This document shows positions 1-64,000 of a stretch of 64,000 bases of DNA, in pieces. The notes under the pieces were generated by a model. The model saw nothing but the letters and a program-made list of their open reading frames with translations. It did not search any database and was not told the DNA's origin. The position numbers were made by a program, and so were the translations under genes. The DNA is from Streptomyces roseirectus (GTDB taxonomy: Bacteria > Actinomycetota > Actinomycetes > Streptomycetales > Streptomycetaceae), in contig NZ_CP060828.1 of the NCBI RefSeq assembly GCF_014489635.1, positions 2,766,001 through 2,830,000 on the forward strand. Reading direction: 5' to 3'. The first letter of the stretch is position 1. Each line of letters starts with the position of its first letter.

Positions 1-30
1 TGTTGGGTGCCGCCCCGGTGAACTGGCCGG

Positions 31-1506
31 TTACGCGGCCAGTTTGGCGAGGGCCGCGTCGATGCGGGCCAACGACGCCTCCTTGCCGAGGACTTCGAGG
101 GATTCGAAGAGGGGGAGGCCGACCGTGCGGCCGGTGATCGCGACGCGGACGGGGGCCTGGGCCTTGCCGAGCTTGAGGCCGTGGGCCTCGCCGGCGGCCA
201 GGACCGCTTCCTTCAGGGACTCGGGGGACGTCCAGTCGGCGGCGTCCAGCTTCTCGCGGGCCGTCGCGAGGAGGGCGTCGCTGCCGTCCTTCATCGCCTT
301 CGTCCAGGACGTCTCGTCGAAGACGGGCTCCTCGAGGAACAGGAAGTCGACGTTGTCGGTGATCTCCGAGAGGACGCGCAGGCGGGTCTGGGCGTGCGGG
401 GCGATCGCCTGCCACTTCGTCTCGTCGAAGTCCTCCGGGGCCCAGGGGGCGAAGGGAGCCTTCAGCCAGGGGGCGCAGCGCTCGGTGAAGTCCTTCACGT
501 CCAGGAGGCGGATGTGGTCGCCGTTGATGGCCTCGCACTTCTTCAGGTCGAAGCGGGCCGGGTTGGGCTGGACGTCCTTGATGTCGAAGGCCGCGATCAG
601 CTCGTCCGTCGTGAAGACGTCCCGGTCGGCGGAGAGCGACCAGCCCAGCAGGGAGAGGTAGTTGAGCAGGCCCTCGGGGAGGAAGCCCTGCTCGCGGTAG
701 AGGTTCAGGGACGCCTGGGGGTCGCGCTTGGAGAGCTTCTTGTTGCCCTCGCCCATGACGTACGGCAGGTGCCCGAACTCCGGGGTGGTCTTCGCGATAC
801 CGAGTTCGATCAGCGCCTTGTAGAGGGCGATCTGGCGCGGGGTGGAGGAGAGCAGGTCCTCGCCGCGCAGGACGTGCGTGATCTCCATCAGGGCGTCGTC
901 GACCGGGTTGACGAGCGTGTAGAGCGGGGCGCCGTTGGCGCGGACGATGCCGTAGTCCGGGACGTTCTCGGGGGTGAACGTCAGCTCGCCGCGGACCAGG
1001 TCCGTGAACGTGATGGTCTCGTCGGGCATGCGGAAGCGGACGATCGGCTTGCGGCCCTCCGCCTCGTACCGCTCGACCTGCTCGGGGGTGAGGGCGCGGC
1101 AGTGGCCGTCGTAGCCGGAGGGCTTGCCGGCGGCGCGGGCGGCTTCGCGGCGGGCGTCCAGTTCCTCCGTCGAGCAGTAGCAGCGGTAGGCGTGGCCGGC
1201 GTCCAGGAGCTTCTGGGCGATGTCCTTGTAGAGGTCCATGCGCTGTGACTGGCGGTACGGGGCGTGCGGGCCGCCGATCTCCGGGCCCTCGTCCCAGTCG
1301 AAGCCGAGCCAGCGCATCGCGTCCAGGAGCTGGTTGTACGACTCCTCGCTGTCGCGGGCCGCGTCGGTGTCCTCGATGCGGAAGACCAGGGTGCCCTGGT
1401 GGTGGCGGGCGAAGGCCCAGTTGAAGAGGGCCGTGCGGACGAGGCCGACGTGGGGGTTGCCCGTCGGGGAGGGGCAGAAACGTACGCGGACGGATGCGCT
1501 AGTCAC
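31..1506 (-). CDS. gltX: Glutamyl-tRNA synthetase (class I)
   Basis: Cytoplasmic enzyme that charges tRNA with glutamate for translation. The 491-residue product has the class I signatures: an HVGL version of the HIGH motif at about residues 19-22, a KLSKR version of KMSKS in GEGNKKLSKRD near the middle, and a CYC...HCR zinc-knuckle pattern. Length fits bacterial GltX. I chose the GTG at 1506 because it is preceded by AAGG at a workable distance and gives the usual short N-terminus before VRFCPSPTG. A TTG at 1515 is also in frame. The start overlaps the end of the upstream FAH-family gene by 8 bases, so the two are probably co-transcribed and translationally coupled. The gene ends 30 bases from the window edge. 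Confidence 0.97.
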   Translation of the reverse strand: MTSASVRVRFCPSPTGNPHVGLVRTALFNWAFARHHQGTLVFRIEDTDAARDSEESYNQLLDAMRWLGFDWDEGPEIGGPHAPYRQSQRMDLYKDIAQKLLDAGHAYRCYCSTEELDARREAARAAGKPSGYDGHCRALTPEQVERYEAEGRKPIVRFRMPDETITFTDLVRGELTFTPENVPDYGIVRANGAPLYTLVNPVDDALMEITHVLRGEDLLSSTPRQIALYKALIELGIAKTTPEFGHLPYVMGEGNKKLSKRDPQASLNLYREQGFLPEGLLNYLSLLGWSLSADRDVFTTDELIAAFDIKDVQPNPARFDLKKCEAINGDHIRLLDVKDFTERCAPWLKAPFAPWAPEDFDETKWQAIAPHAQTRLRVLSEITDNVDFLFLEEPVFDETSWTKAMKDGSDALLATAREKLDAADWTSPESLKEAVLAAGEAHGLKLGKAQAPVRVAITGRTVGLPLFESLEVLGKEASLARIDAALAKLAA

Positions 1507-2275
1507 GCTTGACAACCTTGTTGGTGAGTGTGCCGATACCTTCGATGGTGACGGCGACCTCGTCGCCGATCTCCAGGGGGCCGACCCCGGCGGGGGTGCC
1601 CGTGAGGATCACGTCGCCGGGGAGGAGTGTCATGGCCTCGGTGATGTTGACGATCAGGTCCTCGATGGGGGTGATCATCTCGCTGGTGCGGCCGAGCTGG
1701 CGCTGCTGGCCGTTGACCGTGAGCTGGATCGTCAGGTCGCCGGGGTCGAGGTCCGTCTCGATCCACGGGCCGAGCGGGCAGGAGGTGTCGAAGCCCTTCG
1801 CCCTCGCCCACTGCTTCTCGCGCTTCTGGACGTCCCTCGCGGTGACGTCGATCGCGCAGGTGTAGCCCAGGATGACGTCCTTCACCCGGTCCCTCGGGAC
1901 CTCCCTGCACATCCTGCCGATGACGACCGCGAGTTCGGCCTCGTGGTGGACGTCCGTGGAGAAGGTGGGGTACTGGATGGCGTCGCCGGGGCCGATCACC
2001 GAGGTCGACGGTTTGAAGAAGGCGAAGGGGGTGTCCGGGACCTCGTTGCCCAGTTCCTTCGCGTGGTCGGCGTAGTTGCGGCCGAACGCGACGACCTTGT
2101 TGGGCAGGACGGGGGGCAGCAGCCGGACCTTGCTCAGCGGGACCTTCGTCCCGGAGAGCTCGAACTCGGTGAACGGGATGCCCTTGATGATGTCGAGGAC
2201 GAGTTCGTCCTCCTTCTCCCCCTCGACCGCGCCGAACGCTACGTTGCCGTCGATGGAGAACCTGGCGATACGCAC
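1499..2275 (-). CDS. Fumarylacetoacetate hydrolase family protein
   Basis: 258-residue protein of the FAH fold, a family of metal-dependent hydrolases, decarboxylases and isomerases acting on 2-oxo acids or diketo acids such as fumarylpyruvate, acylpyruvates or oxaloacetate. Visible motifs are FGRNYADHAKELG, the acidic metal-binding stretch around EAELAVVIGR, DVTARDVQ, and the C-terminal GTPAGVGPL loop. The open frame extends far upstream to 2737, but that part is proline- and alanine-rich low-complexity translation. The true start is set by the GTG at 2275, which has AGGA about 6 bases upstream and begins VRIARFSIDG, the normal N-terminus of the family. It lies directly upstream of gltX, overlapping its start, in a two-gene unit. 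The exact substrate cannot be read from the sequence. Confidence 0.93.
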   Translation of the reverse strand: MRIARFSIDGNVAFGAVEGEKEDELVLDIIKGIPFTEFELSGTKVPLSKVRLLPPVLPNKVVAFGRNYADHAKELGNEVPDTPFAFFKPSTSVIGPGDAIQYPTFSTDVHHEAELAVVIGRMCREVPRDRVKDVILGYTCAIDVTARDVQKREKQWARAKGFDTSCPLGPWIETDLDPGDLTIQLTVNGQQRQLGRTSEMITPIEDLIVNITEAMTLLPGDVILTGTPAGVGPLEIGDEVAVTIEGIGTLTNKVVKRD

Positions 2276-2714
2276 GGGATCCTCGTGCCCCTCTGAACCG
2301 ACCGAAATCTGACGCCCCAGGCTAACGTGCGCGGCCTGGCGGGGGCTCGCGGAATGCCGGGGGGCGGGGTGGCTGGGCCGGGGAGGGGTGTGAGGTGCGG
2401 GTTCGGTGGGCGGGGTGGAGGTGGTCGAGGGCTGGGGGTGTGGGGTGTCTGCGGGCAGCGGGGGCTGGGGTGGGGGCCTTGTCGCTCGCCCGCGCCGGCG
2501 GGGTGCCGCTGCGCCCACCCGTGCCGCCAGGGGGTACCCCCTGCTCGAAGAGCTCGGGGGAGACACGACTGCCCGCAGCTGGGGCGGAGGGGGCGGGTGC
2601 GGGTTAGTGGGGGGGGCGGCGCGGCTGGCCGTAGCTGGGTGGGCGGCGGTAGCCGAGTGCGGGTGGGTGGGGGTGGCGCGGCTGGCCGCGGCCGGGGGAA
2701 GTCGGGTGGGTGGC

Positions 2715-2734
2715 GTCCCGCCGAGTGGTGTAGC
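2715..2734. repeat. Left copy of a 20-bp inverted repeat pair
   Basis: GTCCCGCCGAGTGGTGTAGC is the exact reverse complement of bases 2886-2905, with 151 bases between the copies. The element GACACC/ACTCGGCGGGAC looks like a small dispersed intergenic repeat rather than a transposon end, because no transposase lies between the copies. Confidence 0.7.
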
Positions 2735-2885
2735 CATGCCGGCCGTGTGGCTCCGCTCAGGGTCGAGACGGCGCCGGCCGGCTCGTGCGGCCGCAACGCG
2801 TGCTGCTCGCGGGCGTAAGCACCCCGATCCGGTGCCGAGGCGAACGCGTCGGCCAATTGACGTGCGGAGTCAAGAGCCCTGCGCC

Positions 2886-2905
2886 GCTACACCACTCGGC
2901 GGGAC
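2886..2905. repeat. Right copy of a 20-bp inverted repeat pair
   Basis: GCTACACCACTCGGCGGGAC, perfect inverse match to 2715-2734. The enclosed 151 bases carry no gene. The pair could fold into a long-range stem in RNA. Confidence 0.7.
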
Positions 2906-3013
2906 ACCAGCGTCGGGTGCGGGTGAGTGGTGGGGTGTGGAAAGGGCGCCTCCTGGGGGAAGCGCCCTTGGATATGTGCGCCGGGGGTGAGTGGGCGGCG
3001 GGGTTGGGGCGTA

Positions 3014-3181
3014 TTACTCCGCGGCCGCTGTTTCCGGGGTGTCCATGAGGATGGTGCGGCGGGGGTTGGCGGTCTGGGTGGGGAGGTCGGTGGGGTGGGT
3101 TTGGGGGGTGGGGTGCAGGTCGACGGCGTCCTTGAGGTGGGCCAGGGTGGTGCGGCGGGGGTTGGCGATCTTGCGGGACAT
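3014..3181 (-). CDS. Hypothetical 55-residue peptide with duplicated ANPRRT motif
   Basis: I do not recognise this gene. The ATG at 3181 has GGAG about 9 bases upstream and opens a 55-codon frame beginning MSRKIANPRRTTLAHL. The motif ANPRRT followed by one residue and leucine occurs twice (about residues 6-13 and 38-45), separated by a proline/threonine/histidine-rich linker; the tail is acidic (DTPETAAAE). There is no signal peptide, membrane segment or cysteine. The duplicated motif could be a recognition sequence on a small substrate protein or a modified-peptide precursor, but no modifying enzyme lies nearby. A longer frame reaches 3295 but lacks a good ribosome site. It is divergent from conservon 1 and upstream of nothing obvious. 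Confidence 0.55.
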   Translation of the reverse strand: MSRKIANPRRTTLAHLKDAVDLHPTPQTHPTDLPTQTANPRRTILMDTPETAAAE

Positions 3182-3741
3182 CGTCGTCGTCTCCACGGTC
3201 GTGTCGGATATGCCGAATCTGTAAAGCGTCAGGCTAAACATGGCATTCCCGGGGAAGTCACGGAGGGTGGGACGGGTGGGTGTGAGTTTGCTCACGGGAC
3301 AGCCGTCAAACCGGTCAATTCAGGCCCGCAAGTGAACGTAATGAAACGGACATTGGTCGAGTGAAGCACTCATTCCGCTCCTGATCATGGCGACTGGGAC
3401 ACCTTGATCGAGAGACCGGTTCGGGGGGAGTTGGGGCAGTTTAGGGGGATAGAAATCTACGGGTGGTGAGCGGTGGCGTACGCGCCGTCACGGATGTCAC
3501 AGCCCGGCCAACAAGCCTTGTTGGAGATCCGGCACTGTGCTGGAATCTCACGGACCGCCGCGGGATCGAGCCGGCGCGCAGGGGGCGCACAGAAGCGCCG
3601 AGTGGCGGCGAGATAGGGGGAACCAGCGCCGGGTCACTCAACGACCATCCCGGGGGGCGTATTTCAGGGCGCCCCTCACAGACGCCGACACCGCCTGTCC
3701 GTTCACTCGGAAAGGCGCCTGGTCCAGAGGTTGCGACGCTA
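3182..3741. other. Divergent intergenic region upstream of conservon 1
   Basis: About 560 bases between the small minus-strand peptide gene and cvnA1. The plus frame stays open through much of it, but codon pattern and lack of conservation-type motifs argue for leader DNA. It holds a near-perfect palindrome at 3508-3524 (listed separately). I could not assign promoter hexamers with confidence. Confidence 0.5.
3508..3524. promoter_or_regulatory. Palindrome CCAACAAG-C-CTTGTTGG upstream of cvnA1
   Basis: Perfect 8-bp inverted repeat around a single C, 218 bases before the cvnA1 start. Such a compact palindrome is more like a dimeric regulator operator than a terminator. The regulator is unknown. 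Confidence 0.4.
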
Positions 3742-6700
3742 GTGCAGGGACGATTCAAGAGGGACGGCAGTGCCCCGGCAGGGCCGGAGCCGCGCGGCGG
3801 GACTGGCGCCAACACGGTCAGCTCCTCCCCCCAGCACGCCCAGAACCCGGGTTCCCCCACCCAGGCAGGCGACGGCAAGAGCCGACCCGGCGGCGGCCCC
3901 ACGGCCCCGCTGACCCCCACCGCCGTCCCCCCGATACCCCCGGTCAAGGCGGCCAAGGGCGACACCGGCAACCGCGTCGCCCTGCGCAACTGGCGTATCT
4001 CCACGCGTCTCGTCGCCCTGCTGACCCTCCCCGTGGTCGCGGCGACCACCCTCGGCGCGCTGCGTATCAACCAGTCGATGGAGGACATCCAGCAGCTCGA
4101 CAACATGCGGCTGCTGACCGACATGACGAAGCAGGCGACCGAGCTGTCGATCGCCCTGCAGAACGAGCGCGACCGCTCGGCCGGTCCCCTCGCCCACGGC
4201 GGCGGTGCGAACGACATCACCGTCAAGGGCCTGCGCGCGACGACCGACCGCTCGCTGGACTCCTTCGTCAACGCGTCCGAGGAGATCGACGCCACCAGCC
4301 GCAACGGCAACCTCCAGGGCGTCCGCGACAACCTCGTCGGCCTGGTCGGCGACCTCGGCAACCTGGCGAAGCTGCGCTCGACGGCGTACACGGCGTCCGG
4401 CAACTCGATGCAGACGGTCGAGGGCTACCACCGGCTGATCAGCCGCCTGGTCGACCTGTCCCAGGACATGGCCGAGGCCACCTCCAACCCGGAGATGATC
4501 CAGCGCACCCGCGCCCTGGCCGCGTTCTCCTCCGCCAAGGAGTACTCGTCGATCCAGCGCGCCGTCCTGACGGCCGCGCTGCCCACGAACAGCACCACCT
4601 TCGGCGACCTCAGCGACAACGACCGCAACTACGGTGAGACGGCCGTCGAGGGCGAGGACTCCGAGCTCGCGATCTTCCGCTCGATCTACGGCAGCGAGGG
4701 CGCCGAGTCGCTGCTCAAGCCGATCGAGTCGGGCAACGCGACGATCAAGGAGGCCGACGAGTACGCGGGCCGCGCGTTCGCCTCCAAGAGCGGTCTTGAG
4801 TCGCAGGACAAGCGGTCCTACCAGGACTGGCTGGACGCCTCGGGCACCAAGCTCCAGCAGATGAAGAACATCGAGTCGCAGCTCCTGGAGGACATGGAGC
4901 AGAAGGCCCGTGAGCTGCGCAACGAGACCGAGCGCGACGCGATCATCTCCGGTGTCCTGATCCTCCTGGTGCTCGGCGTCTCGCTGGTCGGCGCGTTCGT
5001 CGTCGCCCGGTCCATGATCCGCTCGCTGCGGCGCCTCCAGGAGACGGCCACGAAGGTCGCCCAGGAACGCCTGCCCGAGCTGGTCAAGCAGCTCTCGGAG
5101 TCGGACCCGCAGGACGTCGACACGTCCGTCGAGTCGGTCGGTGTGCACTCCCGGGACGAGATCGGCCAGGTGGCCGCGGCCTTCGACGACGTGCACCGCG
5201 AGGCCGTCCGGCTCGCCGCCGAGCAGGCCCTGCTGCGGGGCAACGTCAACGCGATGTTCACCAACCTCTCGCGCCGCTCCCAGGGCCTCATCCAGCGTCA
5301 GCTGTCGCTCATCTCCGAACTGGAGTCCCGCGAGGCCGACCCGGACCAGCTGTCCTCGCTGTTCAAGCTGGACCACCTCGCGACCCGTATGCGCCGGAAC
5401 GGCGAAAACCTCCTCGTCCTCGCGGGTGAGGAGCCCGGCCGGCGCTGGACGCGTCCGGTGCCGCTGGTCGACGTGTTGCGTGCCGCCGCGTCCGAGGTGG
5501 AGCAGTACGAGCGGATCGAGCTGGCGTCGGTGCCGACGACGGAGGTCGCGGGCCGGGTCGTCAACGACCTCGTGCACCTCCTCGCCGAGCTGCTGGAGAA
5601 CGCCACCTCGTTCTCGTCGCCGCAGACCAAGGTCAAGGTCACCGGTCACGCGCTGCCCGACGGGCGGGTGCTGATCGAGATCCACGACACGGGTATCGGC
5701 CTCTCCCCCGAGGACCTGGCCGCGATCAACGAGCGGCTGGCCTCGCCGCCGACCGTGGACGTGTCGGTGTCCCGGCGCATGGGTCTGTTCGTGGTCGGCC
5801 GGCTCTCCCAGCGGCACGGCATCCGCATCCAGTTGCGGCCCTCCGACTCCGGTGGCACGACCGCGCTGGTCATGCTGCCGGTCGATGTCGCGCAGGGCGG
5901 CAAGAAGCCGCAGCCGAAGCCCGGTCAGGGCGGCGCCCCGGCCGGTGGTCCGGCCGCCGCGCAGGCCGCCGCCGGTGCCGCCGCGGCCCGCCGTCAGAGC
6001 GGGCAGGGCGGTCAGGGCGGGCCGCAGGCTCCCGGCGCGTTCGGGAGTGGTCCGGCCGGTGTCGGCGCGCCCGGCAAGGGCGGCAACTTCGGCTCCGGGC
6101 CCGGTGGTTCGGGGTCCGGCGGTGCGTTCGGGGACTCCGGTGCCTTCGGCGGGTCCGGCGCGTTCGGCGCGGGTCCGGCCGGCAACGGCAACGGCAACGG
6201 CGGGTTCGGTGCGGGTCCCGGGGGCGGTGCCCTCGGTGGCGGTCCACGGACCGCGCTGCCCGGACGGGACGGCGCTCCGGCGCGCGGTCAGCAGCAGGGC
6301 GGGCGGCCGTCGGCTCCCGCGCCCGCCGGTACCGGCGCGTTCAACGGGCTCCAGGCCGCTCCCCCGCAGGGCCAGGACATGTTCGGCGGCGGTACGCGTC
6401 CGCCGCGCGGCAAGGACGGCCAGGGCGAGCAGGGTCGCGGCCGGCAGCCGCAGCTCCCGGCGCGCGGTGGTCCCCGTGCCGAGCTGCCGGGCGGCAACCC
6501 GCCGCCGCGCACGCCGAGTTGGGGCGACGACAGCGCCCGCACGCCGGCGCTGGACGCGCCGCGTGGGCACGACGAGCCGGAGGTGGCGCGCACCTCGCAG
6601 ATGCCGCGCGTCGAGGGTCCCGGCTCGACCGCCGAAATACCCAGGATCGACGCGGACTTCGGGCGGCCTGGCACCGGTCAGGCGCCCAACTCCGGCCAGC

Positions 6701-7626
6701 AGACGGGGCAGTTCCCCGCGCTGGGCGCGCCGCAGCCGCAATCGCCATCGCAGGGCAACGGCAACCGGCGCGGCGTCCAGGACGACTTCCAGGCGACGAG
6801 CCAGTTCCCGGCGCTCGGCGCTCCGCAACAGGGCGACGGCCAGGGCCAGTTCGGGCGTCCGGGGCACAACCCGCTGGACAACGGCGGGCAGTTCCAGCGG
6901 CCGGACGTGTTCGGGACCGGCCAGCAGCCGACCGCACCGCAGTCGAACGCGCAGCAGTCGGGCGCGCCTCAGCACAGCACGCCGTCGCAGCACAGCACGC
7001 CGCAGGCGGGCGCGCCCCGTCAGGGGTACGACGGTTCGTCGACCGGGCAGCACGCGCTGCCGGGGGCGCGGGCCAACGGGTACTCCGCCCGGCCGGAGCC
7101 GGAGGCGCTGCCGCCGGCCGGTCCCGGGGACGGGCGTACGCCGCTGTACGACACGCTGGAGACGAACTGGTTCCACCAGCAGGGCGGCCAGGTCCAGGGT
7201 GCGCAGGGTGTGCCGCAGCAGCCGCAGGCCCAGGCACCGGCTCCGGCGGCCACGCCCGCTTCCGCGCCGTCGGCTCCTACGTCGTCGTCCGCGCCGTCGG
7301 CTCCGCAGCGGCCGGCCGCCTCTCCGGCGTCGTCGTCGTGGCGGTCGACGCCCAATGACGAGCTGGTCCGGCAGGCCGAGCGGGTGCGGCAGCCCGCGTC
7401 GGGCGGGATCACGACGTCCGGTCTGCCGCGCCGGGTGCCCCGGGCGAACCTCGTGCCGGGCACCGCACAGCAGCAACAGCATCAAACGGGTCCGCAGGTC
7501 TCGCGCGCGCCGGACGACGTGCGCGGCCGGCTGACCAATCTCCGTCGGGGCATCGCTCAGGGCCGTCAGGCCGGGAGCGGTCAGACAGACAGCTTCCCGA
7601 GCCCCACTCACCAGCAGGAGCGTTAG
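3742..7626 (+). CDS. cvnA1: CvnA-type nitrate/nitrite-sensing-domain histidine-kinase-like protein (conservon 1)
   Basis: Large membrane sensor, 1294 residues, first gene of a conservon. Order: Pro/Gly-rich N-terminus (1-80); transmembrane segment about 88-106; extracytoplasmic helical region of the nitrate/nitrite-sensing type; second membrane segment about 400-422; HAMP linker; helical FxLDHLATRMRRNGENLLVL segment; HATPase domain about 606-713 with N-box ELLENATSFSSP and G-box HDTGIGL; then about 500 residues of Gly/Pro/Gln/Ala-rich disorder. The C-terminus ends in a conserved block (GLPRRVPRANLV, then RAPDDVRGRLTNLRRG). The GTG at 3742 was preferred because it gives the familiar VQGRFKRDGS start with AGAGG upstream; earlier starts extend into apparent leader sequence. 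The stop touches the cvnB1 start. Conservon proteins form a membrane complex likened to eukaryotic G-protein signalling. Confidence 0.93.
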   Translation: MQGRFKRDGSAPAGPEPRGGTGANTVSSSPQHAQNPGSPTQAGDGKSRPGGGPTAPLTPTAVPPIPPVKAAKGDTGNRVALRNWRISTRLVALLTLPVVAATTLGALRINQSMEDIQQLDNMRLLTDMTKQATELSIALQNERDRSAGPLAHGGGANDITVKGLRATTDRSLDSFVNASEEIDATSRNGNLQGVRDNLVGLVGDLGNLAKLRSTAYTASGNSMQTVEGYHRLISRLVDLSQDMAEATSNPEMIQRTRALAAFSSAKEYSSIQRAVLTAALPTNSTTFGDLSDNDRNYGETAVEGEDSELAIFRSIYGSEGAESLLKPIESGNATIKEADEYAGRAFASKSGLESQDKRSYQDWLDASGTKLQQMKNIESQLLEDMEQKARELRNETERDAIISGVLILLVLGVSLVGAFVVARSMIRSLRRLQETATKVAQERLPELVKQLSESDPQDVDTSVESVGVHSRDEIGQVAAAFDDVHREAVRLAAEQALLRGNVNAMFTNLSRRSQGLIQRQLSLISELESREADPDQLSSLFKLDHLATRMRRNGENLLVLAGEEPGRRWTRPVPLVDVLRAAASEVEQYERIELASVPTTEVAGRVVNDLVHLLAELLENATSFSSPQTKVKVTGHALPDGRVLIEIHDTGIGLSPEDLAAINERLASPPTVDVSVSRRMGLFVVGRLSQRHGIRIQLRPSDSGGTTALVMLPVDVAQGGKKPQPKPGQGGAPAGGPAAAQAAAGAAAARRQSGQGGQGGPQAPGAFGSGPAGVGAPGKGGNFGSGPGGSGSGGAFGDSGAFGGSGAFGAGPAGNGNGNGGFGAGPGGGALGGGPRTALPGRDGAPARGQQQGGRPSAPAPAGTGAFNGLQAAPPQGQDMFGGGTRPPRGKDGQGEQGRGRQPQLPARGGPRAELPGGNPPPRTPSWGDDSARTPALDAPRGHDEPEVARTSQMPRVEGPGSTAEIPRIDADFGRPGTGQAPNSGQQTGQFPALGAPQPQSPSQGNGNRRGVQDDFQATSQFPALGAPQQGDGQGQFGRPGHNPLDNGGQFQRPDVFGTGQQPTAPQSNAQQSGAPQHSTPSQHSTPQAGAPRQGYDGSSTGQHALPGARANGYSARPEPEALPPAGPGDGRTPLYDTLETNWFHQQGGQVQGAQGVPQQPQAQAPAPAATPASAPSAPTSSSAPSAPQRPAASPASSSWRSTPNDELVRQAERVRQPASGGITTSGLPRRVPRANLVPGTAQQQQHQTGPQVSRAPDDVRGRLTNLRRGIAQGRQAGSGQTDSFPSPTHQQER

Positions 7627-8049
7627 TTGAGTCAGATGAGCCAGGCGGCACAGAACCTGAACTGGTTGATCACCAACTTCGTGGACAACACCCCGGGCGT
7701 CTCGCACACGGTGGTGGTGTCCGCGGACGGGCTCCTGCTCGCGATGTCCGAGGGCTTCCCGAGGGACCGCGCGGACCAGTTGGCGGCGGTCGCCTCCGGG
7801 CTGACCTCGCTGACGGCGGGCGCGTCCCGGATCTTCGAGGGCGGCAGCGTCGCGCAGACCGTCGTGGAGATGGAGCGAGGGTTCCTCTTCCTCATGTCCG
7901 TCTCCGACGGTTCCTCGCTGGCGGTGCTGGCCCACCCGGAGTGCGACATCGGCCTCGTCGGCTACGAGATGGCGCTGCTCGTCGATCGCGCGGGCGCGGT
8001 ACTGACGCCCGATCTGCGAGCCGAACTGCAAGGCAGTCTGCTGCACTAG
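7627..8049 (+). CDS. cvnB1: Roadblock/LC7 domain protein CvnB (conservon 1)
   Basis: 140-residue roadblock/LC7 protein, the second conservon component. In studied conservons it is thought to modulate the cognate CvnD GTPase and to bind CvnA. The core runs from NWLITNFVDNTPGVSHTVVVSADGL to the C-terminus LQGSLLH. The TTG at 7627 directly follows the cvnA1 stop and has AGGAG six bases upstream; the in-frame ATG at 7636 would sit too far from that site, so TTG was chosen. The product differs from the second conservon's CvnB at only about eight positions. Confidence 0.94.
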   Translation: MSQMSQAAQNLNWLITNFVDNTPGVSHTVVVSADGLLLAMSEGFPRDRADQLAAVASGLTSLTAGASRIFEGGSVAQTVVEMERGFLFLMSVSDGSSLAVLAHPECDIGLVGYEMALLVDRAGAVLTPDLRAELQGSLLH

Positions 8050-8161
8050 ACCGCCCCGGCACCACCCACCTCACCAAATCACCGTCCGGTCGGCACAAAC
8101 CCCCCACCGGCCAGTACTGACGGCACGAGACCGAGACTTGCTTGTCCCGCCCGGAGGATCC

Positions 8162-8560
8162 ATGACCCCGCCCACCGCCCATCATGATCCGTACGCGGAC
8201 CCGTACGCGGACGAGGGCGACCAGCCGCTGGTGCGTCCGTACGCGATGACCGGTGGCCGGACCCGGCCGCGCTATCAGCTCGCGATCGAGGCGCTGATCA
8301 GCACGACGGCCGACCCGGCGGCGCTGATGGGGCTGCTCCCCGAGCACCAGCGCATCTGCCATCTGTGCCGCGAGGTGAAGTCGGTGGCCGAGGTGTCGGC
8401 GCTGCTGGCCATGCCGCTCGGGGTGGCGCGGATCCTGGTCGCGGACCTCGCCGAGGCCGGTCTGGTGGCGATCCACCAGCCGGGCGGCGACGAGAACAAC
8501 GGTGGCGCTCCGGACGTGACGCTGCTCGAAAGGGTGCTCAGTGGACTTCGCAAGCTCTGA
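8162..8560 (+). CDS. cvnC1: DUF742 protein CvnC (conservon 1)
   Basis: 132-residue DUF742 protein, third component of the conservon. The conserved core starts at LVRPYAMTGGRTRPRYQLAIEAL and continues with PEHQRICHLCREVKSVAEVSALL, which resembles a winged-helix fold. A CxxC pair (CHLC) sits in this core. The ATG at 8162 follows GGAGG at ideal spacing. A short Asp/Tyr/Pro-rich N-terminus with a DPYAD repeat precedes the core. The last 20 bases overlap the cvnD1 start in another frame, implying coupled translation. Confidence 0.93.
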   Translation: MTPPTAHHDPYADPYADEGDQPLVRPYAMTGGRTRPRYQLAIEALISTTADPAALMGLLPEHQRICHLCREVKSVAEVSALLAMPLGVARILVADLAEAGLVAIHQPGGDENNGGAPDVTLLERVLSGLRKL

Positions 8561-9116
8561 CGGGGGACGGGCCACCACCTCCGCGAAGATCGTGGTGGCG
8601 GGCGGCTTCGGCGTGGGCAAGACCACGTTCGTGGGCGCCGTCTCCGAGATCAACCCGCTGCGTACCGAGGCCGTGATGACGTCCGCGTCGGCGGGCATCG
8701 ACGACCTGACCCACACGGGGGACAAGACCACCACCACGGTGGCGATGGACTTCGGGCGTATCACGCTCGACCAGGACCTGATCCTGTACCTGTTCGGCAC
8801 GCCGGGGCAGGACCGGTTCTGGTTCATGTGGGACGACCTGGTGCGCGGGGCGATCGGGGCGATCGTCCTCGTCGACACGCGCCGGCTCGCGGACTGCTTC
8901 CCGGCGGTCGACTACTTCGAGAACAGCGGGCTGCCGTTCGTCATCGCGCTGAACGGCTTCGACGGCAGTCAGCCGTACTCGCCGGACGAGGTGCGCGAGG
9001 CGTTGCAGATCGGGCCGGACACGCCGATCATCACGACCGACGCGCGGCATCGGGCCGACGCGAAGTCGGCGCTGATCACGCTGGTGGAGCACGCGTTGAT
9101 GGCGCGTCTGCGCTAG
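8541..9116 (+). CDS. cvnD1: Small Ras-like GTPase CvnD (conservon 1)
   Basis: 191-residue GTP-binding protein, the switch component of the conservon. Visible motifs: P-loop GGFGVGKTT (about residues 21-29), the TTTTVAMDFG switch region, G3-like GTPGQDRFWFMW, and NGFDG in place of the usual NKxD guanine-specificity motif. The GTG start lies inside the cvnC1 end. The product is almost identical to the second conservon's CvnD except near the N-terminus. No lipidation signal is visible at the C-terminus (MARLR), so membrane association would depend on CvnA or CvnB. Confidence 0.94.
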   Translation: MDFASSDGGRATTSAKIVVAGGFGVGKTTFVGAVSEINPLRTEAVMTSASAGIDDLTHTGDKTTTTVAMDFGRITLDQDLILYLFGTPGQDRFWFMWDDLVRGAIGAIVLVDTRRLADCFPAVDYFENSGLPFVIALNGFDGSQPYSPDEVREALQIGPDTPIITTDARHRADAKSALITLVEHALMARLR

Positions 9117-9160
9117 GTGATCAAGTGGAGGCTGCCGTAGGGCAGTTGTCGTAGGCCGAT

Positions 9161-9198
9161 CCGGAGCCGACTGTGGCCTTTGACACGGTCGGCTCCGG
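9161..9198 (+). terminator. Stem-loop after cvnD1
   Basis: CCGGAGCCGACTGTG, an 8-base loop, then CACGGTCGGCTCCGG: a 15-bp stem with one G-T pair, 45 bases after the cvnD1 stop. There is no T-run, as is common in Streptomyces. Confidence 0.7.
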
Positions 9199-9277
9199 TG
9201 TTCATAACGTTTCGGCAGAGGAATCGGGTGGTACCGACACGCGTCGCGTTCGTGCGGTACCGCTGTGCGCATGGCAG

Positions 9278-9295
9278 CCCCGTCTTTTGACGGGG
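9278..9295. terminator. Compact hairpin CCCCGTC-TTTT-GACGGGG
   Basis: Perfect 7-bp stem with a TTTT loop in the spacer between the two conservons. It is either a second terminator or a leader element of conservon 2. Confidence 0.5.
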
Positions 9296-9343
9296 CTCGC
9301 TCTGTATGACCGTTTTATGCGCGCTTTACATCACACGCAATCG

Positions 9344-9367
9344 GCTCTTCTCACTGTTTGGAAGAGC
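9344..9367. promoter_or_regulatory. Inverted repeat GCTCTTC-N10-GAAGAGC upstream of cvnA2
   Basis: Perfect 7-bp arms, 117 bases before the cvnA2 start. It may be an operator for the second conservon or a weak hairpin. The rest of the 9117-9483 spacer shows nothing else beyond the two stem-loops listed. Confidence 0.35.
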
Positions 9368-9483
9368 ACTGTTCGCCATGCTGGAATGCCTGAACTGCCC
9401 AATAGTCAATGACGTAACCAAGTAGGTCGCGGTCGTTGGACGGCTGGGCGTTGAGACACTGCCGCCGAGAGGTTGTTGGTCGA

Positions 9484-12400
9484 GTGAGGCGAAGCAAGAA
9501 AAGTCCCGAGCCTGAGGCCCGGGGCAACTTCACCCCGCCGCCGCGCGGAGCGGCGACCGCCCCTGTTCCGGGCTCGGAGCCCCAGGCAGCGCCCGCCAAG
9601 AGCGGCGGCCGGCTGTCTCCCCGCAACTGGCGGGTGCCGACCCGGCTGAACGCGATCCTGCTCATACCCGTGGTCGTCGGCCTCGTCATGGGTGGCTTCC
9701 AGGTGAAGAACTCGATCGACACCTGGCAGGAGGCGCAGGACGCGGAGAACACCGCGAAGCTGGTGCGCGCCGCGCTGTCCTACTCCAACGCGCTCCTCGT
9801 CGAGCGTGACGTCACCGCCGCGCCGCTGCTCCAGGGCAAGGGCGAGAACGACCCGACGGTGGTCTCCGCCCGCAAGGCCACCGACAAGGCGTCCGACGAG
9901 TTCGACGCCGCCGCGCAGAGCATGCCGGACCGGGCCAACCTCGTCCGCAGGCTGGAGGGCTTCCGCAAGGTCGAGCCCCAGCTCCAGACGCTCCGCGCGA
10001 ACGCCTACACCGCCAAGATGACCGGCGTGAAGACGGAGGAGGGGTACGTCGAGGTCGAGCACAAGCTCCTGGAGTTCTCCAACGAACTCGGTCTCGGCAC
10101 CGGCAACATCACCTCCTACGGCCGCACGGTCTACGCGCTCGCACTCGGCCAGGGCGCGCTGTCCCTCCAGCGGTCCATCGGCATGCACCTGCTGATCAAA
10201 CCGGGCACCAGCCAGACGAGCCTGTCCCAGCAGCGGGTCGCCCTCACCTCGTACGCGTACCTGGAGAACATCGCGACCCAGGAGTACCAGAGCGGCGGCA
10301 CCGCCGAGGACATCGCGAAGCTGACCGCGGCGCAGAAGCAGATCGAAGTCGACGCCGCGACGATGATCAACGAGCAGAAGGCCAAGAACCCGGACTACGT
10401 CGCCCCGCCGGCCGACCCCGTGCAGTTCCTGACCGCGATCGCCTCGATCGACTCGACGGACGCGAGCAAGCGGGCCGCGCTCGCCGAGCAGGGCGTGACC
10501 GCCGAGAACTGGTGGGCGCTGACGACCCTGAAGTTCGACGCGTACCGCAAGATCGAGTCGGGGCTGACCAACACCGCGGTGAACGAGGCGTCCGACATCG
10601 CTTCCAACGCCCAGCGTGACGCGTACATCACCGGCGCCATCGTCGTCGTCGCCCTGCTGCTGGCGTTCATCCTGGCCAGTGCCGTCGCCCGGCAGATGTC
10701 CCGGTCGATGCGGCAGCTGCGCAACGCGGCGTTCGGGATCGCCGAGCAGCGGCTGCCGATGCTGGTCGACCAGCTCTCGCGGACCGACCCGGGCCGGGTG
10801 GACACGCGGGTCGCGCCGATCCCGATCAACACGACGGACGAGATCGGCGAGGTCGCCCGCGCCTTCGACCAGGTGCACCGCGAGGCCGTCCGGCTGGCCG
10901 CCGAGCAGGCGCTGCTGCGGGGCAACATCAACGCGATCTTCACGAACCTGTCGCGCCGCAACCAGTCGCTGATCGAGGGCCAGCTGACCCTGATCACCGA
11001 CCTGGAGAACAACGAGGCCGACCCGGACCAGCTGGAGAACCTGTTCCGCCTGGACCACCTCGCGACCCGTATGCGGCGCAACGGCGAGAACCTGCTGGTC
11101 CTCGCCGGTGAGGAGCCGGGCCGCCGCTGGGACCAGCCGGTTCCGCTGGTCGACGTGTTGCGCGCCGCCTCCTCCGAGGTGGAGCAGTACGAGCGCATCG
11201 AGCTGTCGGGCGTGCCGGAGGCCGAGATCCACGGCCGCGCGGTGACCGACCTCGTGCACCTGCTGGCCGAGCTGCTTGAGAACGCGACGACGTTCTCGTC
11301 CCCGCAGACCAAGGTCCGCGTCACCGCGACCCGGCTGCCCGACGGCCGTGTGATGATCGAGATCCACGACAAGGGCATCGGTCTGACCGCCGAGGACTTC
11401 GCGGACATCAACCACAAGCTGGCCAACCCGCCGACCGTGGACGCCGCGATCTCGCAGCGCATGGGCCTGTTCGTGGTCGGGCGGCTGTCCGACCGGCACG
11501 GCATCCGCGTCCAGTTGCGCCCCTCGGGCGAGCAGGCGGGCACGACGTCGCTGGTCATGCTGCCGGACGCGATCACGCACGGCGGCGGTGGCGAACAGCA
11601 GCCGGAGCAGGACCAGTTCACGGTCTCGCAGATCATCCCGGAGCAGCAGTTCGGCAAGGGCGGCCCCGAGGGCTTCGGCGGCGGCCAGCCGCAGCAGCCG
11701 ATGCGGACGGCGGCCGAACTCGGCTTCGACGACACCCGCTACGAGGTGCCGGACGACATCCGCGACCTGGACCCGGTGGGCCGTTCGCTGATGCGCGACG
11801 AGCGGCGCGCGGCGCTGGAGTCGCCGCAGCCGCGCCCGGACACCTCCTTCGGTGGTCCTGACGCCGCCTTCGGTGGGCCGGACGCCTCCTTCGGCGGGCC
11901 GCAGGCCCAGCAGCCGGCGCATCCGCAGCCGACGCGGGAGACCCCGCTCTACGGCGATTCCTTCACGGATTCTCCGCAAGTCACCCAGCAGACTCCGCAA
12001 CTCCCCTACGAATCCGCGCAGAACGGCTTCGACGGGGCCCCCACGGGCTTCGCGGAGCAGCCGCAGGCCCCCCAGTCCCCCTACGGTGCGCAGGCGCCGT
12101 ACGAGACGACACAGCAGACCCCGTACTACCCGCCCCAGCAGGGCGACGGGTTCGCGCTGGGCGGCGGGTACCCGGAGCCGGCCGCCGAGGAGCGCTCCCC
12201 GGCCGCGTCGAACGGATACCCGGCGTTCGAGGAGCCGTCCTACCAGGACGACTGGCCGCAGCAGGGCGACTACCGCAACGGCTACCCGGACCAGTACGCT
12301 CCCGAAGCGGAATCCGCGCAGGTCGCTGACGCGGCCGAGGCGGAGCCCGTAGGCTTCGACCGTCCGGGTCCGGCCCCTTCCGCCGCCCAGTCGCTGACCG

Positions 12401-12858
12401 ACGCCGGGCTTCCGCGCCGTGGCGGCGCGGCCGGTGGCGGCGCGGTGAACGGTGGCGGTACGGCCGGGGCACCCGGTGGCGGGATGAGCGGCGGTGGGGT
12501 GAACGGCGCCGCGCAGCCCGCGCAGCAGGAGACGGCGGCGGCGTCCGACGACGGTGGGGAAGGCTCATGGCGTTCCGCGAACGACGAACGCTGGCAGCAG
12601 GCTTCGCAGTTGCGCAAGCCCAAGGCGGGCGGGGTCACCTCCTCCGGCCTGCCCCGGCGGGTGCCCAAGGCCAACCTGGTCGAGGGCGCGGCGGAGGCCA
12701 CCCCGCAGGGGGGTCCGCAGATCTCCCGTGCCCCGGAGGACGTCCGAGGCAGGCTGAGCAACCTGCGCCGGGGTGTCCAGCGCGGGCGCAACAACGCAGG
12801 CAGTGAAACGAACGGCCAGGGCTTCGGCCCTGACAGCACCTACAACCAGGAGCGTTAG
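9484..12858 (+). CDS. cvnA2: CvnA-type nitrate/nitrite-sensing-domain histidine-kinase-like protein (conservon 2)
   Basis: 1124-residue paralogue of the upstream CvnA, with the same plan. It has a short basic/proline-rich N-terminus, membrane segment about 52-72 (NAILLIPVVVGLVMGG), a sensing region of about 300 residues, a second membrane segment about 380-400, HAMP, the LDHLATRMRRNGENLLVL block, an HATPase domain (about 594-697; ELLENATTFSSP, HDKGIGL) and a disordered Gln/Pro/Gly-rich tail. The tail ends in GLPRRVPKANLV and RAPEDVRGRLSNLRRG. The HAMP-to-HATPase core is very close to CvnA1, whereas the sensing region and tail have diverged, so the two probably sense different signals through the same output. 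The GTG at 9484 has GAGAGG upstream. Its stop is one base from the cvnB2 start. Confidence 0.94.
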   Translation: MRRSKKSPEPEARGNFTPPPRGAATAPVPGSEPQAAPAKSGGRLSPRNWRVPTRLNAILLIPVVVGLVMGGFQVKNSIDTWQEAQDAENTAKLVRAALSYSNALLVERDVTAAPLLQGKGENDPTVVSARKATDKASDEFDAAAQSMPDRANLVRRLEGFRKVEPQLQTLRANAYTAKMTGVKTEEGYVEVEHKLLEFSNELGLGTGNITSYGRTVYALALGQGALSLQRSIGMHLLIKPGTSQTSLSQQRVALTSYAYLENIATQEYQSGGTAEDIAKLTAAQKQIEVDAATMINEQKAKNPDYVAPPADPVQFLTAIASIDSTDASKRAALAEQGVTAENWWALTTLKFDAYRKIESGLTNTAVNEASDIASNAQRDAYITGAIVVVALLLAFILASAVARQMSRSMRQLRNAAFGIAEQRLPMLVDQLSRTDPGRVDTRVAPIPINTTDEIGEVARAFDQVHREAVRLAAEQALLRGNINAIFTNLSRRNQSLIEGQLTLITDLENNEADPDQLENLFRLDHLATRMRRNGENLLVLAGEEPGRRWDQPVPLVDVLRAASSEVEQYERIELSGVPEAEIHGRAVTDLVHLLAELLENATTFSSPQTKVRVTATRLPDGRVMIEIHDKGIGLTAEDFADINHKLANPPTVDAAISQRMGLFVVGRLSDRHGIRVQLRPSGEQAGTTSLVMLPDAITHGGGGEQQPEQDQFTVSQIIPEQQFGKGGPEGFGGGQPQQPMRTAAELGFDDTRYEVPDDIRDLDPVGRSLMRDERRAALESPQPRPDTSFGGPDAAFGGPDASFGGPQAQQPAHPQPTRETPLYGDSFTDSPQVTQQTPQLPYESAQNGFDGAPTGFAEQPQAPQSPYGAQAPYETTQQTPYYPPQQGDGFALGGGYPEPAAEERSPAASNGYPAFEEPSYQDDWPQQGDYRNGYPDQYAPEAESAQVADAAEAEPVGFDRPGPAPSAAQSLTDAGLPRRGGAAGGGAVNGGGTAGAPGGGMSGGGVNGAAQPAQQETAAASDDGGEGSWRSANDERWQQASQLRKPKAGGVTSSGLPRRVPKANLVEGAAEATPQGGPQISRAPEDVRGRLSNLRRGVQRGRNNAGSETNGQGFGPDSTYNQER

Positions 12859-12859
12859 T

Positions 12860-13282
12860 GTGAGCCCGATGAGCCAGGCGGCACAGAACCTGAACTGGTT
12901 GATCACCAACTTCGTGGACAACACCCCGGGGGTGTCCCACACGGTGGTGGTCTCCGCCGACGGCCTCCTTCTGGCGATGTCCGAAGGCTTTCCCCGCGAC
13001 CGTGCCGACCAGCTCGCGGCCGTCGCCTCCGGTCTGACGTCCCTGACGGCGGGCGCCTCCCGGATCTTCGAGGGCGGCGCCGTGAACCAGACGGTCGTGG
13101 AGATGGAGAGGGGATTCCTCTTCATCATGTCCGTATCCGACGGCTCCTCGCTGGCGGTGCTGGCCCACCCCGAGGCGGACATCGGCCTCATCGGGTACGA
13201 AATGGCCCTTCTGGTGGACCGTGCCGGTTCGGTCCTGACGCCCGACCTTCGTGCGGAGCTCCAAGGGAGCCTGCTCAACTAG
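12860..13282 (+). CDS. cvnB2: Roadblock/LC7 domain protein CvnB (conservon 2)
   Basis: 140-residue roadblock protein, nearly the same as CvnB1 (differences mainly at positions reading S/A, A/N, L/I, C/A, V/I, A/S and the final H/N). The GTG start at 12860 follows the cvnA2 stop by one base with AGGAG upstream, mirroring the first conservon. Presumed partner of CvnD2 and CvnA2. Confidence 0.94.
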   Translation: MSPMSQAAQNLNWLITNFVDNTPGVSHTVVVSADGLLLAMSEGFPRDRADQLAAVASGLTSLTAGASRIFEGGAVNQTVVEMERGFLFIMSVSDGSSLAVLAHPEADIGLIGYEMALLVDRAGSVLTPDLRAELQGSLLN

Positions 13283-13380
13283 CAGACGGACGGTGCGTAT
13301 TGACGTCCCGAGGCCGTAGGGTTTCGGGACGCGGCTCCACACACGGTGCGGGGCCCGGCACAGTCGGAGGAGGAGAGAAA

Positions 13381-13962
13381 GTGGCAACACCCCCAGGCGG
13401 TTCCCATCCGGGCGATTGGTCCTACGGCTCCGGCCACGGCGAGAACGCCCCGAACCCGAACCGCTACAACTTCCCCTCCGCACCGAGCCAGCCACGGCAG
13501 CCGTACGCCCCGCAGGGCCCCGGCCCCTCCCCGTACGACCAGCAGCCGGCCGCGCCGCGCATCCAGCCGGTGCAGCCGCCGCAGCGCCGCGCCCCCGAGC
13601 CGTCGCCCGCCGGTTCCTCGCACAACCCCCTGGTGCGTCCGTACGCCATGACCGGCGGCCGGACGCGCCCGCGCTACCAGCTCGCCATCGAGGCGCTGGT
13701 GCACACCACCGCGCAGCCGCACCAGATGCAGGGGCAGTTGCCCGAGCATCAGCGGATCTGCAACCTCTGCCGCGAGATCAAGTCGGTGGCGGAAATCTCC
13801 GCCCTGCTGACCATTCCTCTCGGCGTGGCCAGGATCCTCGTCGCCGACTTGGCGGAGGCGGGCCTGGTCGCCATCCATCAGCCCGGCGGCGACGAGAACG
13901 CCGGAGGCCAGCCAGACGTGACACTGCTCGAAAGGGTGCTCAGTGGACTTCGCAAGCTCTAG
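13381..13962 (+). CDS. cvnC2: DUF742 protein CvnC (conservon 2)
   Basis: 193-residue DUF742 protein. The conserved core (LVRPYAMTGGRTRPRYQLAIEAL, then PEHQRICNLCREIKSVAEISALL) matches CvnC1, but the N-terminus is some 60 residues longer and rich in Pro, Gln, Tyr and Asn, like the tail of CvnA. The GTG at 13381 is preceded by GGAGGAGAG, a strong ribosome site. The 98-base gap from cvnB2 is of similar size to the 112-base gap in conservon 1. The 3' end overlaps cvnD2 by 20 bases. Confidence 0.93.
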   Translation: MATPPGGSHPGDWSYGSGHGENAPNPNRYNFPSAPSQPRQPYAPQGPGPSPYDQQPAAPRIQPVQPPQRRAPEPSPAGSSHNPLVRPYAMTGGRTRPRYQLAIEALVHTTAQPHQMQGQLPEHQRICNLCREIKSVAEISALLTIPLGVARILVADLAEAGLVAIHQPGGDENAGGQPDVTLLERVLSGLRKL

Positions 13963-14524
13963 CGGCGGTCCTTCCCGCTCCACCACCTCCGCGAAAATCG
14001 TGGTGGCGGGCGGCTTCGGCGTGGGCAAGACCACGTTCGTTGGTGCTGTCTCGGAGATCAATCCGCTGCGTACCGAGGCCGTCATGACGTCCGCTTCCGC
14101 GGGCATCGACGACCTCACCCACACGGGGGACAAGACGACGACGACCGTCGCCATGGACTTCGGCCGTATCACGCTCGACCAGGACCTGATCCTCTACCTG
14201 TTCGGCACGCCCGGCCAGGACCGGTTCTGGTTCATGTGGGACGACCTGGTGCGCGGGGCGATCGGCGCGATCGTCCTCGTCGACACCCGCCGGCTCGCCG
14301 ACTGCTTCCCCGCCGTCGACTACTTCGAGAACAGCGGGCTCCCCTTCGTCATCGCCCTCAACGGCTTCGACGGGAACCAGCCGTACTCGCCGGACGAGGT
14401 CCGCGAAGCCCTCCAGATCGGGCCCGACACGCCGATCATCACGACTGACGCGCGGCACCGGGCCGACGCGAAGTCGGCGCTGATCACGCTGGTCGAGCAC
14501 GCGCTGATGGCCCGGCTCCGGTAG
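13943..14524 (+). CDS. cvnD2: Small Ras-like GTPase CvnD (conservon 2)
   Basis: 193-residue GTPase with P-loop GGFGVGKTT, GTPGQDRFWFMW and NGFDG motifs. From the P-loop to the C-terminus it matches CvnD1 at nearly every residue (DGS versus DGN is the visible change), although many third codon positions differ. Only the first dozen residues diverge. GTG start inside cvnC2, the same overlap as in conservon 1. Followed by a strong stem-loop. Confidence 0.94.
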   Translation: MDFASSSGGPSRSTTSAKIVVAGGFGVGKTTFVGAVSEINPLRTEAVMTSASAGIDDLTHTGDKTTTTVAMDFGRITLDQDLILYLFGTPGQDRFWFMWDDLVRGAIGAIVLVDTRRLADCFPAVDYFENSGLPFVIALNGFDGNQPYSPDEVREALQIGPDTPIITTDARHRADAKSALITLVEHALMARLR

Positions 14525-14536
14525 CCGACGTCCCGA

Positions 14537-14574
14537 GGGGCCCCTTCCGTCGCGTTTCCGGCGGAAGGGGCCCC
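14537..14574 (+). terminator. Stem-loop after conservon 2
   Basis: GGGGCCCCTTCCG, 12-base loop, CGGAAGGGGCCCC: a perfect 13-bp stem starting 12 bases after the cvnD2 stop. Confidence 0.85.
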
Positions 14575-14632
14575 TTCGTCGTGCTCCCCTGCCACACTCG
14601 TCTCCCAGGGGGTGTTTCCCAGGGGGTGGGGC

Positions 14633-17600
14633 ATGAGCGTCGAAGTGGCCGCCGTGCGGCTCGGGCAGACCGTCGCGACCAGTGCCGTGCGGCTGTGGCT
14701 CGGCGGACGCCGGACCGAGCAGGAACGCCGGGCCGGGATGGGCGAGTTGATCCGACTCCGGGTGCCGGGGCTGCGTGCCCGGCGGAGTGTGGAGCGGCAG
14801 TTCGAGGAGATCGCGGACGCGGTGGCGGCGCGCGTGGAGCCGTTGCTGGCCCACGAGTTCGCGGGGCTCGCGGAGAACGAACGGCTCGCGGCGGTGCAAG
14901 CGGTGACCGACACCTTCGGCCGGGCCGACCTCTCCGACGCGTCGGTGTTCGAGTCCGACGCGGATCCGGTGGAGCTGGAGCGGCGGATCCGCAGCGAGGT
15001 GCCCCGGCCCGCGGGGCTCGGTGAGGCCGCCGAACGCTACTACGACACGTTGTTCGCGGAGTGCTGCGACTGCTACGTACGGATCCTGCGCCGACTGCCG
15101 GTCTTCACCGAGCGCGCGGTGAGCGAACTCCTCTCCCGCACCACGTCGTTGGGGGCGGAGCTGGCCCGGGTGCTGGAGCGGCTGCCGGTGCGGTCGCTGT
15201 ACGCGCCGGACGGGTCGGACGAGGACGCCGGGTTCCTGCGGGAGTACCTGGGGCTGGTCAGCCGCTCGCTGGACGAGGTGGAACTGTTCCAGGCGGCCTC
15301 GGAACGGCCGCCGCGCACGAAGCTGTCGGTGGCGTACGTGAGTCTGCGCGCCTCCGGGGACCACGTGACGCGCCCTCGCTCGCTGCCCCGGCACGGTCTG
15401 CGTGACTGGCAGGAGTCCGAGGGCACCGGCATGCGGGTGGAGGCGGCGCTGGCCGGCGCCTCCCGGGTGCTGTTACGGGGCGAAGCGGGCTCCGGCAAGA
15501 CGACCTTGATGCAGTGGCTGGCCGTCATGGCCGCCCGGGGCGGTTTCTCCGGCTCGCTGGAGAGCTGGAACGGCCTGATCCCCGTCCTGGTCAAGCTGCG
15601 CCGCTACGCGGGCCGTCCGCTGCCCGCCCCGGAAGCCCTGCTGGACGGCGTCGCCGGTCCCCTCACCGGGCACCTGCCCAAGGGCTGGATGGATCGTGCG
15701 CTGCGGGACGACCGTGTCCTGCTGCTCGTCGACGGGGTGGACGAACTCCTCGCCGACGAACGCCGGGCCGTGCGGGAGTGGTTGCGGGGGCTGCTGCTCG
15801 CCTATCCCGGCGTCCGGACCATCGTGACCTCACGGCCGTCCGCCGCCCGCACGGACTGGCTGCGCGCGGAGGGGTTCGTCTCCTTCCAACTGGACCGCAT
15901 GGCCCCGGCCGACCTGACGGCGTTCGTCCGGCAGTGGCATCGGGCCGTGCGGGAGCAGGGGGACGAGTTGCCCTGTGCCGTGGAGGAACTTCCCACGTTC
16001 GAACGGGCGTTGCTGACGAGCCTGCGGGACCGGCCGCACCTTCGCTCCCTCGCCGCGAACCCGCTGCTCGCCGCGCTGATCTGCGCCCTGCACCTGCTCA
16101 AGGGGGACCAACTCCCCCGCAACCGCATGGAGTTGTACGCCATCGCGCTGGAGACGCTGGTGCAGCGGCGGGACGCGGACCGGCGCGTGCCCAGCGCCCT
16201 CGCCTCGCCGCTCGGGCTGCCGGACAAGCTGTGTGTGCTGCGGAACCTCGCCTGGCGGCTGTCCGACAACAACCGTACGGAGATCGGGGTGGAGCAGGCC
16301 GTACGGTTCGTGTCGGCGCGGCTGGCCACCATGCGGCACCTCGACGGGGTGCCGGGTGACGACGTCCTGGACCACCTGATCGCCCGGTCCGGGGTGCTCC
16401 GCTCGCCCGTCGAGGGCCGCGTCGACTTTCTGCACCGGACCTTCCAGGAATACCTCGCCGCCCAGGACGCGGCCGACGAGGACAACATGGGGAACCTGGT
16501 CGGGCGTGCGCATCTCGACCTGTGGCGGGAGACGATCGTGATGGCCGCGGGGCACGGGAATCTGCGGCAGCGGCGGGAGTTGGTCGGCGGGATCCTCGAC
16601 CGCGCGGAGGCGGAGCCTCGGTATCGGCGCCGGCTGCGGCTGTTGGCGGCTTCGTGTCTGGAGACGATGCGTACGGTGCCCGGCGAGGTGGTCGGGCGGC
16701 TGGACGAGGCGATGGAGACGCTGTTGCCTCCTCGGCGGGAGTCGGAGGCGGTGTCGTTGGCGGCGGTGGGGCCGCCTCTGGTGCCGTGGTTGCCCAAGTC
16801 CTTGGAGGGCCTGACTCCCAAGGCCGCTCGCCAGACGGTTCGGGCGGCGGCGCTGGTGGGGGGTGCGGCGGCGATGGAGCGGTTGGCGGGGTACGTCGGC
16901 GCCGGTGTTCATGACGAACTGGTCGACGCCTGGGAGTACTTCGATCCCGACGAGTACGCGGAGACGGTACTGGCGAAGCTCCGGCTGGAGAGGCGGCCTG
17001 TCAGAGTGCAGCATCCCGCGCAGTGGCCCGCGCTGACCCGGCTCCGGCATGCGCGTCACGTCCACATCAGGTACGGGTTCACACACGGATTAGGTGCCGT
17101 CCGAGCACTCGGCGACCTGGAAACGCTCTGGATCACACACCTGCTTGAGGACAACGACCTTTCACCGCTGCGGAAGTTCACGGCCCTCAGAAACCTGGTT
17201 CTCTGTCGCGACGACGTCCTGCCCTTGGTGGACTTGGGGCCGCTGAGCGACCTGACGAAGCTCACCAACCTCCAGTTGCAGGACTGGGGTTCACTGCCCA
17301 GCCTGGAGAACATTCCGGCGTTGGAGAGGCTGACAAGCCTGGGGCTGGGCATGCTCGACTCCGACGACGACCTCAGTCCCCTGGCCGGACACCGTCGCCT
17401 GCAGTGGCTCTTGCTTCAGGGCCGCAGCATCCCTCGTGGGCTCGACAGCCTGGCAGCCCTCGGCGATCTGACGAGTCTGGAACTGCACCACTTCGACCTC
17501 ACCCGATGGCTGCCCTCCGCCGCCTACCCCCCTGGGCTCCGCAGGCTCGGTCTCCACGGCACCGTGCTGCCCGCCGACCTGTCACCCGTCGGGACGATCC

Positions 17601-17767
17601 AGGGGTTGCGGGAATTGGACCTGCATTATTGCCGCACACCTGATGGATCACGCCCCGCCCTGCACACCCTCGCCCGAAGCCCGGACCAGCCCAAGCTGGT
17701 CGTCACCGTCGGCCGAGGTGCACCCCGCCCCACCGACATCCCCGGCGTCCAGGTCAAATACCGCTGA
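14633..17767 (+). CDS. NACHT NTPase with N-terminal helical domain and C-terminal leucine-rich repeats
   Basis: 1044-residue STAND ATPase, a bacterial NLR-like protein. An all-helical N-terminal domain (about 1-210, MSVEVAAVRLGQTVATSAVR...) resembles the NNH-type effector or adaptor domains found on bacterial NACHT proteins. The NACHT domain has Walker A GEAGSGKTTLMQW (about 282-292), Walker B VLLLVDGVDEL (about 362-372), sensor-1-like TIVTSRPSA and an FLHRTFQEYLAAQD winged-helix motif. A leucine-rich region covers about 800-1035 (LGDLETLWI, LRNLVLC, LTNLQLQDW). Bacterial NACHT proteins of this kind have been shown to act in phage defence; whether this one does is inference. The ATG at 14633 has a G-rich site upstream. 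It is flanked by terminators on both sides, so it is monocistronic. GC3 is slightly lower in the LRR part. Confidence 0.9.
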   Translation: MSVEVAAVRLGQTVATSAVRLWLGGRRTEQERRAGMGELIRLRVPGLRARRSVERQFEEIADAVAARVEPLLAHEFAGLAENERLAAVQAVTDTFGRADLSDASVFESDADPVELERRIRSEVPRPAGLGEAAERYYDTLFAECCDCYVRILRRLPVFTERAVSELLSRTTSLGAELARVLERLPVRSLYAPDGSDEDAGFLREYLGLVSRSLDEVELFQAASERPPRTKLSVAYVSLRASGDHVTRPRSLPRHGLRDWQESEGTGMRVEAALAGASRVLLRGEAGSGKTTLMQWLAVMAARGGFSGSLESWNGLIPVLVKLRRYAGRPLPAPEALLDGVAGPLTGHLPKGWMDRALRDDRVLLLVDGVDELLADERRAVREWLRGLLLAYPGVRTIVTSRPSAARTDWLRAEGFVSFQLDRMAPADLTAFVRQWHRAVREQGDELPCAVEELPTFERALLTSLRDRPHLRSLAANPLLAALICALHLLKGDQLPRNRMELYAIALETLVQRRDADRRVPSALASPLGLPDKLCVLRNLAWRLSDNNRTEIGVEQAVRFVSARLATMRHLDGVPGDDVLDHLIARSGVLRSPVEGRVDFLHRTFQEYLAAQDAADEDNMGNLVGRAHLDLWRETIVMAAGHGNLRQRRELVGGILDRAEAEPRYRRRLRLLAASCLETMRTVPGEVVGRLDEAMETLLPPRRESEAVSLAAVGPPLVPWLPKSLEGLTPKAARQTVRAAALVGGAAAMERLAGYVGAGVHDELVDAWEYFDPDEYAETVLAKLRLERRPVRVQHPAQWPALTRLRHARHVHIRYGFTHGLGAVRALGDLETLWITHLLEDNDLSPLRKFTALRNLVLCRDDVLPLVDLGPLSDLTKLTNLQLQDWGSLPSLENIPALERLTSLGLGMLDSDDDLSPLAGHRRLQWLLLQGRSIPRGLDSLAALGDLTSLELHHFDLTRWLPSAAYPPGLRRLGLHGTVLPADLSPVGTIQGLRELDLHYCRTPDGSRPALHTLARSPDQPKLVVTVGRGAPRPTDIPGVQVKYR

Positions 17768-17800
17768 CAGCCCCGCCCTCCCAAGGAGAACGGGGCTGTC
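17766..17800. terminator. Bidirectional stem-loop between NACHT gene and accE
   Basis: GACAGCCCCG, 15-base loop, CGGGGCTGTC: perfect 10-bp stem overlapping the NACHT stop codon and 16 bases from the accE stop. It serves two convergent units. Confidence 0.75.
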
Positions 17801-17815
17801 GGAGAAGCGTCCGGC

Positions 17816-18007
17816 TCAGCGCCAGCTGTGCGGTGCCCTGAACCCGTTCTCGCGCTCAAGCCGACGCCAGCCGGCCCGTACGCGGCCTCGGTGTGCCGGG
17901 GTCTCGGCGGGGCGGGCGGCGGCGCGGGCCAGCAGGATCGCCGTGATGGCGGCGACTTCCTCGGGCTCGGCGTTGCCCTTCTCGACGCGGATGTCTGGGG
18001 TCGTCAT
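17816..18007 (-). CDS. accE: Acyl-CoA carboxylase epsilon subunit
   Basis: 63-residue protein starting MTTPDIRVEKGNAEPEEVAA, with a long Ala/Arg helix and a C-terminal WRRLERENGFRAPHSWR. This pattern, especially the RVEKGNA..EE.AA start and the W..L.R...R..HSW end, matches the small epsilon subunits that stabilise actinomycete acyl-CoA carboxylases. It lies 34 bases downstream of accB on the same strand, the expected arrangement. It assembles with the AccB carboxyltransferase and a biotinylated alpha subunit encoded elsewhere. Confidence 0.9.
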   Translation of the reverse strand: MTTPDIRVEKGNAEPEEVAAITAILLARAAARPAETPAHRGRVRAGWRRLERENGFRAPHSWR

Positions 18008-18041
18008 AGGAAGAGTCTCCGTGAGAGAGGTTTCCGCAGGG

Positions 18042-19625
18042 TTACTGCGGGGGGTTGCCGTGCTTGCGGGACGGCAGGTCCGCGTGCTTGGACTGGAGCA
18101 TCTGGAGGGACTTGATGAGGACTTCGCGGGTCTGCGCGGGGTCGATCACGTCGTCCACGAGGCCGCGTTCGGCGGCGTAGTACGGGTGCATCAGCTCGGC
18201 CTTGTACTCCTTGACCATGCGTGCGCGCATCGCCTCGGGGTCCTCGGCGCCGGCGATCTGGCGGCGGAAGATGACGTTGGCCGCGCCCTCGGCGCCCATG
18301 ACGGCGATCTCGTTGGTGGGCCAGGCGTAGGTGAGGTCCGCGCCGATGGACTGGCTGTCCATGACGATGTAGGCACCGCCGTACGCCTTGCGCAGGATCA
18401 GGGAGATGCGCGGGACGGTGGCGTTGCAGTACGCGTAGAGCAGCTTCGCGCCGTGGCGGATGATGCCGCCGTGTTCCTGGTCGACGCCGGGGAGGAAGCC
18501 CGGGACGTCCAGAAAAGTAACGATCGGGATGTTGAAAGCGTCGCACATCTGCACGAAGCGCGCAGCTTTTTCGGACGCCTCGATGTCGAGGACGCCGGCG
18601 AGAGTCTGGGGCTGGTTGGCGACGATGCCGACGACCTGGCCGTCGAGGCGGGCGAGCGCGCAGATGATGTTGCGGGCCCAGCGCTCGTGGACCTCGACGT
18701 AGTCGCCGTCGTCGACGATCTCCTCGATGACCTTGGTCATGTCGTAGGGGCGGTTGCCGTCGGCGGGGACGAGGTCGAGGAGGACGTCGCTGCGGCGGTC
18801 GGCGGGGTCCGTGGAGTCGACGCGCGGGGGGTTCTCGCGGTTGTTCTGCGGGAGCAGGGAGAGCAGGTACCGCACCTCCGCGATGCACGTCTCCTCGTCG
18901 TCGTAGGCGAAGTGGCAGACGCCGGAGGTCTCCGCGTGGACGTCGGCGCCGCCGAGGCCGTTCTGGGTGATCTCCTCGCCGGTGACCGCCTTGACGACGT
19001 CGGGGCCGGTGATGAACATCTGCGAGGTCTCGCGGACCATGAAGACGAAGTCGGTGAGGGCGGGGCTGTAGGCCGCGCCGCCCGCGCAGGGGCCGAGCAT
19101 CACGGAGATCTGCGGGATGACGCCGGACGCCTTGGTGTTGCGCTGGAAGATGCCGCCGTACCCGGCGAGGGCGGAGACGCCCTCCTGGATGCGGGCGCCG
19201 GCGCCGTCGTTGAGGGAGACCAGGGGCGCGCCGGCCGCGATGGCCATGTCCATGATCTTGTGGATCTTCGTGGCGTGGGCCTCGCCCAGCGCGCCGCCGA
19301 AGATGCGGAAGTCGTGGGCGTAGACGAAGACCGTGCGGCCCTCGACGGTGCCCCAGCCGGTGATGACGCCGTCGGTGTAGGGCTTCTTGGCCTCCAGGCC
19401 GAAGCCGACCGCGCGGTGCCGGCGCAGTTGCTCGACCTCCTGGAAGGAGCCCGGGTCGAGCAGCAGCTCGATGCGCTCGCGGGCGGTCAGCTTGCCCTTG
19501 GCGTGCTGCGCCTCGGTCGCCTTCTCGCTCGGCCCGGCCAGCGCGGCGGCGCGGATCTCGTGCAGCTCGGCGACCCGGCCCCGCGCGTCCGTCGGCTCAC
19601 CCGTGGCATCTTCCAAAACGGTCAT
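18042..19625 (-). CDS. accB: Acyl-CoA carboxylase carboxyltransferase beta subunit (acetyl/propionyl-CoA)
   Basis: 527-residue carboxyltransferase of the biotin-dependent acyl-CoA carboxylase. It transfers CO2 from biotin to acetyl- or propionyl-CoA to supply malonyl/methylmalonyl-CoA for fatty acids and polyketides. N- and C-terminal crotonase-like halves carry oxyanion-hole motifs (GPCAGGAAYSPALTDF; FLDVPGFLPGVDQE). The known specificity position, in the motif GGAYxVM near residue 420, is Ile (GGAYIVM) rather than Asp. In S. coelicolor Asp there marks propionyl-only PccB and Ile marks AccB, which also accepts acetyl-CoA. With accE just downstream this supports the acetyl-CoA type. ATG at 19625; the ribosome site is weak. 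Confidence 0.95.
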   Translation of the reverse strand: MTVLEDATGEPTDARGRVAELHEIRAAALAGPSEKATEAQHAKGKLTARERIELLLDPGSFQEVEQLRRHRAVGFGLEAKKPYTDGVITGWGTVEGRTVFVYAHDFRIFGGALGEAHATKIHKIMDMAIAAGAPLVSLNDGAGARIQEGVSALAGYGGIFQRNTKASGVIPQISVMLGPCAGGAAYSPALTDFVFMVRETSQMFITGPDVVKAVTGEEITQNGLGGADVHAETSGVCHFAYDDEETCIAEVRYLLSLLPQNNRENPPRVDSTDPADRRSDVLLDLVPADGNRPYDMTKVIEEIVDDGDYVEVHERWARNIICALARLDGQVVGIVANQPQTLAGVLDIEASEKAARFVQMCDAFNIPIVTFLDVPGFLPGVDQEHGGIIRHGAKLLYAYCNATVPRISLILRKAYGGAYIVMDSQSIGADLTYAWPTNEIAVMGAEGAANVIFRRQIAGAEDPEAMRARMVKEYKAELMHPYYAAERGLVDDVIDPAQTREVLIKSLQMLQSKHADLPSRKHGNPPQ

Positions 19626-19911
19626 GTAGTGACCATACGAAGTGCGCCGAGGATTGCGAGACGTCGACTCTGCACAGTCTCCGGCCCGTTTTCCTGGTAC
19701 CCCTGAACAGAAGCCGAGGTCGGTGCAGGTCTTCCGACTGTTTCAGGGGGCCGCGCGTTGTCGGGGGTCCACAAAGAACGCGAGTGAGAGTCGAGTCACA
19801 CACACGGGTGCGCTTGAGTGACACGGCTGAGCTTATAGCCCCTCTGGAGGCGATCTTCCGCGACGGAGAGTAGCTTCGTCAGCACGGTAGGGAAGTTGAA
19901 TGGAGGACATG

Positions 19912-20511
19912 ATGGGCATCTTCGGCCGTAAGAACGACGACGCCTCCGAGGCTCCGGCACCGAGCGCGGACCTGGCCGCCCTCACCGGCGACTACACGAT
20001 CGACCCGGCGCACTCGACGCTCGGCTTCACCGCGCGCCACGCGATGGTGACGAACGTGAAGGGCAAGTTCACCGACTTCACCGGCGAACTGCACCTGGAC
20101 GGCACCGACCCGTCCGCGTCCACGGCCTCCCTCGACGTCGTGATGGACAGCATCGACACCGGCTCCCCCGACCGCGACGGCCACCTGAAGAGCGCGGACT
20201 TCTTCAAGACGGACGAGTTCCCGTCGATGACGTTCCGTTCGACGAAGGCGGAGTCGCTGGGCGGGGAGGAGTACCGGCTGACCGGGGACCTGACGATCCT
20301 CGGCACGACCAGGCCGCTCACCATCGACCTGGAGTTCAACGGCGCCGCGAAGGACCCGTTCGGCAACGAGCGCGTCGGCTTCGAGGGCCGGGCGGAGATC
20401 CTGCGCTCGGAGTGGGGGGTGACCTGGAACGCGGCGCTGGAGACGGGCGGCGTCCTGGTCTCCGACAAGATCAAGCTCAACTTCGACATCTCGGCGATCA
20501 AGAAGGGCTGA
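19912..20511 (+). CDS. YceI-family lipid-binding-like protein
   Basis: 199-residue protein of the YceI family, a lipocalin-like barrel that in characterised members binds polyisoprenoids. Core motifs are YTIDPAHSTLGFTARHAMVTNVKGKF, RDGHLKSADFF and FPSMTFRST. There is no signal peptide, so it appears cytoplasmic, unlike the periplasmic Gram-negative relatives. The N-terminal 30 residues are polar and Ala/Asp-rich. The ATG at 19912 is placed 5 bases after GGAGG; ATGs at 19900 and 19909 are possible. It is divergent from accB, with a spacer of 286 bases that holds both promoters. Confidence 0.88.
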   Translation: MGIFGRKNDDASEAPAPSADLAALTGDYTIDPAHSTLGFTARHAMVTNVKGKFTDFTGELHLDGTDPSASTASLDVVMDSIDTGSPDRDGHLKSADFFKTDEFPSMTFRSTKAESLGGEEYRLTGDLTILGTTRPLTIDLEFNGAAKDPFGNERVGFEGRAEILRSEWGVTWNAALETGGVLVSDKIKLNFDISAIKKG

Positions 20512-20636
20512 TAACCGGTCGTCGAATCGGTCGTCCGGGGCAGTTTCTGTCTCTTCCTGGCAATCGGAACCAACTGTGACTCTTGGGTCGTATTCCGGGC
20601 ATCACCCAGGCTCGGAACCACGCACCGGGAGGCAGC

Positions 20637-21716
20637 TTGAGCAAGATGTCAGGTCCGCAGAACTACCCCGGCGCGGACCGGGGCCACTGGTACCAGACGA
20701 AGTACGGCGGCAGCTCGATGGAGGTCAACGTGGTGGTCCTCCATACGACGGAGGGCCGCAGCCTCCCCGACTACCAGGGCGGCGCCTCCGCCCCCAACCT
20801 CACCGCGCTGCCCGACCTGGCCGCGAAGAAGCTCCGCTGGTACCAGCACTTCCAGATCGACGTCTCCTCGCGCGCCCTGGTCAACTCCCCCGGCGGCGTC
20901 CAGACGAACACGCTGAACGTGTGCCAGGTGGAGCTGGTCGGCACCTGCGACCCCGAACTGCACGGCAAGTGGAAGGCGAACAACACCCCGCACCTCTACT
21001 GGCCGCAGGCCCCCGAGTGGGCGCTGCGCGAGGTCGCCCGCTTCCTGTCCTGGATGCACCACCAGCACGGCGTCCCGCTCAGGGGCCCCTCGTCGTGGCC
21101 CTCGTACCCCACGTCGGCCGGCAACCGGGGCGGCCAGCGCATGAGTCACGACCGCTGGAACGGCTTCCGGGGCATCTGCGGCCACATGCACGTCCCCGAG
21201 AACTGCGTCCACCCCGACACCCCCGTCCTGCGCGCCGACCTCACCTGGCAGCGGGCCGGCGATCTCCCGGTGGGCGCCGAGATCGTGTCGTTCGACGAGG
21301 ACGACGCCCCTGACGCCCCCCGGGTCTTCCGCACCGCCACCGTCACCCGCAACGAACCCGGCGTGAAGGGCTCGTACCGGATCACCACCCCCGACGCCGA
21401 GATCACCGCCACCCACGACCACCCGTGGCTGGTCCGCGCGGACGGCCGGATCGCCTGGGTGCCGAGCAAGGAACTCGACCCCTTCCGGCACCGCGTGCTG
21501 CGGGCGCTGCCCACGAGCGGCTGGGAAGGCGCCCCCGTCGCCGGGGCGGGTGACACGGCCGTCCTCGGGGTCGAGTACGTGGGTGAGCGGCCCATCGCGT
21601 CGTTGTCGACGAGTACGCGGACATACGTGGCCGGTGGGCTGCTCTGTCACAACACCCATGGGGATCCGGGGTCGATCGACTTCGAGACGCTGATCAGGTT
21701 CGCCAAGGGGGCGTGA
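20637..21716 (+). CDS. N-acetylmuramoyl-L-alanine amidase-type protein interrupted by a mini-intein
   Basis: 359-residue precursor. Residues 1-189 and 340-359 read as one zinc amidase (peptidoglycan recognition fold): VVVLHTTEG gives the first metal His (H36), GHMHVPEN (H183/H185) the second, and THGDPG (H341/D343) the terminal active-site motif. Between PEN and THGDPG lie 150 residues with all features of a splicing Hint domain (separate entry). Removal would join PEN to THGDPG and give a 209-residue amidase. The TTG at 20637 sits 4 bases after GGGAGG; an ATG at 20646 is in frame and 13 bases away. There is no signal peptide, so export is unexplained. No phage genes are nearby. Target is presumably peptidoglycan stem peptides, by family. 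Confidence 0.88.
   Translation: MSKMSGPQNYPGADRGHWYQTKYGGSSMEVNVVVLHTTEGRSLPDYQGGASAPNLTALPDLAAKKLRWYQHFQIDVSSRALVNSPGGVQTNTLNVCQVELVGTCDPELHGKWKANNTPHLYWPQAPEWALREVARFLSWMHHQHGVPLRGPSSWPSYPTSAGNRGGQRMSHDRWNGFRGICGHMHVPENCVHPDTPVLRADLTWQRAGDLPVGAEIVSFDEDDAPDAPRVFRTATVTRNEPGVKGSYRITTPDAEITATHDHPWLVRADGRIAWVPSKELDPFRHRVLRALPTSGWEGAPVAGAGDTAVLGVEYVGERPIASLSTSTRTYVAGGLLCHNTHGDPGSIDFETLIRFAKGA
21204..21653 (+). other. Mini-intein (Hint domain) within the amidase gene
   Basis: Encodes residues 190-339 of the amidase product, exactly 150 residues. Block A begins at the N-terminal nucleophile Cys1 (CVHPDTPVL). Block B is ITATHDHPWLV with the TxxH pattern (T68, H71 of the intein). The C-terminal blocks F/G read YVAGGLLCHN with penultimate His149 and terminal Asn150, followed by Thr as the +1 extein nucleophile. 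The middle is too short for a homing endonuclease, so this is an endonuclease-less mini-intein. Every residue needed for splicing is present. The insertion point falls between metal-ligand motifs of the host amidase, where precise splicing would be needed for activity. Confidence 0.85.
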
Positions 21717-21749
21717 GCCGGGGGGAGTCGAGGAGGGAGGGAAGGGGGC

Positions 21750-22949
21750 TCAGAACCAGTGCGGGCAGTGCGGGGTGCGGTCGGGGCGGAACAGGGCATC
21801 GGCGAGGGGGAGGGCGTCCGGGTGGTGGGCCTGGACGCGGCCGGCGCGGGCGAGGGTGGTCGGGGTGGTGCCGCCGAGGTAGACCGAGCCCAGGTCGCTG
21901 ACGTCCAGGGAGAGGTCCGGGGCCCGGTCCGTCCGTACGCACTCCGCCCCGCCGTCCCTGACGGTGAGCAGGTAGCGGCCGCGTTCGCCGAGGAAGGGGT
22001 CGTCGACGTCGAGGACCAGCTCGCCGTCGGTGAACCAGCCCCGGGCGGTCAGGGCGCGCGGGACGTCGAGGACGCGGACCCAGAGCCAGTCGCCGTGGCC
22101 GCTCGCCTCGGCGGCGCGGAAGTCCTCGAACCGCCAGCGCAGGGGGTGGCCCGGCGGGAGCTGCTTGAGGACGACCTTCTCGACGAGGTCGTGGTCGAGG
22201 ACGTAGCGGGCGAGGGCGGTGAACGCCTCGTCGGTCACGGCGATGGTCTCGTCGACGGAGAGGGTGCCGCTGTCGACGGTGTAGCCGGCGTAGCCGTCGG
22301 GGGTGCCGTCCTGGGCGCGGTGGACGGCGATGTAGCGGTGGGCCGGGGCGATCGGGGGCTGGCCGGCGCGCGTGGCCCACCAGCGGTGGGGGCGGGACAG
22401 GGCGCCGGGCTGGGTGCGGCGGTGGCGGTCGTAGATCTCTTCCATGAGGTCCACGGCGTCGTCGCGGCGCAGGACCTCGACCGTGCCCTTGTCCTCGTGG
22501 GGCCGCGCGAAGGCCGACCGGTGGCGCTGGACCGTCAGGCGCTCGTTGTACGTCGCCGGGCCGTAGCCGTACCTGCGGTAGATCGTGGCCTCGGAACACA
22601 GCAGGACGGCCAGGGCCTCGCCCCGGGCGCGGACGTCCGCGAGCTGGTGGCGCATCATCGCCGTCAGCACGCCCTGGCGGCGGTGGGTGGGCACGACGCC
22701 GACGGCCGAGACGCCGGCGACCGGGATCACGTGCTCGCCGGGGAGGGTGAGTTCGAAGCTGTAGGCGCCCGCCGTGCCGATGAGCTTTCCGTCGTCCGCC
22801 ACCGCGAAGAAGTTGCGGTCGTGCTCGTGGGCCGCCCACCAGACTCCGCCGCCGTCCTCCGCGCGGGGTTCCGGGAAGAGGCCGAACGCGGAGTGCATCG
22901 TGGTGACGAAGAGGTCGTGTTCCTCTTCGGTGGTGGGGCGGATGTGCAT
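21750..22949 (-). CDS. Eis-type GNAT N-acetyltransferase
   Basis: 399-residue member of the Eis-like family: N-terminal GNAT domain (MHIRPTTEEEHDLF; VAGVSAVGVVPTHRRQGVLTAM with the RRQG acetyl-CoA loop), a second degenerate GNAT-like region, and a C-terminal sterol-carrier-like domain starting about residue 290 (LDVDDPFLGERGRYLL). Eis proteins acetylate amines, including aminoglycosides and lysines. Substrate here is unknown. The ATG at 22949 has GGAAGG upstream. The frame stays open well upstream but that part is antisense to the neighbouring gene. Convergent with the amidase, divergent from the NB-ARC gene with a 105-base spacer. Confidence 0.9.
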   Translation of the reverse strand: MHIRPTTEEEHDLFVTTMHSAFGLFPEPRAEDGGGVWWAAHEHDRNFFAVADDGKLIGTAGAYSFELTLPGEHVIPVAGVSAVGVVPTHRRQGVLTAMMRHQLADVRARGEALAVLLCSEATIYRRYGYGPATYNERLTVQRHRSAFARPHEDKGTVEVLRRDDAVDLMEEIYDRHRRTQPGALSRPHRWWATRAGQPPIAPAHRYIAVHRAQDGTPDGYAGYTVDSGTLSVDETIAVTDEAFTALARYVLDHDLVEKVVLKQLPPGHPLRWRFEDFRAAEASGHGDWLWVRVLDVPRALTARGWFTDGELVLDVDDPFLGERGRYLLTVRDGGAECVRTDRAPDLSLDVSDLGSVYLGGTTPTTLARAGRVQAHHPDALPLADALFRPDRTPHCPHWF

Positions 22950-23054
22950 GGGTGCGGGTGCCTTCCGGAGGGGGGTGGTTGTTGTCGTCAGGGTGCCGTG
23001 GTGGTGTGCGGTGAGGTCAAGCCAATTACCGGGTGCGGGCGGCAGAATGGGGGG

Positions 23055-25322
23055 ATGCGCGGGGATCACATCGATTTCGGGGGCGCGACCTTCTACGGGC
23101 CGGTGTACGGGAAGGTCAAGGGCGGGGTCGTGGCGGTGCCGGTGTCGACGCTGCCCGGGGCGCCCGAGGGGTTCACCGGGCGGGAGAGGGAAGTCGCCGC
23201 CGTGCTGGGGGCGTTGGGGCGGGAGCGGGTCGTCTCCGTGTCCGGGCTCGCGGGGGTGGGGAAGACCGCGCTCGCCGTGGCCGTCGCTCATGAGGCGCGG
23301 GGGCGGGGGATGTTTCCCGGAGGTGTGCTGTTCGTCGATCTTCGAGGGTACGACGAGGTTCCCGTGAGCGCGGAGCAGGCCGTGTCGTCGTTGCTGCTGG
23401 CGCTCGGGGTGCGGGAAGGGGAGTTCGCGCGGTACCGGAGTGAACTGGCGTCCCGTGAGGCGATGTTGGTCGTGCTCGACAATGCGGGCGGGAGTGAGCA
23501 GGTGGTGCCCCTGCTGCCCGGGGAGGGAGCCGGGCATCGGGTGTTGGTGACGTCCCGGGACGTGCTGGATTCGTTCGCCGTGGGGTCCGTGGTGGTGGAG
23601 GCGTTGTCGGTGGGGGCCGGTGTGGAGTTGGTGGGGCGGGTGTTGGGCGGGGATCGGCGGGTTTCCGAAGAGGGGGGTGCCGTACGGGAGTTGGTGGAGG
23701 TGTGTGGGCGGTTGCCGTTGGCATTGGTGATCGTGGCGGCGTTGTTGCGGCGGCGACGGGGGCTGGGGGTCGGGGAGTTGGTGGCGGAGTTGAGGGGGGC
23801 GCGGGATCGAGTCGGGGCGTTTGTGGCGCGTGGGGTGGATCAGTACGGGAGGTCGCTTGTGTTGCGGCCGGTTTTTGATGCGATGTACCGGAGGTTGGGG
23901 GTGGAGGCGGCTCGGGTTTTCGGGGTGTTGGGGCTCGCGCCGGGGGAGGTGATCCGGGCGGATGTGGGGCGGGTGTTGGCGGGGGTGGGTGAGCGGGAGT
24001 GGGGGGTGGTTGTTGATGATTTGGTTGCTGCTTCGTTGTTGAGTGTGGTGGGGGGTGGTGGGGAGGGGTGGCGGATGCATGACTTGGTGCGGGTTTATGC
24101 GGCTTCTCGGGTGTCGGGGGAAGTGGCGGAGGAGGCCAAGAAGGCTTTGCTGCGCTTCTATTCGGTTCAGCTGGAGGCGGCCGACGCGGTCATCGAGAAC
24201 CCCAACGTCCTGCTGCGGGAGATGTTTCCCGGTGGGCAGGAGGAGGCTTTGGGGTGGTTCGAGACTGAGCGGACGGGGTTGATCAACGCGGTGTCGTGGG
24301 CCGAGGGGGGTGATGCGCGGACTGCGGTTCTCGTCCTGCGTCTCTCCCGCACCCTCATACCTCGCCTGGGCGCGTATCGGGCCCTCGACGATGTGACCAG
24401 GGTTTCGGGGATCGCCAGGGACACGGCACGGCGGCTGGGGCGACCGCTTGACGAAGCAGCCGCGTTGGGAGGTCTCGCCTTCCTGCTGACGGAGTTGCGC
24501 AGGTTCGACGAGGCGATCGGCGTCTGGCAGCAGGCGCTGAACCTGCAAGACGGTGCCCCGATAGGGCAGGCCAAGGCATGGAGTTACATGGCGGCCACGC
24601 TGAGCGGCCTGGGCAGGTTCGACGAGGCAATCGACACCTGCGCGAAGAGTCTGCGGTACCACCTCACGCTGGACGACCGGCCCCAAGTGGCCACCACCCG
24701 AGCCCAGTTGGCGATGGTGCTCGCCGAGAGCGGGCGGCTCGACGAGGCGTGCGCCATGTCGTACCAGGCGGCCACCGAGTTCGAACAGCTCGGCATGGCA
24801 CGTGAGTTGGCAGATTCTCTGCACAACTTGGGCAATGGCCTGCGACTCCTCGGCCGCCCGGCGGAAGCGCTGCCGCACATCGTCCACTCCTTGCGGATCC
24901 GGATCGAACTCAACGACTGGCGCTACAAGACGAACACCTGGATTGTCCTCGGTTTCCTCTTCCTCGACCTAGGCCAGCCCGACAGAGCGTTGCGGGCATT
25001 CACCCGCACCCTGGACTGGAGCGCTCTCCTCGGGGACAAGTACCAAGCGGCTGTGGCCTGGGCGAATATCGGCACCGCCCTGGGCAACCTGAAGCGATAT
25101 CGCGAGGCGGTCGATGCCTGCGGAACGGCCATCGAACTCGGTGCCGCCCTCGAAGAATGGCGGATCGTCGGCGCCGCGCACTTCGCAATGGGCTCAAACC
25201 TGTTCCGGAAGAAACGGAAGCGGGATGCCACCCGTTCCTTCCAAGCCGCCGCCGACGCCTACGAACGCGCCGGCATGTCCGAAGCGGCAGCCAACATGCG
25301 GGAGTTGGCAGACGGGTCGTAA
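23055..25322 (+). CDS. NB-ARC ATPase with tetratricopeptide repeats (AfsR/STAND-like, no DNA-binding domain)
   Basis: 755-residue STAND protein. It begins with a short beta motif (GDHIDFGGATFYGPVYGKV) seen at the N-terminus of many actinomycete STAND proteins. Then comes NB-ARC with Walker A GLAGVGKTALA (about 64-74), Walker B MLVVLDNAG (about 137), VLVTSRD, CGRLPLAL and an MHD-like RMHDLVRVYA (about 340). TPRs follow from about 430 to the end (RRFDEAIGVWQQALN, GRFDEAIDTCAKSL, GRPAEALPHIVHSL, KRYREAVDACGTAI). No OmpR or BTAD domain is present, so it is not a SARP. The part encoded by about 23550-24150 uses unusual codons for this genome (TTG, GTT, GGG, GAT). The 3' end overlaps the convergent anti-sigma-like gene by 64 bases. 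Confidence 0.88.
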   Translation: MRGDHIDFGGATFYGPVYGKVKGGVVAVPVSTLPGAPEGFTGREREVAAVLGALGRERVVSVSGLAGVGKTALAVAVAHEARGRGMFPGGVLFVDLRGYDEVPVSAEQAVSSLLLALGVREGEFARYRSELASREAMLVVLDNAGGSEQVVPLLPGEGAGHRVLVTSRDVLDSFAVGSVVVEALSVGAGVELVGRVLGGDRRVSEEGGAVRELVEVCGRLPLALVIVAALLRRRRGLGVGELVAELRGARDRVGAFVARGVDQYGRSLVLRPVFDAMYRRLGVEAARVFGVLGLAPGEVIRADVGRVLAGVGEREWGVVVDDLVAASLLSVVGGGGEGWRMHDLVRVYAASRVSGEVAEEAKKALLRFYSVQLEAADAVIENPNVLLREMFPGGQEEALGWFETERTGLINAVSWAEGGDARTAVLVLRLSRTLIPRLGAYRALDDVTRVSGIARDTARRLGRPLDEAAALGGLAFLLTELRRFDEAIGVWQQALNLQDGAPIGQAKAWSYMAATLSGLGRFDEAIDTCAKSLRYHLTLDDRPQVATTRAQLAMVLAESGRLDEACAMSYQAATEFEQLGMARELADSLHNLGNGLRLLGRPAEALPHIVHSLRIRIELNDWRYKTNTWIVLGFLFLDLGQPDRALRAFTRTLDWSALLGDKYQAAVAWANIGTALGNLKRYREAVDACGTAIELGAALEEWRIVGAAHFAMGSNLFRKKRKRDATRSFQAAADAYERAGMSEAAANMRELADGS

Positions 25323-25729
25323 CTCATCCTCGGCGTCACCGCGAATTCACACCATACGATTTTCCCGGGGTTCCGCTCGTCCACGCCCCACTTGTCCGCG
25401 AGGGCGGTGACGAGGCGGAGGCCGCGGCCGTGTTCCGACTCCGGGGCGGGGTCGGGGAGATGGAGTTCGCCGGGGCCGCTGTCGTGGACCTCGACGCGGA
25501 GGGTGTTGTCGGGGTGGAGGGTGAGGCGGAGGAGGAAACCCCGGCCGGGGAGGACGCCGTGGAGGAGGGCGTTCGTGGCCAACTCTCTGACGCAGAGGAG
25601 GACTTCGTCGAGGCGGGTGGTCATGTCCCAGTCCGTCAGGGCGTAACGGGTGAAGTGGCGGGCCTTGGTGACCGAGCGGGGGGTCCGGCGGTAGAAGGCT
25701 TCGCGGGTCTGGGGAGTTTGGTCGTTCAC
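25259..25729 (-). CDS. ATP-binding anti-sigma-factor-like protein (RsbW/SpoIIAB fold)
   Basis: 156-residue HATPase_c_2 protein typical of the many small ATP-binding regulators in Streptomyces. The N-terminal helix has FYRRTPRSVTKARHFTRY, the N-box is VRELATNALLHG, the G1 box VHDSGPG and the G2 region HGRGLRLVTALADKWG. Such proteins bind sigma factors or, in whiJ/abaA-type clusters, act alongside an XRE regulator and a DUF397 protein, as here. The start is uncertain: GTG at 25729 gives the usual VNDQTPQ start, but no clear ribosome site is seen and the frame opens to 25843. Divergent from the XRE gene, convergent and overlapping with the NB-ARC gene. Confidence 0.8.
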   Translation of the reverse strand: MNDQTPQTREAFYRRTPRSVTKARHFTRYALTDWDMTTRLDEVLLCVRELATNALLHGVLPGRGFLLRLTLHPDNTLRVEVHDSGPGELHLPDPAPESEHGRGLRLVTALADKWGVDERNPGKIVWCEFAVTPRMSYDPSANSRMLAAASDMPARS

Positions 25730-25773
25730 GGGATCAGGGTCGACCCAAGTCACTACTGTGAACCAGGGAGTGA

Positions 25774-25798
25774 GGTCGTAACACGGTTTATTACGACC
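25774..25798. promoter_or_regulatory. Operator-like inverted repeat GGTCGTAA-N9-TTACGACC
   Basis: Perfect 8-bp arms in the divergent spacer between the anti-sigma-like gene and the XRE regulator, 44 bases before the XRE start. Its position suits autoregulation by the XRE protein or coordinate control of both genes. Confidence 0.55.
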
Positions 25799-25841
25799 TT
25801 TTCGTGAGGACTTCGGGTGTGGCCGGGGAAAAGGAACTCGC

Positions 25842-26669
25842 ATGAGCTCACGCAGGAGGAAGCGGCCGAAGAAGCTGGGATCGTGGGTAGCGATCGGTCA
25901 GTTGGTGGCCCATCACCGGAAACTCAAGGGGTACACGCAGGAGCAGTTCGCCGAGGTGGTGAAGCTTAGCGTGGACACGATCGGCTCGATCGAACAGGGG
26001 AGAATGCCACTTCAGTTCGACCGGGCGGAGCAGTTCGACCAAGTGCTCGGAACCAATGGGACGTTCGCCTTTTTGGTGAGCAAGCTGGCGCTGTGGGAGA
26101 AGATCCCGTTGCTCGTGCAGAACTTGGGGACGTACGAGCGGGAGGCCATCGCCATCCTGACGTATCAGGCCCAGGTGGTTCCGGGATTGCTTCAGACCCG
26201 GGACTACTGCCTCGCCACCTTCGCCGCCCGGCACCCCGCCCTCCGGGACCAGACCGCCGAGGAATGGGTCAACGACCGCATGGAACGCCAGCAGATCTGG
26301 GAGGACGAGGAGCCGCCCATCGGGCACTTCATCATCGAGGAGAGCATCCTGCGGCGCCAGGTCGGCGGCCCGGAGGTCATGCGGGCGCAGTACCGTCGCA
26401 TCCTGGAACTCTGCGAGCCGCAGCACATGGCGTTCCAGATCATGCCTATGGACCGCATGCCGCACGCCGGGCTCGCGGGGCCGATGACGCTGCTGGAAAC
26501 CTTCGAGCACCACCGCGTCGTGTACGTGGAAGTGCAGACGGTCAGCTTCCTGGTCGATGACCTAGACGAGGTCAGTGACTATCACCGCAAGTATGGAATG
26601 CTGCAATCACAGGCTCTCTCGCCCGGCGAGAGCGTGGACCTCCTGGAAGGACTGCTCCGAGAGCTATGA
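25842..26669 (+). CDS. WhiJ-like XRE-family transcriptional regulator (DUF5753)
   Basis: 275-residue regulator: helix-turn-helix of the XRE type at about residues 17-70 (QLVAHHRKLKGYTQEQFAEVV, then LSVDTIGSIEQG) followed by the DUF5753 domain (VVPGLLQTRDYC, ESILRRQVGG, FQIMPMDRMPHAGLAG). These pair with DUF397 proteins in Streptomyces developmental and antibiotic-control loci such as whiJ and abaA. ATG at 25842. Its stop overlaps the DUF397 start as ATGA, so the two are coupled. Confidence 0.93.
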   Translation: MSSRRRKRPKKLGSWVAIGQLVAHHRKLKGYTQEQFAEVVKLSVDTIGSIEQGRMPLQFDRAEQFDQVLGTNGTFAFLVSKLALWEKIPLLVQNLGTYEREAIAILTYQAQVVPGLLQTRDYCLATFAARHPALRDQTAEEWVNDRMERQQIWEDEEPPIGHFIIEESILRRQVGGPEVMRAQYRRILELCEPQHMAFQIMPMDRMPHAGLAGPMTLLETFEHHRVVYVEVQTVSFLVDDLDEVSDYHRKYGMLQSQALSPGESVDLLEGLLREL

Positions 26670-26902
26670 ACAACCTCGCGTGGTTCAAGTCGAGTTACAG
26701 CAGCAACGAGGGCGGCGAATGCCTCGAAACCGCTTACACCTGGCGGAAGTCGAGCTACAGCAGCAACGAGGGCGGCAACTGCGTCGAGGTCGCCTCCCAC
26801 CCCTCCGCCGTCCACATCCGTGACTCGAAGAACCCCGCCGGCCCCGTCCTCACCCTCGCAACTTCCGCCTGGACCAGCTTCCTTGGCTGCCTAGACGGCT
26901 AG
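26666..26902 (+). CDS. DUF397 protein with internal motif duplication
   Basis: 78-residue DUF397 protein, the usual downstream partner of DUF5753 regulators. The signature W.KSSYSSNEGG.C.E appears twice in succession (WFKSSYSSNEGGECLE then WRKSSYSSNEGGNCVE). The duplication is clear in DNA too: a block around GCAGCAACGAGGGCGGC recurs 60 bases later. The canonical C-terminal part VAVRDSKNP is present as VHIRDSKNP. Translational coupling to the XRE gene through ATGA. It may antagonise the regulator, by analogy with whiJ-type systems. Confidence 0.9.
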   Translation: MNNLAWFKSSYSSNEGGECLETAYTWRKSSYSSNEGGNCVEVASHPSAVHIRDSKNPAGPVLTLATSAWTSFLGCLDG

Positions 26903-26984
26903 CCCCGGAGGGGGGTGGCCTGAAACTCCCCCCTGCCCCGGCTCAAACCCACCCCTTGCGCCAGCACTTACCGTTTTCTCATAA

Positions 26985-27866
<882 letters not shown>

Positions 27867-27900
27867 CGCCGGCCGCGCCGTCGTCGTCCACGCCTTCGCG

Positions 27901-27930
27901 GCCCCCGGGAACCCATCCGTTCCCGGGGGC
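27901..27930. terminator. Stem-loop between trypsin gene and DUF1905 gene
   Basis: GCCCCCGGGAAC, CCATCC loop, GTTCCCGGGGGC: perfect 12-bp stem between two convergent genes. Confidence 0.85.
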
Positions 27931-27954
27931 TGTGCGATGCCCGCACATCCGTTG

Positions 27955-28230
27955 TCACGAGATGCGTTCCTGGAGGTGGATCGTGACCTCGTCGCCGGGG
28001 CCCTTGCCCAGCAGGTCGCGTACGTCGGCTCTGACGGGGAGCTTGTGTGTGCCGTCGCCGAGGGCCATGAAGGAACTCCGGAACGGGTGGCCGTCGATCG
28101 TCCCCCGGATCTTCACCAGGCCGCGGGTGCCGAAGTACTCGGCGGACCCGGGCATCACCACATAGGTCCAGCCGCCGTTGTTCGGGCTCTTCCGCAGGGT
28201 CGCGGTGAACTCTTTGTCCAGTGCGGTCAT
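27955..28230 (-). CDS. DUF1905 domain protein
   Basis: 91-residue protein with the DUF1905 core: [75 protein letters not shown]. The family adopts a small barrel of unknown function and is often fused to a YdeI-like domain; here it stands alone. ATG at 28230 with AAGGAG upstream. An in-frame extension to 28269 lacks a ribosome site. Confidence 0.88.
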
Positions 28231-28402
28231 GGCACACGCTCCTTCTCGGCGGTCGCTCACACCCGTCAAGACCCGCGCGCCCGGCAGAACTCATCGCTGC
28301 GGCCTCCGTATCGCGGGCGTATCGGAAAACGAATACGCCGCCGCAACACGCTTCCGGCTTCAGTGGGGCTCCGGAAGCTGATCACGACGAGGGGAGAGGG
28401 CC

Positions 28403-29716
28403 GTGGCTGTGGACGGGCGATGGGACCGGCGTGCGCTGCTCCGGGGAGCCGCCGTGGTGGCCGGTGCCGCCGCGAGCACGCCGCTGCTGGGCGGGGTGGC
28501 CGGGGCGCGGGACGCCGAGGACGGGGACGCGTTGTTCAGGGCCGGGAAGTTCGAGCAGGCCGCCCGCGCGTACGAGGAGGTGCTGGCGGGCGACCCCGCG
28601 AACCTGCACGCCGCCCGCCAACGCGGGTACGTCGGGCTGCTGAGCAACAGGTTCCCCGAGGCGGAGAAGTACCTCACGGCGGCCCTCGCCCTCGCGCCCG
28701 ACGACAAGCAGACCAACGAGCTGCTGGCCGACTGCTACCTCCGGCAGGACAAGTTCTCGCTCGCCGCACCCCGCTGGAAGGCGGCCGGTGAGGACGCCAT
28801 GGCCGCCTGGTTCGCGGCGGTTCCCGGCGACGCGTACCGGATCCACGGCGACGTCGGGCGGGTGCCCTGGACGCGGATGGATCCGGAGCCGCAGATCGAG
28901 GCCACGGTCAACGGCGGGCCGCCCAGACGCTTCACCTTCTACACCGGCGCGCCCTGGCTGAGCCTGTCCCCGGAAGCCGCCCAGGAGGCCGGGGTGCGCC
29001 CCGTGCACCAGGAGAAGAGCGAGTTCGAGGGCCGCGTCGTGCGGTCGTACTACGGGGTGCTGGACTCCTTCGCGCTGGGCGGCATCGAGCTGCGCGGCGT
29101 CCCCGTGGCCTGGTCGGACTCGGGGCCTGCCCCCGGTGCGCCCGCCGCTGCCCACGACGGCATGATCGGCACCTGGGTCTTCTACCACCTGCTGACGACC
29201 TTCGACTACCGGGGCCGTCAGCTGATCCTGCGCCGCCCGACCACCCGCGCGGCCCGGGAGGTGCGCGCCGCCGCCACCCGGGCGGGCGCCGAGCCCCTGC
29301 CGCTGTGGCTGGCCCGGGATCACTACGTGCACAGCCTGGGCAGCATCGCCGGTTCCGGCCCGCGCGTCGTGGGCGTGAACCTCGGCGGAGGCGGCGAGGC
29401 CGTCGCGGGCATGCCCGGGGAGGTGGCCAGGAGGCTGGGGGTACGCACCGACCACGACCGCCCGATCGAGACCGGCGCCCAGGGCCACCCCGCCACCACC
29501 TACCCCTGCTACCCGACGCGGATCCGCCTCGGTGACGCCGTCGCCGACCACGTCTACTGCGAGACGAACCCCGGCATGCCGGTCAACGTGCCCTGGCCCT
29601 ACGGCACCGGCATCGACTCGACGGGGTGGTTCGCCCACGCCTTCTTCAAGCCCTACGCCGTCACCCTCGACTTCACCCGCATGAGCATCTACATCGGTCG
29701 CGGCGAAGCCCCCTGA
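28403..29716 (+). CDS. TPR protein with degenerate retropepsin-like aspartyl protease fold, probable Tat substrate
   Basis: 437-residue protein. The N-terminus DRRALLRGAAVVAGAAAST looks like a twin-arginine signal. TPRs follow at about 35-115 (ALFRAGKFEQAARAYEEVL, NRFPEAEKYLTAALAL). From about 150 the sequence follows the retropepsin-like family (IEATVNGGPPRRFTFYTGAP, then LGGIELRGVPV), with a further region to VTLDFTRMSIYIGR. The catalytic motif that should read DTGA is YTGA, so the nucleophilic Asp is replaced by Tyr and protease activity is unlikely in this lobe. The GTG at 28403 has GGGGAGAGGG upstream. Separated from cimA by a convergent terminator. Confidence 0.78.
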   Translation: MAVDGRWDRRALLRGAAVVAGAAASTPLLGGVAGARDAEDGDALFRAGKFEQAARAYEEVLAGDPANLHAARQRGYVGLLSNRFPEAEKYLTAALALAPDDKQTNELLADCYLRQDKFSLAAPRWKAAGEDAMAAWFAAVPGDAYRIHGDVGRVPWTRMDPEPQIEATVNGGPPRRFTFYTGAPWLSLSPEAAQEAGVRPVHQEKSEFEGRVVRSYYGVLDSFALGGIELRGVPVAWSDSGPAPGAPAAAHDGMIGTWVFYHLLTTFDYRGRQLILRRPTTRAAREVRAAATRAGAEPLPLWLARDHYVHSLGSIAGSGPRVVGVNLGGGGEAVAGMPGEVARRLGVRTDHDRPIETGAQGHPATTYPCYPTRIRLGDAVADHVYCETNPGMPVNVPWPYGTGIDSTGWFAHAFFKPYAVTLDFTRMSIYIGRGEAP

Positions 29717-29744
29717 TCGGCGGGCCGGCGTCTCCCGGCGCGGG

Positions 29745-29770
29745 AGGCGGGGCCGGTGTGTGCCCCGCCT
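29745..29770. terminator. Bidirectional stem-loop between TPR gene and cimA
   Basis: AGGCGGGGC, 8-base loop, GCCCCGCCT followed by TTTCGCTTTCG on the plus strand. Lies between convergent stops. Confidence 0.85.
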
Positions 29771-29786
29771 TTCGCTTTCGTGACCC

Positions 29787-31382
29787 CTACTCCGCCGGGG
29801 TGACTCCCGCGCGCAGCAGGCCGTACGTGTACGCGTCCTCCAGGGCCTGCCAGGAGGCGGCGATGACGTTCTCGGCGACGCCGACAGTCTGCCACTCGCC
29901 GGAGCCGTCCGTGGTGGAGATGAGGACGCGGGTGGTGGACTGGGTGCCGTGGACGCCTTCGAGGATGCGGACCTTGTAGTCGACGAGGTCGAGCTTGGCG
30001 AGCTGGGGGTAGATCTTTTCGAGGGCTACGCGCAGGGCGCGGTCCAGGGCGTTGACGGGGCCGTTGCCCTCGGCCGTCGCGACGATGCGCTCGCCCTTCG
30101 CCCAGAGTTTCACCGTCGCCTCGTTCGCGTGGCTGCCGTCGGGGCGGTCCTCGACGATCGCGCGCCAGGACTCGACGCGGAAGTAGGTGAGCGGGCGGCC
30201 CTTGACCTCGGAGCGCAGGAGGAGTTCGAAGCTGGCGTCCGCCGCTTCGTACGTGTAGCCCTTCAGCTCGCGTTCCTTGACGCGGTCCACCACCCGGCCG
30301 ACGAGTTCCCGGTCGCCACCCAGGTCGACGCCGAGTTCCTTGCCCTTCAGCTCGACGGAGGCCCGGCCGGCCATGTCGGAGACGAGCATGCGCATGCTGT
30401 TGCCGACGAGCGCGGGGTCCGTGTGCTGGTAGAGGTCCGGGTCGACCTTGATCGCGGAGGCGTGCAGGCCCGCCTTGTGGGCGAACGCCGAGACGCCGAC
30501 GTAGGGCTGGTGCGTGGAGGGCGTCAGGTTGACGACCTCGGCGATGGCGTGCGAGATCCGGGTCATCTCGCGCAGCCTGCCCTCGGGGAGGACCCGCTTG
30601 CCGTACTTCAGTTCCAGGGCGGCGACGACGGGGAAGAGGTTGGCGTTGCCGACGCGCTCGCCGTAGCCGTTCGCCGTGCACTGGACGTGCGTCGCGCCCG
30701 CGTCCACCGCGGCGAGGGTGTTGGCGACCGCGCAGCCGGTGTCGTCCTGGGCGTGGATGCCGAGGCGGGCGCCGGTGTCCGCGAGGACCGTCGCGACGAC
30801 GGCCTGGATCTGGGCGGGGAGCATGCCGCCGTTGGTGTCGCACAGGATGACGACGTCGGCGCCCGCGTCGCTCGCGGCGCGGACGACCGACTTCGCGTAC
30901 TCGGGGTTCGCGCGGTAGCCGTCGAAGAAGTGTTCGCAGTCCACGAAGACGCGGCGGCCCTGGGAGGTCAGGTGGGCGACCGTGTCCCTCACCATCTCCA
31001 GGTTCTCGTCCAGGGTCGTGCGCAGGGCGAGTTCCACGTGGCGGTCGTGGGACTTCGCGACCAGCGTGATGACCGGGGCGCCGGAGTCCAGGAGGGCCTT
31101 GACCTGGGGGTCCTCCGCTGCCTTCGCGTTCGCTCGGCGGGTCGCGCCGAAGGCGACCAGCTGGGCGTGCTTGAACGTGATCTCTTCCCGCGCCCTCGCG
31201 AAGAACTCCGTGTCCCTCGGGTTCGCGCCCGGCCAGCCGCCCTCGATGAAGCCGACGCCGAAGTCGTCCAGGTGGCGGGCGATGGCCAGCTTGTCCGCGA
31301 CGGTGAGGTTGATGCCCTCGCGCTGGGCGCCGTCTCGGAGGGTGGTGTCGAAGACGTGGAACGAGTCGTCGGTGTCGGTCAT
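29787..31382 (-). CDS. cimA: (R)-citramalate synthase / 2-isopropylmalate synthase-like enzyme
   Basis: 531-residue enzyme of the isopropylmalate/homocitrate synthase family with the citramalate synthase layout: N-terminal DTTLRDGAQREG catalytic motif, HAQDDTGCAVANTLAA with metal-binding His, and a C-terminal LeuA allosteric dimer domain (VKLWAKGERIVATAEGNGPVNALDRAL). It condenses acetyl-CoA with pyruvate to give citramalate, the entry to a threonine-independent isoleucine route, which uses LeuCD and LeuB afterwards; leuB lies nearby on the same strand. ATG at 31382 with AGGAG. A peptide-plus-terminator leader upstream suggests attenuation. Distinction from LeuA rests on length and FDTTLRDGAQ-type start. 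Confidence 0.93.
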   Translation of the reverse strand: MTDTDDSFHVFDTTLRDGAQREGINLTVADKLAIARHLDDFGVGFIEGGWPGANPRDTEFFARAREEITFKHAQLVAFGATRRANAKAAEDPQVKALLDSGAPVITLVAKSHDRHVELALRTTLDENLEMVRDTVAHLTSQGRRVFVDCEHFFDGYRANPEYAKSVVRAASDAGADVVILCDTNGGMLPAQIQAVVATVLADTGARLGIHAQDDTGCAVANTLAAVDAGATHVQCTANGYGERVGNANLFPVVAALELKYGKRVLPEGRLREMTRISHAIAEVVNLTPSTHQPYVGVSAFAHKAGLHASAIKVDPDLYQHTDPALVGNSMRMLVSDMAGRASVELKGKELGVDLGGDRELVGRVVDRVKERELKGYTYEAADASFELLLRSEVKGRPLTYFRVESWRAIVEDRPDGSHANEATVKLWAKGERIVATAEGNGPVNALDRALRVALEKIYPQLAKLDLVDYKVRILEGVHGTQSTTRVLISTTDGSGEWQTVGVAENVIAASWQALEDAYTYGLLRAGVTPAE

Positions 31383-31416
31383 GGTCGGGGGCTCCTGATG
31401 TTCCTGGAAAACGAAA

Positions 31417-31443
31417 AGACCCCTCGCGGGATGCGAGAGGTCT
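31417..31443 (-). terminator. Intrinsic terminator in the cimA leader (attenuator)
   Basis: Read on the minus strand: AGACCTCTCGC, ATCCC loop, GCGAGGGGTCT followed by TTTTCGTTTT, ending about 30 bases before the cimA start. A canonical T-rich terminator is unusual in this genome and sits in the untranslated leader, so it probably controls read-through into cimA. Confidence 0.85.
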
Positions 31444-31465
31444 GCGCGCGGGGCACTGCGTGGCT

Positions 31466-31516
31466 TCAGCAGGGTCCGGCGCGCCTGTTGCCAATAATCG
31501 CGGCGAACGAGAGCAC
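31466..31516 (-). CDS. Putative cimA leader peptide with Leu and tandem Ile codons
   Basis: GTG-started 16-codon frame encoding VLSFAAIIGNRRAGPC, ending 22 bases before the attenuator stem. Its paired isoleucine codons are both ATT, rare here, as expected if ribosome stalling on Ile-tRNA shortage prevents terminator formation. A second GTG at 31531 extends it by five residues (VQHCR). No clear ribosome site is visible at either start, which lowers confidence. Confidence 0.45.
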   Translation of the reverse strand: MLSFAAIIGNRRAGPC

Positions 31517-31658
31517 ACGGCAGTGTTGCACGGGTTGGGGGTGGGGCTAGGGGGTGTCTCAGAATGCGGGCGGAGTGTGGGACGCGCCTAATCGTCTGCC
31601 AGGTGAGGGTAGGGGGCGGGTGCGGGTGCGTCGTGGTTGTTCGCGCAGTTCCCCGCGC

Positions 31659-32309
31659 CCCTGAAGGACTTCGGGTGCGGAAAGTGGGGGCTGGTCGCGC
31701 CCACGCGGCGGTAGCCGCACATCAGACACAGCCCCGCACCCCTGAAGGACTTCGGGTGCGGAGACTGGGGGCTGGTCGCGCCCACGCGGCGGTAGCCGCA
31801 CATCAGACACAGCCCCGCACCCCTGAAGGACTTCGGGTGCGGAAAGTGGGGGCTGGTCGCGCCCACGCGGCGGTAGCCGCACATCAGACACAGCCCCGCA
31901 CCCCTGAAGGACTTCGGGTGCGGAAAGTGGGGGCTGGTCGCGCCCACGCGGCGGTAGCCGCACATCAGACACAGCCCCGCACCCCTGAAGGACTTCGGGT
32001 GCGGAAAGTGGGGGCTGGTCGCGCCCACGCGGCGGTAGCCGCACATCGACACAGCCCCGCACCCCTGAAGGACTTCGGGTGCGGAGACTGGGGCTGGTCG
32101 CGCCCACGCGGCGGTAGCCGCACATCAGACACAGCCCCGCACCCCTGAAGGACTTCGGGTGCGGAGACTGGGGGCTGGTCGCGCCCACGCGGCGGTAGCC
32201 GCACATCAGACACAGCCCCGCACCCCTGAAGGACTTCGGGTGCGGAGACTGGGGGCTGGTCGCGCCCACGCGGCGGTAGCCGCACATCAGACACAGCCCC
32301 GCACCCCTG
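31659..32309. repeat. Tandem array of eight 81-bp repeats between ilvE and cimA
   Basis: The marker CCCTGAAGGACTTCGGGTG begins at 31659, 31740, 31821, 31902, 31983, 32063, 32143 and 32224, with a truncated ninth start at 32305. Units are 81 bases, except two of 80 that each lost one base. Each carries two stems: CCGCACCC/GGGTGCGG enclosing CTGAAGGACTTC, and GCGGC-GGTA-GCCGC. Units fall into two types, reading GGAAAGTGGG or GGAGACTGGG after the first stem. The left flank GTTCGCGCAGTTCCCCGCG resembles a sequence I recall as dispersed between Streptomyces genes. The array occupies most of the ilvE-cimA spacer. The 1-base changes break any frame, so it is not coding. Confidence 0.93.
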
Positions 32310-32338
32310 AAAGCACCCGCTCCCGCCTGCTTCCGAGC

Positions 32339-33430
32339 TCAGCCCTCGATCTTGTGCATCCAGCCGTGCTTGTCCTCGGCCACGCCCCGCTGGATGCCGA
32401 GCAGGGCCTCGCGGAGGCGGAGGGTGACCGGGCCCGGGGTGCCGTTGCCGTGGGTCCACTCGTCCGTCTTTGTTTTGGCGGAGCCGATGGGGGTGACGAC
32501 TGCTGCGGTGCCGCAGGCGAAGACCTCGGTCAGGGCGCCGGAGGCGGCGTCCGCGCGCCACTGGTCGAGGGTGATGACGCCTTCTTCGGCCGTGTAGCCG
32601 AGGTCGTTCGCGACCTGGAGGAGGGAGTCTCGGGTGATGCCCTCCAGGATGGAGCCGGTGAGTTCGGGGGTGATGATGCGGTCGCCGTAGACGAAGGCGA
32701 CGTTCATGGAGCCGGACTCCTCGACCTTGGTGCGGGTGACCGCGTCGAGGTAGACGACCTGGGCGCAGCCGTGCGCGGCGGCCTCGGCCTGGGGGAGGAG
32801 GGAGGCCGCGTAGTTGCCGCCGGTCTTCGCGTCACCCGTGCCACCGGGGACCGCGCGGACGTGGTCTTCGGCGATCCAGATCTTGACGGGCTTGACGCCG
32901 CCCTCGAAGTAGGCGCCGGAGGGCGAGGCGATGAGCATGAAGAGGTATTCGTTGGCCGGGTGGACGCCGAGCGCGGCCTCCGTGGCGAACATGAAGGGGC
33001 GCAGGTAGAGGGATTCCTCGCCGCCGTGCGGGGGCACCCAGTCCGCGTCCTGGGCGAGCAGCGCGTCCAGCGCCGCGATGAAGAGGTCGTCCGGGAGTTC
33101 CGCCATGGCCATCCGCCGCGCGGAGTTGCGGAAGCGGCGCGCGTTGGCCTCGGGGCGGAAGACGGCGACGGAGCCGTCCGCCTGGCGGTACGCCTTCAGG
33201 CCCTCGAAGATCTCCTGGCCGTAGTGGAGGACGGCGGTGGAGGGGTCGAGGGAGATGGGGCCGTACGGGACGAGCTGGGCGTCGTGCCAGCCGCGGCCCT
33301 CGGTCCACTTGATCGTCACCATGTGGTCGGTGAAGTGCCGCCCGAACCCGGGGTTCTTCAGGATGGCCTCGCGCTCGGCGGCGGCCAGCGGGCCGGCGGA
33401 TGGCTTGAGCTCGATCGTGGGCGTCGTCAT
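32339..33430 (-). CDS. ilvE: Branched-chain amino acid aminotransferase (class IV)
   Basis: 363-residue PLP enzyme that transaminates the 2-oxo acids to Leu, Ile and Val. The PLP lysine is in [12 protein letters not shown]; other class IV motifs are [28 protein letters not shown] and [17 protein letters not shown] at 33430 with AAGGA upstream; the frame opens to 33538 but that extension lacks family similarity. It lies 213 bases downstream of leuB on the same strand and upstream of the repeat array and cimA, forming a branched-chain block, although each gene seems to have its own leader. Confidence 0.96.
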
Positions 33431-33643
33431 GACTGGTTGTCCTTCACCGGTTGTAGTGACGGCCGCGCACACCGTCGTAACAGCTCTCCCGCATTTCGCG
33501 GCTCCGCGTTCGATTATCGCGCGGATGGCGACGAGCACGGCGAAACGGGGTGTTTGCGGCCTGGGGCAATGGTTTCACCCGGCGGAGGAATGGCGAAAGC
33601 CGCCGGGTGCGAGATGCGACCCGACGGCTTCGGCAGCGCGGGC

Positions 33644-34687
33644 CTATCCGGCTACGCGTACGACGAGGGCGTCGCCGATCTCGGAGGTCGACCGCGCCGG
33701 GAGGCTCGCGCGCTCCGTGAGGTCGGCCGTGACGGCCGCCTCGACGCGGGCCGCCTCGGTCTCGTAGCCGAGGTGGCGCAGGAGCAGGGCGACGGAGAGG
33801 ACCGTGGCGGTGGGGTCGGCCTTGCCCTGGCCGGCGATGTCGGGGGCCGAGCCGTGGACGGGCTCGAACATCGACGGGAACTCGCCGGACGGGTTGATGT
33901 TCCCGCTGGCGGCGACGCCGATGCCGCCGGAGACGGCCGCGGCGAGGTCGGTGATGATGTCGCCGAAGAGGTTGTCGGTGACGATGACGTCGAACCGGGC
34001 GGGGTCGGTGACGAGGTAGATCGTCGCCGCGTCGACGTGGATGTAGTCGGTGGTGACCTCGGGGTACTCCTCGGCCACCTTGTTGAAGACGTTCGTCCAC
34101 AGGTGTCCGGCGAAGGCCAGCACGTTGTTCTTGTGGACCAGCGTGAGCTTCTTGCGCGGACGGGCCTGCGCGCGGGCGAACGCGTCGCGGACGACCCGCT
34201 CGACGCCGTACGCCGTGTTGACGGAGACCTCGGTGGCGACCTCGTGGGGCGTGCCCTTGCGGATCGTGCCGCCGTTGCCCGTGTACGGGCCCTCGGTGCC
34301 TTCGCGGACGACGATGAAGTCGATCTCCGGCTGGCCGGCGAGGGGGGTCGCGACGCCGGGGAGCAGCTTCGACGGGCGCAGGTTGACGTGGTGGTCGAAG
34401 AGGAAGCGGAGCTTGAGCAGGAACCCGCGCTCCAGGACGCCGGACGGCACCGACGGGTCGCCGATCGCGCCGAGCAGGATCGCGTCGTGGGCCTTGAGGG
34501 CGTCGGCGTCGGCGTCCGTGAGGGTTTCGCCGGTCGCGTGGTAGCGCTTGGCGCCGAAGTCGTACTCGGTCGTCTCCAGCTTCACGTCCTCGGGGAGGAC
34601 GGCGGAGAGGACCTTGAGGCCCTCGGCCACGACTTCCTGCCCGATGCCGTCACCGGGGATCACTGCGAGATCGATGCTGCGAGACAT
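33644..34687 (-). CDS. leuB: 3-isopropylmalate dehydrogenase
   Basis: 347-residue NAD-dependent beta-decarboxylating dehydrogenase of leucine synthesis; it also serves the citramalate route to isoleucine. Motifs: [12 protein letters not shown] at the N-terminus, [27 protein letters not shown], and the metal/NAD region [20 protein letters not shown] with [13 protein letters not shown]. This is the shorter actinomycete LeuB. ATG at 34687. Downstream spacer to ilvE 213 bases; a strong hairpin lies upstream at 34720-34750. Confidence 0.96.
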
Positions 34688-34719
34688 GTCGGCACCCTAC
34701 TCCGGGTCCCAGTGCGTGA

Positions 34720-34750
34720 CACGGGGCGTCCGCGATACGGACACCCCGTG
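34720..34750 (-). terminator. Stem-loop between the 43-residue gene and leuB
   Basis: CACGGGGCGTCCG, 5-base loop, CGGACACCCCGTG, a 13-bp stem with one mismatch. It terminates the small upstream gene or lies in the leuB leader. Confidence 0.65.
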
Positions 34751-34801
34751 CCCCTCGGGCGCGGCTCCCGAACAGGGGTCGATCAGCTCTCGGCGCCGCC
34801 C

Positions 34802-34933
34802 TCAGTGCCCCGTCTCACCGCCGTTGTCACGGCGGTCGAGCGCCCTCTGAAGCGCGGCCGCGGCGTTCTTCCGGTCGTTCTCGCTGGTACGGGACACGTG
34901 GCGGACTCGGCGGCGGACGGTCGTCTCGGCCAT
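34802..34933 (-). CDS. Small basic 43-residue protein
   Basis: ATG at 34933 preceded by AAGGAG; the frame reads MAETTVRRRVRHVSRTSEND then RKNAAAALQRALDRRDNGGE and TGH. It is highly basic and predicted helical. The spacing of the ribosome site (10 bases) and the amphipathic ALQRALDRRDN helix make it a likely real gene of unknown function, similar in type to small conserved Streptomyces proteins. A different overlapping frame in 34783-35034 is longer but compositionally implausible. Confidence 0.65.
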   Translation of the reverse strand: MAETTVRRRVRHVSRTSENDRKNAAAALQRALDRRDNGGETGH

Positions 34934-35158
34934 GGCTGATCGGCTCCTTCTTCACCAAGGGGGCTACTACGAGACGCCGGTCGGGCGGGAAAGCTCACGG
35001 ACCGCAGGGGTGGCTGCGTGAAGGCCCGGCTCACATCCGCCGTTCGCTTGGTCGAGCGAGTCGTTCGGCTCCTACAAAGTTACGGGTCGGGAGCGCCGTT
35101 GTCTGCACAGTTATTCGGACTTCCTACTATCTGAGACGGCACCCCTTCCGACCTGCGA

Positions 35159-35749
35159 CTACGCACTGTGCGTGGCCCCCCGGATCGCGCGCCAGCGGCG
35201 CAGGAAGAACCACAGGTACCCGGCCTCGGCGGCGACCGCGTACACCAGCACCCCGGCCGCGATCAGCAGGTCACCCCCGAAGGACCCGGCGTGCGCCTCG
35301 ACGAGGAAGTACGCGCCCAGCACCTCGGCGAGCGCCCCGGTGCTGAGGATGAAGACGGCCGTCGCCACATACGGGTACCCCATGTGGGTGCCGGACGAGA
35401 CGAGCCGGCCCTCCCACTCCAGGTACTGCCCGCCGAGGTGGGCGTTGATCTGGCGCTCGACCTTCATGACGCCGCGCCCGGCGCGCTGGGAGCGGTGGTA
35501 CTCCCCCAGCCAGATCAGCAGGCTCGCCTTGCCCGCGCCGGGCACGAAGACGAGGCAGGCGGGGATCAGCACCTCGTTGGGGAGGCTGGAGTTGAGGACG
35601 GCGGCGATGACGACCGCGAGGGACGTGAACGCGAAGTTCATGATGGTGATGCGGTTGCTGATCGCCTGAAGGCTCTCCTGGCGCAGGGAGTTGTACTCGG
35701 CGAGCAGCGCGATGAGAACGGGGTCGTCCCGGGAGGTTCTGTCCGTCAT
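35159..35749 (-). CDS. Small multi-pass membrane protein
   Basis: 196-residue protein with four hydrophobic segments: about 37-57 (IMNFAFTSLAVVIAAVLN), 62-80 (LIPACLVFVPGAGKASLLIW), 122-145 (YVATAVFILSTGALAEVLGAYF) and 156-180 (DLLIAAGVLVYAVAAEAGYLWF). The two pairs are separated by a cytoplasmic-like loop with RSQRAGRGVMKVERQINAHL. I do not recognise a family. Its ATG overlaps the stop of the HAD gene as ATGA, so it is the second gene of a two-gene unit. Confidence 0.8.
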   Translation of the reverse strand: MTDRTSRDDPVLIALLAEYNSLRQESLQAISNRITIMNFAFTSLAVVIAAVLNSSLPNEVLIPACLVFVPGAGKASLLIWLGEYHRSQRAGRGVMKVERQINAHLGGQYLEWEGRLVSSGTHMGYPYVATAVFILSTGALAEVLGAYFLVEAHAGSFGGDLLIAAGVLVYAVAAEAGYLWFFLRRWRAIRGATHSA

Positions 35750-36360
35750 CCCCTGATGTTTTCCAGCACCTCCGGCGGCAAGGCACCCGAGGTGGCTGAG
35801 AACGAGTACGCCAGGGTGCGGAAGCCGGCCGCGTGGGCGCGGGCCAGGTTGCGGGGGCGGTCCTCGACGACGAGCGTGGTCGCGGGGTCGAGGTGCTGGG
35901 CGGCGCGTTCGAAGAGCCCTTGGCCGGGGGTGCCTTTGGAGACGCCCTCGCGGCAGGAGAGGAACACCAACTCCGGGTCGATCCACTTGTCGAGGCGGAG
36001 GCGGCCGGACTGTTTGGCGTACCAGAAGGTCGTGTTATTGGAGACGATGCCGACGCGGTGGGTCGCGGCGGCGGAGAGCATGGTCTCCGCCGCCGGGTTG
36101 GCGACGAGCAGGGTCTCCTCCAACTCTCTTATGAGGAAGGGGGAAACGGGGAGGCGCAGTCTGCGGGACAGCGCCTTCCAGTAGTCCTGTTCATCGGTCT
36201 CGCGGAGGCTGAAGCGGTGCCACAACTTCCGGCCGGTCTCGGCGACTTGGTCACGATCGAGGCCCAACCGGTCGGCCAGGCCGGCGTGTTCGGTGAGGAG
36301 GAGGGTTTCCCAGGGGTCGCAGAAGAGCACGTCGCCGAGGTCGAAGAGGACTGCGTTCAT
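35746..36360 (-). CDS. HAD-superfamily hydrolase
   Basis: 204-residue HAD protein. Motif I is LFDLGDVLF with nucleophile D7 and Gly where most phosphatases have the acid Asp, as in haloacid/epoxide-hydrolase-like members; motif II VSNNTT; motif III Lys in SKGTPG; motif IV VVEDRPRN. The helical cap lies at about 20-90. Substrate unknown. It is the first gene of a pair with the membrane protein and lies downstream of the P5C dehydrogenase gene by 29 bases, so it may be read from the proline operon. Confidence 0.88.
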   Translation of the reverse strand: MNAVLFDLGDVLFCDPWETLLLTEHAGLADRLGLDRDQVAETGRKLWHRFSLRETDEQDYWKALSRRLRLPVSPFLIRELEETLLVANPAAETMLSAAATHRVGIVSNNTTFWYAKQSGRLRLDKWIDPELVFLSCREGVSKGTPGQGLFERAAQHLDPATTLVVEDRPRNLARAHAAGFRTLAYSFSATSGALPPEVLENIRG

Positions 36361-36389
36361 CTGCCTAGCCTTCCCACCGGGCCACGGAG

Positions 36390-38021
36390 TCAGCCCATGT
36401 GCGGGTACGTGTAGTCGGTCGGTGCCACCAGGGTCTCCTTGATGGCCCGGGTCAGGGTCCAGCGGGTGAGGTTCTGCGGGGCCCCGGCCTTGTCGTTGGT
36501 GCCGGAGGCTCGCCCACCGCCGAAGGGCTGCTGGCCGACGACCGCGCCGGTGGACTTGTCGTTGATGTAGAAGTTCCCGGCGGCGTACCGGAGTTTGTCC
36601 ATCGTGTGGGCCGCCGCCGCGCGGTCACCGGCGATGACGGAGCCCGTGAGCGCGTAGTCGGAGACCGACTCCATCTGCGTCAACATCTCGTCGTACTTCT
36701 CGTCCTCGTAGACGTGCACCGCGAGGAACGGGCCGAAGTACTCGGTGCGGAACACCTCGTTGGCGGGGTCGGTGCACTCGACGACCGTCGGACGGACGAA
36801 ATAGCCGACCGAGTCGTCGTACGTGCCGCCCGCGACGATCGTGCACGCCGGGTCCTGCTTCGCCCGGTCGATGGCGGCCTTGTTCTTGGCGAAGGCGCGC
36901 TCGTCGATGACGGCGCCGATGAAGTGGGACAGGTCGGTGACGTCGCCCATGGTGATGCCGTCGACCTCGGCGGCGAACTCCTCGCGGAAACCGTCGTTCC
37001 AGATGGAGGCCGGGATGTAGGCGCGGGAGGTCGCCGAACACTTCTGGCCCTGGTACTCGAACGCGCCGCGCGTGAGCGCCGTCTTGAGGACCGCGCGGTC
37101 GGCGCTGGGGTGGGCGACGACGAAGTCCTTGCCGCCGGTCTCGCCGACGAGGCGCGGATAGGCGCGGTACTTCTCGATGTTGGCGCCGACCGTCTTCCAC
37201 AGGTACTGGAAGGTCTTGGTGGAGCCGGTGAAGTGGATGCCCGCCAAGTCGCGGTGTTCCAGGGCGACTTCGGAGACGGCGATGCCGTCGCCGGTGACGA
37301 GGTTGATGACGCCCTTGGGCAGTCCCGCCTCTTCGAGGAGCCGCATGAGGAGGACGGCCGCGTGGGTCTGCGTCGGGGACGGCTTCCACACGACGACGTT
37401 GCCCATCAGGGCCGGCGCGGTCGGCAGGTTGCCCGCGATCGCGCTGAAGTTGAAGGGAGTGATCGCGTAGACGAACCCCTCCAGCGGGCGGTGGTCGAGA
37501 CGGTTCCAGACGCCCGGGGAGTTCGCCGGGGGCTGCTCGGCGAGGATCTGGCGGGCGTAGTGGACGTTGAAGCGCCAGAAGTCGACGAGTTCGCAGGGCG
37601 TGTCGATCTCGGCCTGCTGGACGGTCTTCGACTGGCCGAGCATCGTGGACGCGGCGATCGTCTCCCGCCAGGGCCCGGCGAGGAGTTCGGCGGCGCGCAG
37701 GATGATCGCGGCACGGTCGTCGAAGGCCATCGCCCGCCAGGCGGGGGCCGCCGCGAGGGCCGCGTCGATGGCGTCGCGGGCGTCCTGCTGGGTGGCGTTG
37801 CGGTAAGTCCCGAGAACGGCACGGTGGTTGTGGGGCTGGACGACGTCGAAGGCGTCACCGCCGCCCATCCGCTTCTCGCCGCCGATCGTGCAGGGCAGGT
37901 CGATCGGGTTGTCGGCCAGCTCCTTCAACTTCGCTTCCAGCCGGGCCCGTTCGGGCGAGCCGGGGGCGTAGCCGCGCACCGGCTCGTTGACGGGGGTGGG
38001 GACCTGGGTCACAGCGTCCAT
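36390..38021 (-). CDS. pruA: L-glutamate gamma-semialdehyde (P5C) dehydrogenase
   Basis: 543-residue aldehyde dehydrogenase performing the second step of proline catabolism, glutamate semialdehyde to glutamate with NAD. The P5C dehydrogenase type is shown by length and motifs: ITPFNFSAIAGNLP, FTGSTKTFQYLWKTVG, catalytic Glu in VGETGGKD, nucleophile Cys in YQGQKCSATSRAY, and the C-terminal QQPFGGGRASGTNDKAG. ATG at 38021. It lies 28 bases after the proline dehydrogenase gene, in one operon. Confidence 0.96.
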   Translation of the reverse strand: MDAVTQVPTPVNEPVRGYAPGSPERARLEAKLKELADNPIDLPCTIGGEKRMGGGDAFDVVQPHNHRAVLGTYRNATQQDARDAIDAALAAAPAWRAMAFDDRAAIILRAAELLAGPWRETIAASTMLGQSKTVQQAEIDTPCELVDFWRFNVHYARQILAEQPPANSPGVWNRLDHRPLEGFVYAITPFNFSAIAGNLPTAPALMGNVVVWKPSPTQTHAAVLLMRLLEEAGLPKGVINLVTGDGIAVSEVALEHRDLAGIHFTGSTKTFQYLWKTVGANIEKYRAYPRLVGETGGKDFVVAHPSADRAVLKTALTRGAFEYQGQKCSATSRAYIPASIWNDGFREEFAAEVDGITMGDVTDLSHFIGAVIDERAFAKNKAAIDRAKQDPACTIVAGGTYDDSVGYFVRPTVVECTDPANEVFRTEYFGPFLAVHVYEDEKYDEMLTQMESVSDYALTGSVIAGDRAAAAHTMDKLRYAAGNFYINDKSTGAVVGQQPFGGGRASGTNDKAGAPQNLTRWTLTRAIKETLVAPTDYTYPHMG

Positions 38022-38049
38022 CGGTAACTCCCTTGTGAGTGACAGTGCT

Positions 38050-38976
38050 TCAGTGCTTGGTGAGCGTCGAGCGGACGAAGAAGCGCAGGTTCGCCGGCTT
38101 CTCCGCGAGGCGTCGCATGAAGTACCCGTACCAGTCCGTCCCGTACGCGGTGTAGACGCGCATCCGGTGCCCCTCGGCGGCCAGCCGCAGGTGTTCCTCG
38201 CCGCGGATGCCGTACAGCATCTGGAACTCGTACTCGTCGGGCTTGCGCTGGGCGCGGTGGGCGAGTTCCTGGGCGATGGAGATCAGGCGGGGGTCGTGGG
38301 AGCCGACCATCGGGTAGCAGTCGCCGTCCATCAGCACGCGCAGGATGCGGACGTACGCCTTGTCGATCTCGCGCTTGTCCTGGTACGCGACCTCGGCGGG
38401 CTCCTTGTAGGCGCCCTTGACCAGGCGGACGCGGCTGCCGCTCGCGGCGAGGCGGCGGGCGTCGGCCTCGGTACGGAACAGGTACGCCTGGATGACGCAG
38501 CCGGTCTTCGGGAAGTCGCGGCGCAGGTCCTCGTGGATCGCGAACATCGAGTCGAGGGTGGTGTGGTCCTCGGCGTCCAGCGTCACCGTCGTCCCGATGG
38601 CGTCGGCGGCCTCGACGACGCGGCGGACGTTGCGGTGGGCGATGTCGTGGCCGTCCGGCAGGGCCTGGCCGAACATCGAGAGCTTGACGGAGACCTCGGC
38701 CCGCTCGCCGAGGCCGAGCGCGCCGAGGCGGTCGATCAGCAGGAGGTAGGCGTCGCGGGCGGCCGTCGCCTGCTCGGGCGTCGTGATGTCCTCGCCGACG
38801 ACGTCGAGGGTCAGCTCCAGGCCCTTCGCGGTGAGGTCGCGGACGATCGGGACGACGTCGTCGACGGTCTCGCCCGCGATGAAGCGGTCGACGACCTGCC
38901 TGGTGACCGGGGCCGCCGTCACCAGGCGTCGCATCCGGTCGCTGCGCGAGGCGGCGAGAATCACGGGACCCAGCAC
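38050..38976 (-). CDS. Proline dehydrogenase (monofunctional)
   Basis: 308-residue FAD enzyme with the PRODH barrel, first step of proline degradation to P5C. Motifs: [54 protein letters not shown] and the C-terminal [22 protein letters not shown]. The GTG at 38976 sits after GGAGG; the frame opens upstream to 39060 but only [10 protein letters not shown] onward fits the family. Operon with pruA; the divergent PucR gene starts 127 bases away and is the probable regulator. Confidence 0.95.
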
Positions 38977-39103
38977 GGGGCACCTCCACAGACATGAGCA
39001 CCAAGTCACCGTGAACCTAAGGATCTCTCCGATCCTGGGCCATCGACAGGTGTCACGCATCCGTGGCGGGGATCTCAGACAGATGTATGAAAAGGGGTCT
39101 CCG

Positions 39104-40237
39104 GTGGCGCAGAATGTCCCGGTGACCCCGGATTATCAGGACCTCGTGGACGAGATCTCCGCCCTCCTCGGCGCCCCCGCGACCCTGGAGAGCCGCGACT
39201 TCGAGCTGATCGCGTTCGGGGTGTACGACAGCGAGGACGAGCTGGACGCGTCCGCGCTCGACCCCGTCCGCGCGCGCTCGATCCTCACCCGGCGCTCGAC
39301 GACGGCCGTGCGCGCCTGGTTCGAGGGGTTCGGGATCACGCGGGCGACGGGTCCGGTGCGGATCCCGCCGACGCCGGAGGCGGGGGTGTACCGGGGGCGG
39401 ATCTGTCTGCCGGTGCGCCATCGGGGGGTGGTGCTGGGGTACGTCTGGCTCCTCGACTCCGGGTCCCTGGCCGGGTCGCCCGACGACGCCCGGCTGGCCG
39501 CGGCCATGGAGGTGACGGAGCGGATCGGGGTGCTCCTCGGGGACGAGGCGCGGCACGGGGCGGACCTCAGCCGGGAGCTGCGGGCCGTGCTGACCGCCGG
39601 GGGCGGGTGGCAGCGGGACATGGCCGTCGCCGAGCTGCGGACGGGCCTGGGGGCGCGCGCGGAGGGGGCGTACGCGGTGGTGTGCGTGGCGCCCTGGGGC
39701 GGGGAGGCGCCGTCGGCGCGGACGGTGGCGGGGGCGCTGGCGCTGTGCGAGACGGGCGGCTCCCTCGCCGTGCTCGTCCGGCCCCGGCCCGGCACGGACG
39801 CCGGGGCGCGGCTGCTGGAGCTGGCCGGGGCGGGCGCCGTCGCCGGCGTCTCCTCGGTCCGGGACGGGCTCGACGCGCTCGCGGCGTCCTGGACGGAGGC
39901 GTCGGCCGCCGCGCGGGCCGCGCACGCCGAACCCCGGCTCGGGCCGGTCGCGGAGTGGGAGCGGATCGGGGCGTACCGGCTGCTGACGTCGCTGACGGGC
40001 GCGCGGGATCCCGCCGTCGCACCTCTTCTCGCCCCCGCGCACCGGGAGTTGGCGCGGACCGCCGAGGTGTACCTGGACTGCGCGGGGCAGGCGGGGCGGG
40101 CGGCGGCGGCGCTGGGGATCCACCGGCAGACGTTGTACTACCGGCTGTCGCGGGTCGAGCAGTTGACGGGGCTCGATCTGGACGACGGTGAGGACCGGTT
40201 GTTGCTGCACATGGTGTTGAAGGGGGCGCGGTTGTAG
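39104..40237 (+). CDS. PucR-family transcriptional regulator
   Basis: 377-residue regulator. A GAF-like sensory region lies N-terminal ([43 protein letters not shown]), a GGDEF-like middle is typical of the family, and the C-terminus is a PucR helix-turn-helix ([36 protein letters not shown]). Proline-catabolic genes in Streptomyces are often flanked by such a divergent regulator, as here. The GTG at 39104 follows AAGGGG at 7 bases; an ATG at 39083 is in frame but lacks a site. Confidence 0.9.
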
Positions 40238-40279
40238 GGCTTGGGCCGGCAGCAGGTCAGTGTGAAGCGGGAGCGGCTA

Positions 40280-40307
40280 TTGAAAACGATTGTCATCGTG
40301 CTACGGT
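40280..40307 (+). promoter_or_regulatory. Sigma-70-type promoter of the ABC importer operon
   Basis: TTGAAA at 40280-40285 and TACGGT at 40302-40307, spacer 16 bases, 44 bases before the substrate-binding protein start. The -35 is overlapped by a Zur-like palindrome. Confidence 0.6.
40281..40295. promoter_or_regulatory. Zur-box-like 15-bp palindrome
   Basis: TGAAAACGATTGTCA has arms TGAnAA/TTnTCA around a centre of three bases, matching the 15-bp TGAAAAT-type operators I know for the zinc repressor Zur in Streptomyces. It covers the -35 hexamer, the position expected for a zinc-loaded repressor that releases under zinc starvation. Confidence 0.55.
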
Positions 40308-40351
40308 CTGGGCGACTCTGCCCTTGACTTCCCCTTTACCCGGAGGGTTCC

Positions 40352-41842
40352 GTGCGCCTGCCCGCTCGCCGCCTGCTCCCCGCTTCTGCTCTCGCGGCGG
40401 CGTCGATGATGCTCGTCTCCGGCTGCTTCACCGGCTCGCCCGGGACGAGCGACGGCGAGGGCAAGCGCATACGCGTCGCGATGATGCTGCCGCCCAGATC
40501 GGCGCTGTCCCCGCTGTCCGACGACGCGTTCAAGCTGTCGCGCTGGTCGACGGCGGAGACGCTGGTGAAGCTCGACGCCGACGGCGACGCCCAACCCGCG
40601 CTCGCCACCAAGTGGACGCACTCCGGCCGGAGTTGGACGTTCACCCTGCGCGACGGCGTCACCTTCCACGACGGCACGAAGCTGGACGCCGCCGCCGTGG
40701 TGAGGTCGCTCACGAAGGCCGCCGGCGCCTCCCCCAAGCCGCGCATCCTGGACGGCGTCGAGCTGACCGTACGGGCGTCCGGCAACGATGTCGTCGTCAC
40801 GACCGGCGACGAGGACCCCCTCCTCCCCCAGCGGCTCAGCTCGCCCCAGCTGTCGATCCTCGCGGCGAAGGCGTACACGGGGAGGACGGTCAACCCCGTC
40901 GGCGCCGGGACCGGGGCGTTCAAGCTGGTCACCGTGAACGGGACGTCGTCCGCCGCCCTCGACCGGTACGACGGGTACTGGGGCACCAAGGCCAAGGCCC
41001 CCGGCATCGACGTGAAGTTCGTGCCGGACGGCACCGCGCGGGCCGCCGCGCTGCGCAGTGGCGAGGCGGACATCGTGGAGGCGGTGCCGGTGTCGCAGGC
41101 CGCGCTCCTCGACCAGAAGCTGATCACCGAGGTGCCGATGCCGCGCACCAACACCCTTTACCTGAACACCTCTTCGGGCCCCTTCAAGGACGCCTCGCTG
41201 CGGGCCGCCGCCCGGCAGGCGATCGACGCGAAGTCCATCGTGCAGGGCGTCTACGAGGGCCGCGCGGACGTCGCCCAGGGGCTGCTCGGACCGGCGCTGC
41301 CCTGGGCCGCCGGACTGCGCAAGCCGGTGACGCGCGCTGCCGCCGGGCAGCCGAAGGGGGCGAGCGTCACGATCGGGACGTTCACCGACCGCGCCGAGCT
41401 GCCCGAGGTGGCCGCGGCTCTCCAACAGCAGCTCCAGAAGGCCGGGTTCAAGGTCAAGCTGGAGGTGCGGGAGTACTCGGCGATCGAAGCGGACGCGCTG
41501 GCCGGGAAGTTCGACGCGTTCATCCTGTCGCGGGCGACCGTGCTGGACTCCGGGGACCCCGTCGCGTACCTCTACAGCGACTTCGCGTCCGACGGCTCCT
41601 TCAACATCGCCCAGCTCGAGAACCCCACCGTGGACGCCGCGCTGCGCAAGGCCGGGGAGGCGCCGACCGGTGACGTGCGGCGGGCCGCGGTCATCGCCGG
41701 CGAGGCGTCCGTGCTGGCGACCGACGCCGCTGTGCCGATGCTGCACGAGCGGGTCATCCAGGGTGACGCGGCCGGGGTCGTGGACGCCGCGCACGACCCC
41801 CGGGAGCGGGAGCTGATCACGCCGGGTACGTACGTCAAGTGA
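40352..41842 (+). CDS. ABC transporter substrate-binding lipoprotein, family 5 (Opp/Nik type)
   Basis: 496-residue extracytoplasmic binding protein. Signal peptide with lipobox LVSGC, lipidated Cys25. The family 5 fold is clear: WSTAETLVKLDADGDAQPALATKW, WTFTLRDGVTFHDGTKLDAAAVV, GTGAFKLV, RYDGYWG. This family binds peptides, nickel or metal-chelator complexes. The preceding Zur-like operator argues for a zinc or metallophore-type substrate, which is inference. GTG at 40352 after CGGAGGG. Its stop overlaps the permease start (GTGA). Confidence 0.92.
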   Translation: MRLPARRLLPASALAAASMMLVSGCFTGSPGTSDGEGKRIRVAMMLPPRSALSPLSDDAFKLSRWSTAETLVKLDADGDAQPALATKWTHSGRSWTFTLRDGVTFHDGTKLDAAAVVRSLTKAAGASPKPRILDGVELTVRASGNDVVVTTGDEDPLLPQRLSSPQLSILAAKAYTGRTVNPVGAGTGAFKLVTVNGTSSAALDRYDGYWGTKAKAPGIDVKFVPDGTARAAALRSGEADIVEAVPVSQAALLDQKLITEVPMPRTNTLYLNTSSGPFKDASLRAAARQAIDAKSIVQGVYEGRADVAQGLLGPALPWAAGLRKPVTRAAAGQPKGASVTIGTFTDRAELPEVAAALQQQLQKAGFKVKLEVREYSAIEADALAGKFDAFILSRATVLDSGDPVAYLYSDFASDGSFNIAQLENPTVDAALRKAGEAPTGDVRRAAVIAGEASVLATDAAVPMLHERVIQGDAAGVVDAAHDPRERELITPGTYVK

Positions 41843-43593
41843 AGCGGTTCGTCTTCGTGGACCGGGTCCGGGTCTCCCCCGCCGCGCTGACCCGCGCCCT
41901 CGGGCTCCTCGCCGTCGTCGCCGCCGTCGGGCTGCTGCCCTGGCTCTCCGGGAACGACCCCGCGCTGACCGTCCTGCGGGCGCGGTCCGCCGAGCAGGAG
42001 CCGACGAAGGAGGCGCTGGATTCGATCCGGCGCGACCTCGGGCTGGACTCCGGTCCCCTCTCCCTGCTGGGGAGTTGGGGCGGGGACCTGCTGCGCGGGG
42101 ACCTCGGGACGTCGTGGGTGTCCGGCACGGACGTCCTGCCCTCGGTGACCGCCGGGCTCCAGGTGTCGCTCGCGCTGATGGGCGCGGCGCTCGCCGTCGC
42201 CGTGCTGCTCGGCGCGCTGCTCGTGGCGCCGGTGCTGGTGCGGGGGCGGGGGTCGGCCGGGGCCGGGGCGGCGATGCTGGCCGCCGTGCCCGAATTCCTG
42301 CTGGCGACCGTGGTGTTGCTGGTGTTCGGGGTGTGGCTGCGCCGGCTGCCGACGTCCGGCTGGGAGGGGCCCGTCCACCTGGTGCTGCCCGCCGTCGCGC
42401 TCGGCGTGCCGGCCGGCGGGTTGCTCGGGCGGCTCGTCGCGGACGCGCTGCCGTCCGTGCTCGACGAACGCTGGGTCGAGCTGTGGCGGGGGGCCGGGGT
42501 GAGCCGGGCGCGGATCGCCGGGGCGGCGCTTCGGCGCGTACTGCCGCCGCTGGTACCGCAGTTCGGGATGGCCGCCGTCGGTCTCACCGGGGGCGCCGTC
42601 GCCGTCGAGACCGTCTTCGCGGTGCCCGGCATCGGGCGGACGGCGCTCGGCGCGGCCAAGTCGCAGGACCTGCCGCTGCTTCAGGGGGCGGTGCTGGCGC
42701 TGCTGCTGCTCGGGCTCGTGATCGGGGCGGCGTCGGCGGTGCTGCGGCGCCGGCTGCTGGGGCCCGCTCTGCGGGACGCGTCGCTGGCCCTGCCGCCGCC
42801 GCGTCCGGTGCGGGTGCCCGTCGCCGTGCCGCTGTCCCTGTTCGCGCTGCTCGCGGTGACCATCGGGTGGGGGCTGCTGCGGGACCCCTACGCCGTGCAC
42901 ACGAACGAGCGTCTTGACGCGCCGAGTTGGGGGCATCCGCTGGGGACCGACGGGCTGGGGCGCGATGTGCTGGCCCGCCTCGGGCACGGGGCGGCGGCGA
43001 CGGTCGGGACGGCCGCGGCCGTCTGTCTGCTGGGGCTGCTCGTCGGGCTCGCCCTGGGGTTCCTGCCGGGGGTCGCCTCCGGGGCGGCCGACATCGCCAA
43101 CGCGTTGCCGCCGGTCATCATGGGCATCCTGGTCGCCGCCGTGACCGGGCCCGGCACGGGCGGCGCCGGGCTCGCGGTCGCCCTGCTCTCCTGGCCCGCG
43201 CTCGCCGCGCACACGGCCGCGCTGGTCCAGGAGGTCCGGGCGTCGGCGTTCCTGACGGCCCAACGGGCCATCGGGGCACCGCCGTTGTGGATCCTGACCC
43301 GGCACGTGCTGCCCACGGTCGCGGCGCCGGTCGCCCGGCACGCGCTGCTGCGGCTGCCCGGGATCGCGCTCGCGCTGGCGTCCCTCGGGTTCCTGGGGCT
43401 CGGCGCGCAACCTCCCTCCCCCGAGTGGGGGTTGCTGCTCGACGAGTCGCGGGCTTACGTGGAGCGTGCGCCCTGGGCGGCGCTGGCGCCCGCCGTGGCA
43501 CTGGCGGTGCTGGCCGGGCTCGCGGTGTCGGGAGCGGCGTTCGTGGAGGGGCGGGAGCGGAAGGTCAAGGGGGAGGTTTCTCTTGCTGCGTGA
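41839..43593 (+). CDS. Fused DppB-DppC-type ABC permease (both transmembrane domains in one chain)
   Basis: 584-residue inner-membrane protein made of two complete binding-protein-dependent permease domains. The first half (about 1-300) has the EAA-type loop WRGAGVSRARIAGAALRRVL followed by the VFAVPGIGRTALGA signature of DppB-like proteins. The second half (about 310-584) starts with the DppC-like HPLGTDGLGRDVLARLGHG and has its own EAA loop AQRAIGAPPLWILTRHVLP. In the family these are normally separate genes. Translationally coupled to the binding protein by overlap. Confidence 0.92.
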   Translation: MKRFVFVDRVRVSPAALTRALGLLAVVAAVGLLPWLSGNDPALTVLRARSAEQEPTKEALDSIRRDLGLDSGPLSLLGSWGGDLLRGDLGTSWVSGTDVLPSVTAGLQVSLALMGAALAVAVLLGALLVAPVLVRGRGSAGAGAAMLAAVPEFLLATVVLLVFGVWLRRLPTSGWEGPVHLVLPAVALGVPAGGLLGRLVADALPSVLDERWVELWRGAGVSRARIAGAALRRVLPPLVPQFGMAAVGLTGGAVAVETVFAVPGIGRTALGAAKSQDLPLLQGAVLALLLLGLVIGAASAVLRRRLLGPALRDASLALPPPRPVRVPVAVPLSLFALLAVTIGWGLLRDPYAVHTNERLDAPSWGHPLGTDGLGRDVLARLGHGAAATVGTAAAVCLLGLLVGLALGFLPGVASGAADIANALPPVIMGILVAAVTGPGTGGAGLAVALLSWPALAAHTAALVQEVRASAFLTAQRAIGAPPLWILTRHVLPTVAAPVARHALLRLPGIALALASLGFLGLGAQPPSPEWGLLLDESRAYVERAPWAALAPAVALAVLAGLAVSGAAFVEGRERKVKGEVSLAA

Positions 43594-44530
43594 CGAATTG
43601 CCGCCCGCCGGAGCTACTGCGCCCGCGAGCGTTCCCCTCCTCTCCGTCCGGGACATGCGCATCTCCTTCTCCGGCGTCGAGGCCGTCCGCGGCGTCTCCT
43701 TCGACGTGCTGCCCGGTGAAGTCCTCGCGCTCGTCGGGGAGTCGGGCGCCGGGAAGTCGCTGACGGCTCGGGCGCTGCTCGGCATGCTGCCGAGGGAGGC
43801 GGTGCGATCGGGTTCCGTGGAGCCGGAGTTGTCGCGTCAGCGGGGGCGGCGGATCGCGCTCGTGCCGCAGGACGCGCTGTCGGCGCTGTCGCCCGTGCAC
43901 CCCGTCGGTGACCAACTCGCCGCCGCCGTACGGTCGGTGCGGCGCGTCTCGCGCGGGGAGGCCCGTGCGCTGGCCGTCGCCGCGCTGGAGCGGGTCGGGA
44001 TCGCGGACGCGGCGCGCCGGGCGCGGGCGTATCCGCACGAGTTCTCCGGCGGGATGCGGCAGCGGGCGGTCATCGCGATGGCGACGATCAACGAGCCGGA
44101 GATCCTGGTGGCCGACGAGCCGACGACCGCGCTGGACGAGGAGCGCCGGGAGCTGGTCCTCGGGCTGCTGCGGGCGCAGCCGTCCGCGCTGGTGCTGGTC
44201 ACGCACGACGTGGAGGCCGTGCGTCGGCACGCGGACCGGGTGCTGGTGATGTACGCGGGCCGGCTGGTCGAAGCCGGGGGCGTGGAGCGGGTGTTGGAGG
44301 CGCCGCGCGCGCCTTACACGGCCGGGCTGCTGGCCTCGCTGCCCCGGCCCGGGGGTCCGAAGCGGCTGCCGGTGCTGGCCGGCCACCCCCCGTTGCCGGG
44401 GGCCGTGGCGGCGGGGTGCGCGTTCGCGCCGCGCTGTTCGTTCGCGGCGCCGGAGTGCGGAGTGTCGGAGCCCGAACTGCGGGAGGGCGACGGGCGGTTG
44501 GTCGCGTGTCATCACTGGGAGCTGGTGTGA
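43583..44530 (+). CDS. ABC transporter ATP-binding protein, DppD-like
   Basis: 315-residue ATPase: Walker A GESGAGKSLTARAL, Q-loop LVPQDAL, signature FSGGMRQR, Walker B ILVADEPTTALD, H-loop VLVTHD. The C-terminal oligopeptide-transporter extension with cysteines (GCAFAPRCSFAAPEC) is present. The TTG at 43583 overlaps the permease end and has GGAGG seven bases upstream; the frame opens earlier but inside the permease. Confidence 0.93.
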   Translation: MLRDELPPAGATAPASVPLLSVRDMRISFSGVEAVRGVSFDVLPGEVLALVGESGAGKSLTARALLGMLPREAVRSGSVEPELSRQRGRRIALVPQDALSALSPVHPVGDQLAAAVRSVRRVSRGEARALAVAALERVGIADAARRARAYPHEFSGGMRQRAVIAMATINEPEILVADEPTTALDEERRELVLGLLRAQPSALVLVTHDVEAVRRHADRVLVMYAGRLVEAGGVERVLEAPRAPYTAGLLASLPRPGGPKRLPVLAGHPPLPGAVAAGCAFAPRCSFAAPECGVSEPELREGDGRLVACHHWELV

Positions 44531-45204
44531 GCGGGTATCTGCTGGAGGTCCGTGACCTCGTCGTCCGGTACGGTGCGGCCACCGCCGTGGACGGGGTGTC
44601 GTTCGCCCTCTCCCCCGGCGAGACCCTTGCCCTGGACGGGCCGAGCGGCTGCGGCAAGTCGACGACCGCCCTCGCCGTGCTCCAGTTGCGGCGCCCCGAC
44701 GCCGGTGAAGTCCTCTTCGAGGGGCGGGAGTTGACGGCCCTCTCGGAGCGCGAGCTGCGCCCCCTGCGGCGGCGCGTGCAGCCCGTCTTCCAGGACCCGT
44801 ACGGCTCGCTGAGCCCCCGTCACCGCATCCGGGACACCGTCGCCGAACCCCTGAAGGTCCAGGGCCGCTGGAACCCGGACACCGGCCCGGCGAAAGTCAC
44901 CGAACTGCTTGAGCGGGTCGGCCTCGACCCCTCCTACGCGGCCCGGCGCCCGCACGAGTTGTCCGGCGGCCAGTGCCAACGCGTCGGCATCGCACGGGCC
45001 TTGGCGTCCGAGCCCCGGCTGCTCGTCCTGGACGAGCCGGTCTCGGCCCTGGATCCGTCCGTCCGGGCGGGAGTCCTGAACCTCCTCGCCGACCTGCGTG
45101 ACGAGCTGGGCCTCGGCTACCTGTTCATCTGCCACGACCGCGCCGTCGTCCGCCACTTCGCGGACCGCGTCATCGAGATGCGGGACGGCCGCATCACCTC
45201 GTGA
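44527..45204 (+). CDS. ABC transporter ATP-binding protein, DppF-like
   Basis: 225-residue ATPase: Walker A GPSGCGKSTTALAV, Q-loop PVFQDPYGSLSPRH, signature LSGGQCQRVGIARAL, Walker B LLVLDEPVSALD, H-loop FICHDRAVV. It lacks the C-terminal cysteine extension of DppF, so it is a shortened member. GTG at 44527 overlaps the preceding stop. Last gene of the importer operon, followed by a stem-loop. Confidence 0.93.
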   Translation: MSGYLLEVRDLVVRYGAATAVDGVSFALSPGETLALDGPSGCGKSTTALAVLQLRRPDAGEVLFEGRELTALSERELRPLRRRVQPVFQDPYGSLSPRHRIRDTVAEPLKVQGRWNPDTGPAKVTELLERVGLDPSYAARRPHELSGGQCQRVGIARALASEPRLLVLDEPVSALDPSVRAGVLNLLADLRDELGLGYLFICHDRAVVRHFADRVIEMRDGRITS

Positions 45205-45221
45205 GCCGGCGCACATGCGTA

Positions 45222-45250
45222 GGGACGGACCGAAGCGACTCGGTCCGCCC
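45222..45250. terminator. Bidirectional stem-loop between the importer operon and serA
   Basis: GGGACGGACCGA, AGCGAC, TCGGTCCG and CCCC: an 8-bp core stem with flanking G/C pairs between convergent stops. Confidence 0.75.
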
Positions 45251-45264
45251 CTGAGGAACCTGCG

Positions 45265-46854
45265 TCAGACCAGGTTCACCGCGCGGGCCGACGTCGCGCC
45301 GATCTCCGCGGCGACCTCCGTCAGGACACCGGCGGCGACGGCCTCGTCGACGGTGAGGACGGCCAGTGCCTCGCCGCCGGCGGCGGCGCGGGCGACCTGC
45401 ATGCCGGCGATGTTGATGCCGGCCTCGCCGAAGATGCGGCCGACGGTGCCGACGACACCGGGGCGGTCCTCGTAGCGCAGGACGACGAGGTGGTCCGCGA
45501 CCGCGAGGTCCACGTCGTAGTCGCCGACCGCGACGATCTTCTGGACGTTCTTGGGCCCGGCGAGCGTGCCGGAGACGGAGACCTCCTCGCCGTCCGCGAG
45601 GGTGCCGCGCACGGTGACGACGTTGCGGTGGTCGGTCGCCTCGGAGCTGGTCGTCAGCCGGACCTCGACGCCGCGCTCCTGCGCGAACAGGGGGGCGTTG
45701 ACGTAGGAGACCGTCTCGGCGACGACGTCCTCGAAGACGCCCTTGAGCGCCGACAGTTCGAGGACCTTCACGTCGTGCTGCGTGATCTCCCCGTACACCT
45801 CGACGTCGAGGCGGACGGCGACCTCGCCGGCGAGCGCGGTGAAGATGCGGCCCAGGCGCTCGGCGAGAGGCAGGCCGGGCTTGACGTCCTCGGCGATGAC
45901 GCCGCCCTGGACGTTGACGGCGTCGGGGACCAGCTCACCGGCGAGCGCGAGGCGCACCGACTTCGCGACCGCGATACCGGCCTTCTCCTGGGCCTCGTCC
46001 GTGGACGCGCCGAGGTGCGGCGTGGAGATGACCTGGTCGAACTCGAAGAGCGGGGAGTCGGTGCACGGTTCCTTGGCGTAGACGTCGAGGCCGGCGCCGG
46101 CCACGCGCCCTTCCTTCAGCGCCGAGTACAGCGCCTCCTCGTCGACGATCCCTCCGCGCGCGGCGTTGACGATGCGGACGGTCGGCTTGACCTTGCGCAG
46201 CGCCTCGTCGCCGATGAGGCCGACGGTCTCGGGGGTCTTGGGGAGGTGCACGGTGATGAAGTCGGAGACCTCGAGCAGCTCGTCCAGCGAGAGGATCTTG
46301 ACGCCCATCTGGGCGGCGCGCGCGGGCTGGATGTAGGGGTCGTAGGCGACGACCTTCATCCCGAACGCGGACATGCGCTGGGCGACGAGCGCGCCGATGC
46401 GGCCGAGGCCGACGACACCGAGGGTCTTCTCGGCCAGCTCGACGCCGGTGTACTTGCTCCGCTTCCACTCGCCGTTCTTCAGCGCGGCGTTGGCCTGCGG
46501 GATGTGCCGGGCGGTGGCGAGCAGCAGACCGCAGGCGAGTTCGGCGGCGGTGACGATGTTGGAGGTCGGCGCGTTGACGACCATCACGCCGGCCTTGGTG
46601 GCGGCGGACACGTCGACGTTGTCGAGGCCGACGCCGGCTCGTGCGACGACCTTCAGCTTGTTCGCGGCGGCGATGGCCTCGGCGTCCACCTTGGTGGCGG
46701 AGCGGATCAGGATCGCGTCGACATCGGCGATGGCGGGCAGCAGATCGGCCCGGTCGGCGCCGTTGCAGTGCCGGATCTCGAAGTCGGGGCCAAGCGCGTC
46801 CACGGTCGCGGGCGACAGCTCTTCAGCGATGAGTACGACAGGTTTCGAGCTCAC
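45265..46854 (-). CDS. serA: D-3-phosphoglycerate dehydrogenase
   Basis: 529-residue enzyme committing 3-phosphoglycerate to serine synthesis. Long type with the substrate/NAD core (ARAGVGLDNVDV, GVVGLGRIGALVAQR, NAARGGIVDEEAL with catalytic Arg, TPHLGAST with catalytic His), an intervening domain, and a C-terminal ACT domain (LRYEDRPGVVGTVGRIFGEAGINIAGMQV). GTG at 46854 with GAGGAC upstream. It lies 249 bases after ilvC and is separated from it by a terminator, so it is probably its own unit. Confidence 0.96.
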   Translation of the reverse strand: MSSKPVVLIAEELSPATVDALGPDFEIRHCNGADRADLLPAIADVDAILIRSATKVDAEAIAAANKLKVVARAGVGLDNVDVSAATKAGVMVVNAPTSNIVTAAELACGLLLATARHIPQANAALKNGEWKRSKYTGVELAEKTLGVVGLGRIGALVAQRMSAFGMKVVAYDPYIQPARAAQMGVKILSLDELLEVSDFITVHLPKTPETVGLIGDEALRKVKPTVRIVNAARGGIVDEEALYSALKEGRVAGAGLDVYAKEPCTDSPLFEFDQVISTPHLGASTDEAQEKAGIAVAKSVRLALAGELVPDAVNVQGGVIAEDVKPGLPLAERLGRIFTALAGEVAVRLDVEVYGEITQHDVKVLELSALKGVFEDVVAETVSYVNAPLFAQERGVEVRLTTSSEATDHRNVVTVRGTLADGEEVSVSGTLAGPKNVQKIVAVGDYDVDLAVADHLVVLRYEDRPGVVGTVGRIFGEAGINIAGMQVARAAAGGEALAVLTVDEAVAAGVLTEVAAEIGATSARAVNLV

Positions 46855-47059
46855 GTGAGTCCTCACAGGTCCATTGCGCGGACGGCCGTCCCGACGGCCG
46901 CGGCGGAGGAGGGGGCTACCGCGGAAGACGCACGACGCTGTGGGCCTGACGCGTGTTTGTGCAGCAGTGTAATGGCGCCGGGAGGTGTCGTAGGCGTCTC
47001 GTGTCGATTACGAGACGGCTCGCGAGGGAGGTCTCGCGGACGTCTTCCGGAACGGGTGC

Positions 47060-47096
47060 GCGGCGGGGCCGGAACGCGTCGTACCGGCCCCGCCGC
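47060..47096 (-). terminator. Stem-loop downstream of ilvC
   Basis: GCGGCGGGGCCGG, 11-base loop, CCGGCCCCGCCGC: perfect 13-bp stem eight bases after the ilvC stop. Confidence 0.85.
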
Positions 47097-47103
47097 GGGA
47101 GGC

Positions 47104-48712
<1,609 letters not shown>

Positions 48713-48731
48713 GTTCTGCTGAAGCCTTCTC

Positions 48732-50588
48732 TCAGTCGTCTTCGTTGTCGCCGAAGTCGGGGCGGACGTTCAGGGCGGCCATGACCTCGTCGTTGGAGGC
48801 GCCGGCGGCGACCATCGGCCACACCATGGCGTCCTCGTGGACGATGAAGTCGATGACGACCGGCCGGTCGTTGATGGCGTTGGCCTCTTCGATGACCTTG
48901 TCGAGGTCGGCCGGGGACTCGCAGCGGATCGCGTGGCAGCCCATGGCCTCGGACAGCTTCACGAAGTCGGGGATGCGCGTGCCGCGCGCCTGCGGGTTGA
49001 CGTCGTCCGGGCCCGAGTGCAGGACCGTGTTCGAGTACCGCTGGTTGTAGAACAGGGTCTGCCACTGGCGGACCATCCCGAGGGCGCCGTTGTTGATGAC
49101 GGCGACCTTGATCGGGATGTTGTTCAGGGCGCAGGTGGTGAGTTCCTGGTTGGTCATCTGGAAGCAGCCGTCGCCGTCGATGGCCCACACCGTGCGCTCG
49201 GGCTGCCCTGCCTTGGCGCCCATGGCGGCGGGGACGGCGTAGCCCATGGTCCCGGCGCCGCCGGAGTTGAGCCAGGTCGCCGGCTTCTCGTACTGGATGA
49301 AGTGGGCGGCCCACATCTGGTGCTGGCCGACGCCGGCGGTGAAGATCGTGCCCTCGGGGGCGAGCTGCCCGATCCGCTCGATCACCTGCTGCGGGGAGAG
49401 CGTGCCGTCGTCGGGCAGGTCGTAGCCGAGCGGGTAGGTGTCGCGCCAGCGGTTGAGGTCCTTCCACCAGGTCGCGTAGTCGCCCTGGTGCCCCTCGCTG
49501 TGCTCCTTCTGGACGGCCTGGACAAGGTCGGCGATGACCTCGCGCGCGTCCCCGACGATCGGGACGTCGGCCGCGCGGTTCTTGCCGATCTCCGCCGGGT
49601 CGATGTCGGCGTGGACGATCTTGGCGTAGGGGGCGAAGCTGTCGAGCTTGCCGGTGACGCGGTCGTCGAAGCGGGCGCCGAGGGCCACGATCAGGTCGGC
49701 CTTCTGCAGGCCGGTGACGGCGGCGACGGAGCCGTGCATGCCCGGCATGCCGAGGTGCTGGGGGTGGCTGTCGGGGAAGGCGCCGAGCGCCATCAGGGTG
49801 GTGACGACGGGGGCGCCGGTCAGCTCGGCCAGGACCTTCAGCTCGGCCGTCGCCCGGGCCTTGATGACGCCGCCGCCGACGTACAGGACCGGGCGCTTGG
49901 CGGCGGTGATCAGCTTGGCGGCCTCGCGGATCTGCTTGGCGTGCGGCTTGGTCACCGGGCGGTAGCCCGGCAGGTCCATCACCGGCGGCCAGGAGAACGT
50001 CGTCTTCGCCTGGAGGATGTCCTTGGGGATGTCGACCAGCACCGGCCCCGGGCGGCCCGTCGAGGCGATGTGGAACGCCTGCGCGATGGTGCGGGGGATG
50101 TCCTCGGCCTTGGTGACCAGGAAGCTGTGCTTGGTGATCGGCATGGTGATGCCGACGATGTCCGCCTCCTGGAAGGCGTCCGTGCCGATCGCGGCGGAGA
50201 CGACCTGCCCGGTGATCGCCACGAGCGGCACCGAGTCCATGTTCGCGTCCGCGATGGGGGTGACCAGGTTGGTCGCGCCGGGGCCGCTGGTCGCCATGCA
50301 GACGCCGACCTTGCCGGTGGCCTGCGCGTATCCGGTGGCCGCGTGTCCCGCGCCCTGCTCGTGCCGGACCAGGACGTGGCGCACCCGCTTCGAGTCCATC
50401 ATCGGGTCGTACGCCGGCAGGATCGTGCCGCCCGGGATGCCGAAGACGGTGTCGGCGCCGACCTCCTCAAGCGAGCGGACGAGGGACTGCGCGCCCGTGA
50501 CGTGCTCGACGGGCGAGGAGTGCTGTCCTCCGGATCGGGGCCGCGGCTGCGGATGCGGGGCCCCGGTGGCCTGCTCGGTCATCGGCAT
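48732..50588 (-). CDS. ilvB: Acetolactate synthase large (catalytic) subunit
   Basis: 618-residue ThDP enzyme forming acetolactate or acetohydroxybutyrate, the first common step of branched-chain amino acid synthesis. Motifs: [13 protein letters not shown], the ThDP-activating Glu in [30 protein letters not shown], and the ThDP-binding [12 protein letters not shown]...[14 protein letters not shown] at 50588 after GAGAAGAGA. The transcript leader carries a regulatory peptide and terminator. Confidence 0.97.
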
Positions 50589-50663
50589 TCTCTTCTCGAT
50601 GCTGAGGGTTTTTTGCGGGTTTTGTGCGGAGTTCGGCTGTTACCCGGAGGGCGTCCGTGCAAC

Positions 50664-50697
50664 AAAAAACCCCTCGTGCCAAAAGGCAAGCGAGGGG
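50664..50697 (-). terminator. ilvB attenuator terminator
   Basis: On the minus strand CCCCTCGCTTGCC, TTTT loop, GGCACGAGGGG followed by TTTTTTG. It is an intrinsic terminator between the leader peptide and ilvB, 75 bases before the ilvB start. Confidence 0.93.
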
Positions 50698-50749
50698 AGC
50701 GCGTCGGTGCGTGCGCTGGGAGTTCCGGATGGTCCGGGCGTCCACAGCT

Positions 50750-50791
50750 TCAGCCGACGCGCTGTCCAAGTACGAGAATTCGGGTGCGCAT
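50750..50791 (-). CDS. ilvB leader peptide
   Basis: 13-residue peptide MRTRILVLGQRVG ending 53 bases before the attenuator stem. The run Ile-Leu-Val-Leu, including the uncommon codons ATT, GTA and CTT, is the classical sensor of branched-chain aminoacyl-tRNA supply. The ribosome site is strong (GGGGGGAGGG, 8 bases before ATG). Confidence 0.92.
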   Translation of the reverse strand: MRTRILVLGQRVG

Positions 50792-50870
50792 GGCATTGAC
50801 CCTCCCCCCGACGCGCATCCACTGTCAAGCGGGTGGGACGGGGGTCTCAGTATGTGAGCCAGGGCCATGG

Positions 50871-50906
50871 TGGTCGGGGTGGTCGGGGTGGTCGGGGTGG
50901 TCAGGG
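50871..50906. repeat. Four tandem copies of a 9-bp unit (TGGTCGGGG)
   Basis: Three identical TGGTCGGGG copies then TGGTCAGGG, lying just past the stop of the GGDEF gene and before the ilvB leader. A simple sequence tract likely to vary between strains. Confidence 0.85.
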
Positions 50907-50909
50907 TCG

Positions 50910-53900
50910 TCAGCCGAGCGCCGGTCCCCCGCCCGCCAGCGCCGGCTGTGCCGGTCCGTGCGGGACCGGGTAGTGGCCGCGGGCGAGCGCGCGGCGCAGC
51001 CGGTACTCGTCGAGGGGTCCGGAGAAGGCGGTGCCCTGTCCGTGGGTGCAGCCCATCTCCCGCAGGGCGACGACCTGTTCGGGCAGGTCGACCCCTTCGG
51101 CGACGGTGTCGAGGCCCAGGTCGGCGGCGATCCGCAGGACCCCGGCGGTGATCTTGCCGAGGCGCGCGGACTCGACGACGCCCTCGACGAGCCCCCGGTC
51201 CAGCTTGAGGACGTCGACGGGGAGCCTGCGCAGCGCCATGAGCCCCGTGGAGCCGGCGCCGAGCCCGTCGAGCACGATCCGGACACCGAGGCGCCGCAGC
51301 GCGCTCAGACGGCGTTCCAGCTCGTCCAGGGGCACCGCCTGGCCGACGTCGGCCAGCTCTATCGCGAGCGCACCGGACGGCAGCCCGTGCCGGGTCAGCA
51401 GCGCCTCGACGGAGGCGAGCGGCGAGGAGCGGTCCAGGAGCCGGCGCGCGCTCACGCGGACGGTCACCGGCACGCTCAGCCCGGTCGCCGCGCGGTCGGC
51501 GGCCCGCTCGACGGCCTCGGCGAGCACCCACTGCCCGAGTTCGGCGGTCTTGTCGCTGTCCTCGGCGACCCGCAGGAACTCGCCCGGCGTGAACAGCACG
51601 CCCTGCGAGGAGCGCCAGCGGGCGGCCGCCGCGACGGACGAGATCCGGCCGTCCGCGAGCCGTACGACGGGCTGGTGCAGCAGCGTGAACTCGCCGTCGT
51701 TGAGCGCCGCGCGCAACCGCGTGGCCAGTTCCGCCTTGCGGACGACGTCCTGCTGCATCTGCGGCTGGTACAGCTCGACGCGGCCCTTGCCGCCGGACTT
51801 GGCGCGGTACATCGCGAGGTCGGCGTTGCGCAGCAGCTCGCCCGCGCCGAGGCCGGGTTCGGCGAAGGCGACGCCGATGGAGGCGTTGACGCGGACGTCG
51901 TTGCCGTCGATGGCGTAGGGCTGCGAGAGGGCGATCCTGAGGCGGTCGGCGAGCTCCAGGATGTGCCGCTCGCGCGCGGCGCGGTCGCGGGTGTTGTCGC
52001 CCATGATCAGCGCCGCGAACTCGTCGCCGCCGAGCCGGGAGGCCGTGTCGCCCTGGCGGACGGCGTCCTGGAGGCGGCGGGCGGCCTGGACGAGGAGGTC
52101 GTCGCCCGCGGCGTGGCCGATGGTGTCGTTGACGGCCTTGAAGCCGTCGAGGTCGATGAACAGGACCGCCGTGTTGCGCAGGGCGTGGCCCCGGTCGGAG
52201 CTGCGGCGGCCGGAGAGGGCCTGCTGGACGCGCTGGGTGAACAGGGCGCGGTTGGGCAGGTCGGTGAGCGGGTCGTGCTCGGCGCTGTGCTGGAGCTGGG
52301 CCTGGAGCCGGACGCGTTCGGTGACGTCGCGGCTGTTGAAGATCAGGCCGCCGTGGTGGCGGTTGACGGTGGACTCCACGTTCAGCCAGCCGCCGTCGCC
52401 GGAGCGGAAGCGGCACTCGATGCGGGTGGTGGGTTCCTCGCGCGGGCTGGTGGCGAGGAAGCGGCGCACCTCGTGGACGACGCCGCCGAGGTCGTCGGGG
52501 TGGATGAAGTGGGCCAGCTCCCGGCCGTGCATCTCCTCGGCGGGGCGGCCGTAGACGCCGGCGGCGGCCGGGGAGACGTACTTCAGGGAGCCGTTCGGGG
52601 CGGCGATCATGATGACGTCGCTGGAGCCCTGGACCAGGGAGCGGAAGTAGTTCTCCTTCTGCGCCAGCTCCTGGGTGAGCTTGACGTTGTCCATCAGCAT
52701 GATCGCCTGGCGGACGACGAGCGCGAGGACGACGGCGCCCCCGGTGAACAGGACGACGCGGTCGACGCTGCGGCCGTTGAGGACGTTGTAGAGGATGCCC
52801 AGGGTGCAGACGGCCGCCGCGAGGTAGGGCGTGAGGGCGGCCAGCGAGCCGGTCATCGGGCGGGTGACCGGGACGCGGTCGGGCGGGGGCGTGGCCGGCT
52901 GGGGCCTCGGGTGGTCGAAGGCCGGCGGGGTCGGGCGGCCCGGGATGTGTTCGTGGACCACGCGCGCGGGGGCGTGGTCGCCGCTCCACAGGCCGGGTTC
53001 GCCGTACGCGCGGACCGGGGAGCGGCCGTGCGCGCGGGCCTGTCCGGAGCCCTGCGCGCGGGCCTGGGAGCGGGCCGCGGCCCAGGGCGCGTACGCCAGC
53101 AGGAGGGAGCCGGCGAACCAGCCGGCGTCCAGGAGCTGGCCCGAGCGGTAGTCGTTGTGCAGCAGGGGCGAGGTGAACAGGGCGTCGCACATCACCGTGA
53201 GCGCGAGGGCGCCGACGGCGGTGTTGACGGCCGTGCGGTTCACCGCGGACCTGCGGAAGTGCAGCACCAGGACCATGCTGACCAGCGCGATGTCCAGCAG
53301 CGGGTAGGCCAGGGGCAGCGCGGTGTCCGCGACGCCGGTGCCGCCGCTCTTGGCGGTCTGGGCGAGGGCGAGGCTCCAGGAGAGCGTGAGCAGGGAGCCG
53401 GCGATCAGCCAGGCGTCGAGCGCGAGACAGACCCAGCCGGCCTTGGTGACGGGCCGGGTCGCGAGGACCAGGAGGCCGACGATGGCGGGCGGGGCGAAGC
53501 ACACGAAGAACAGGTCGGCGTAGCCGGGGCTCGGCACCTTGACGCCGAGGACGACCTCGTACCAGCCCCAGACCAGGTTGCCGAGGGAGGCCATCGTCGA
53601 GGACAGCGCGAACAGCAGCCACGCGGGTCGAAAGCGGACGTGGCGGCTGCGGGCGTAGAGGAAACAGGAGACGGCGGCGGTGCCCGCGGCGGCGCCGAGG
53701 CCGAAGTCGCCCATGATCAGGGCGAGTTGCTTGGATCCCCAGCCGAGCGCGGAGCCGACGGCGTAGCCCGCGCAGACCAGGGCGATGAGGAGTTGGTGGA
53801 CGAGGTTGCGGGTGCCCGCGCCGGCCGGGGGCCGGGGGCGGGAGGCGCCCGGCACGGGGTGGGGGCGCAGGACGTCGTCGAGCGTCGTCGTCATGATGGA

Positions 53901-53915
53901 GGGCGGCGAGTTCAC
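50910..53915 (-). CDS. Membrane PAS-GGDEF-EAL protein with degenerate EAL domain
   Basis: 1001-residue c-di-GMP signalling protein. Eight or nine hydrophobic segments fill about residues 35-300 (LLIALVCAGYAVGSALGWG, AAVSCFLYA, AIVGLLVLA), with a further pair near 370-410. A PAS region follows (about 430-540, SLVQGSSDVIMIAAPNGSLKYV). The GGDEF domain has intact RLGGDEFAALI at about 630 and should make c-di-GMP. The EAL domain is degraded: the EAL motif position reads AAA (SVAAAARW), the DDFG loop reads LDGLG, and INVS reads VRVS, so phosphodiesterase activity is unlikely. The GTG at 53915 has GGGAGG five bases upstream; the downstream ATG at 53894 has none. The Streptomyces syntenic protein I recall is of the Cdg series. 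Confidence 0.9.
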   Translation of the reverse strand: MNSPPSIMTTTLDDVLRPHPVPGASRPRPPAGAGTRNLVHQLLIALVCAGYAVGSALGWGSKQLALIMGDFGLGAAAGTAAVSCFLYARSRHVRFRPAWLLFALSSTMASLGNLVWGWYEVVLGVKVPSPGYADLFFVCFAPPAIVGLLVLATRPVTKAGWVCLALDAWLIAGSLLTLSWSLALAQTAKSGGTGVADTALPLAYPLLDIALVSMVLVLHFRRSAVNRTAVNTAVGALALTVMCDALFTSPLLHNDYRSGQLLDAGWFAGSLLLAYAPWAAARSQARAQGSGQARAHGRSPVRAYGEPGLWSGDHAPARVVHEHIPGRPTPPAFDHPRPQPATPPPDRVPVTRPMTGSLAALTPYLAAAVCTLGILYNVLNGRSVDRVVLFTGGAVVLALVVRQAIMLMDNVKLTQELAQKENYFRSLVQGSSDVIMIAAPNGSLKYVSPAAAGVYGRPAEEMHGRELAHFIHPDDLGGVVHEVRRFLATSPREEPTTRIECRFRSGDGGWLNVESTVNRHHGGLIFNSRDVTERVRLQAQLQHSAEHDPLTDLPNRALFTQRVQQALSGRRSSDRGHALRNTAVLFIDLDGFKAVNDTIGHAAGDDLLVQAARRLQDAVRQGDTASRLGGDEFAALIMGDNTRDRAARERHILELADRLRIALSQPYAIDGNDVRVNASIGVAFAEPGLGAGELLRNADLAMYRAKSGGKGRVELYQPQMQQDVVRKAELATRLRAALNDGEFTLLHQPVVRLADGRISSVAAAARWRSSQGVLFTPGEFLRVAEDSDKTAELGQWVLAEAVERAADRAATGLSVPVTVRVSARRLLDRSSPLASVEALLTRHGLPSGALAIELADVGQAVPLDELERRLSALRRLGVRIVLDGLGAGSTGLMALRRLPVDVLKLDRGLVEGVVESARLGKITAGVLRIAADLGLDTVAEGVDLPEQVVALREMGCTHGQGTAFSGPLDEYRLRRALARGHYPVPHGPAQPALAGGGPALG

Positions 53916-54304
53916 CAGGGCCTCCCGGAATGCTTCGGCCCCTGGCGCCGGCGGGTGCCGGTGCGGGGCGGGTGGTCGGTGCCGGCGTGGGACGCGCTGT
54001 TCCGGTTGCGGTGTGCGGTGTGACCGTCGTCCTGACCGTGTCTGCGTGGCGCGGTGCTCCAGGGTCGCCGTCGGCGGCCTCGCCGCGTCGGATCGTTCGC
54101 CCGTAGGCCGTGCATCGCCCGTCGCCCCCCTCACATGTCCGTTACGTCCATCCCCGGCGCCGAACAGTGCGCGGCGCAGCCCCTGTCGGGGACGATACAC
54201 CAGTCTCGTCACTCAGGGACATAGTCTCTCTACTCTCCGTGACGACCAGCGACGATGCCGGTACACCCCGCGTCCGGAGGACTGCGGAGGGTACCTGTAT
54301 CCGA
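53916..54304. other. Leader/intergenic region of the GGDEF gene
   Basis: About 390 bases between two minus-strand genes. The frame of the GGDEF gene stays open to 54212, but the translation is Arg/Pro-rich without a ribosome site, so I treat it as upstream leader. I see no clear palindrome or promoter pair. Confidence 0.5.
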
Positions 54305-55291
54305 TTACATGACCGCCGTGCCCGTCGTCAGAATCACGTTCCGAAGAGGTTCACGGTTCACATATCGCGTCAACTGGTCCACCAGCAGACGCTTGGCGCG
54401 TGGCAGAAAAGCGCTGCTCGGGCCGCCGACATGGGGGCTGATCAGGACTCCCGGCGCGCGCCACAGCGGATGACCGGCCGGAAGCGGTTCGGGGTCGGTG
54501 ACGTCCAGCGCGGCCGTCAGACGCTCCGACTCCAGCTCGGCCAGCAGCGCCTTGGTGTCCACCACCGCCCCACGCGCCACATTGACCAGCAGCGCGCCGT
54601 CCTTCATGCGCGCGAGAAACGGCTCGTTAACGAGCCTGTGCGTGCTCTCCGTGAGCGGCGTCACCACGATGACGACGTCCGCGAGCGGAAGCAGTTCCGG
54701 CAGCTCCTCGATGGAATGCACCGGTCCGCGCTCCGTCGTGCGCCGGGCGCGCGCGACCCGTACCACCCGCGCGACCTCGAACGCCGCGAGCCGGTCCTCG
54801 ATCGCGGCGCCGATCGCGCCGTAGCCGAGGATCAGGACCGTGCGGTCCGCGAGCGCCGGGTGGAACGCGCTGCGCCACTCCTGGCGGTCCTGGGCCCGCA
54901 CGAAGCCCGGGACGCCGCGCAGGGAGGCGAGGGTGAGGGTGAGGGCGAGTTCGGCGGTGCTGGTCTCGTGGACGCCGCGCGCGTTGCAGAGCCGCACGCC
55001 GGGGGGCAGCCGGGTGACGTGGGGGACGACGTCGTCGACGCCGGCGGTGAGGGTCTGGACGAGGCGGACGTTCGGCATGTGCGCGAGCGGGCCGACCCTG
55101 ACCTCCTGGGCCTTCATGTACGGCACGACGTAGACGGCGCACCGCGCGGGATCGCCGGGGTAGGGCTGGGTGCCGTCCGGGCCGCCGTCCCAGAAAAGGT
55201 AGTCGGGGCCCTCCGGGAGGCCCGGCATCTCCTCCGGCGGGATGGAGAGCCAGACGTCTTGAACGCTGTGACGTGCGGTGTCGTCAGTCAT
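54305..55291 (-). CDS. D-isomer-specific 2-hydroxyacid dehydrogenase
   Basis: 328-residue NAD-dependent dehydrogenase. Nucleotide-binding LILGYGAIGAAIEDRL, catalytic Arg in NVARGAVVDTKAL, Glu in DVTDPEPLPAGHPLW, and His in ISPHVGG. Closest in layout to glyoxylate/hydroxypyruvate reductase-like members; substrate unknown. ATG at 55291, with a weak ribosome site. Divergent from the aldo/keto reductase, spacer 78 bases. Confidence 0.92.
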   Translation of the reverse strand: MTDDTARHSVQDVWLSIPPEEMPGLPEGPDYLFWDGGPDGTQPYPGDPARCAVYVVPYMKAQEVRVGPLAHMPNVRLVQTLTAGVDDVVPHVTRLPPGVRLCNARGVHETSTAELALTLTLASLRGVPGFVRAQDRQEWRSAFHPALADRTVLILGYGAIGAAIEDRLAAFEVARVVRVARARRTTERGPVHSIEELPELLPLADVVIVVTPLTESTHRLVNEPFLARMKDGALLVNVARGAVVDTKALLAELESERLTAALDVTDPEPLPAGHPLWRAPGVLISPHVGGPSSAFLPRAKRLLVDQLTRYVNREPLRNVILTTGTAVM

Positions 55292-55369
55292 GGTCAGGAG
55301 GCTATGTCAGGCACGCGCGCGTGCAGAGGTTAGGTTTGAGGGTCGGTACTGAGGGAGGGTCACGAGCAG

Positions 55370-56362
55370 GTGGAGCGCAGGACGATCGGCGCCGGCGCAC
55401 TCTCGGCGGGGGCCGTCGGGCTCGGGTGCATGCCGATGAGCTGGGGGTACAGCGGTTCGCGGCGGCGGGGCGACGAATCGGTGCGGGCGGTGCACCGGGC
55501 GCTGGACGTGGGCTCGTCCCTGCTGGACACCGCCGACATGTACGGGCCGTTCACCAACGAGCTGCTGCTGGGGCGGGTGTTGCGGGAGCGGCGCTCCGAC
55601 GCGTTCGTCTCCACGAAGGTCGGGCTGCTGGTCGGGGATCAGCACATCGTCGCCAACGGCCGTCCCGGGTACGTCCGTCGGGCCTGCGACGCGTCGCTGC
55701 GGCGGCTGCAGACCGACGTCATCGACCTCTACCAGCTCCACCGGGCCGATCCCGAGGTGCCCGTCGAGGAGACCTGGGGGGCCATGGCGGAGCTGGTCGC
55801 GGCGGGCAAGGTGCGGGCGCTCGGGTTCTGCGCGCTGGGGGCGCGCGGGCGGCGGCGGACCGGCGCACACCTCCACGAACCGACGCTCCGTCAGTTGACG
55901 CGCGTCCAGCAGGTGTTCCCCGTCAGCGCGGTCCAGGCGGAGCTGTCCGTCTGGTCCCCCGAGGCGCTGGCCTCCCTCCTCCCCTGGTGCGCCTCCCGCG
56001 ACATCACCTTCCTCGCCGCCATGCCCCTCGGCAACGGCTACCTCACCGGCACCCTCACGCCGGGGCAGGGCTTCGAACCCGACGACATGCGCGCCCACCA
56101 CCCCCGCTTCACCGCCGAGATGATGGCCGCGAACCAGCCCATCGTCGCGGGCCTACGCCGCATCGCCGCCCGCCACGGAGCGACGGTCGCTCAGATCGCC
56201 CTCGCCTGGGTACTGGCCCAGGGCGACCACGTGATCGCCGTACCGGGCGCCAAACAGGAACGCTGGGTCACGGAGAACGCGGGCGCCGCAGAGGTACGTC
56301 TGACGGAGGAGGACCTGACGGAGGTACGGAGGCTGCCGGGGGCGCTGGGGTCCTGGGACTGA
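55370..56362 (+). CDS. Aldo/keto reductase
   Basis: 330-residue NADPH oxidoreductase of the AKR family. The catalytic tetrad is visible: Asp in LLDTADMYG, Tyr in the same motif, Lys in VSTKVG, His in YQLHRADPEVP. The cofactor-binding C-terminus is ALAWVLAQGDHVIAVPGAK. The loop before the last helix contains an Arg-rich GARGRRRTGAHLHEP insertion. The GTG at 55370 follows a GAGGGAGGG-containing leader. Divergent from the 2-hydroxyacid dehydrogenase. Confidence 0.92.
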   Translation: MERRTIGAGALSAGAVGLGCMPMSWGYSGSRRRGDESVRAVHRALDVGSSLLDTADMYGPFTNELLLGRVLRERRSDAFVSTKVGLLVGDQHIVANGRPGYVRRACDASLRRLQTDVIDLYQLHRADPEVPVEETWGAMAELVAAGKVRALGFCALGARGRRRTGAHLHEPTLRQLTRVQQVFPVSAVQAELSVWSPEALASLLPWCASRDITFLAAMPLGNGYLTGTLTPGQGFEPDDMRAHHPRFTAEMMAANQPIVAGLRRIAARHGATVAQIALAWVLAQGDHVIAVPGAKQERWVTENAGAAEVRLTEEDLTEVRRLPGALGSWD

Positions 56363-57083
56363 GGGGTGCGGGGGTGGTCGGGGCCGACTTGTTGCACGCG
56401 CCCCGATCCAGGCGGTCGCGTCGGTACTGTCCCACTCTCCACAGGGCACCTCGCCGACCGAGGGCACCGGCCGGGTTCCAGAGCGACGCACCCGTGCGTC
56501 CTGCTGGCCGCCCTCGCCGTGTGCCGTCTCGTGGGGCTCGCACGAGTTCCCCCGGCAGGACCGGGCGGCCCGGTCTCGGGGGCGCGGACGTTACGAAGCC
56601 GGCGAGACGTGCGCTGGCGGAGGCTGTGCGGGCGCACACGGGCGGCTTCCGCGGGGAGTCGCCGTCCAAGATCTCGCGGTTCCGCAACGGCCGGACGTTG
56701 CCGCCGTGGAGCACGGTCGCGCACATCCACGCGTACGTGCTGACACACGGGACGTACAGCGAGCCGCCCGTGCAGGAGAGCGGGCGGGCCGAGGTGGAGC
56801 AGGAGAGCGTGCCGGAGCGGCGGGTGCGGAGGCGGTCTCGGAAGGTGACGATGGGAAGCGGCAGAGACTCGCGCGGCAGAGCCCTCCGTGCCGTCGCCGT
56901 AAGCCGTCTTCCCCGCCTTCGTCCCGTCCGAACGGCTTTCCTCCCGAGTCGTGACGGGCCGGTCCGTGCCCCGATTTCGGCTTCCCCACCTGGGAGTTCG
57001 GGTTCGGGGTGGCGGGGACGGGAACTTGTGGGGCGGTCGGGAGGTATGACAGGTAGGAGTCGGCGGAGGAAGGGAGCGGGATC
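56363..57083. other. 720-base region with no intact gene
   Basis: Between the aldo/keto reductase and the sugar-dehydrogenase lipoprotein. All frames are open for long stretches because of high GC. The only recognisable protein-like segment is a probable helix-turn-helix remnant at 56590-56850, listed separately. An alanine/arginine-rich tract and a TTGTTGCACGCG motif at about 56388 show nothing further. Confidence 0.5.
56587..56856 (+). pseudogene. Probable remnant of a helix-turn-helix regulator
   Basis: In one frame: VTKPARRALAEAVRAHTGGF followed by ESPSKISRFRNGRTLPPWST and VAHIHAYVLTHG. SKISRFRNGRTLPPW matches the recognition-helix pattern of Streptomyces XRE-type regulators (S.ISR.l.G..LP.W). 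No good start precedes it: the in-frame GTG has GGAGG too close, and the frame runs on into unrelated low-complexity sequence. I read it as a decayed gene; a short functional peptide is possible. Confidence 0.35.
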
Positions 57084-58253
57084 GTGGGACGTCGTGGTGT
57101 GGTGGCCGGGGTGGTTGTGGGGGTGCTGTTGTTGGGGGCCGGGTGTTCGTCCGGGGAGTCCTCCGAGGGTGCCGAGGAGTCTCGGGGCGGGGGTGTGTCG
57201 TCCGGAGGGGGTGTGCCGTCCGGTGGGGGGTCGCCCTCGGCTCGGGGGGAGGTGCCGCCGGACAAGGGGAGTGTGCGGGTGGTGCGGACGGTCGTCGAGG
57301 GGTTGGAGTCGCCTTGGGGGGTGGTGGCGTTGCCCGGTGGGGGGCTGTTGGTGGCGTCGCGGGACGAGGGGACGGTCACGTCGGTCGACGCCGGCGGGCG
57401 GCGGAGCGAGGCCGGGGAGGTGGCCGGGGTCGCGCCGGACGGGGAGGGCGGGCTGCTCGGGCTCGCGCTGTCGCCGGGGTTCGCGTCGGACCGGATGGTG
57501 TACGCGTACTTCACGTCCGAGTCCGACAACCGCATCGTCCGGATGCGCTACGACGAGCGGGAGCCGGCGGGGCGGCGGCTCGGGGCGCCGGACACGGTGT
57601 TCCGGGGGATCCCCAAGGGGCACATCCACAACGGCGGGCGGATCGCGTTCGGGCCGGACGGGATGCTGTACGTCGGCACGGGCGAATCCGGTGACACGGG
57701 GCTCTCGCAGGACCGGGGCTCCCTCGGCGGCAAGATCCTCCGTCTCACCCCGGAGGGCGAGCCGGCCCCCGGCAACCCCTTCCCGGGCTCCGCCGTCTAC
57801 TCCTACGGCCACCGCAACGTGCAGGGCCTCGCCTGGGACTCCCGCCGGCGCCTGTTCGCCGCCGAGTTCGGCCAGAACACCTGGGACGAGCTGAACGCGA
57901 TCGCCCCCGGCGGCAACTACGGCTGGCCCGAGGCGGAAGGCACGTCCGACAACCCCCGGTACCGCAACCCCCTCGCCAAGTGGCCCACCGCCGACGCCTC
58001 CCCCAGCGGCATCGCCTACGCCGAGGGCTCCCTCTGGATGGCCGGCCTGCGCGGGCAACGCCTGTGGCGCGTCCCCCTGAACGGCACGGAGGCGTCCGCC
58101 GCGCCCCAGGCCTTCCTCGGCGAGGAGTACGGCCGTCTCCGCACGGTCGTCTCCGTCGGCGGCAACAAGCTCTGGGTGACGACCAGCAACACCGACGGCC
58201 GTGGCGACCCCCGCGACGGCGACGACCGCATCCTGGAACTGGAGGTGAGCTGA
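57084..58253 (+). CDS. PQQ-dependent-type sugar dehydrogenase lipoprotein (GSDH fold)
   Basis: 389-residue lipoprotein with lipobox LLGAGC (Cys21) and a Ser/Gly-rich linker to about residue 60. A six-bladed propeller of the glucose/sorbosone dehydrogenase family follows: LESPWGVVALPGGGLLVASRD, GEGGLLGLALSPGF, GHIHNGGRIAFGPDGMLYVGTGE, YSYGHRNVQGLAWD, EFGQNTWDELNAI, GGNYGWPEAEG. The catalytic-type His in the GHIHNGG blade is retained. It acts at the outer face of the membrane; substrate and real need for PQQ are unknown. GTG at 57084 after AGGAAGGGAG. Convergent with the DUF6191 gene. Confidence 0.9.
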   Translation: MGRRGVVAGVVVGVLLLGAGCSSGESSEGAEESRGGGVSSGGGVPSGGGSPSARGEVPPDKGSVRVVRTVVEGLESPWGVVALPGGGLLVASRDEGTVTSVDAGGRRSEAGEVAGVAPDGEGGLLGLALSPGFASDRMVYAYFTSESDNRIVRMRYDEREPAGRRLGAPDTVFRGIPKGHIHNGGRIAFGPDGMLYVGTGESGDTGLSQDRGSLGGKILRLTPEGEPAPGNPFPGSAVYSYGHRNVQGLAWDSRRRLFAAEFGQNTWDELNAIAPGGNYGWPEAEGTSDNPRYRNPLAKWPTADASPSGIAYAEGSLWMAGLRGQRLWRVPLNGTEASAAPQAFLGEEYGRLRTVVSVGGNKLWVTTSNTDGRGDPRDGDDRILELEVS

Positions 58254-58258
58254 CCCGC

Positions 58259-58459
58259 TCAGTCGTCCGCGTCCGGGCTCGTGTCCGGCCCCTCCACCGC
58301 CTTCGGCGCCCGCACCGTCACCTTCCCGGACGACAGATCTATCGGCCCCCTCCCCGGATCCCCGTCCCCCACGTCCTCCCGCGTCAGCTCCAGCCGGTTC
58401 TGCTCGTCCCGCGTGTGCTTGCGACCCGGCGAGAACAGTTCCTCGAAGGCGTTGAACAT
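58259..58459 (-). CDS. Small DUF6191-like protein
   Basis: 66-residue protein starting MFNAFEELFSPGRKHTRDEQ, then NRLELTREDVGDGDPGRGPI and an acidic tail. The N-terminal MFxxFEELFSPGRKHT..E signature is one I associate with DUF6191 proteins common in Streptomyces; function unknown. ATG at 58459 with AAGGAAG upstream. Its 5' 76 bases overlap a second small frame read on the same strand. Confidence 0.78.
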   Translation of the reverse strand: MFNAFEELFSPGRKHTRDEQNRLELTREDVGDGDPGRGPIDLSSGKVTVRAPKAVEGPDTSPDADD

Positions 58460-58623
58460 CGCACTTCCTTTCCGGGCCGGGGCGGATGGTCAGTCAGGAA
58501 GGCCCGGTGCGTGAACGGGTCCTGGGCCAGCTCGCGCAGGCCGCGCTCCAGGGGCTCGCGGCGGTGCGCGGGGAGCGCGTCGCGCTGGGCTGCGGCGCCC
58601 TCGGTGAAGTGGATCTGGTACAC
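58384..58623 (-). CDS. Small RelE-like hypothetical protein
   Basis: 79-codon frame from a GTG at 58623 with a strong GGAGGGAG site. It starts VYQIHFTEGAAAQRDALPAH and RREPLERGLRELAQDPFTHR, which looks like the first strand and two helices of a RelE/ParE toxin fold. The remaining C-terminal residues are Arg/Ser-rich and coincide with the overlapping DUF6191 start, so the end may be frameshifted or truncated. No antitoxin partner is evident. Confidence 0.5.
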   Translation of the reverse strand: MYQIHFTEGAAAQRDALPAHRREPLERGLRELAQDPFTHRAFLTDHPPRPGKEVRCSTPSRNCSRRVASTRGTSRTGWS

Positions 58624-58681
58624 GCGGCTCCCTCCGGGGTACCTGGTCCTCCCATTGTCCCGCATCGGTCCCCCAACGGCC

Positions 58682-61663
58682 CTACCGCCGCCCGGCCCCG
58701 GCCGGCTCCCCCGCCGGGAACAGGCCCAGCCGGTGGGCGAGGGCCGCTGCCTCGCCCCGGCTGGACACCGAGAGCTTCGCGAGGATGTTGGAGACGTGGA
58801 CGCTGGCGGTCTTGGGGGAGATGAAGAGCTGTTCGGCGATCTGGCGGTTGGTGTGGCCGGCGGAGACGAGGCGGAGGACATCCTGTTCGCGGGTGGTGAG
58901 GCCGAGGGGGTCGGTGGGGGCGGGCGGGGTGAGGGAGAGGCGGGCGCGCTGGGAGAGGTGGGCCGTGGACTCCAGGAGGGGGCGGGCCCCGAGGTGGTCG
59001 GCGAGGGCCCGGACCAGGCGCAGGAGTTCGGCCGCGCGGGCGCGGTCGTCGGGCTCGGGCGAGCTCAGCAGCGCCTCGGCGAGCCGGTGGCGCACGCGCG
59101 CGAGGTCGTAGGGGCGCTCCAGGCACTCGAACGCGGTGACGACGTCGGACCACTCGTCCGCCGTGTCGCGGCCCTCCGCCCGGTGGAGTTCCGCGCGGAC
59201 CCACAGATCGTGCGCACGCCAGATGGGCACGGGGGTGGCGAGCTTGCGGGCGGTCTCACGGATGAGGGCGACCTGCTCGGGGGACGCCTCACGGACGTCC
59301 GCCTCGGCGGTCGCGGCGGCGAGCAGGAGGGCCCAGGCGTCGCGGTGGACGTGCGGGGCGAGCCCGGCGTCGAGGACGGCGGTGAGTTCCGCGCGGGCGT
59401 CGTCGATCCGGCCCTCGGCGGAGGCGAGGGCGACGGTGAGCGCGGCGAACGGCAGGACGTACTGGGGCATCTGGTCGTGCGGCCCGAAGGACGCGCGCCC
59501 CTCGGCGAGATACCGCGCCGCGTCGGTGAGGCGCCCGCGCGCGAGGGCGAGCCGGGCGAGGAAGAAGAAGCCAGCGCCGCGCGGCTTGGTCGCCTGGACG
59601 GAGTGCCGCGCGGTGGACGCCGCCTCGGCGGCCTCGTCCCACCGCCCGAGGGAGATCAGCGACTCGGCGAGGTTGGCCCAGATCCAGGGTTCGTTGCTGC
59701 GCAGCCCCCACTCCTTGACGATCCTGAGCCCTTCCCGCAGGACGGCCACGGCCTCGCCGGAGCGGCCGACGCTCTCCAGCGCGGACGGCAGGTTCACGTG
59801 GCTGCGGCCGACCTCGAAGAAGATCCGGCGGTCCAGCACCTGCTCCTTGACCTCGCGCATCTCCGCCAGCCCGGTCTCCACGTCCCCCGCGTTGACCATG
59901 AGCCCGCCGAGGTTCAGCCGGGCGTGGAACTCGATGTCCTCGGCGCCCACCATGCGCGCGTACTCGACGGCACGCTCGGCCGCCCGGATCGCGTCGGGAC
60001 CGGGTTCGTGGAGCATCGACCAGGCGGCGGAGGCGGCCAGCACCTCGGCGTGCACCTCGGACGGCGGCAGCCCGCGCACGAGGTCCTGCGCGGTGGCCAG
60101 CTCCTGCCAGCCGTCGGAGCGCCCGAGCGCGGGCACCAGCCGGGACCGCTGGACCCAGAACCAGGCCGCGCGCAGCGGGTCGGGGTCCTCCTCCAGCAGC
60201 CGCAGCGCCCGCTTGGTGATCTTCAGGGCCCTCTCCCGCTCCCCCGACAGGCGCCCGGCGACCGCCGCCTCGGCCATGAGGTCGAGGTAGCGCAGGGGCG
60301 TCGTCTCCGGGTCGCAGCCGCACGGGGGGTAGACCTCCGCGTAGTCGACGGGCCGCAGGCTCGCCCGCACCTCGGCCGGGGCCGCGTCCCACAGTTCCAT
60401 CGCCCGCTCCAGCAGCCGCAGTTGCTCGCTGTAGGCGTGCCGGGCGCGCGTCTCCACGGCGGCGTCCAGGACGGCCGGCAGCGCCTTCGCGGGGTCGTGC
60501 GCGTGGTACCAGTAGCTGGCGAGGCGGGTCGCGCGCTGGTCGGCGGGGACGAGCCCGGGGTCGGCCTCCAGCGCCTGCGCGTAGCGCCGGTTCAGCCGGG
60601 ACCGCTCGCCCGGCAGCAGGTCGTCGCCGACGGCTTCCCGCACGAGCGCGTGCCGGAACCGGTAGCCGTCGCCGCCGGGCGTCGCCAGCAGGATGTTCGC
60701 GCCGACGGCCGCGCGCAGGGCCTCGATCAGGTCGTCCTCGGGAAGGCCCGCGACGGCGGCGAGCAGCGGGTACTCGACCGTCGACCCGCCCTCGGCGGTG
60801 ACGCGTACGACGCGCTGCGCGTGGTCGGGCAGCGCCTCCACGCGCACGAGGAGCAGGTCGCGCAGGGAGTCCGTGAGGCCCGCGCAGCAGTCGCCGGAGC
60901 AGGCGACGGCCAGTTCCTCGACGAAGAAGGCGTTGCCGTCGGAGCGGGCGAAGATCTCGTCGACCTTCGCGGGGTCGGGCTCGGCTGCGAGGATCCCGGC
61001 GATCTGCCGGCCGACCTCCTCGCGCGTGAAGCGGGCGAGTTCGATGCGGCGGACCGTGCGCAGCCGGTCCAGTTCGGCGAGGAGGGGGCGCAGGGGGTGG
61101 CGGCGGTGGATGTCGTCGCTGCGGTAGGTCGCCAGCACGAGGAGGCGGCCCGTGCGCAGTGTGCGGAACAGGTAGGCCAGGAGGTGGCGCGTGGAGGTGT
61201 CGGCCCAGTGCAGGTCCTCGATGACCAGGACGACCGTGTGCTCGGCGGCGGCGCGCTCCAGGAGGCGGGCGGTCAGCTCGAACAGGCGGGCGGTGCCCTC
61301 CTCGTCGTGCCGCCCGCGCGCGGTCTCGCCGAGTTCCGGCAGCAGCCGGGCCAGCTCCTCCTCCTGCCCGGCGGCAGCGGCGGCCAGCTCCTCGGGCAGG
61401 GCCCGGCGCAGCGCGCGCAGGGCGGTCGAGAACGGCGCGAACGGCAGCCCGTCGGCGCCGATCTCGACGCATCCGCCGAGGGCGACGACGGCGCCCTGCC
61501 GCTCGGCGCCGGCCCCGAACTCCTCGACGAGCCGCGTCTTCCCGACGCCGGCCTCACCCCCGACCACCAGCGCCTGCGGCTCCCCCGCCGCCGCCCGCGC
61601 CAGGGCGTCGTTCAGCGAGCCGAGCTCATCCGCTCGACCTACGAACACGGGGCTGACCGACAT
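58682..61663 (-). CDS. LuxR-family large ATP-binding (LAL) regulator
   Basis: 993-residue MalT-like regulator: AAA/STAND ATPase at the N-terminus (FVGRADELGSLNDALARA; Walker A VGGEAGVGKTRLV; Walker B VVLVIEDLHWADTST; LATYRSDDIHRRHPLRPLL), a long TPR-rich middle (about 400-880), and a C-terminal LuxR helix-turn-helix (LTTREQDVLRLVSAGHTNRQ, then ISPKTASVHVSNILAKL). LAL proteins often govern secondary metabolism, but none is encoded here. The ATG at 61663 has GGAG upstream; an ATG at 61684 is also possible. Confidence 0.94.
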   Translation of the reverse strand: MSVSPVFVGRADELGSLNDALARAAAGEPQALVVGGEAGVGKTRLVEEFGAGAERQGAVVALGGCVEIGADGLPFAPFSTALRALRRALPEELAAAAAGQEEELARLLPELGETARGRHDEEGTARLFELTARLLERAAAEHTVVLVIEDLHWADTSTRHLLAYLFRTLRTGRLLVLATYRSDDIHRRHPLRPLLAELDRLRTVRRIELARFTREEVGRQIAGILAAEPDPAKVDEIFARSDGNAFFVEELAVACSGDCCAGLTDSLRDLLLVRVEALPDHAQRVVRVTAEGGSTVEYPLLAAVAGLPEDDLIEALRAAVGANILLATPGGDGYRFRHALVREAVGDDLLPGERSRLNRRYAQALEADPGLVPADQRATRLASYWYHAHDPAKALPAVLDAAVETRARHAYSEQLRLLERAMELWDAAPAEVRASLRPVDYAEVYPPCGCDPETTPLRYLDLMAEAAVAGRLSGERERALKITKRALRLLEEDPDPLRAAWFWVQRSRLVPALGRSDGWQELATAQDLVRGLPPSEVHAEVLAASAAWSMLHEPGPDAIRAAERAVEYARMVGAEDIEFHARLNLGGLMVNAGDVETGLAEMREVKEQVLDRRIFFEVGRSHVNLPSALESVGRSGEAVAVLREGLRIVKEWGLRSNEPWIWANLAESLISLGRWDEAAEAASTARHSVQATKPRGAGFFFLARLALARGRLTDAARYLAEGRASFGPHDQMPQYVLPFAALTVALASAEGRIDDARAELTAVLDAGLAPHVHRDAWALLLAAATAEADVREASPEQVALIRETARKLATPVPIWRAHDLWVRAELHRAEGRDTADEWSDVVTAFECLERPYDLARVRHRLAEALLSSPEPDDRARAAELLRLVRALADHLGARPLLESTAHLSQRARLSLTPPAPTDPLGLTTREQDVLRLVSAGHTNRQIAEQLFISPKTASVHVSNILAKLSVSSRGEAAALAHRLGLFPAGEPAGAGRR

Positions 61664-61800
61664 CGTCTCCACGCTGCCGAGCATCGCACAGGGGTCTGAC
61701 AACGCCCCAGCGGATATCGCCCCGGCCGATGCGGACGTCGGGAGCGCGGGAACGGCGAAGGGGCGGCCGACCCCCGTACGGCCGCCCCCGTGCGTCACGC

Positions 61801-61971
61801 TCACGCCGCCCGGGTGAACCGGTGCCGCAGCGGCCGGCCGGTATGGGAGTGCGCCGTGGCGTCCTGTTCGGTCTCCCGGCGCGCGCGGGTGGCCTCGTTG
61901 ACCAGGCGCTCGTGGTCGGCGCGGCGGATGAGTTCGGCGGAACGCAGCTGGTGGGTCTCGTACTGGAACAT
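61801..61971 (-). CDS. Small 56-residue helical protein
   Basis: ATG at 61971 after GGGAG. The product begins MFQYETHQLRSAELIRRADH and continues ERLVNEATRARRETEQDA, ending in a basic HRFTRAA. It is predicted as a single long charged helix. Similar small proteins of unknown function are frequent in Streptomyces. It lies upstream of the LAL gene on the same strand with a 137-base gap. Confidence 0.72.
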   Translation of the reverse strand: MFQYETHQLRSAELIRRADHERLVNEATRARRETEQDATAHSHTGRPLRHRFTRAA

Positions 61972-62083
61972 CTGGGGCTCCCGTTTCTCTCTCGGTGTGG
62001 GCTCCAGCCTCCGTCGCGGAGGGGGTCCGGCACATCGGGAGAGTTCCGCATCTTGGCGGCGGGCAGGGGGCCTTAGAGACGGG

Positions 62084-62140
62084 ATGAGGGTCCTTAGGGA
62101 GCGCCGTAGGTGCCTACGTCGCCCCTCTGAGGACCCTCAT
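62084..62140 (-). terminator. Long stem-loop downstream of the three-TM protein gene
   Basis: Outer arms ATGAGGGTCCT and AGGACCCTCAT (perfect 11 bp) enclose further partly paired sequence, including GTAGG/CCTAC. Starts 12 bases beyond the stop of the gene at 62153. Confidence 0.75.
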
Positions 62141-62152
62141 GCCGGTAGTGGT

Positions 62153-62698
62153 TCAGCTCGCGGACGGCAGCCCCAGAAGCGCGTCGCTGTACTTCAGGAC
62201 GGCCAGCAGCAGGCCGATCACCCCGAGGGCGACGCCGCCCCACGCGATGGACTTGATCCACGCGGGCTGCGCCGTGCCGGGCGCCCCGAAGGCGGGGCGG
62301 ACCAGGACGACGACGGCGGTCACGAGGGCGGTGAGGGCGAAGAGCCCGGCCCACATCGCGCTGGTCTTCCACGCGTCGCCGTACACCTCCTTGACCTGCG
62401 TCGCGACACTCGCCGACGACGACGTCCGCAATTGCCCGATCAGCGTCTCGCGCGCGGACGCGACCGTGCCGATCCAACTGCCGCTCAGCGAGACGAAGCC
62501 GAGCACGACGGCGACGACGGCCGCCGCGCCCTGGCCGACGAACGAGGGCTCCTTCTCCGCGCCGCCGGCTTCCTCGTCCGCCCCTTCGAGCAGTTCGGCG
62601 TCACCGTCGTCCGGAGTGCCGTCCTCGGCCGGCTCCACTTCGGAGATGTCCGCGACGGCTCCTGTGGCGTCGCTGTTCTCTTCTGTCTTCGTTGCCAT
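62153..62698 (-). CDS. Small membrane protein with acidic N-terminus
   Basis: 181-residue protein. A Glu/Asp-rich soluble N-terminus (about 1-50) is followed by three hydrophobic segments: about 55-75 (GAAAVVAVVLGFVSLSGSWI), 112-132 (SAMWAGLFALTALVTAVVVL) and 150-172 (IAWGGVALGVIGLLLAVL). The loop after the first segment is polar (ARETLIGQLRTSSSASVATQ). No family recognised. ATG at 62698. Confidence 0.75.
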   Translation of the reverse strand: MATKTEENSDATGAVADISEVEPAEDGTPDDGDAELLEGADEEAGGAEKEPSFVGQGAAAVVAVVLGFVSLSGSWIGTVASARETLIGQLRTSSSASVATQVKEVYGDAWKTSAMWAGLFALTALVTAVVVLVRPAFGAPGTAQPAWIKSIAWGGVALGVIGLLLAVLKYSDALLGLPSAS

Positions 62699-62733
62699 GC
62701 CCCGCACCGTACGGACGCCGTCTGAGAGGTTCC

Positions 62734-63309
62734 TTAATGATCGTCGCGGGCGGTACGCGCGCGGAGGGCGTGCCATTCGGGGGCGAGGAGGGACCAGATC
62801 TCGATGTCGTGGCGTGTGCCCTTGTGGAGGTGGCTGCCGCGCAGGACGCCGTCGCGCCGCATGCCGAGGCGACGGGCGACGTTGAGGCTGGGGGTGTTGC
62901 CGGAGGCGGCGTGCCATTCGACGCGGTGCATGCCGCGTTCGAGGACGGCCCAGTCGATGAGGACGTGCATCGCGCGCGTGATGAGCCCCTTGCCGACGCC
63001 GGCGGGCTCCAGCCAGCAGCCGACCTCGCAGACGCCGGTGGCCGCGTCGAACGTCCGGAAGAGGACGCCGCCGATGAGCTTCCCGTCGGACCAGATGCCG
63101 TGCAGGCTGCCGGAGTCCTCGGTGCGTTTGTCGGCGAACCGCTTGAGCAACGCGCGCGTGGAGTCGACGTCGGTCTCGCGGGAGCCGAAGCCGATGAACT
63201 GGCCTATGTGTTCGCGCCCCCGGTCGAAGTGGGCGAGAAGTTCCTCGGCGTGCCACGTCTCAAGGGGCCTCAGCTCGGCCCCGTCGTCCCCCAGGGACAC
63301 CCCGTACAT
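62734..63309 (-). CDS. RimJ/RimL-type GNAT acetyltransferase
   Basis: 191-residue GNAT protein: LRPLETWHAEELLAHFDRGR, IGGVLFRTFDAATGVCEVGCWL, and the acetyl-CoA loop region PAGVGKGLITRAMHVLIDWA, followed by HRVEWHAASGNTPSLNVARRLGMRRDG. This is the ribosomal-protein-serine acetyltransferase (RimL) branch, whose members also acetylate other amines. ATG at 63309. Sixteen bases from the MMPL gene end, same strand. Confidence 0.92.
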   Translation of the reverse strand: MYGVSLGDDGAELRPLETWHAEELLAHFDRGREHIGQFIGFGSRETDVDSTRALLKRFADKRTEDSGSLHGIWSDGKLIGGVLFRTFDAATGVCEVGCWLEPAGVGKGLITRAMHVLIDWAVLERGMHRVEWHAASGNTPSLNVARRLGMRRDGVLRGSHLHKGTRHDIEIWSLLAPEWHALRARTARDDH

Positions 63310-63324
63310 GTACCGCTCCTCATC

Positions 63325-64000
63325 TCATACGACGATCTTCTCCGGCACCCTCTCACGCGTCCGCCCCTCGATGCTCACCCGAGGCAGCACCCGCCCCAGC
63401 CACCCCGGCAGCCACCAGTTCGCGCCGCCGAGCAGGTGCATCAGCGCCGGCACGAGCAGTGTCCGCAGGACGAACGCGTCCAGGGCGACGGCCGCCGCGA
63501 GGGCGATGCCGAACATGGCGATCACCCGGTCCCCGCTGAGCACGAACGCGAGGAACACCGAGATCATGATGACGGCCGCCGAGTTGATGACCCGGCTGGT
63601 CTCGGCGAGCCCCACGCGCACCGCGCGCCGGTTGTCGCCGGTCTCCAGCCACTCCTCGTACATGCGGCTGACCAGGAACACCTGGTAGTCCATCGAGAGC
63701 CCGAACAGCACGGACACGAGGATCACCGGCAGGAACGGCTCGATCGGCCCGGCCCGCCCGAGCCCCAGCGGCTCGCTCCCCCACCCCCACTGGAACACGG
63801 CGACGACGACCCCGAAGGCGCCCGCGACGGCCGCGAGGTTCATCGCGGCGGCCTTGAGGGGTATCCCGACCGACCGGAACGCGAGGAGCAGCAGCACGCA
63901 CCCGAGCCCGATCACGACCCCGACGAACAGCGGCAGTTTCCCGACTACGACGTCCGCGAAGTCGTCGTACCCGGCGGTCACCCCGCCGACCGTCACGTCC
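63325..64000 (-). CDS. MMPL-family RND transporter, C-terminal part (cut by window edge)
   Basis: 3' part of a membrane transporter; 224 residues from the first Met visible, open to the window end. At least five membrane segments (LFVGVVIGLGCVLLLLAF, AAAMNLAAVAGAFGVVVAVF, FLPVILVSVLFGLSMDYQVF, VINSAAVIMISVFLAFVLSG, IAMFGIALAAAVALDAFVLR). GLSMDYQVFLVSRMYEEW and ALDAFVLRTLLVPALMHLLG are typical MMPL signatures with the proton-relay Asp. The C-terminal tail is short and basic. Substrate unknown; actinomycete members export lipids or drugs. Confidence 0.92.
   Translation of the reverse strand, partial: DVTVGGVTAGYDDFADVVVGKLPLFVGVVIGLGCVLLLLAFRSVGIPLKAAAMNLAAVAGAFGVVVAVFQWGWGSEPLGLGRAGPIEPFLPVILVSVLFGLSMDYQVFLVSRMYEEWLETGDNRRAVRVGLAETSRVINSAAVIMISVFLAFVLSGDRVIAMFGIALAAAVALDAFVLRTLLVPALMHLLGGANWWLPGWLGRVLPRVSIEGRTRERVPEKIVV

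Follow-up and report, generated by a model that had tools for sequence, protein, structure and literature searches.

We find that Streptomyces roseirectus most probably has a free-standing chromosomal gene for an endolysin-like N-acetylmuramoyl-L-alanine amidase in which a class 1 mini-intein is fixed, and that this intein descends from a full-length LAGLIDADG-type one. We give this reading a probability of about 0.87. The features of the precursor gene are collected in Table 1, where positions refer to the window, the whole stretch of 64,000 nucleotides that was analysed. From the residues involved, the intein separates two parts of a predicted amidase active site.

Table 1. Features of the amidase precursor gene and its mini-intein (P numbers are database proteins, L numbers are loci; His33 and the other host residues are numbered from the ATG at 20646)
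Feature	Position	Strand	Basis
Likely RBS, GGGAGG	20627..20632	+	Read from the sequence; inferred
Amidase precursor gene, 359 aa + stop	20637..21716	+	TTG start inferred; LS.MSGPQ start common to L035, L036 and P0003
N-extein, 189 aa, endolysin-like, Amidase_2/AmpD fold	20637..21203	+	PHROG 1493 endolysin, E 7e-11; fold match to AmpD and endolysins
His33, predicted first metal ligand	20742..20744	+	Nearly invariant in 50 sequences
Glu96, predicted catalytic residue	20931..20933	+	Invariant in 50 sequences
His180-Met-His182, invariant histidines at intein -7 and -5	21183..21191	+	Conservation in 50 sequences
Mini-intein, 150 aa, C1 to N150	21204..21653	+	Translation, homologue comparison, intein fold in model
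Cys1, predicted first nucleophile	21204..21206	+	34/34 intein sequences
Block B, Thr70-His-Asp-His73	21411..21422	+	[ST]xDH in 34/34 intein sequences
Approximate scar left where a LAGLIDADG-type domain was lost, at about intein residues 101/102	21504..21509	+	Alignment with 264-267-aa inteins
His149-Asn150, predicted C-terminal cleavage residues	21648..21653	+	34/34 intein sequences
+1 Thr, predicted second nucleophile	21654..21656	+	S/T in 34/34 intein sequences vs T in 11/102 intein-free
C-extein THGDPG..., 20 aa + stop, with His338 and Asp340 inside	21654..21716	+	Comparison with homologues, conservation
His338 and Asp340, completing the predicted metal site	21657-21659, 21663-21665	+	Conservation in 50 sequences

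The original prediction described an insert of 150 in-frame residues that begins with Cys1, ends with His149-Asn150 and is followed by Thr, and the translation agrees with it exactly. Exact excision would join HVPEN to THGDPG, which is the uninterrupted reading of intein-free homologues, and leave the expected 209 residues (359 - 150), given the likely TTG start. The proposed alignment of the host with intein-free amidases likewise places the insert at exactly 21204-21653. The block B that had been named is present, reading I-T-A-T-H-D-H-P-W, but its conserved pair lies elsewhere: the variants SADH, TADH, SYDH and TYDH in relatives identify T70 and H73 of THDH, not the TATH first chosen.

The pattern that selected the 34 inteins compared here demanded C1, HN and S, T or C at +1, and none of the 34 supplied sequences was dropped by it; block B was not part of this pattern, and the +1 residue had been left open in the earlier patterns used for homologues. 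Every one of the 34 has a terminal HN followed by S or T, whereas the +1 residue of intein-free proteins varies between V, D, T, L, E, Q, A, N and K (S in none of 102; Fisher p 8e-23 for S/T, only indicative since the sequences are related). A Cys directly before the terminal His-Asn (CHN) is also seen in 31 of the 34, with Met in P0128, P0129 and P0135. Because the splice residues recur throughout this set and the predicted model of the insert adopts the Hint (intein) fold, the insert is more than a chance resemblance. The best library profile on it is NCBIfam NF038136, the intein of Rv2578c-family radical SAM proteins (E 2.6e-8). TIGR01445 (intein_Nterm) scores 20.4 bits, below its cut-off of 24.5, and Pfam profiles match neither the insert nor the window protein. 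A sequence search of solved structures returned nothing for the intein beyond chance-like matches to a photosynthetic reaction centre subunit. No other intein was found in the genome with TIGR01445 at E 0.001, a profile that misses the window intein too.

The predicted model of the host has an AmpD/PGRP fold with conserved His, Glu, His and Asp residues, whose roles we assign by analogy: His33 is presumably a ligand as in AmpD, and Glu96 is presumably catalytic as in AmpD-type amidases. The predicted activity is that of a zinc-dependent MurNAc-L-Ala amidase. The Amidase_2 profile PF01510 (gathering score 26) does not match the window protein and gives 16.6 bits for P0024 and 12.9 for P0044; among same-site relatives, P0126 (35.9) and P0127 (32.4) lie above that score and P0128 (23.1) and P0129 (24.7) below it. 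The host alignment found no match among solved structures searched by sequence. AmpD and Amidase_2 endolysins (2y2b/2y2c, 9htu), which share 12-13% identity, contain no intein.

Orthologous empty sites exist. A whole-protein database search returned 1426 relatives, and among the 120 listed, 18 carry the insert (P0002-P0018 and P0026) while 102 are empty, with contiguous flanks reading HxxEN-X-HxDPG. Some match was obtained in 72 of 392 sampled Streptomyces genomes. All 56 places with E <= 1.8e-43 were inspected, a count that leaves out weaker places matching only Hint-like parts or fragments; one of them, the window's own, holds an intein and the other 55 lack it (52 fit the strict motif and 3 a looser form). 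No second intein-bearing copy was found in the 61 nearest available genomes, which overlap with this sample. The weaker places include L031-L033, with related inteins or remnants elsewhere. At about 1963-3198 of L031 there is a related intein fragment (ENCVHPDARIL...) without an amidase host, an apparent remnant, and on the minus strand of L033 (1236-3350) another kind of host protein, resembling P0138, holds a related intein that has a LAGLIDADG-type motif.

The window amidase is flanked by propionyl-CoA carboxylase (PCC), YceI and GNAT genes. This arrangement is also found in S. acidiscabies (L035) and S. niveiscabiei (L036), both with a mini-intein at the same place. A prophage location was considered and rejected on account of these neighbours, which recur around the relatives' loci; the amidase is a chromosomal gene with no prophage signs around it. 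The same YceI and PCC genes also accompany the amidase in L040-L044, all five of the species collection's loci that lack an intein, and among 29 further empty loci for which the flanks are short, 13 have YceI close by. Also near the amidase in the window are a long P-loop NTPase with leucine-rich repeats (14612-17767), NACHT-like by eye and without a PADLOC match, and an NB-ARC/TPR-like protein (about 23000-25322) for which PADLOC gave weak TPR matches only.

Where the intein came from is best seen in its same-site relatives. When the full-length intein of P0008 served as query, 41 proteins were returned, 29 interrupted at the endolysin site and 12 elsewhere; P0014, from the whole-protein search, brings the former to 30. 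The other 12 hosts include Mu-type portals, nicotinate phosphoribosyltransferase, ribonucleotide reductase, RNA ligases and one PF01555 protein (a methyltransferase family), and five have no host name. The residues preceding the insert differ in P0132 and a few others (PAPD, VPDN, VIEN). Full-length inteins at the endolysin site (P0005, P0008, P0011 and the viral L045 among them) share with the window the insertion before [ST]H.DPG and the splice residues, but have 259-269 aa and an AGxxDxDG motif of LAGLIDADG type, the domain that is gone from the window form; we found no published description of them. Shortened inteins with a decayed endonuclease have 228-233 aa (P0006, P0009, P0012), and mini forms 146-164 aa. 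Full-length forms make up 23 of the 34 sequences (22 of 34 in a slightly different set), and the motif occurs in 24 of 34. The endonuclease domain is called from this motif and weak profile matches, since Pfam LAGLIDADG_3 reaches at best 21.5 bits on endolysin-site proteins, just below its cut-off of 22.5; the motif itself suggests that the ancestor of the window intein may have been able to cut DNA. P0129 (259-aa intein) and P0135 (162-aa intein) have near-identical N-exteins and, judged by their sequences, represent a recent endonuclease deletion.

Changes in intein presence, counted in a way that cannot separate gain from loss, number five on a careful tree of 42 N-exteins picked without long-branched sequences, and eight on a quick tree of 85 that contains long branches, three of them forced by well-supported branches. 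The 42-sequence tree rejects a single clade of all intein bearers (p-AU 9e-8) and of all minis (p-AU 0.001). One full-length sequence groups in it with the window's five minis (support 97/91), and in the larger tree the full-length sequence beside the window's minis is P0005 (support 85). Identities of inteins and N-exteins disagree both ways (77% and 37% for P0011 and P0123; 46% and 70% for P0011 and P0014), and inteins and hosts therefore have separate histories, with transfer between distant hosts. A viral contig, L045, has its full-length intein in an endolysin-type gene, while S. cupreus (L037) and S. olivaceus (L039) carry a decayed and a full-length same-site intein, respectively; in both, the amidase gene stands alone at a different chromosomal location, among genes that look ordinary by eye. 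An Actinacidiphila oryziradicis allele (L038, about 6522-7322) has an apparent frame shift inside the decayed endonuclease region of its same-site intein, and looks broken or affected by a sequencing error. Because the relatives run from the empty site through the full mobile form to the stripped-down form, the window intein looks like a mobile element minus its mobility part.

Several known systems resemble this one in part. The portal inteins of Gordonia phages (35% identity) and the terminase inteins of Mycobacterium phages (32%) align with the full-length form over its whole length, but their host proteins and sites differ from the amidase. NF038136 describes a different host, and the match stays below the 700 bits that it requires of a whole protein. 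The Synechocystis DnaB mini-intein (1mi8, 6frh) is 18-19% identical and sits in a helicase. Introns in the endolysin genes of staphylococcal phages such as K and G1 are also self-removing (PMC5526547), but at the RNA level and in other hosts. No named phage with an endolysin intein is among the best 40 (by cover x identity) of 243 records matched in a whole-protein search with P0008, and these 40 cover only 31-34% of it, the amidase part; of 138 records matching the intein alone, the 40 listed are 17 portal and 23 terminase genes. PMC3314691 counts none of 224 mycobacteriophage endolysins as interrupted by an intron or intein. Among the titles and abstract openings listed in the literature search, none concerns an endolysin or cell-wall amidase interrupted by an intein; bioRxiv and most subscription journals lay outside its scope, and an unseen report is possible.

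Splicing would begin with Cys1, aided by block B, attacking the Asn(-1)-Cys1 bond. The N-extein would be handed over to Thr+1, Asn150 would cyclise with the assistance of His149, and the ligation of HVPEN to THGDPG would bring the third predicted metal ligand, Asp340, beside the second, His180. The precursor would be inactive until splicing completes the metal site. A full-length LAGLIDADG-type intein would have homed into the same site of phage and chromosomal endolysin-type genes, and the window's lineage would then have lost the endonuclease. Passive retention in the amidase is the simplest account of the intein's presence: only an exact deletion would remove it harmlessly, and without splicing the amidase would be disabled, so that it would persist. 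According to a review (PMC7765530), inteins occupy conserved positions, active sites among them, at which their deletion is less likely.

The original prediction also proposed a conditional switch. Its placement of the intein between parts of the predicted amidase metal site is supported; the switch, in which zinc, oxidation or stress would slow or stop splicing and so control the amidase, survives only as a rival that we consider improbable. The position between predicted metal-site residues favours it, and conditional splicing is known in other inteins. Zinc reversibly inhibits splicing of mycobacterial DnaB, and activation that depends on splicing correlates with proximity to the active site (PMC7360933). 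N-extein histidines at -5 and -38 aid splicing of Mtu SufB (PMC8891592), and the amidase precursor has histidines at -5 and -7. However, passive persistence accounts for the pattern, insertion at active sites is usual for inteins (PMC7765530), and in 55 of the 56 gene copies sampled the intein, and with it any such switch, is missing. By analogy, conditional splicing here would make a fair experiment, no more. In a more specific form, which we regard as very improbable, the intein would be coupled to the metal site of its own host enzyme: ahead of splicing, the conserved His -5 and His -7 would bind a metal next to Cys1 or let it go, so that zinc or redox state would time the maturation of the lytic enzyme, and once splicing is complete the same histidines would work in the amidase itself. 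A domesticated endolysin would in this way carry a post-translational safety catch.

It is also highly doubtful that the intein is decaying, with splicing lost and the amidase dead or present as cleavage products only. Asp and His are common in block F of class 1 inteins, though not universal. The window intein has Arg (TRTY) where some full-length relatives have His (THTY), and by the usual block rules the likely places hold Ser and Arg, with no Asp at the usual position; this might slow splicing and, like the apparent frameshift in A. oryziradicis, would fit decay. Synonymous divergence is also raised in the intein, with dS of 0.53 (window and S. acidiscabies), 0.37 (window and S. niveiscabiei) and 0.22 (the latter two) against 0.19, 0.19 and 0.04 in the N-extein, about 1.9 to 5.1 times as much. 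It is 1.5 to 2.5 times that of PCC (0.22, 0.21, 0.15) and YceI (0.25, 0.25, 0.09) and, less clearly, 1.1 to 2.1 times that of GNAT (0.34, 0.34, 0.11); the cause could be that codon selection is weaker here or that intein alleles have been exchanged. Against decay, the splice residues are intact in all 34 sequences (L038 is outside that set), the reading frame is open, and dN/dS of the intein, compared pairwise in these three genomes only, is well under 1 in the same pair order (0.28, 0.35 and 0.26, with upper bounds of 0.45, 0.55 and 0.47). The N-extein gives 0.31, 0.29 and 0.68, the last on few changes with an upper bound of 2.6. Finally, an ordinary, non-splicing Hint-like domain native to the protein (bacterial intein-like or Hedgehog type) is extremely unlikely in view of the seamless empty sites in homologues, the +1 Thr/Ser and His-Asn end, and the LAGLIDADG-bearing relatives at the same site.

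With a mini-intein as the preferred reading, peptidoglycan amidases of the phage endolysin type join the hosts of inteins. At one site the relatives, from a viral contig and bacterial chromosomes, cover the whole homing cycle with empty, full, decaying and stripped forms. Since amidase assays are simple and splicing is expected to complete the metal site, this intein would lend itself to a clear-cut test of what keeps a mini-intein in place once it can no longer spread: whether it stays as a passenger or acts as a control element.
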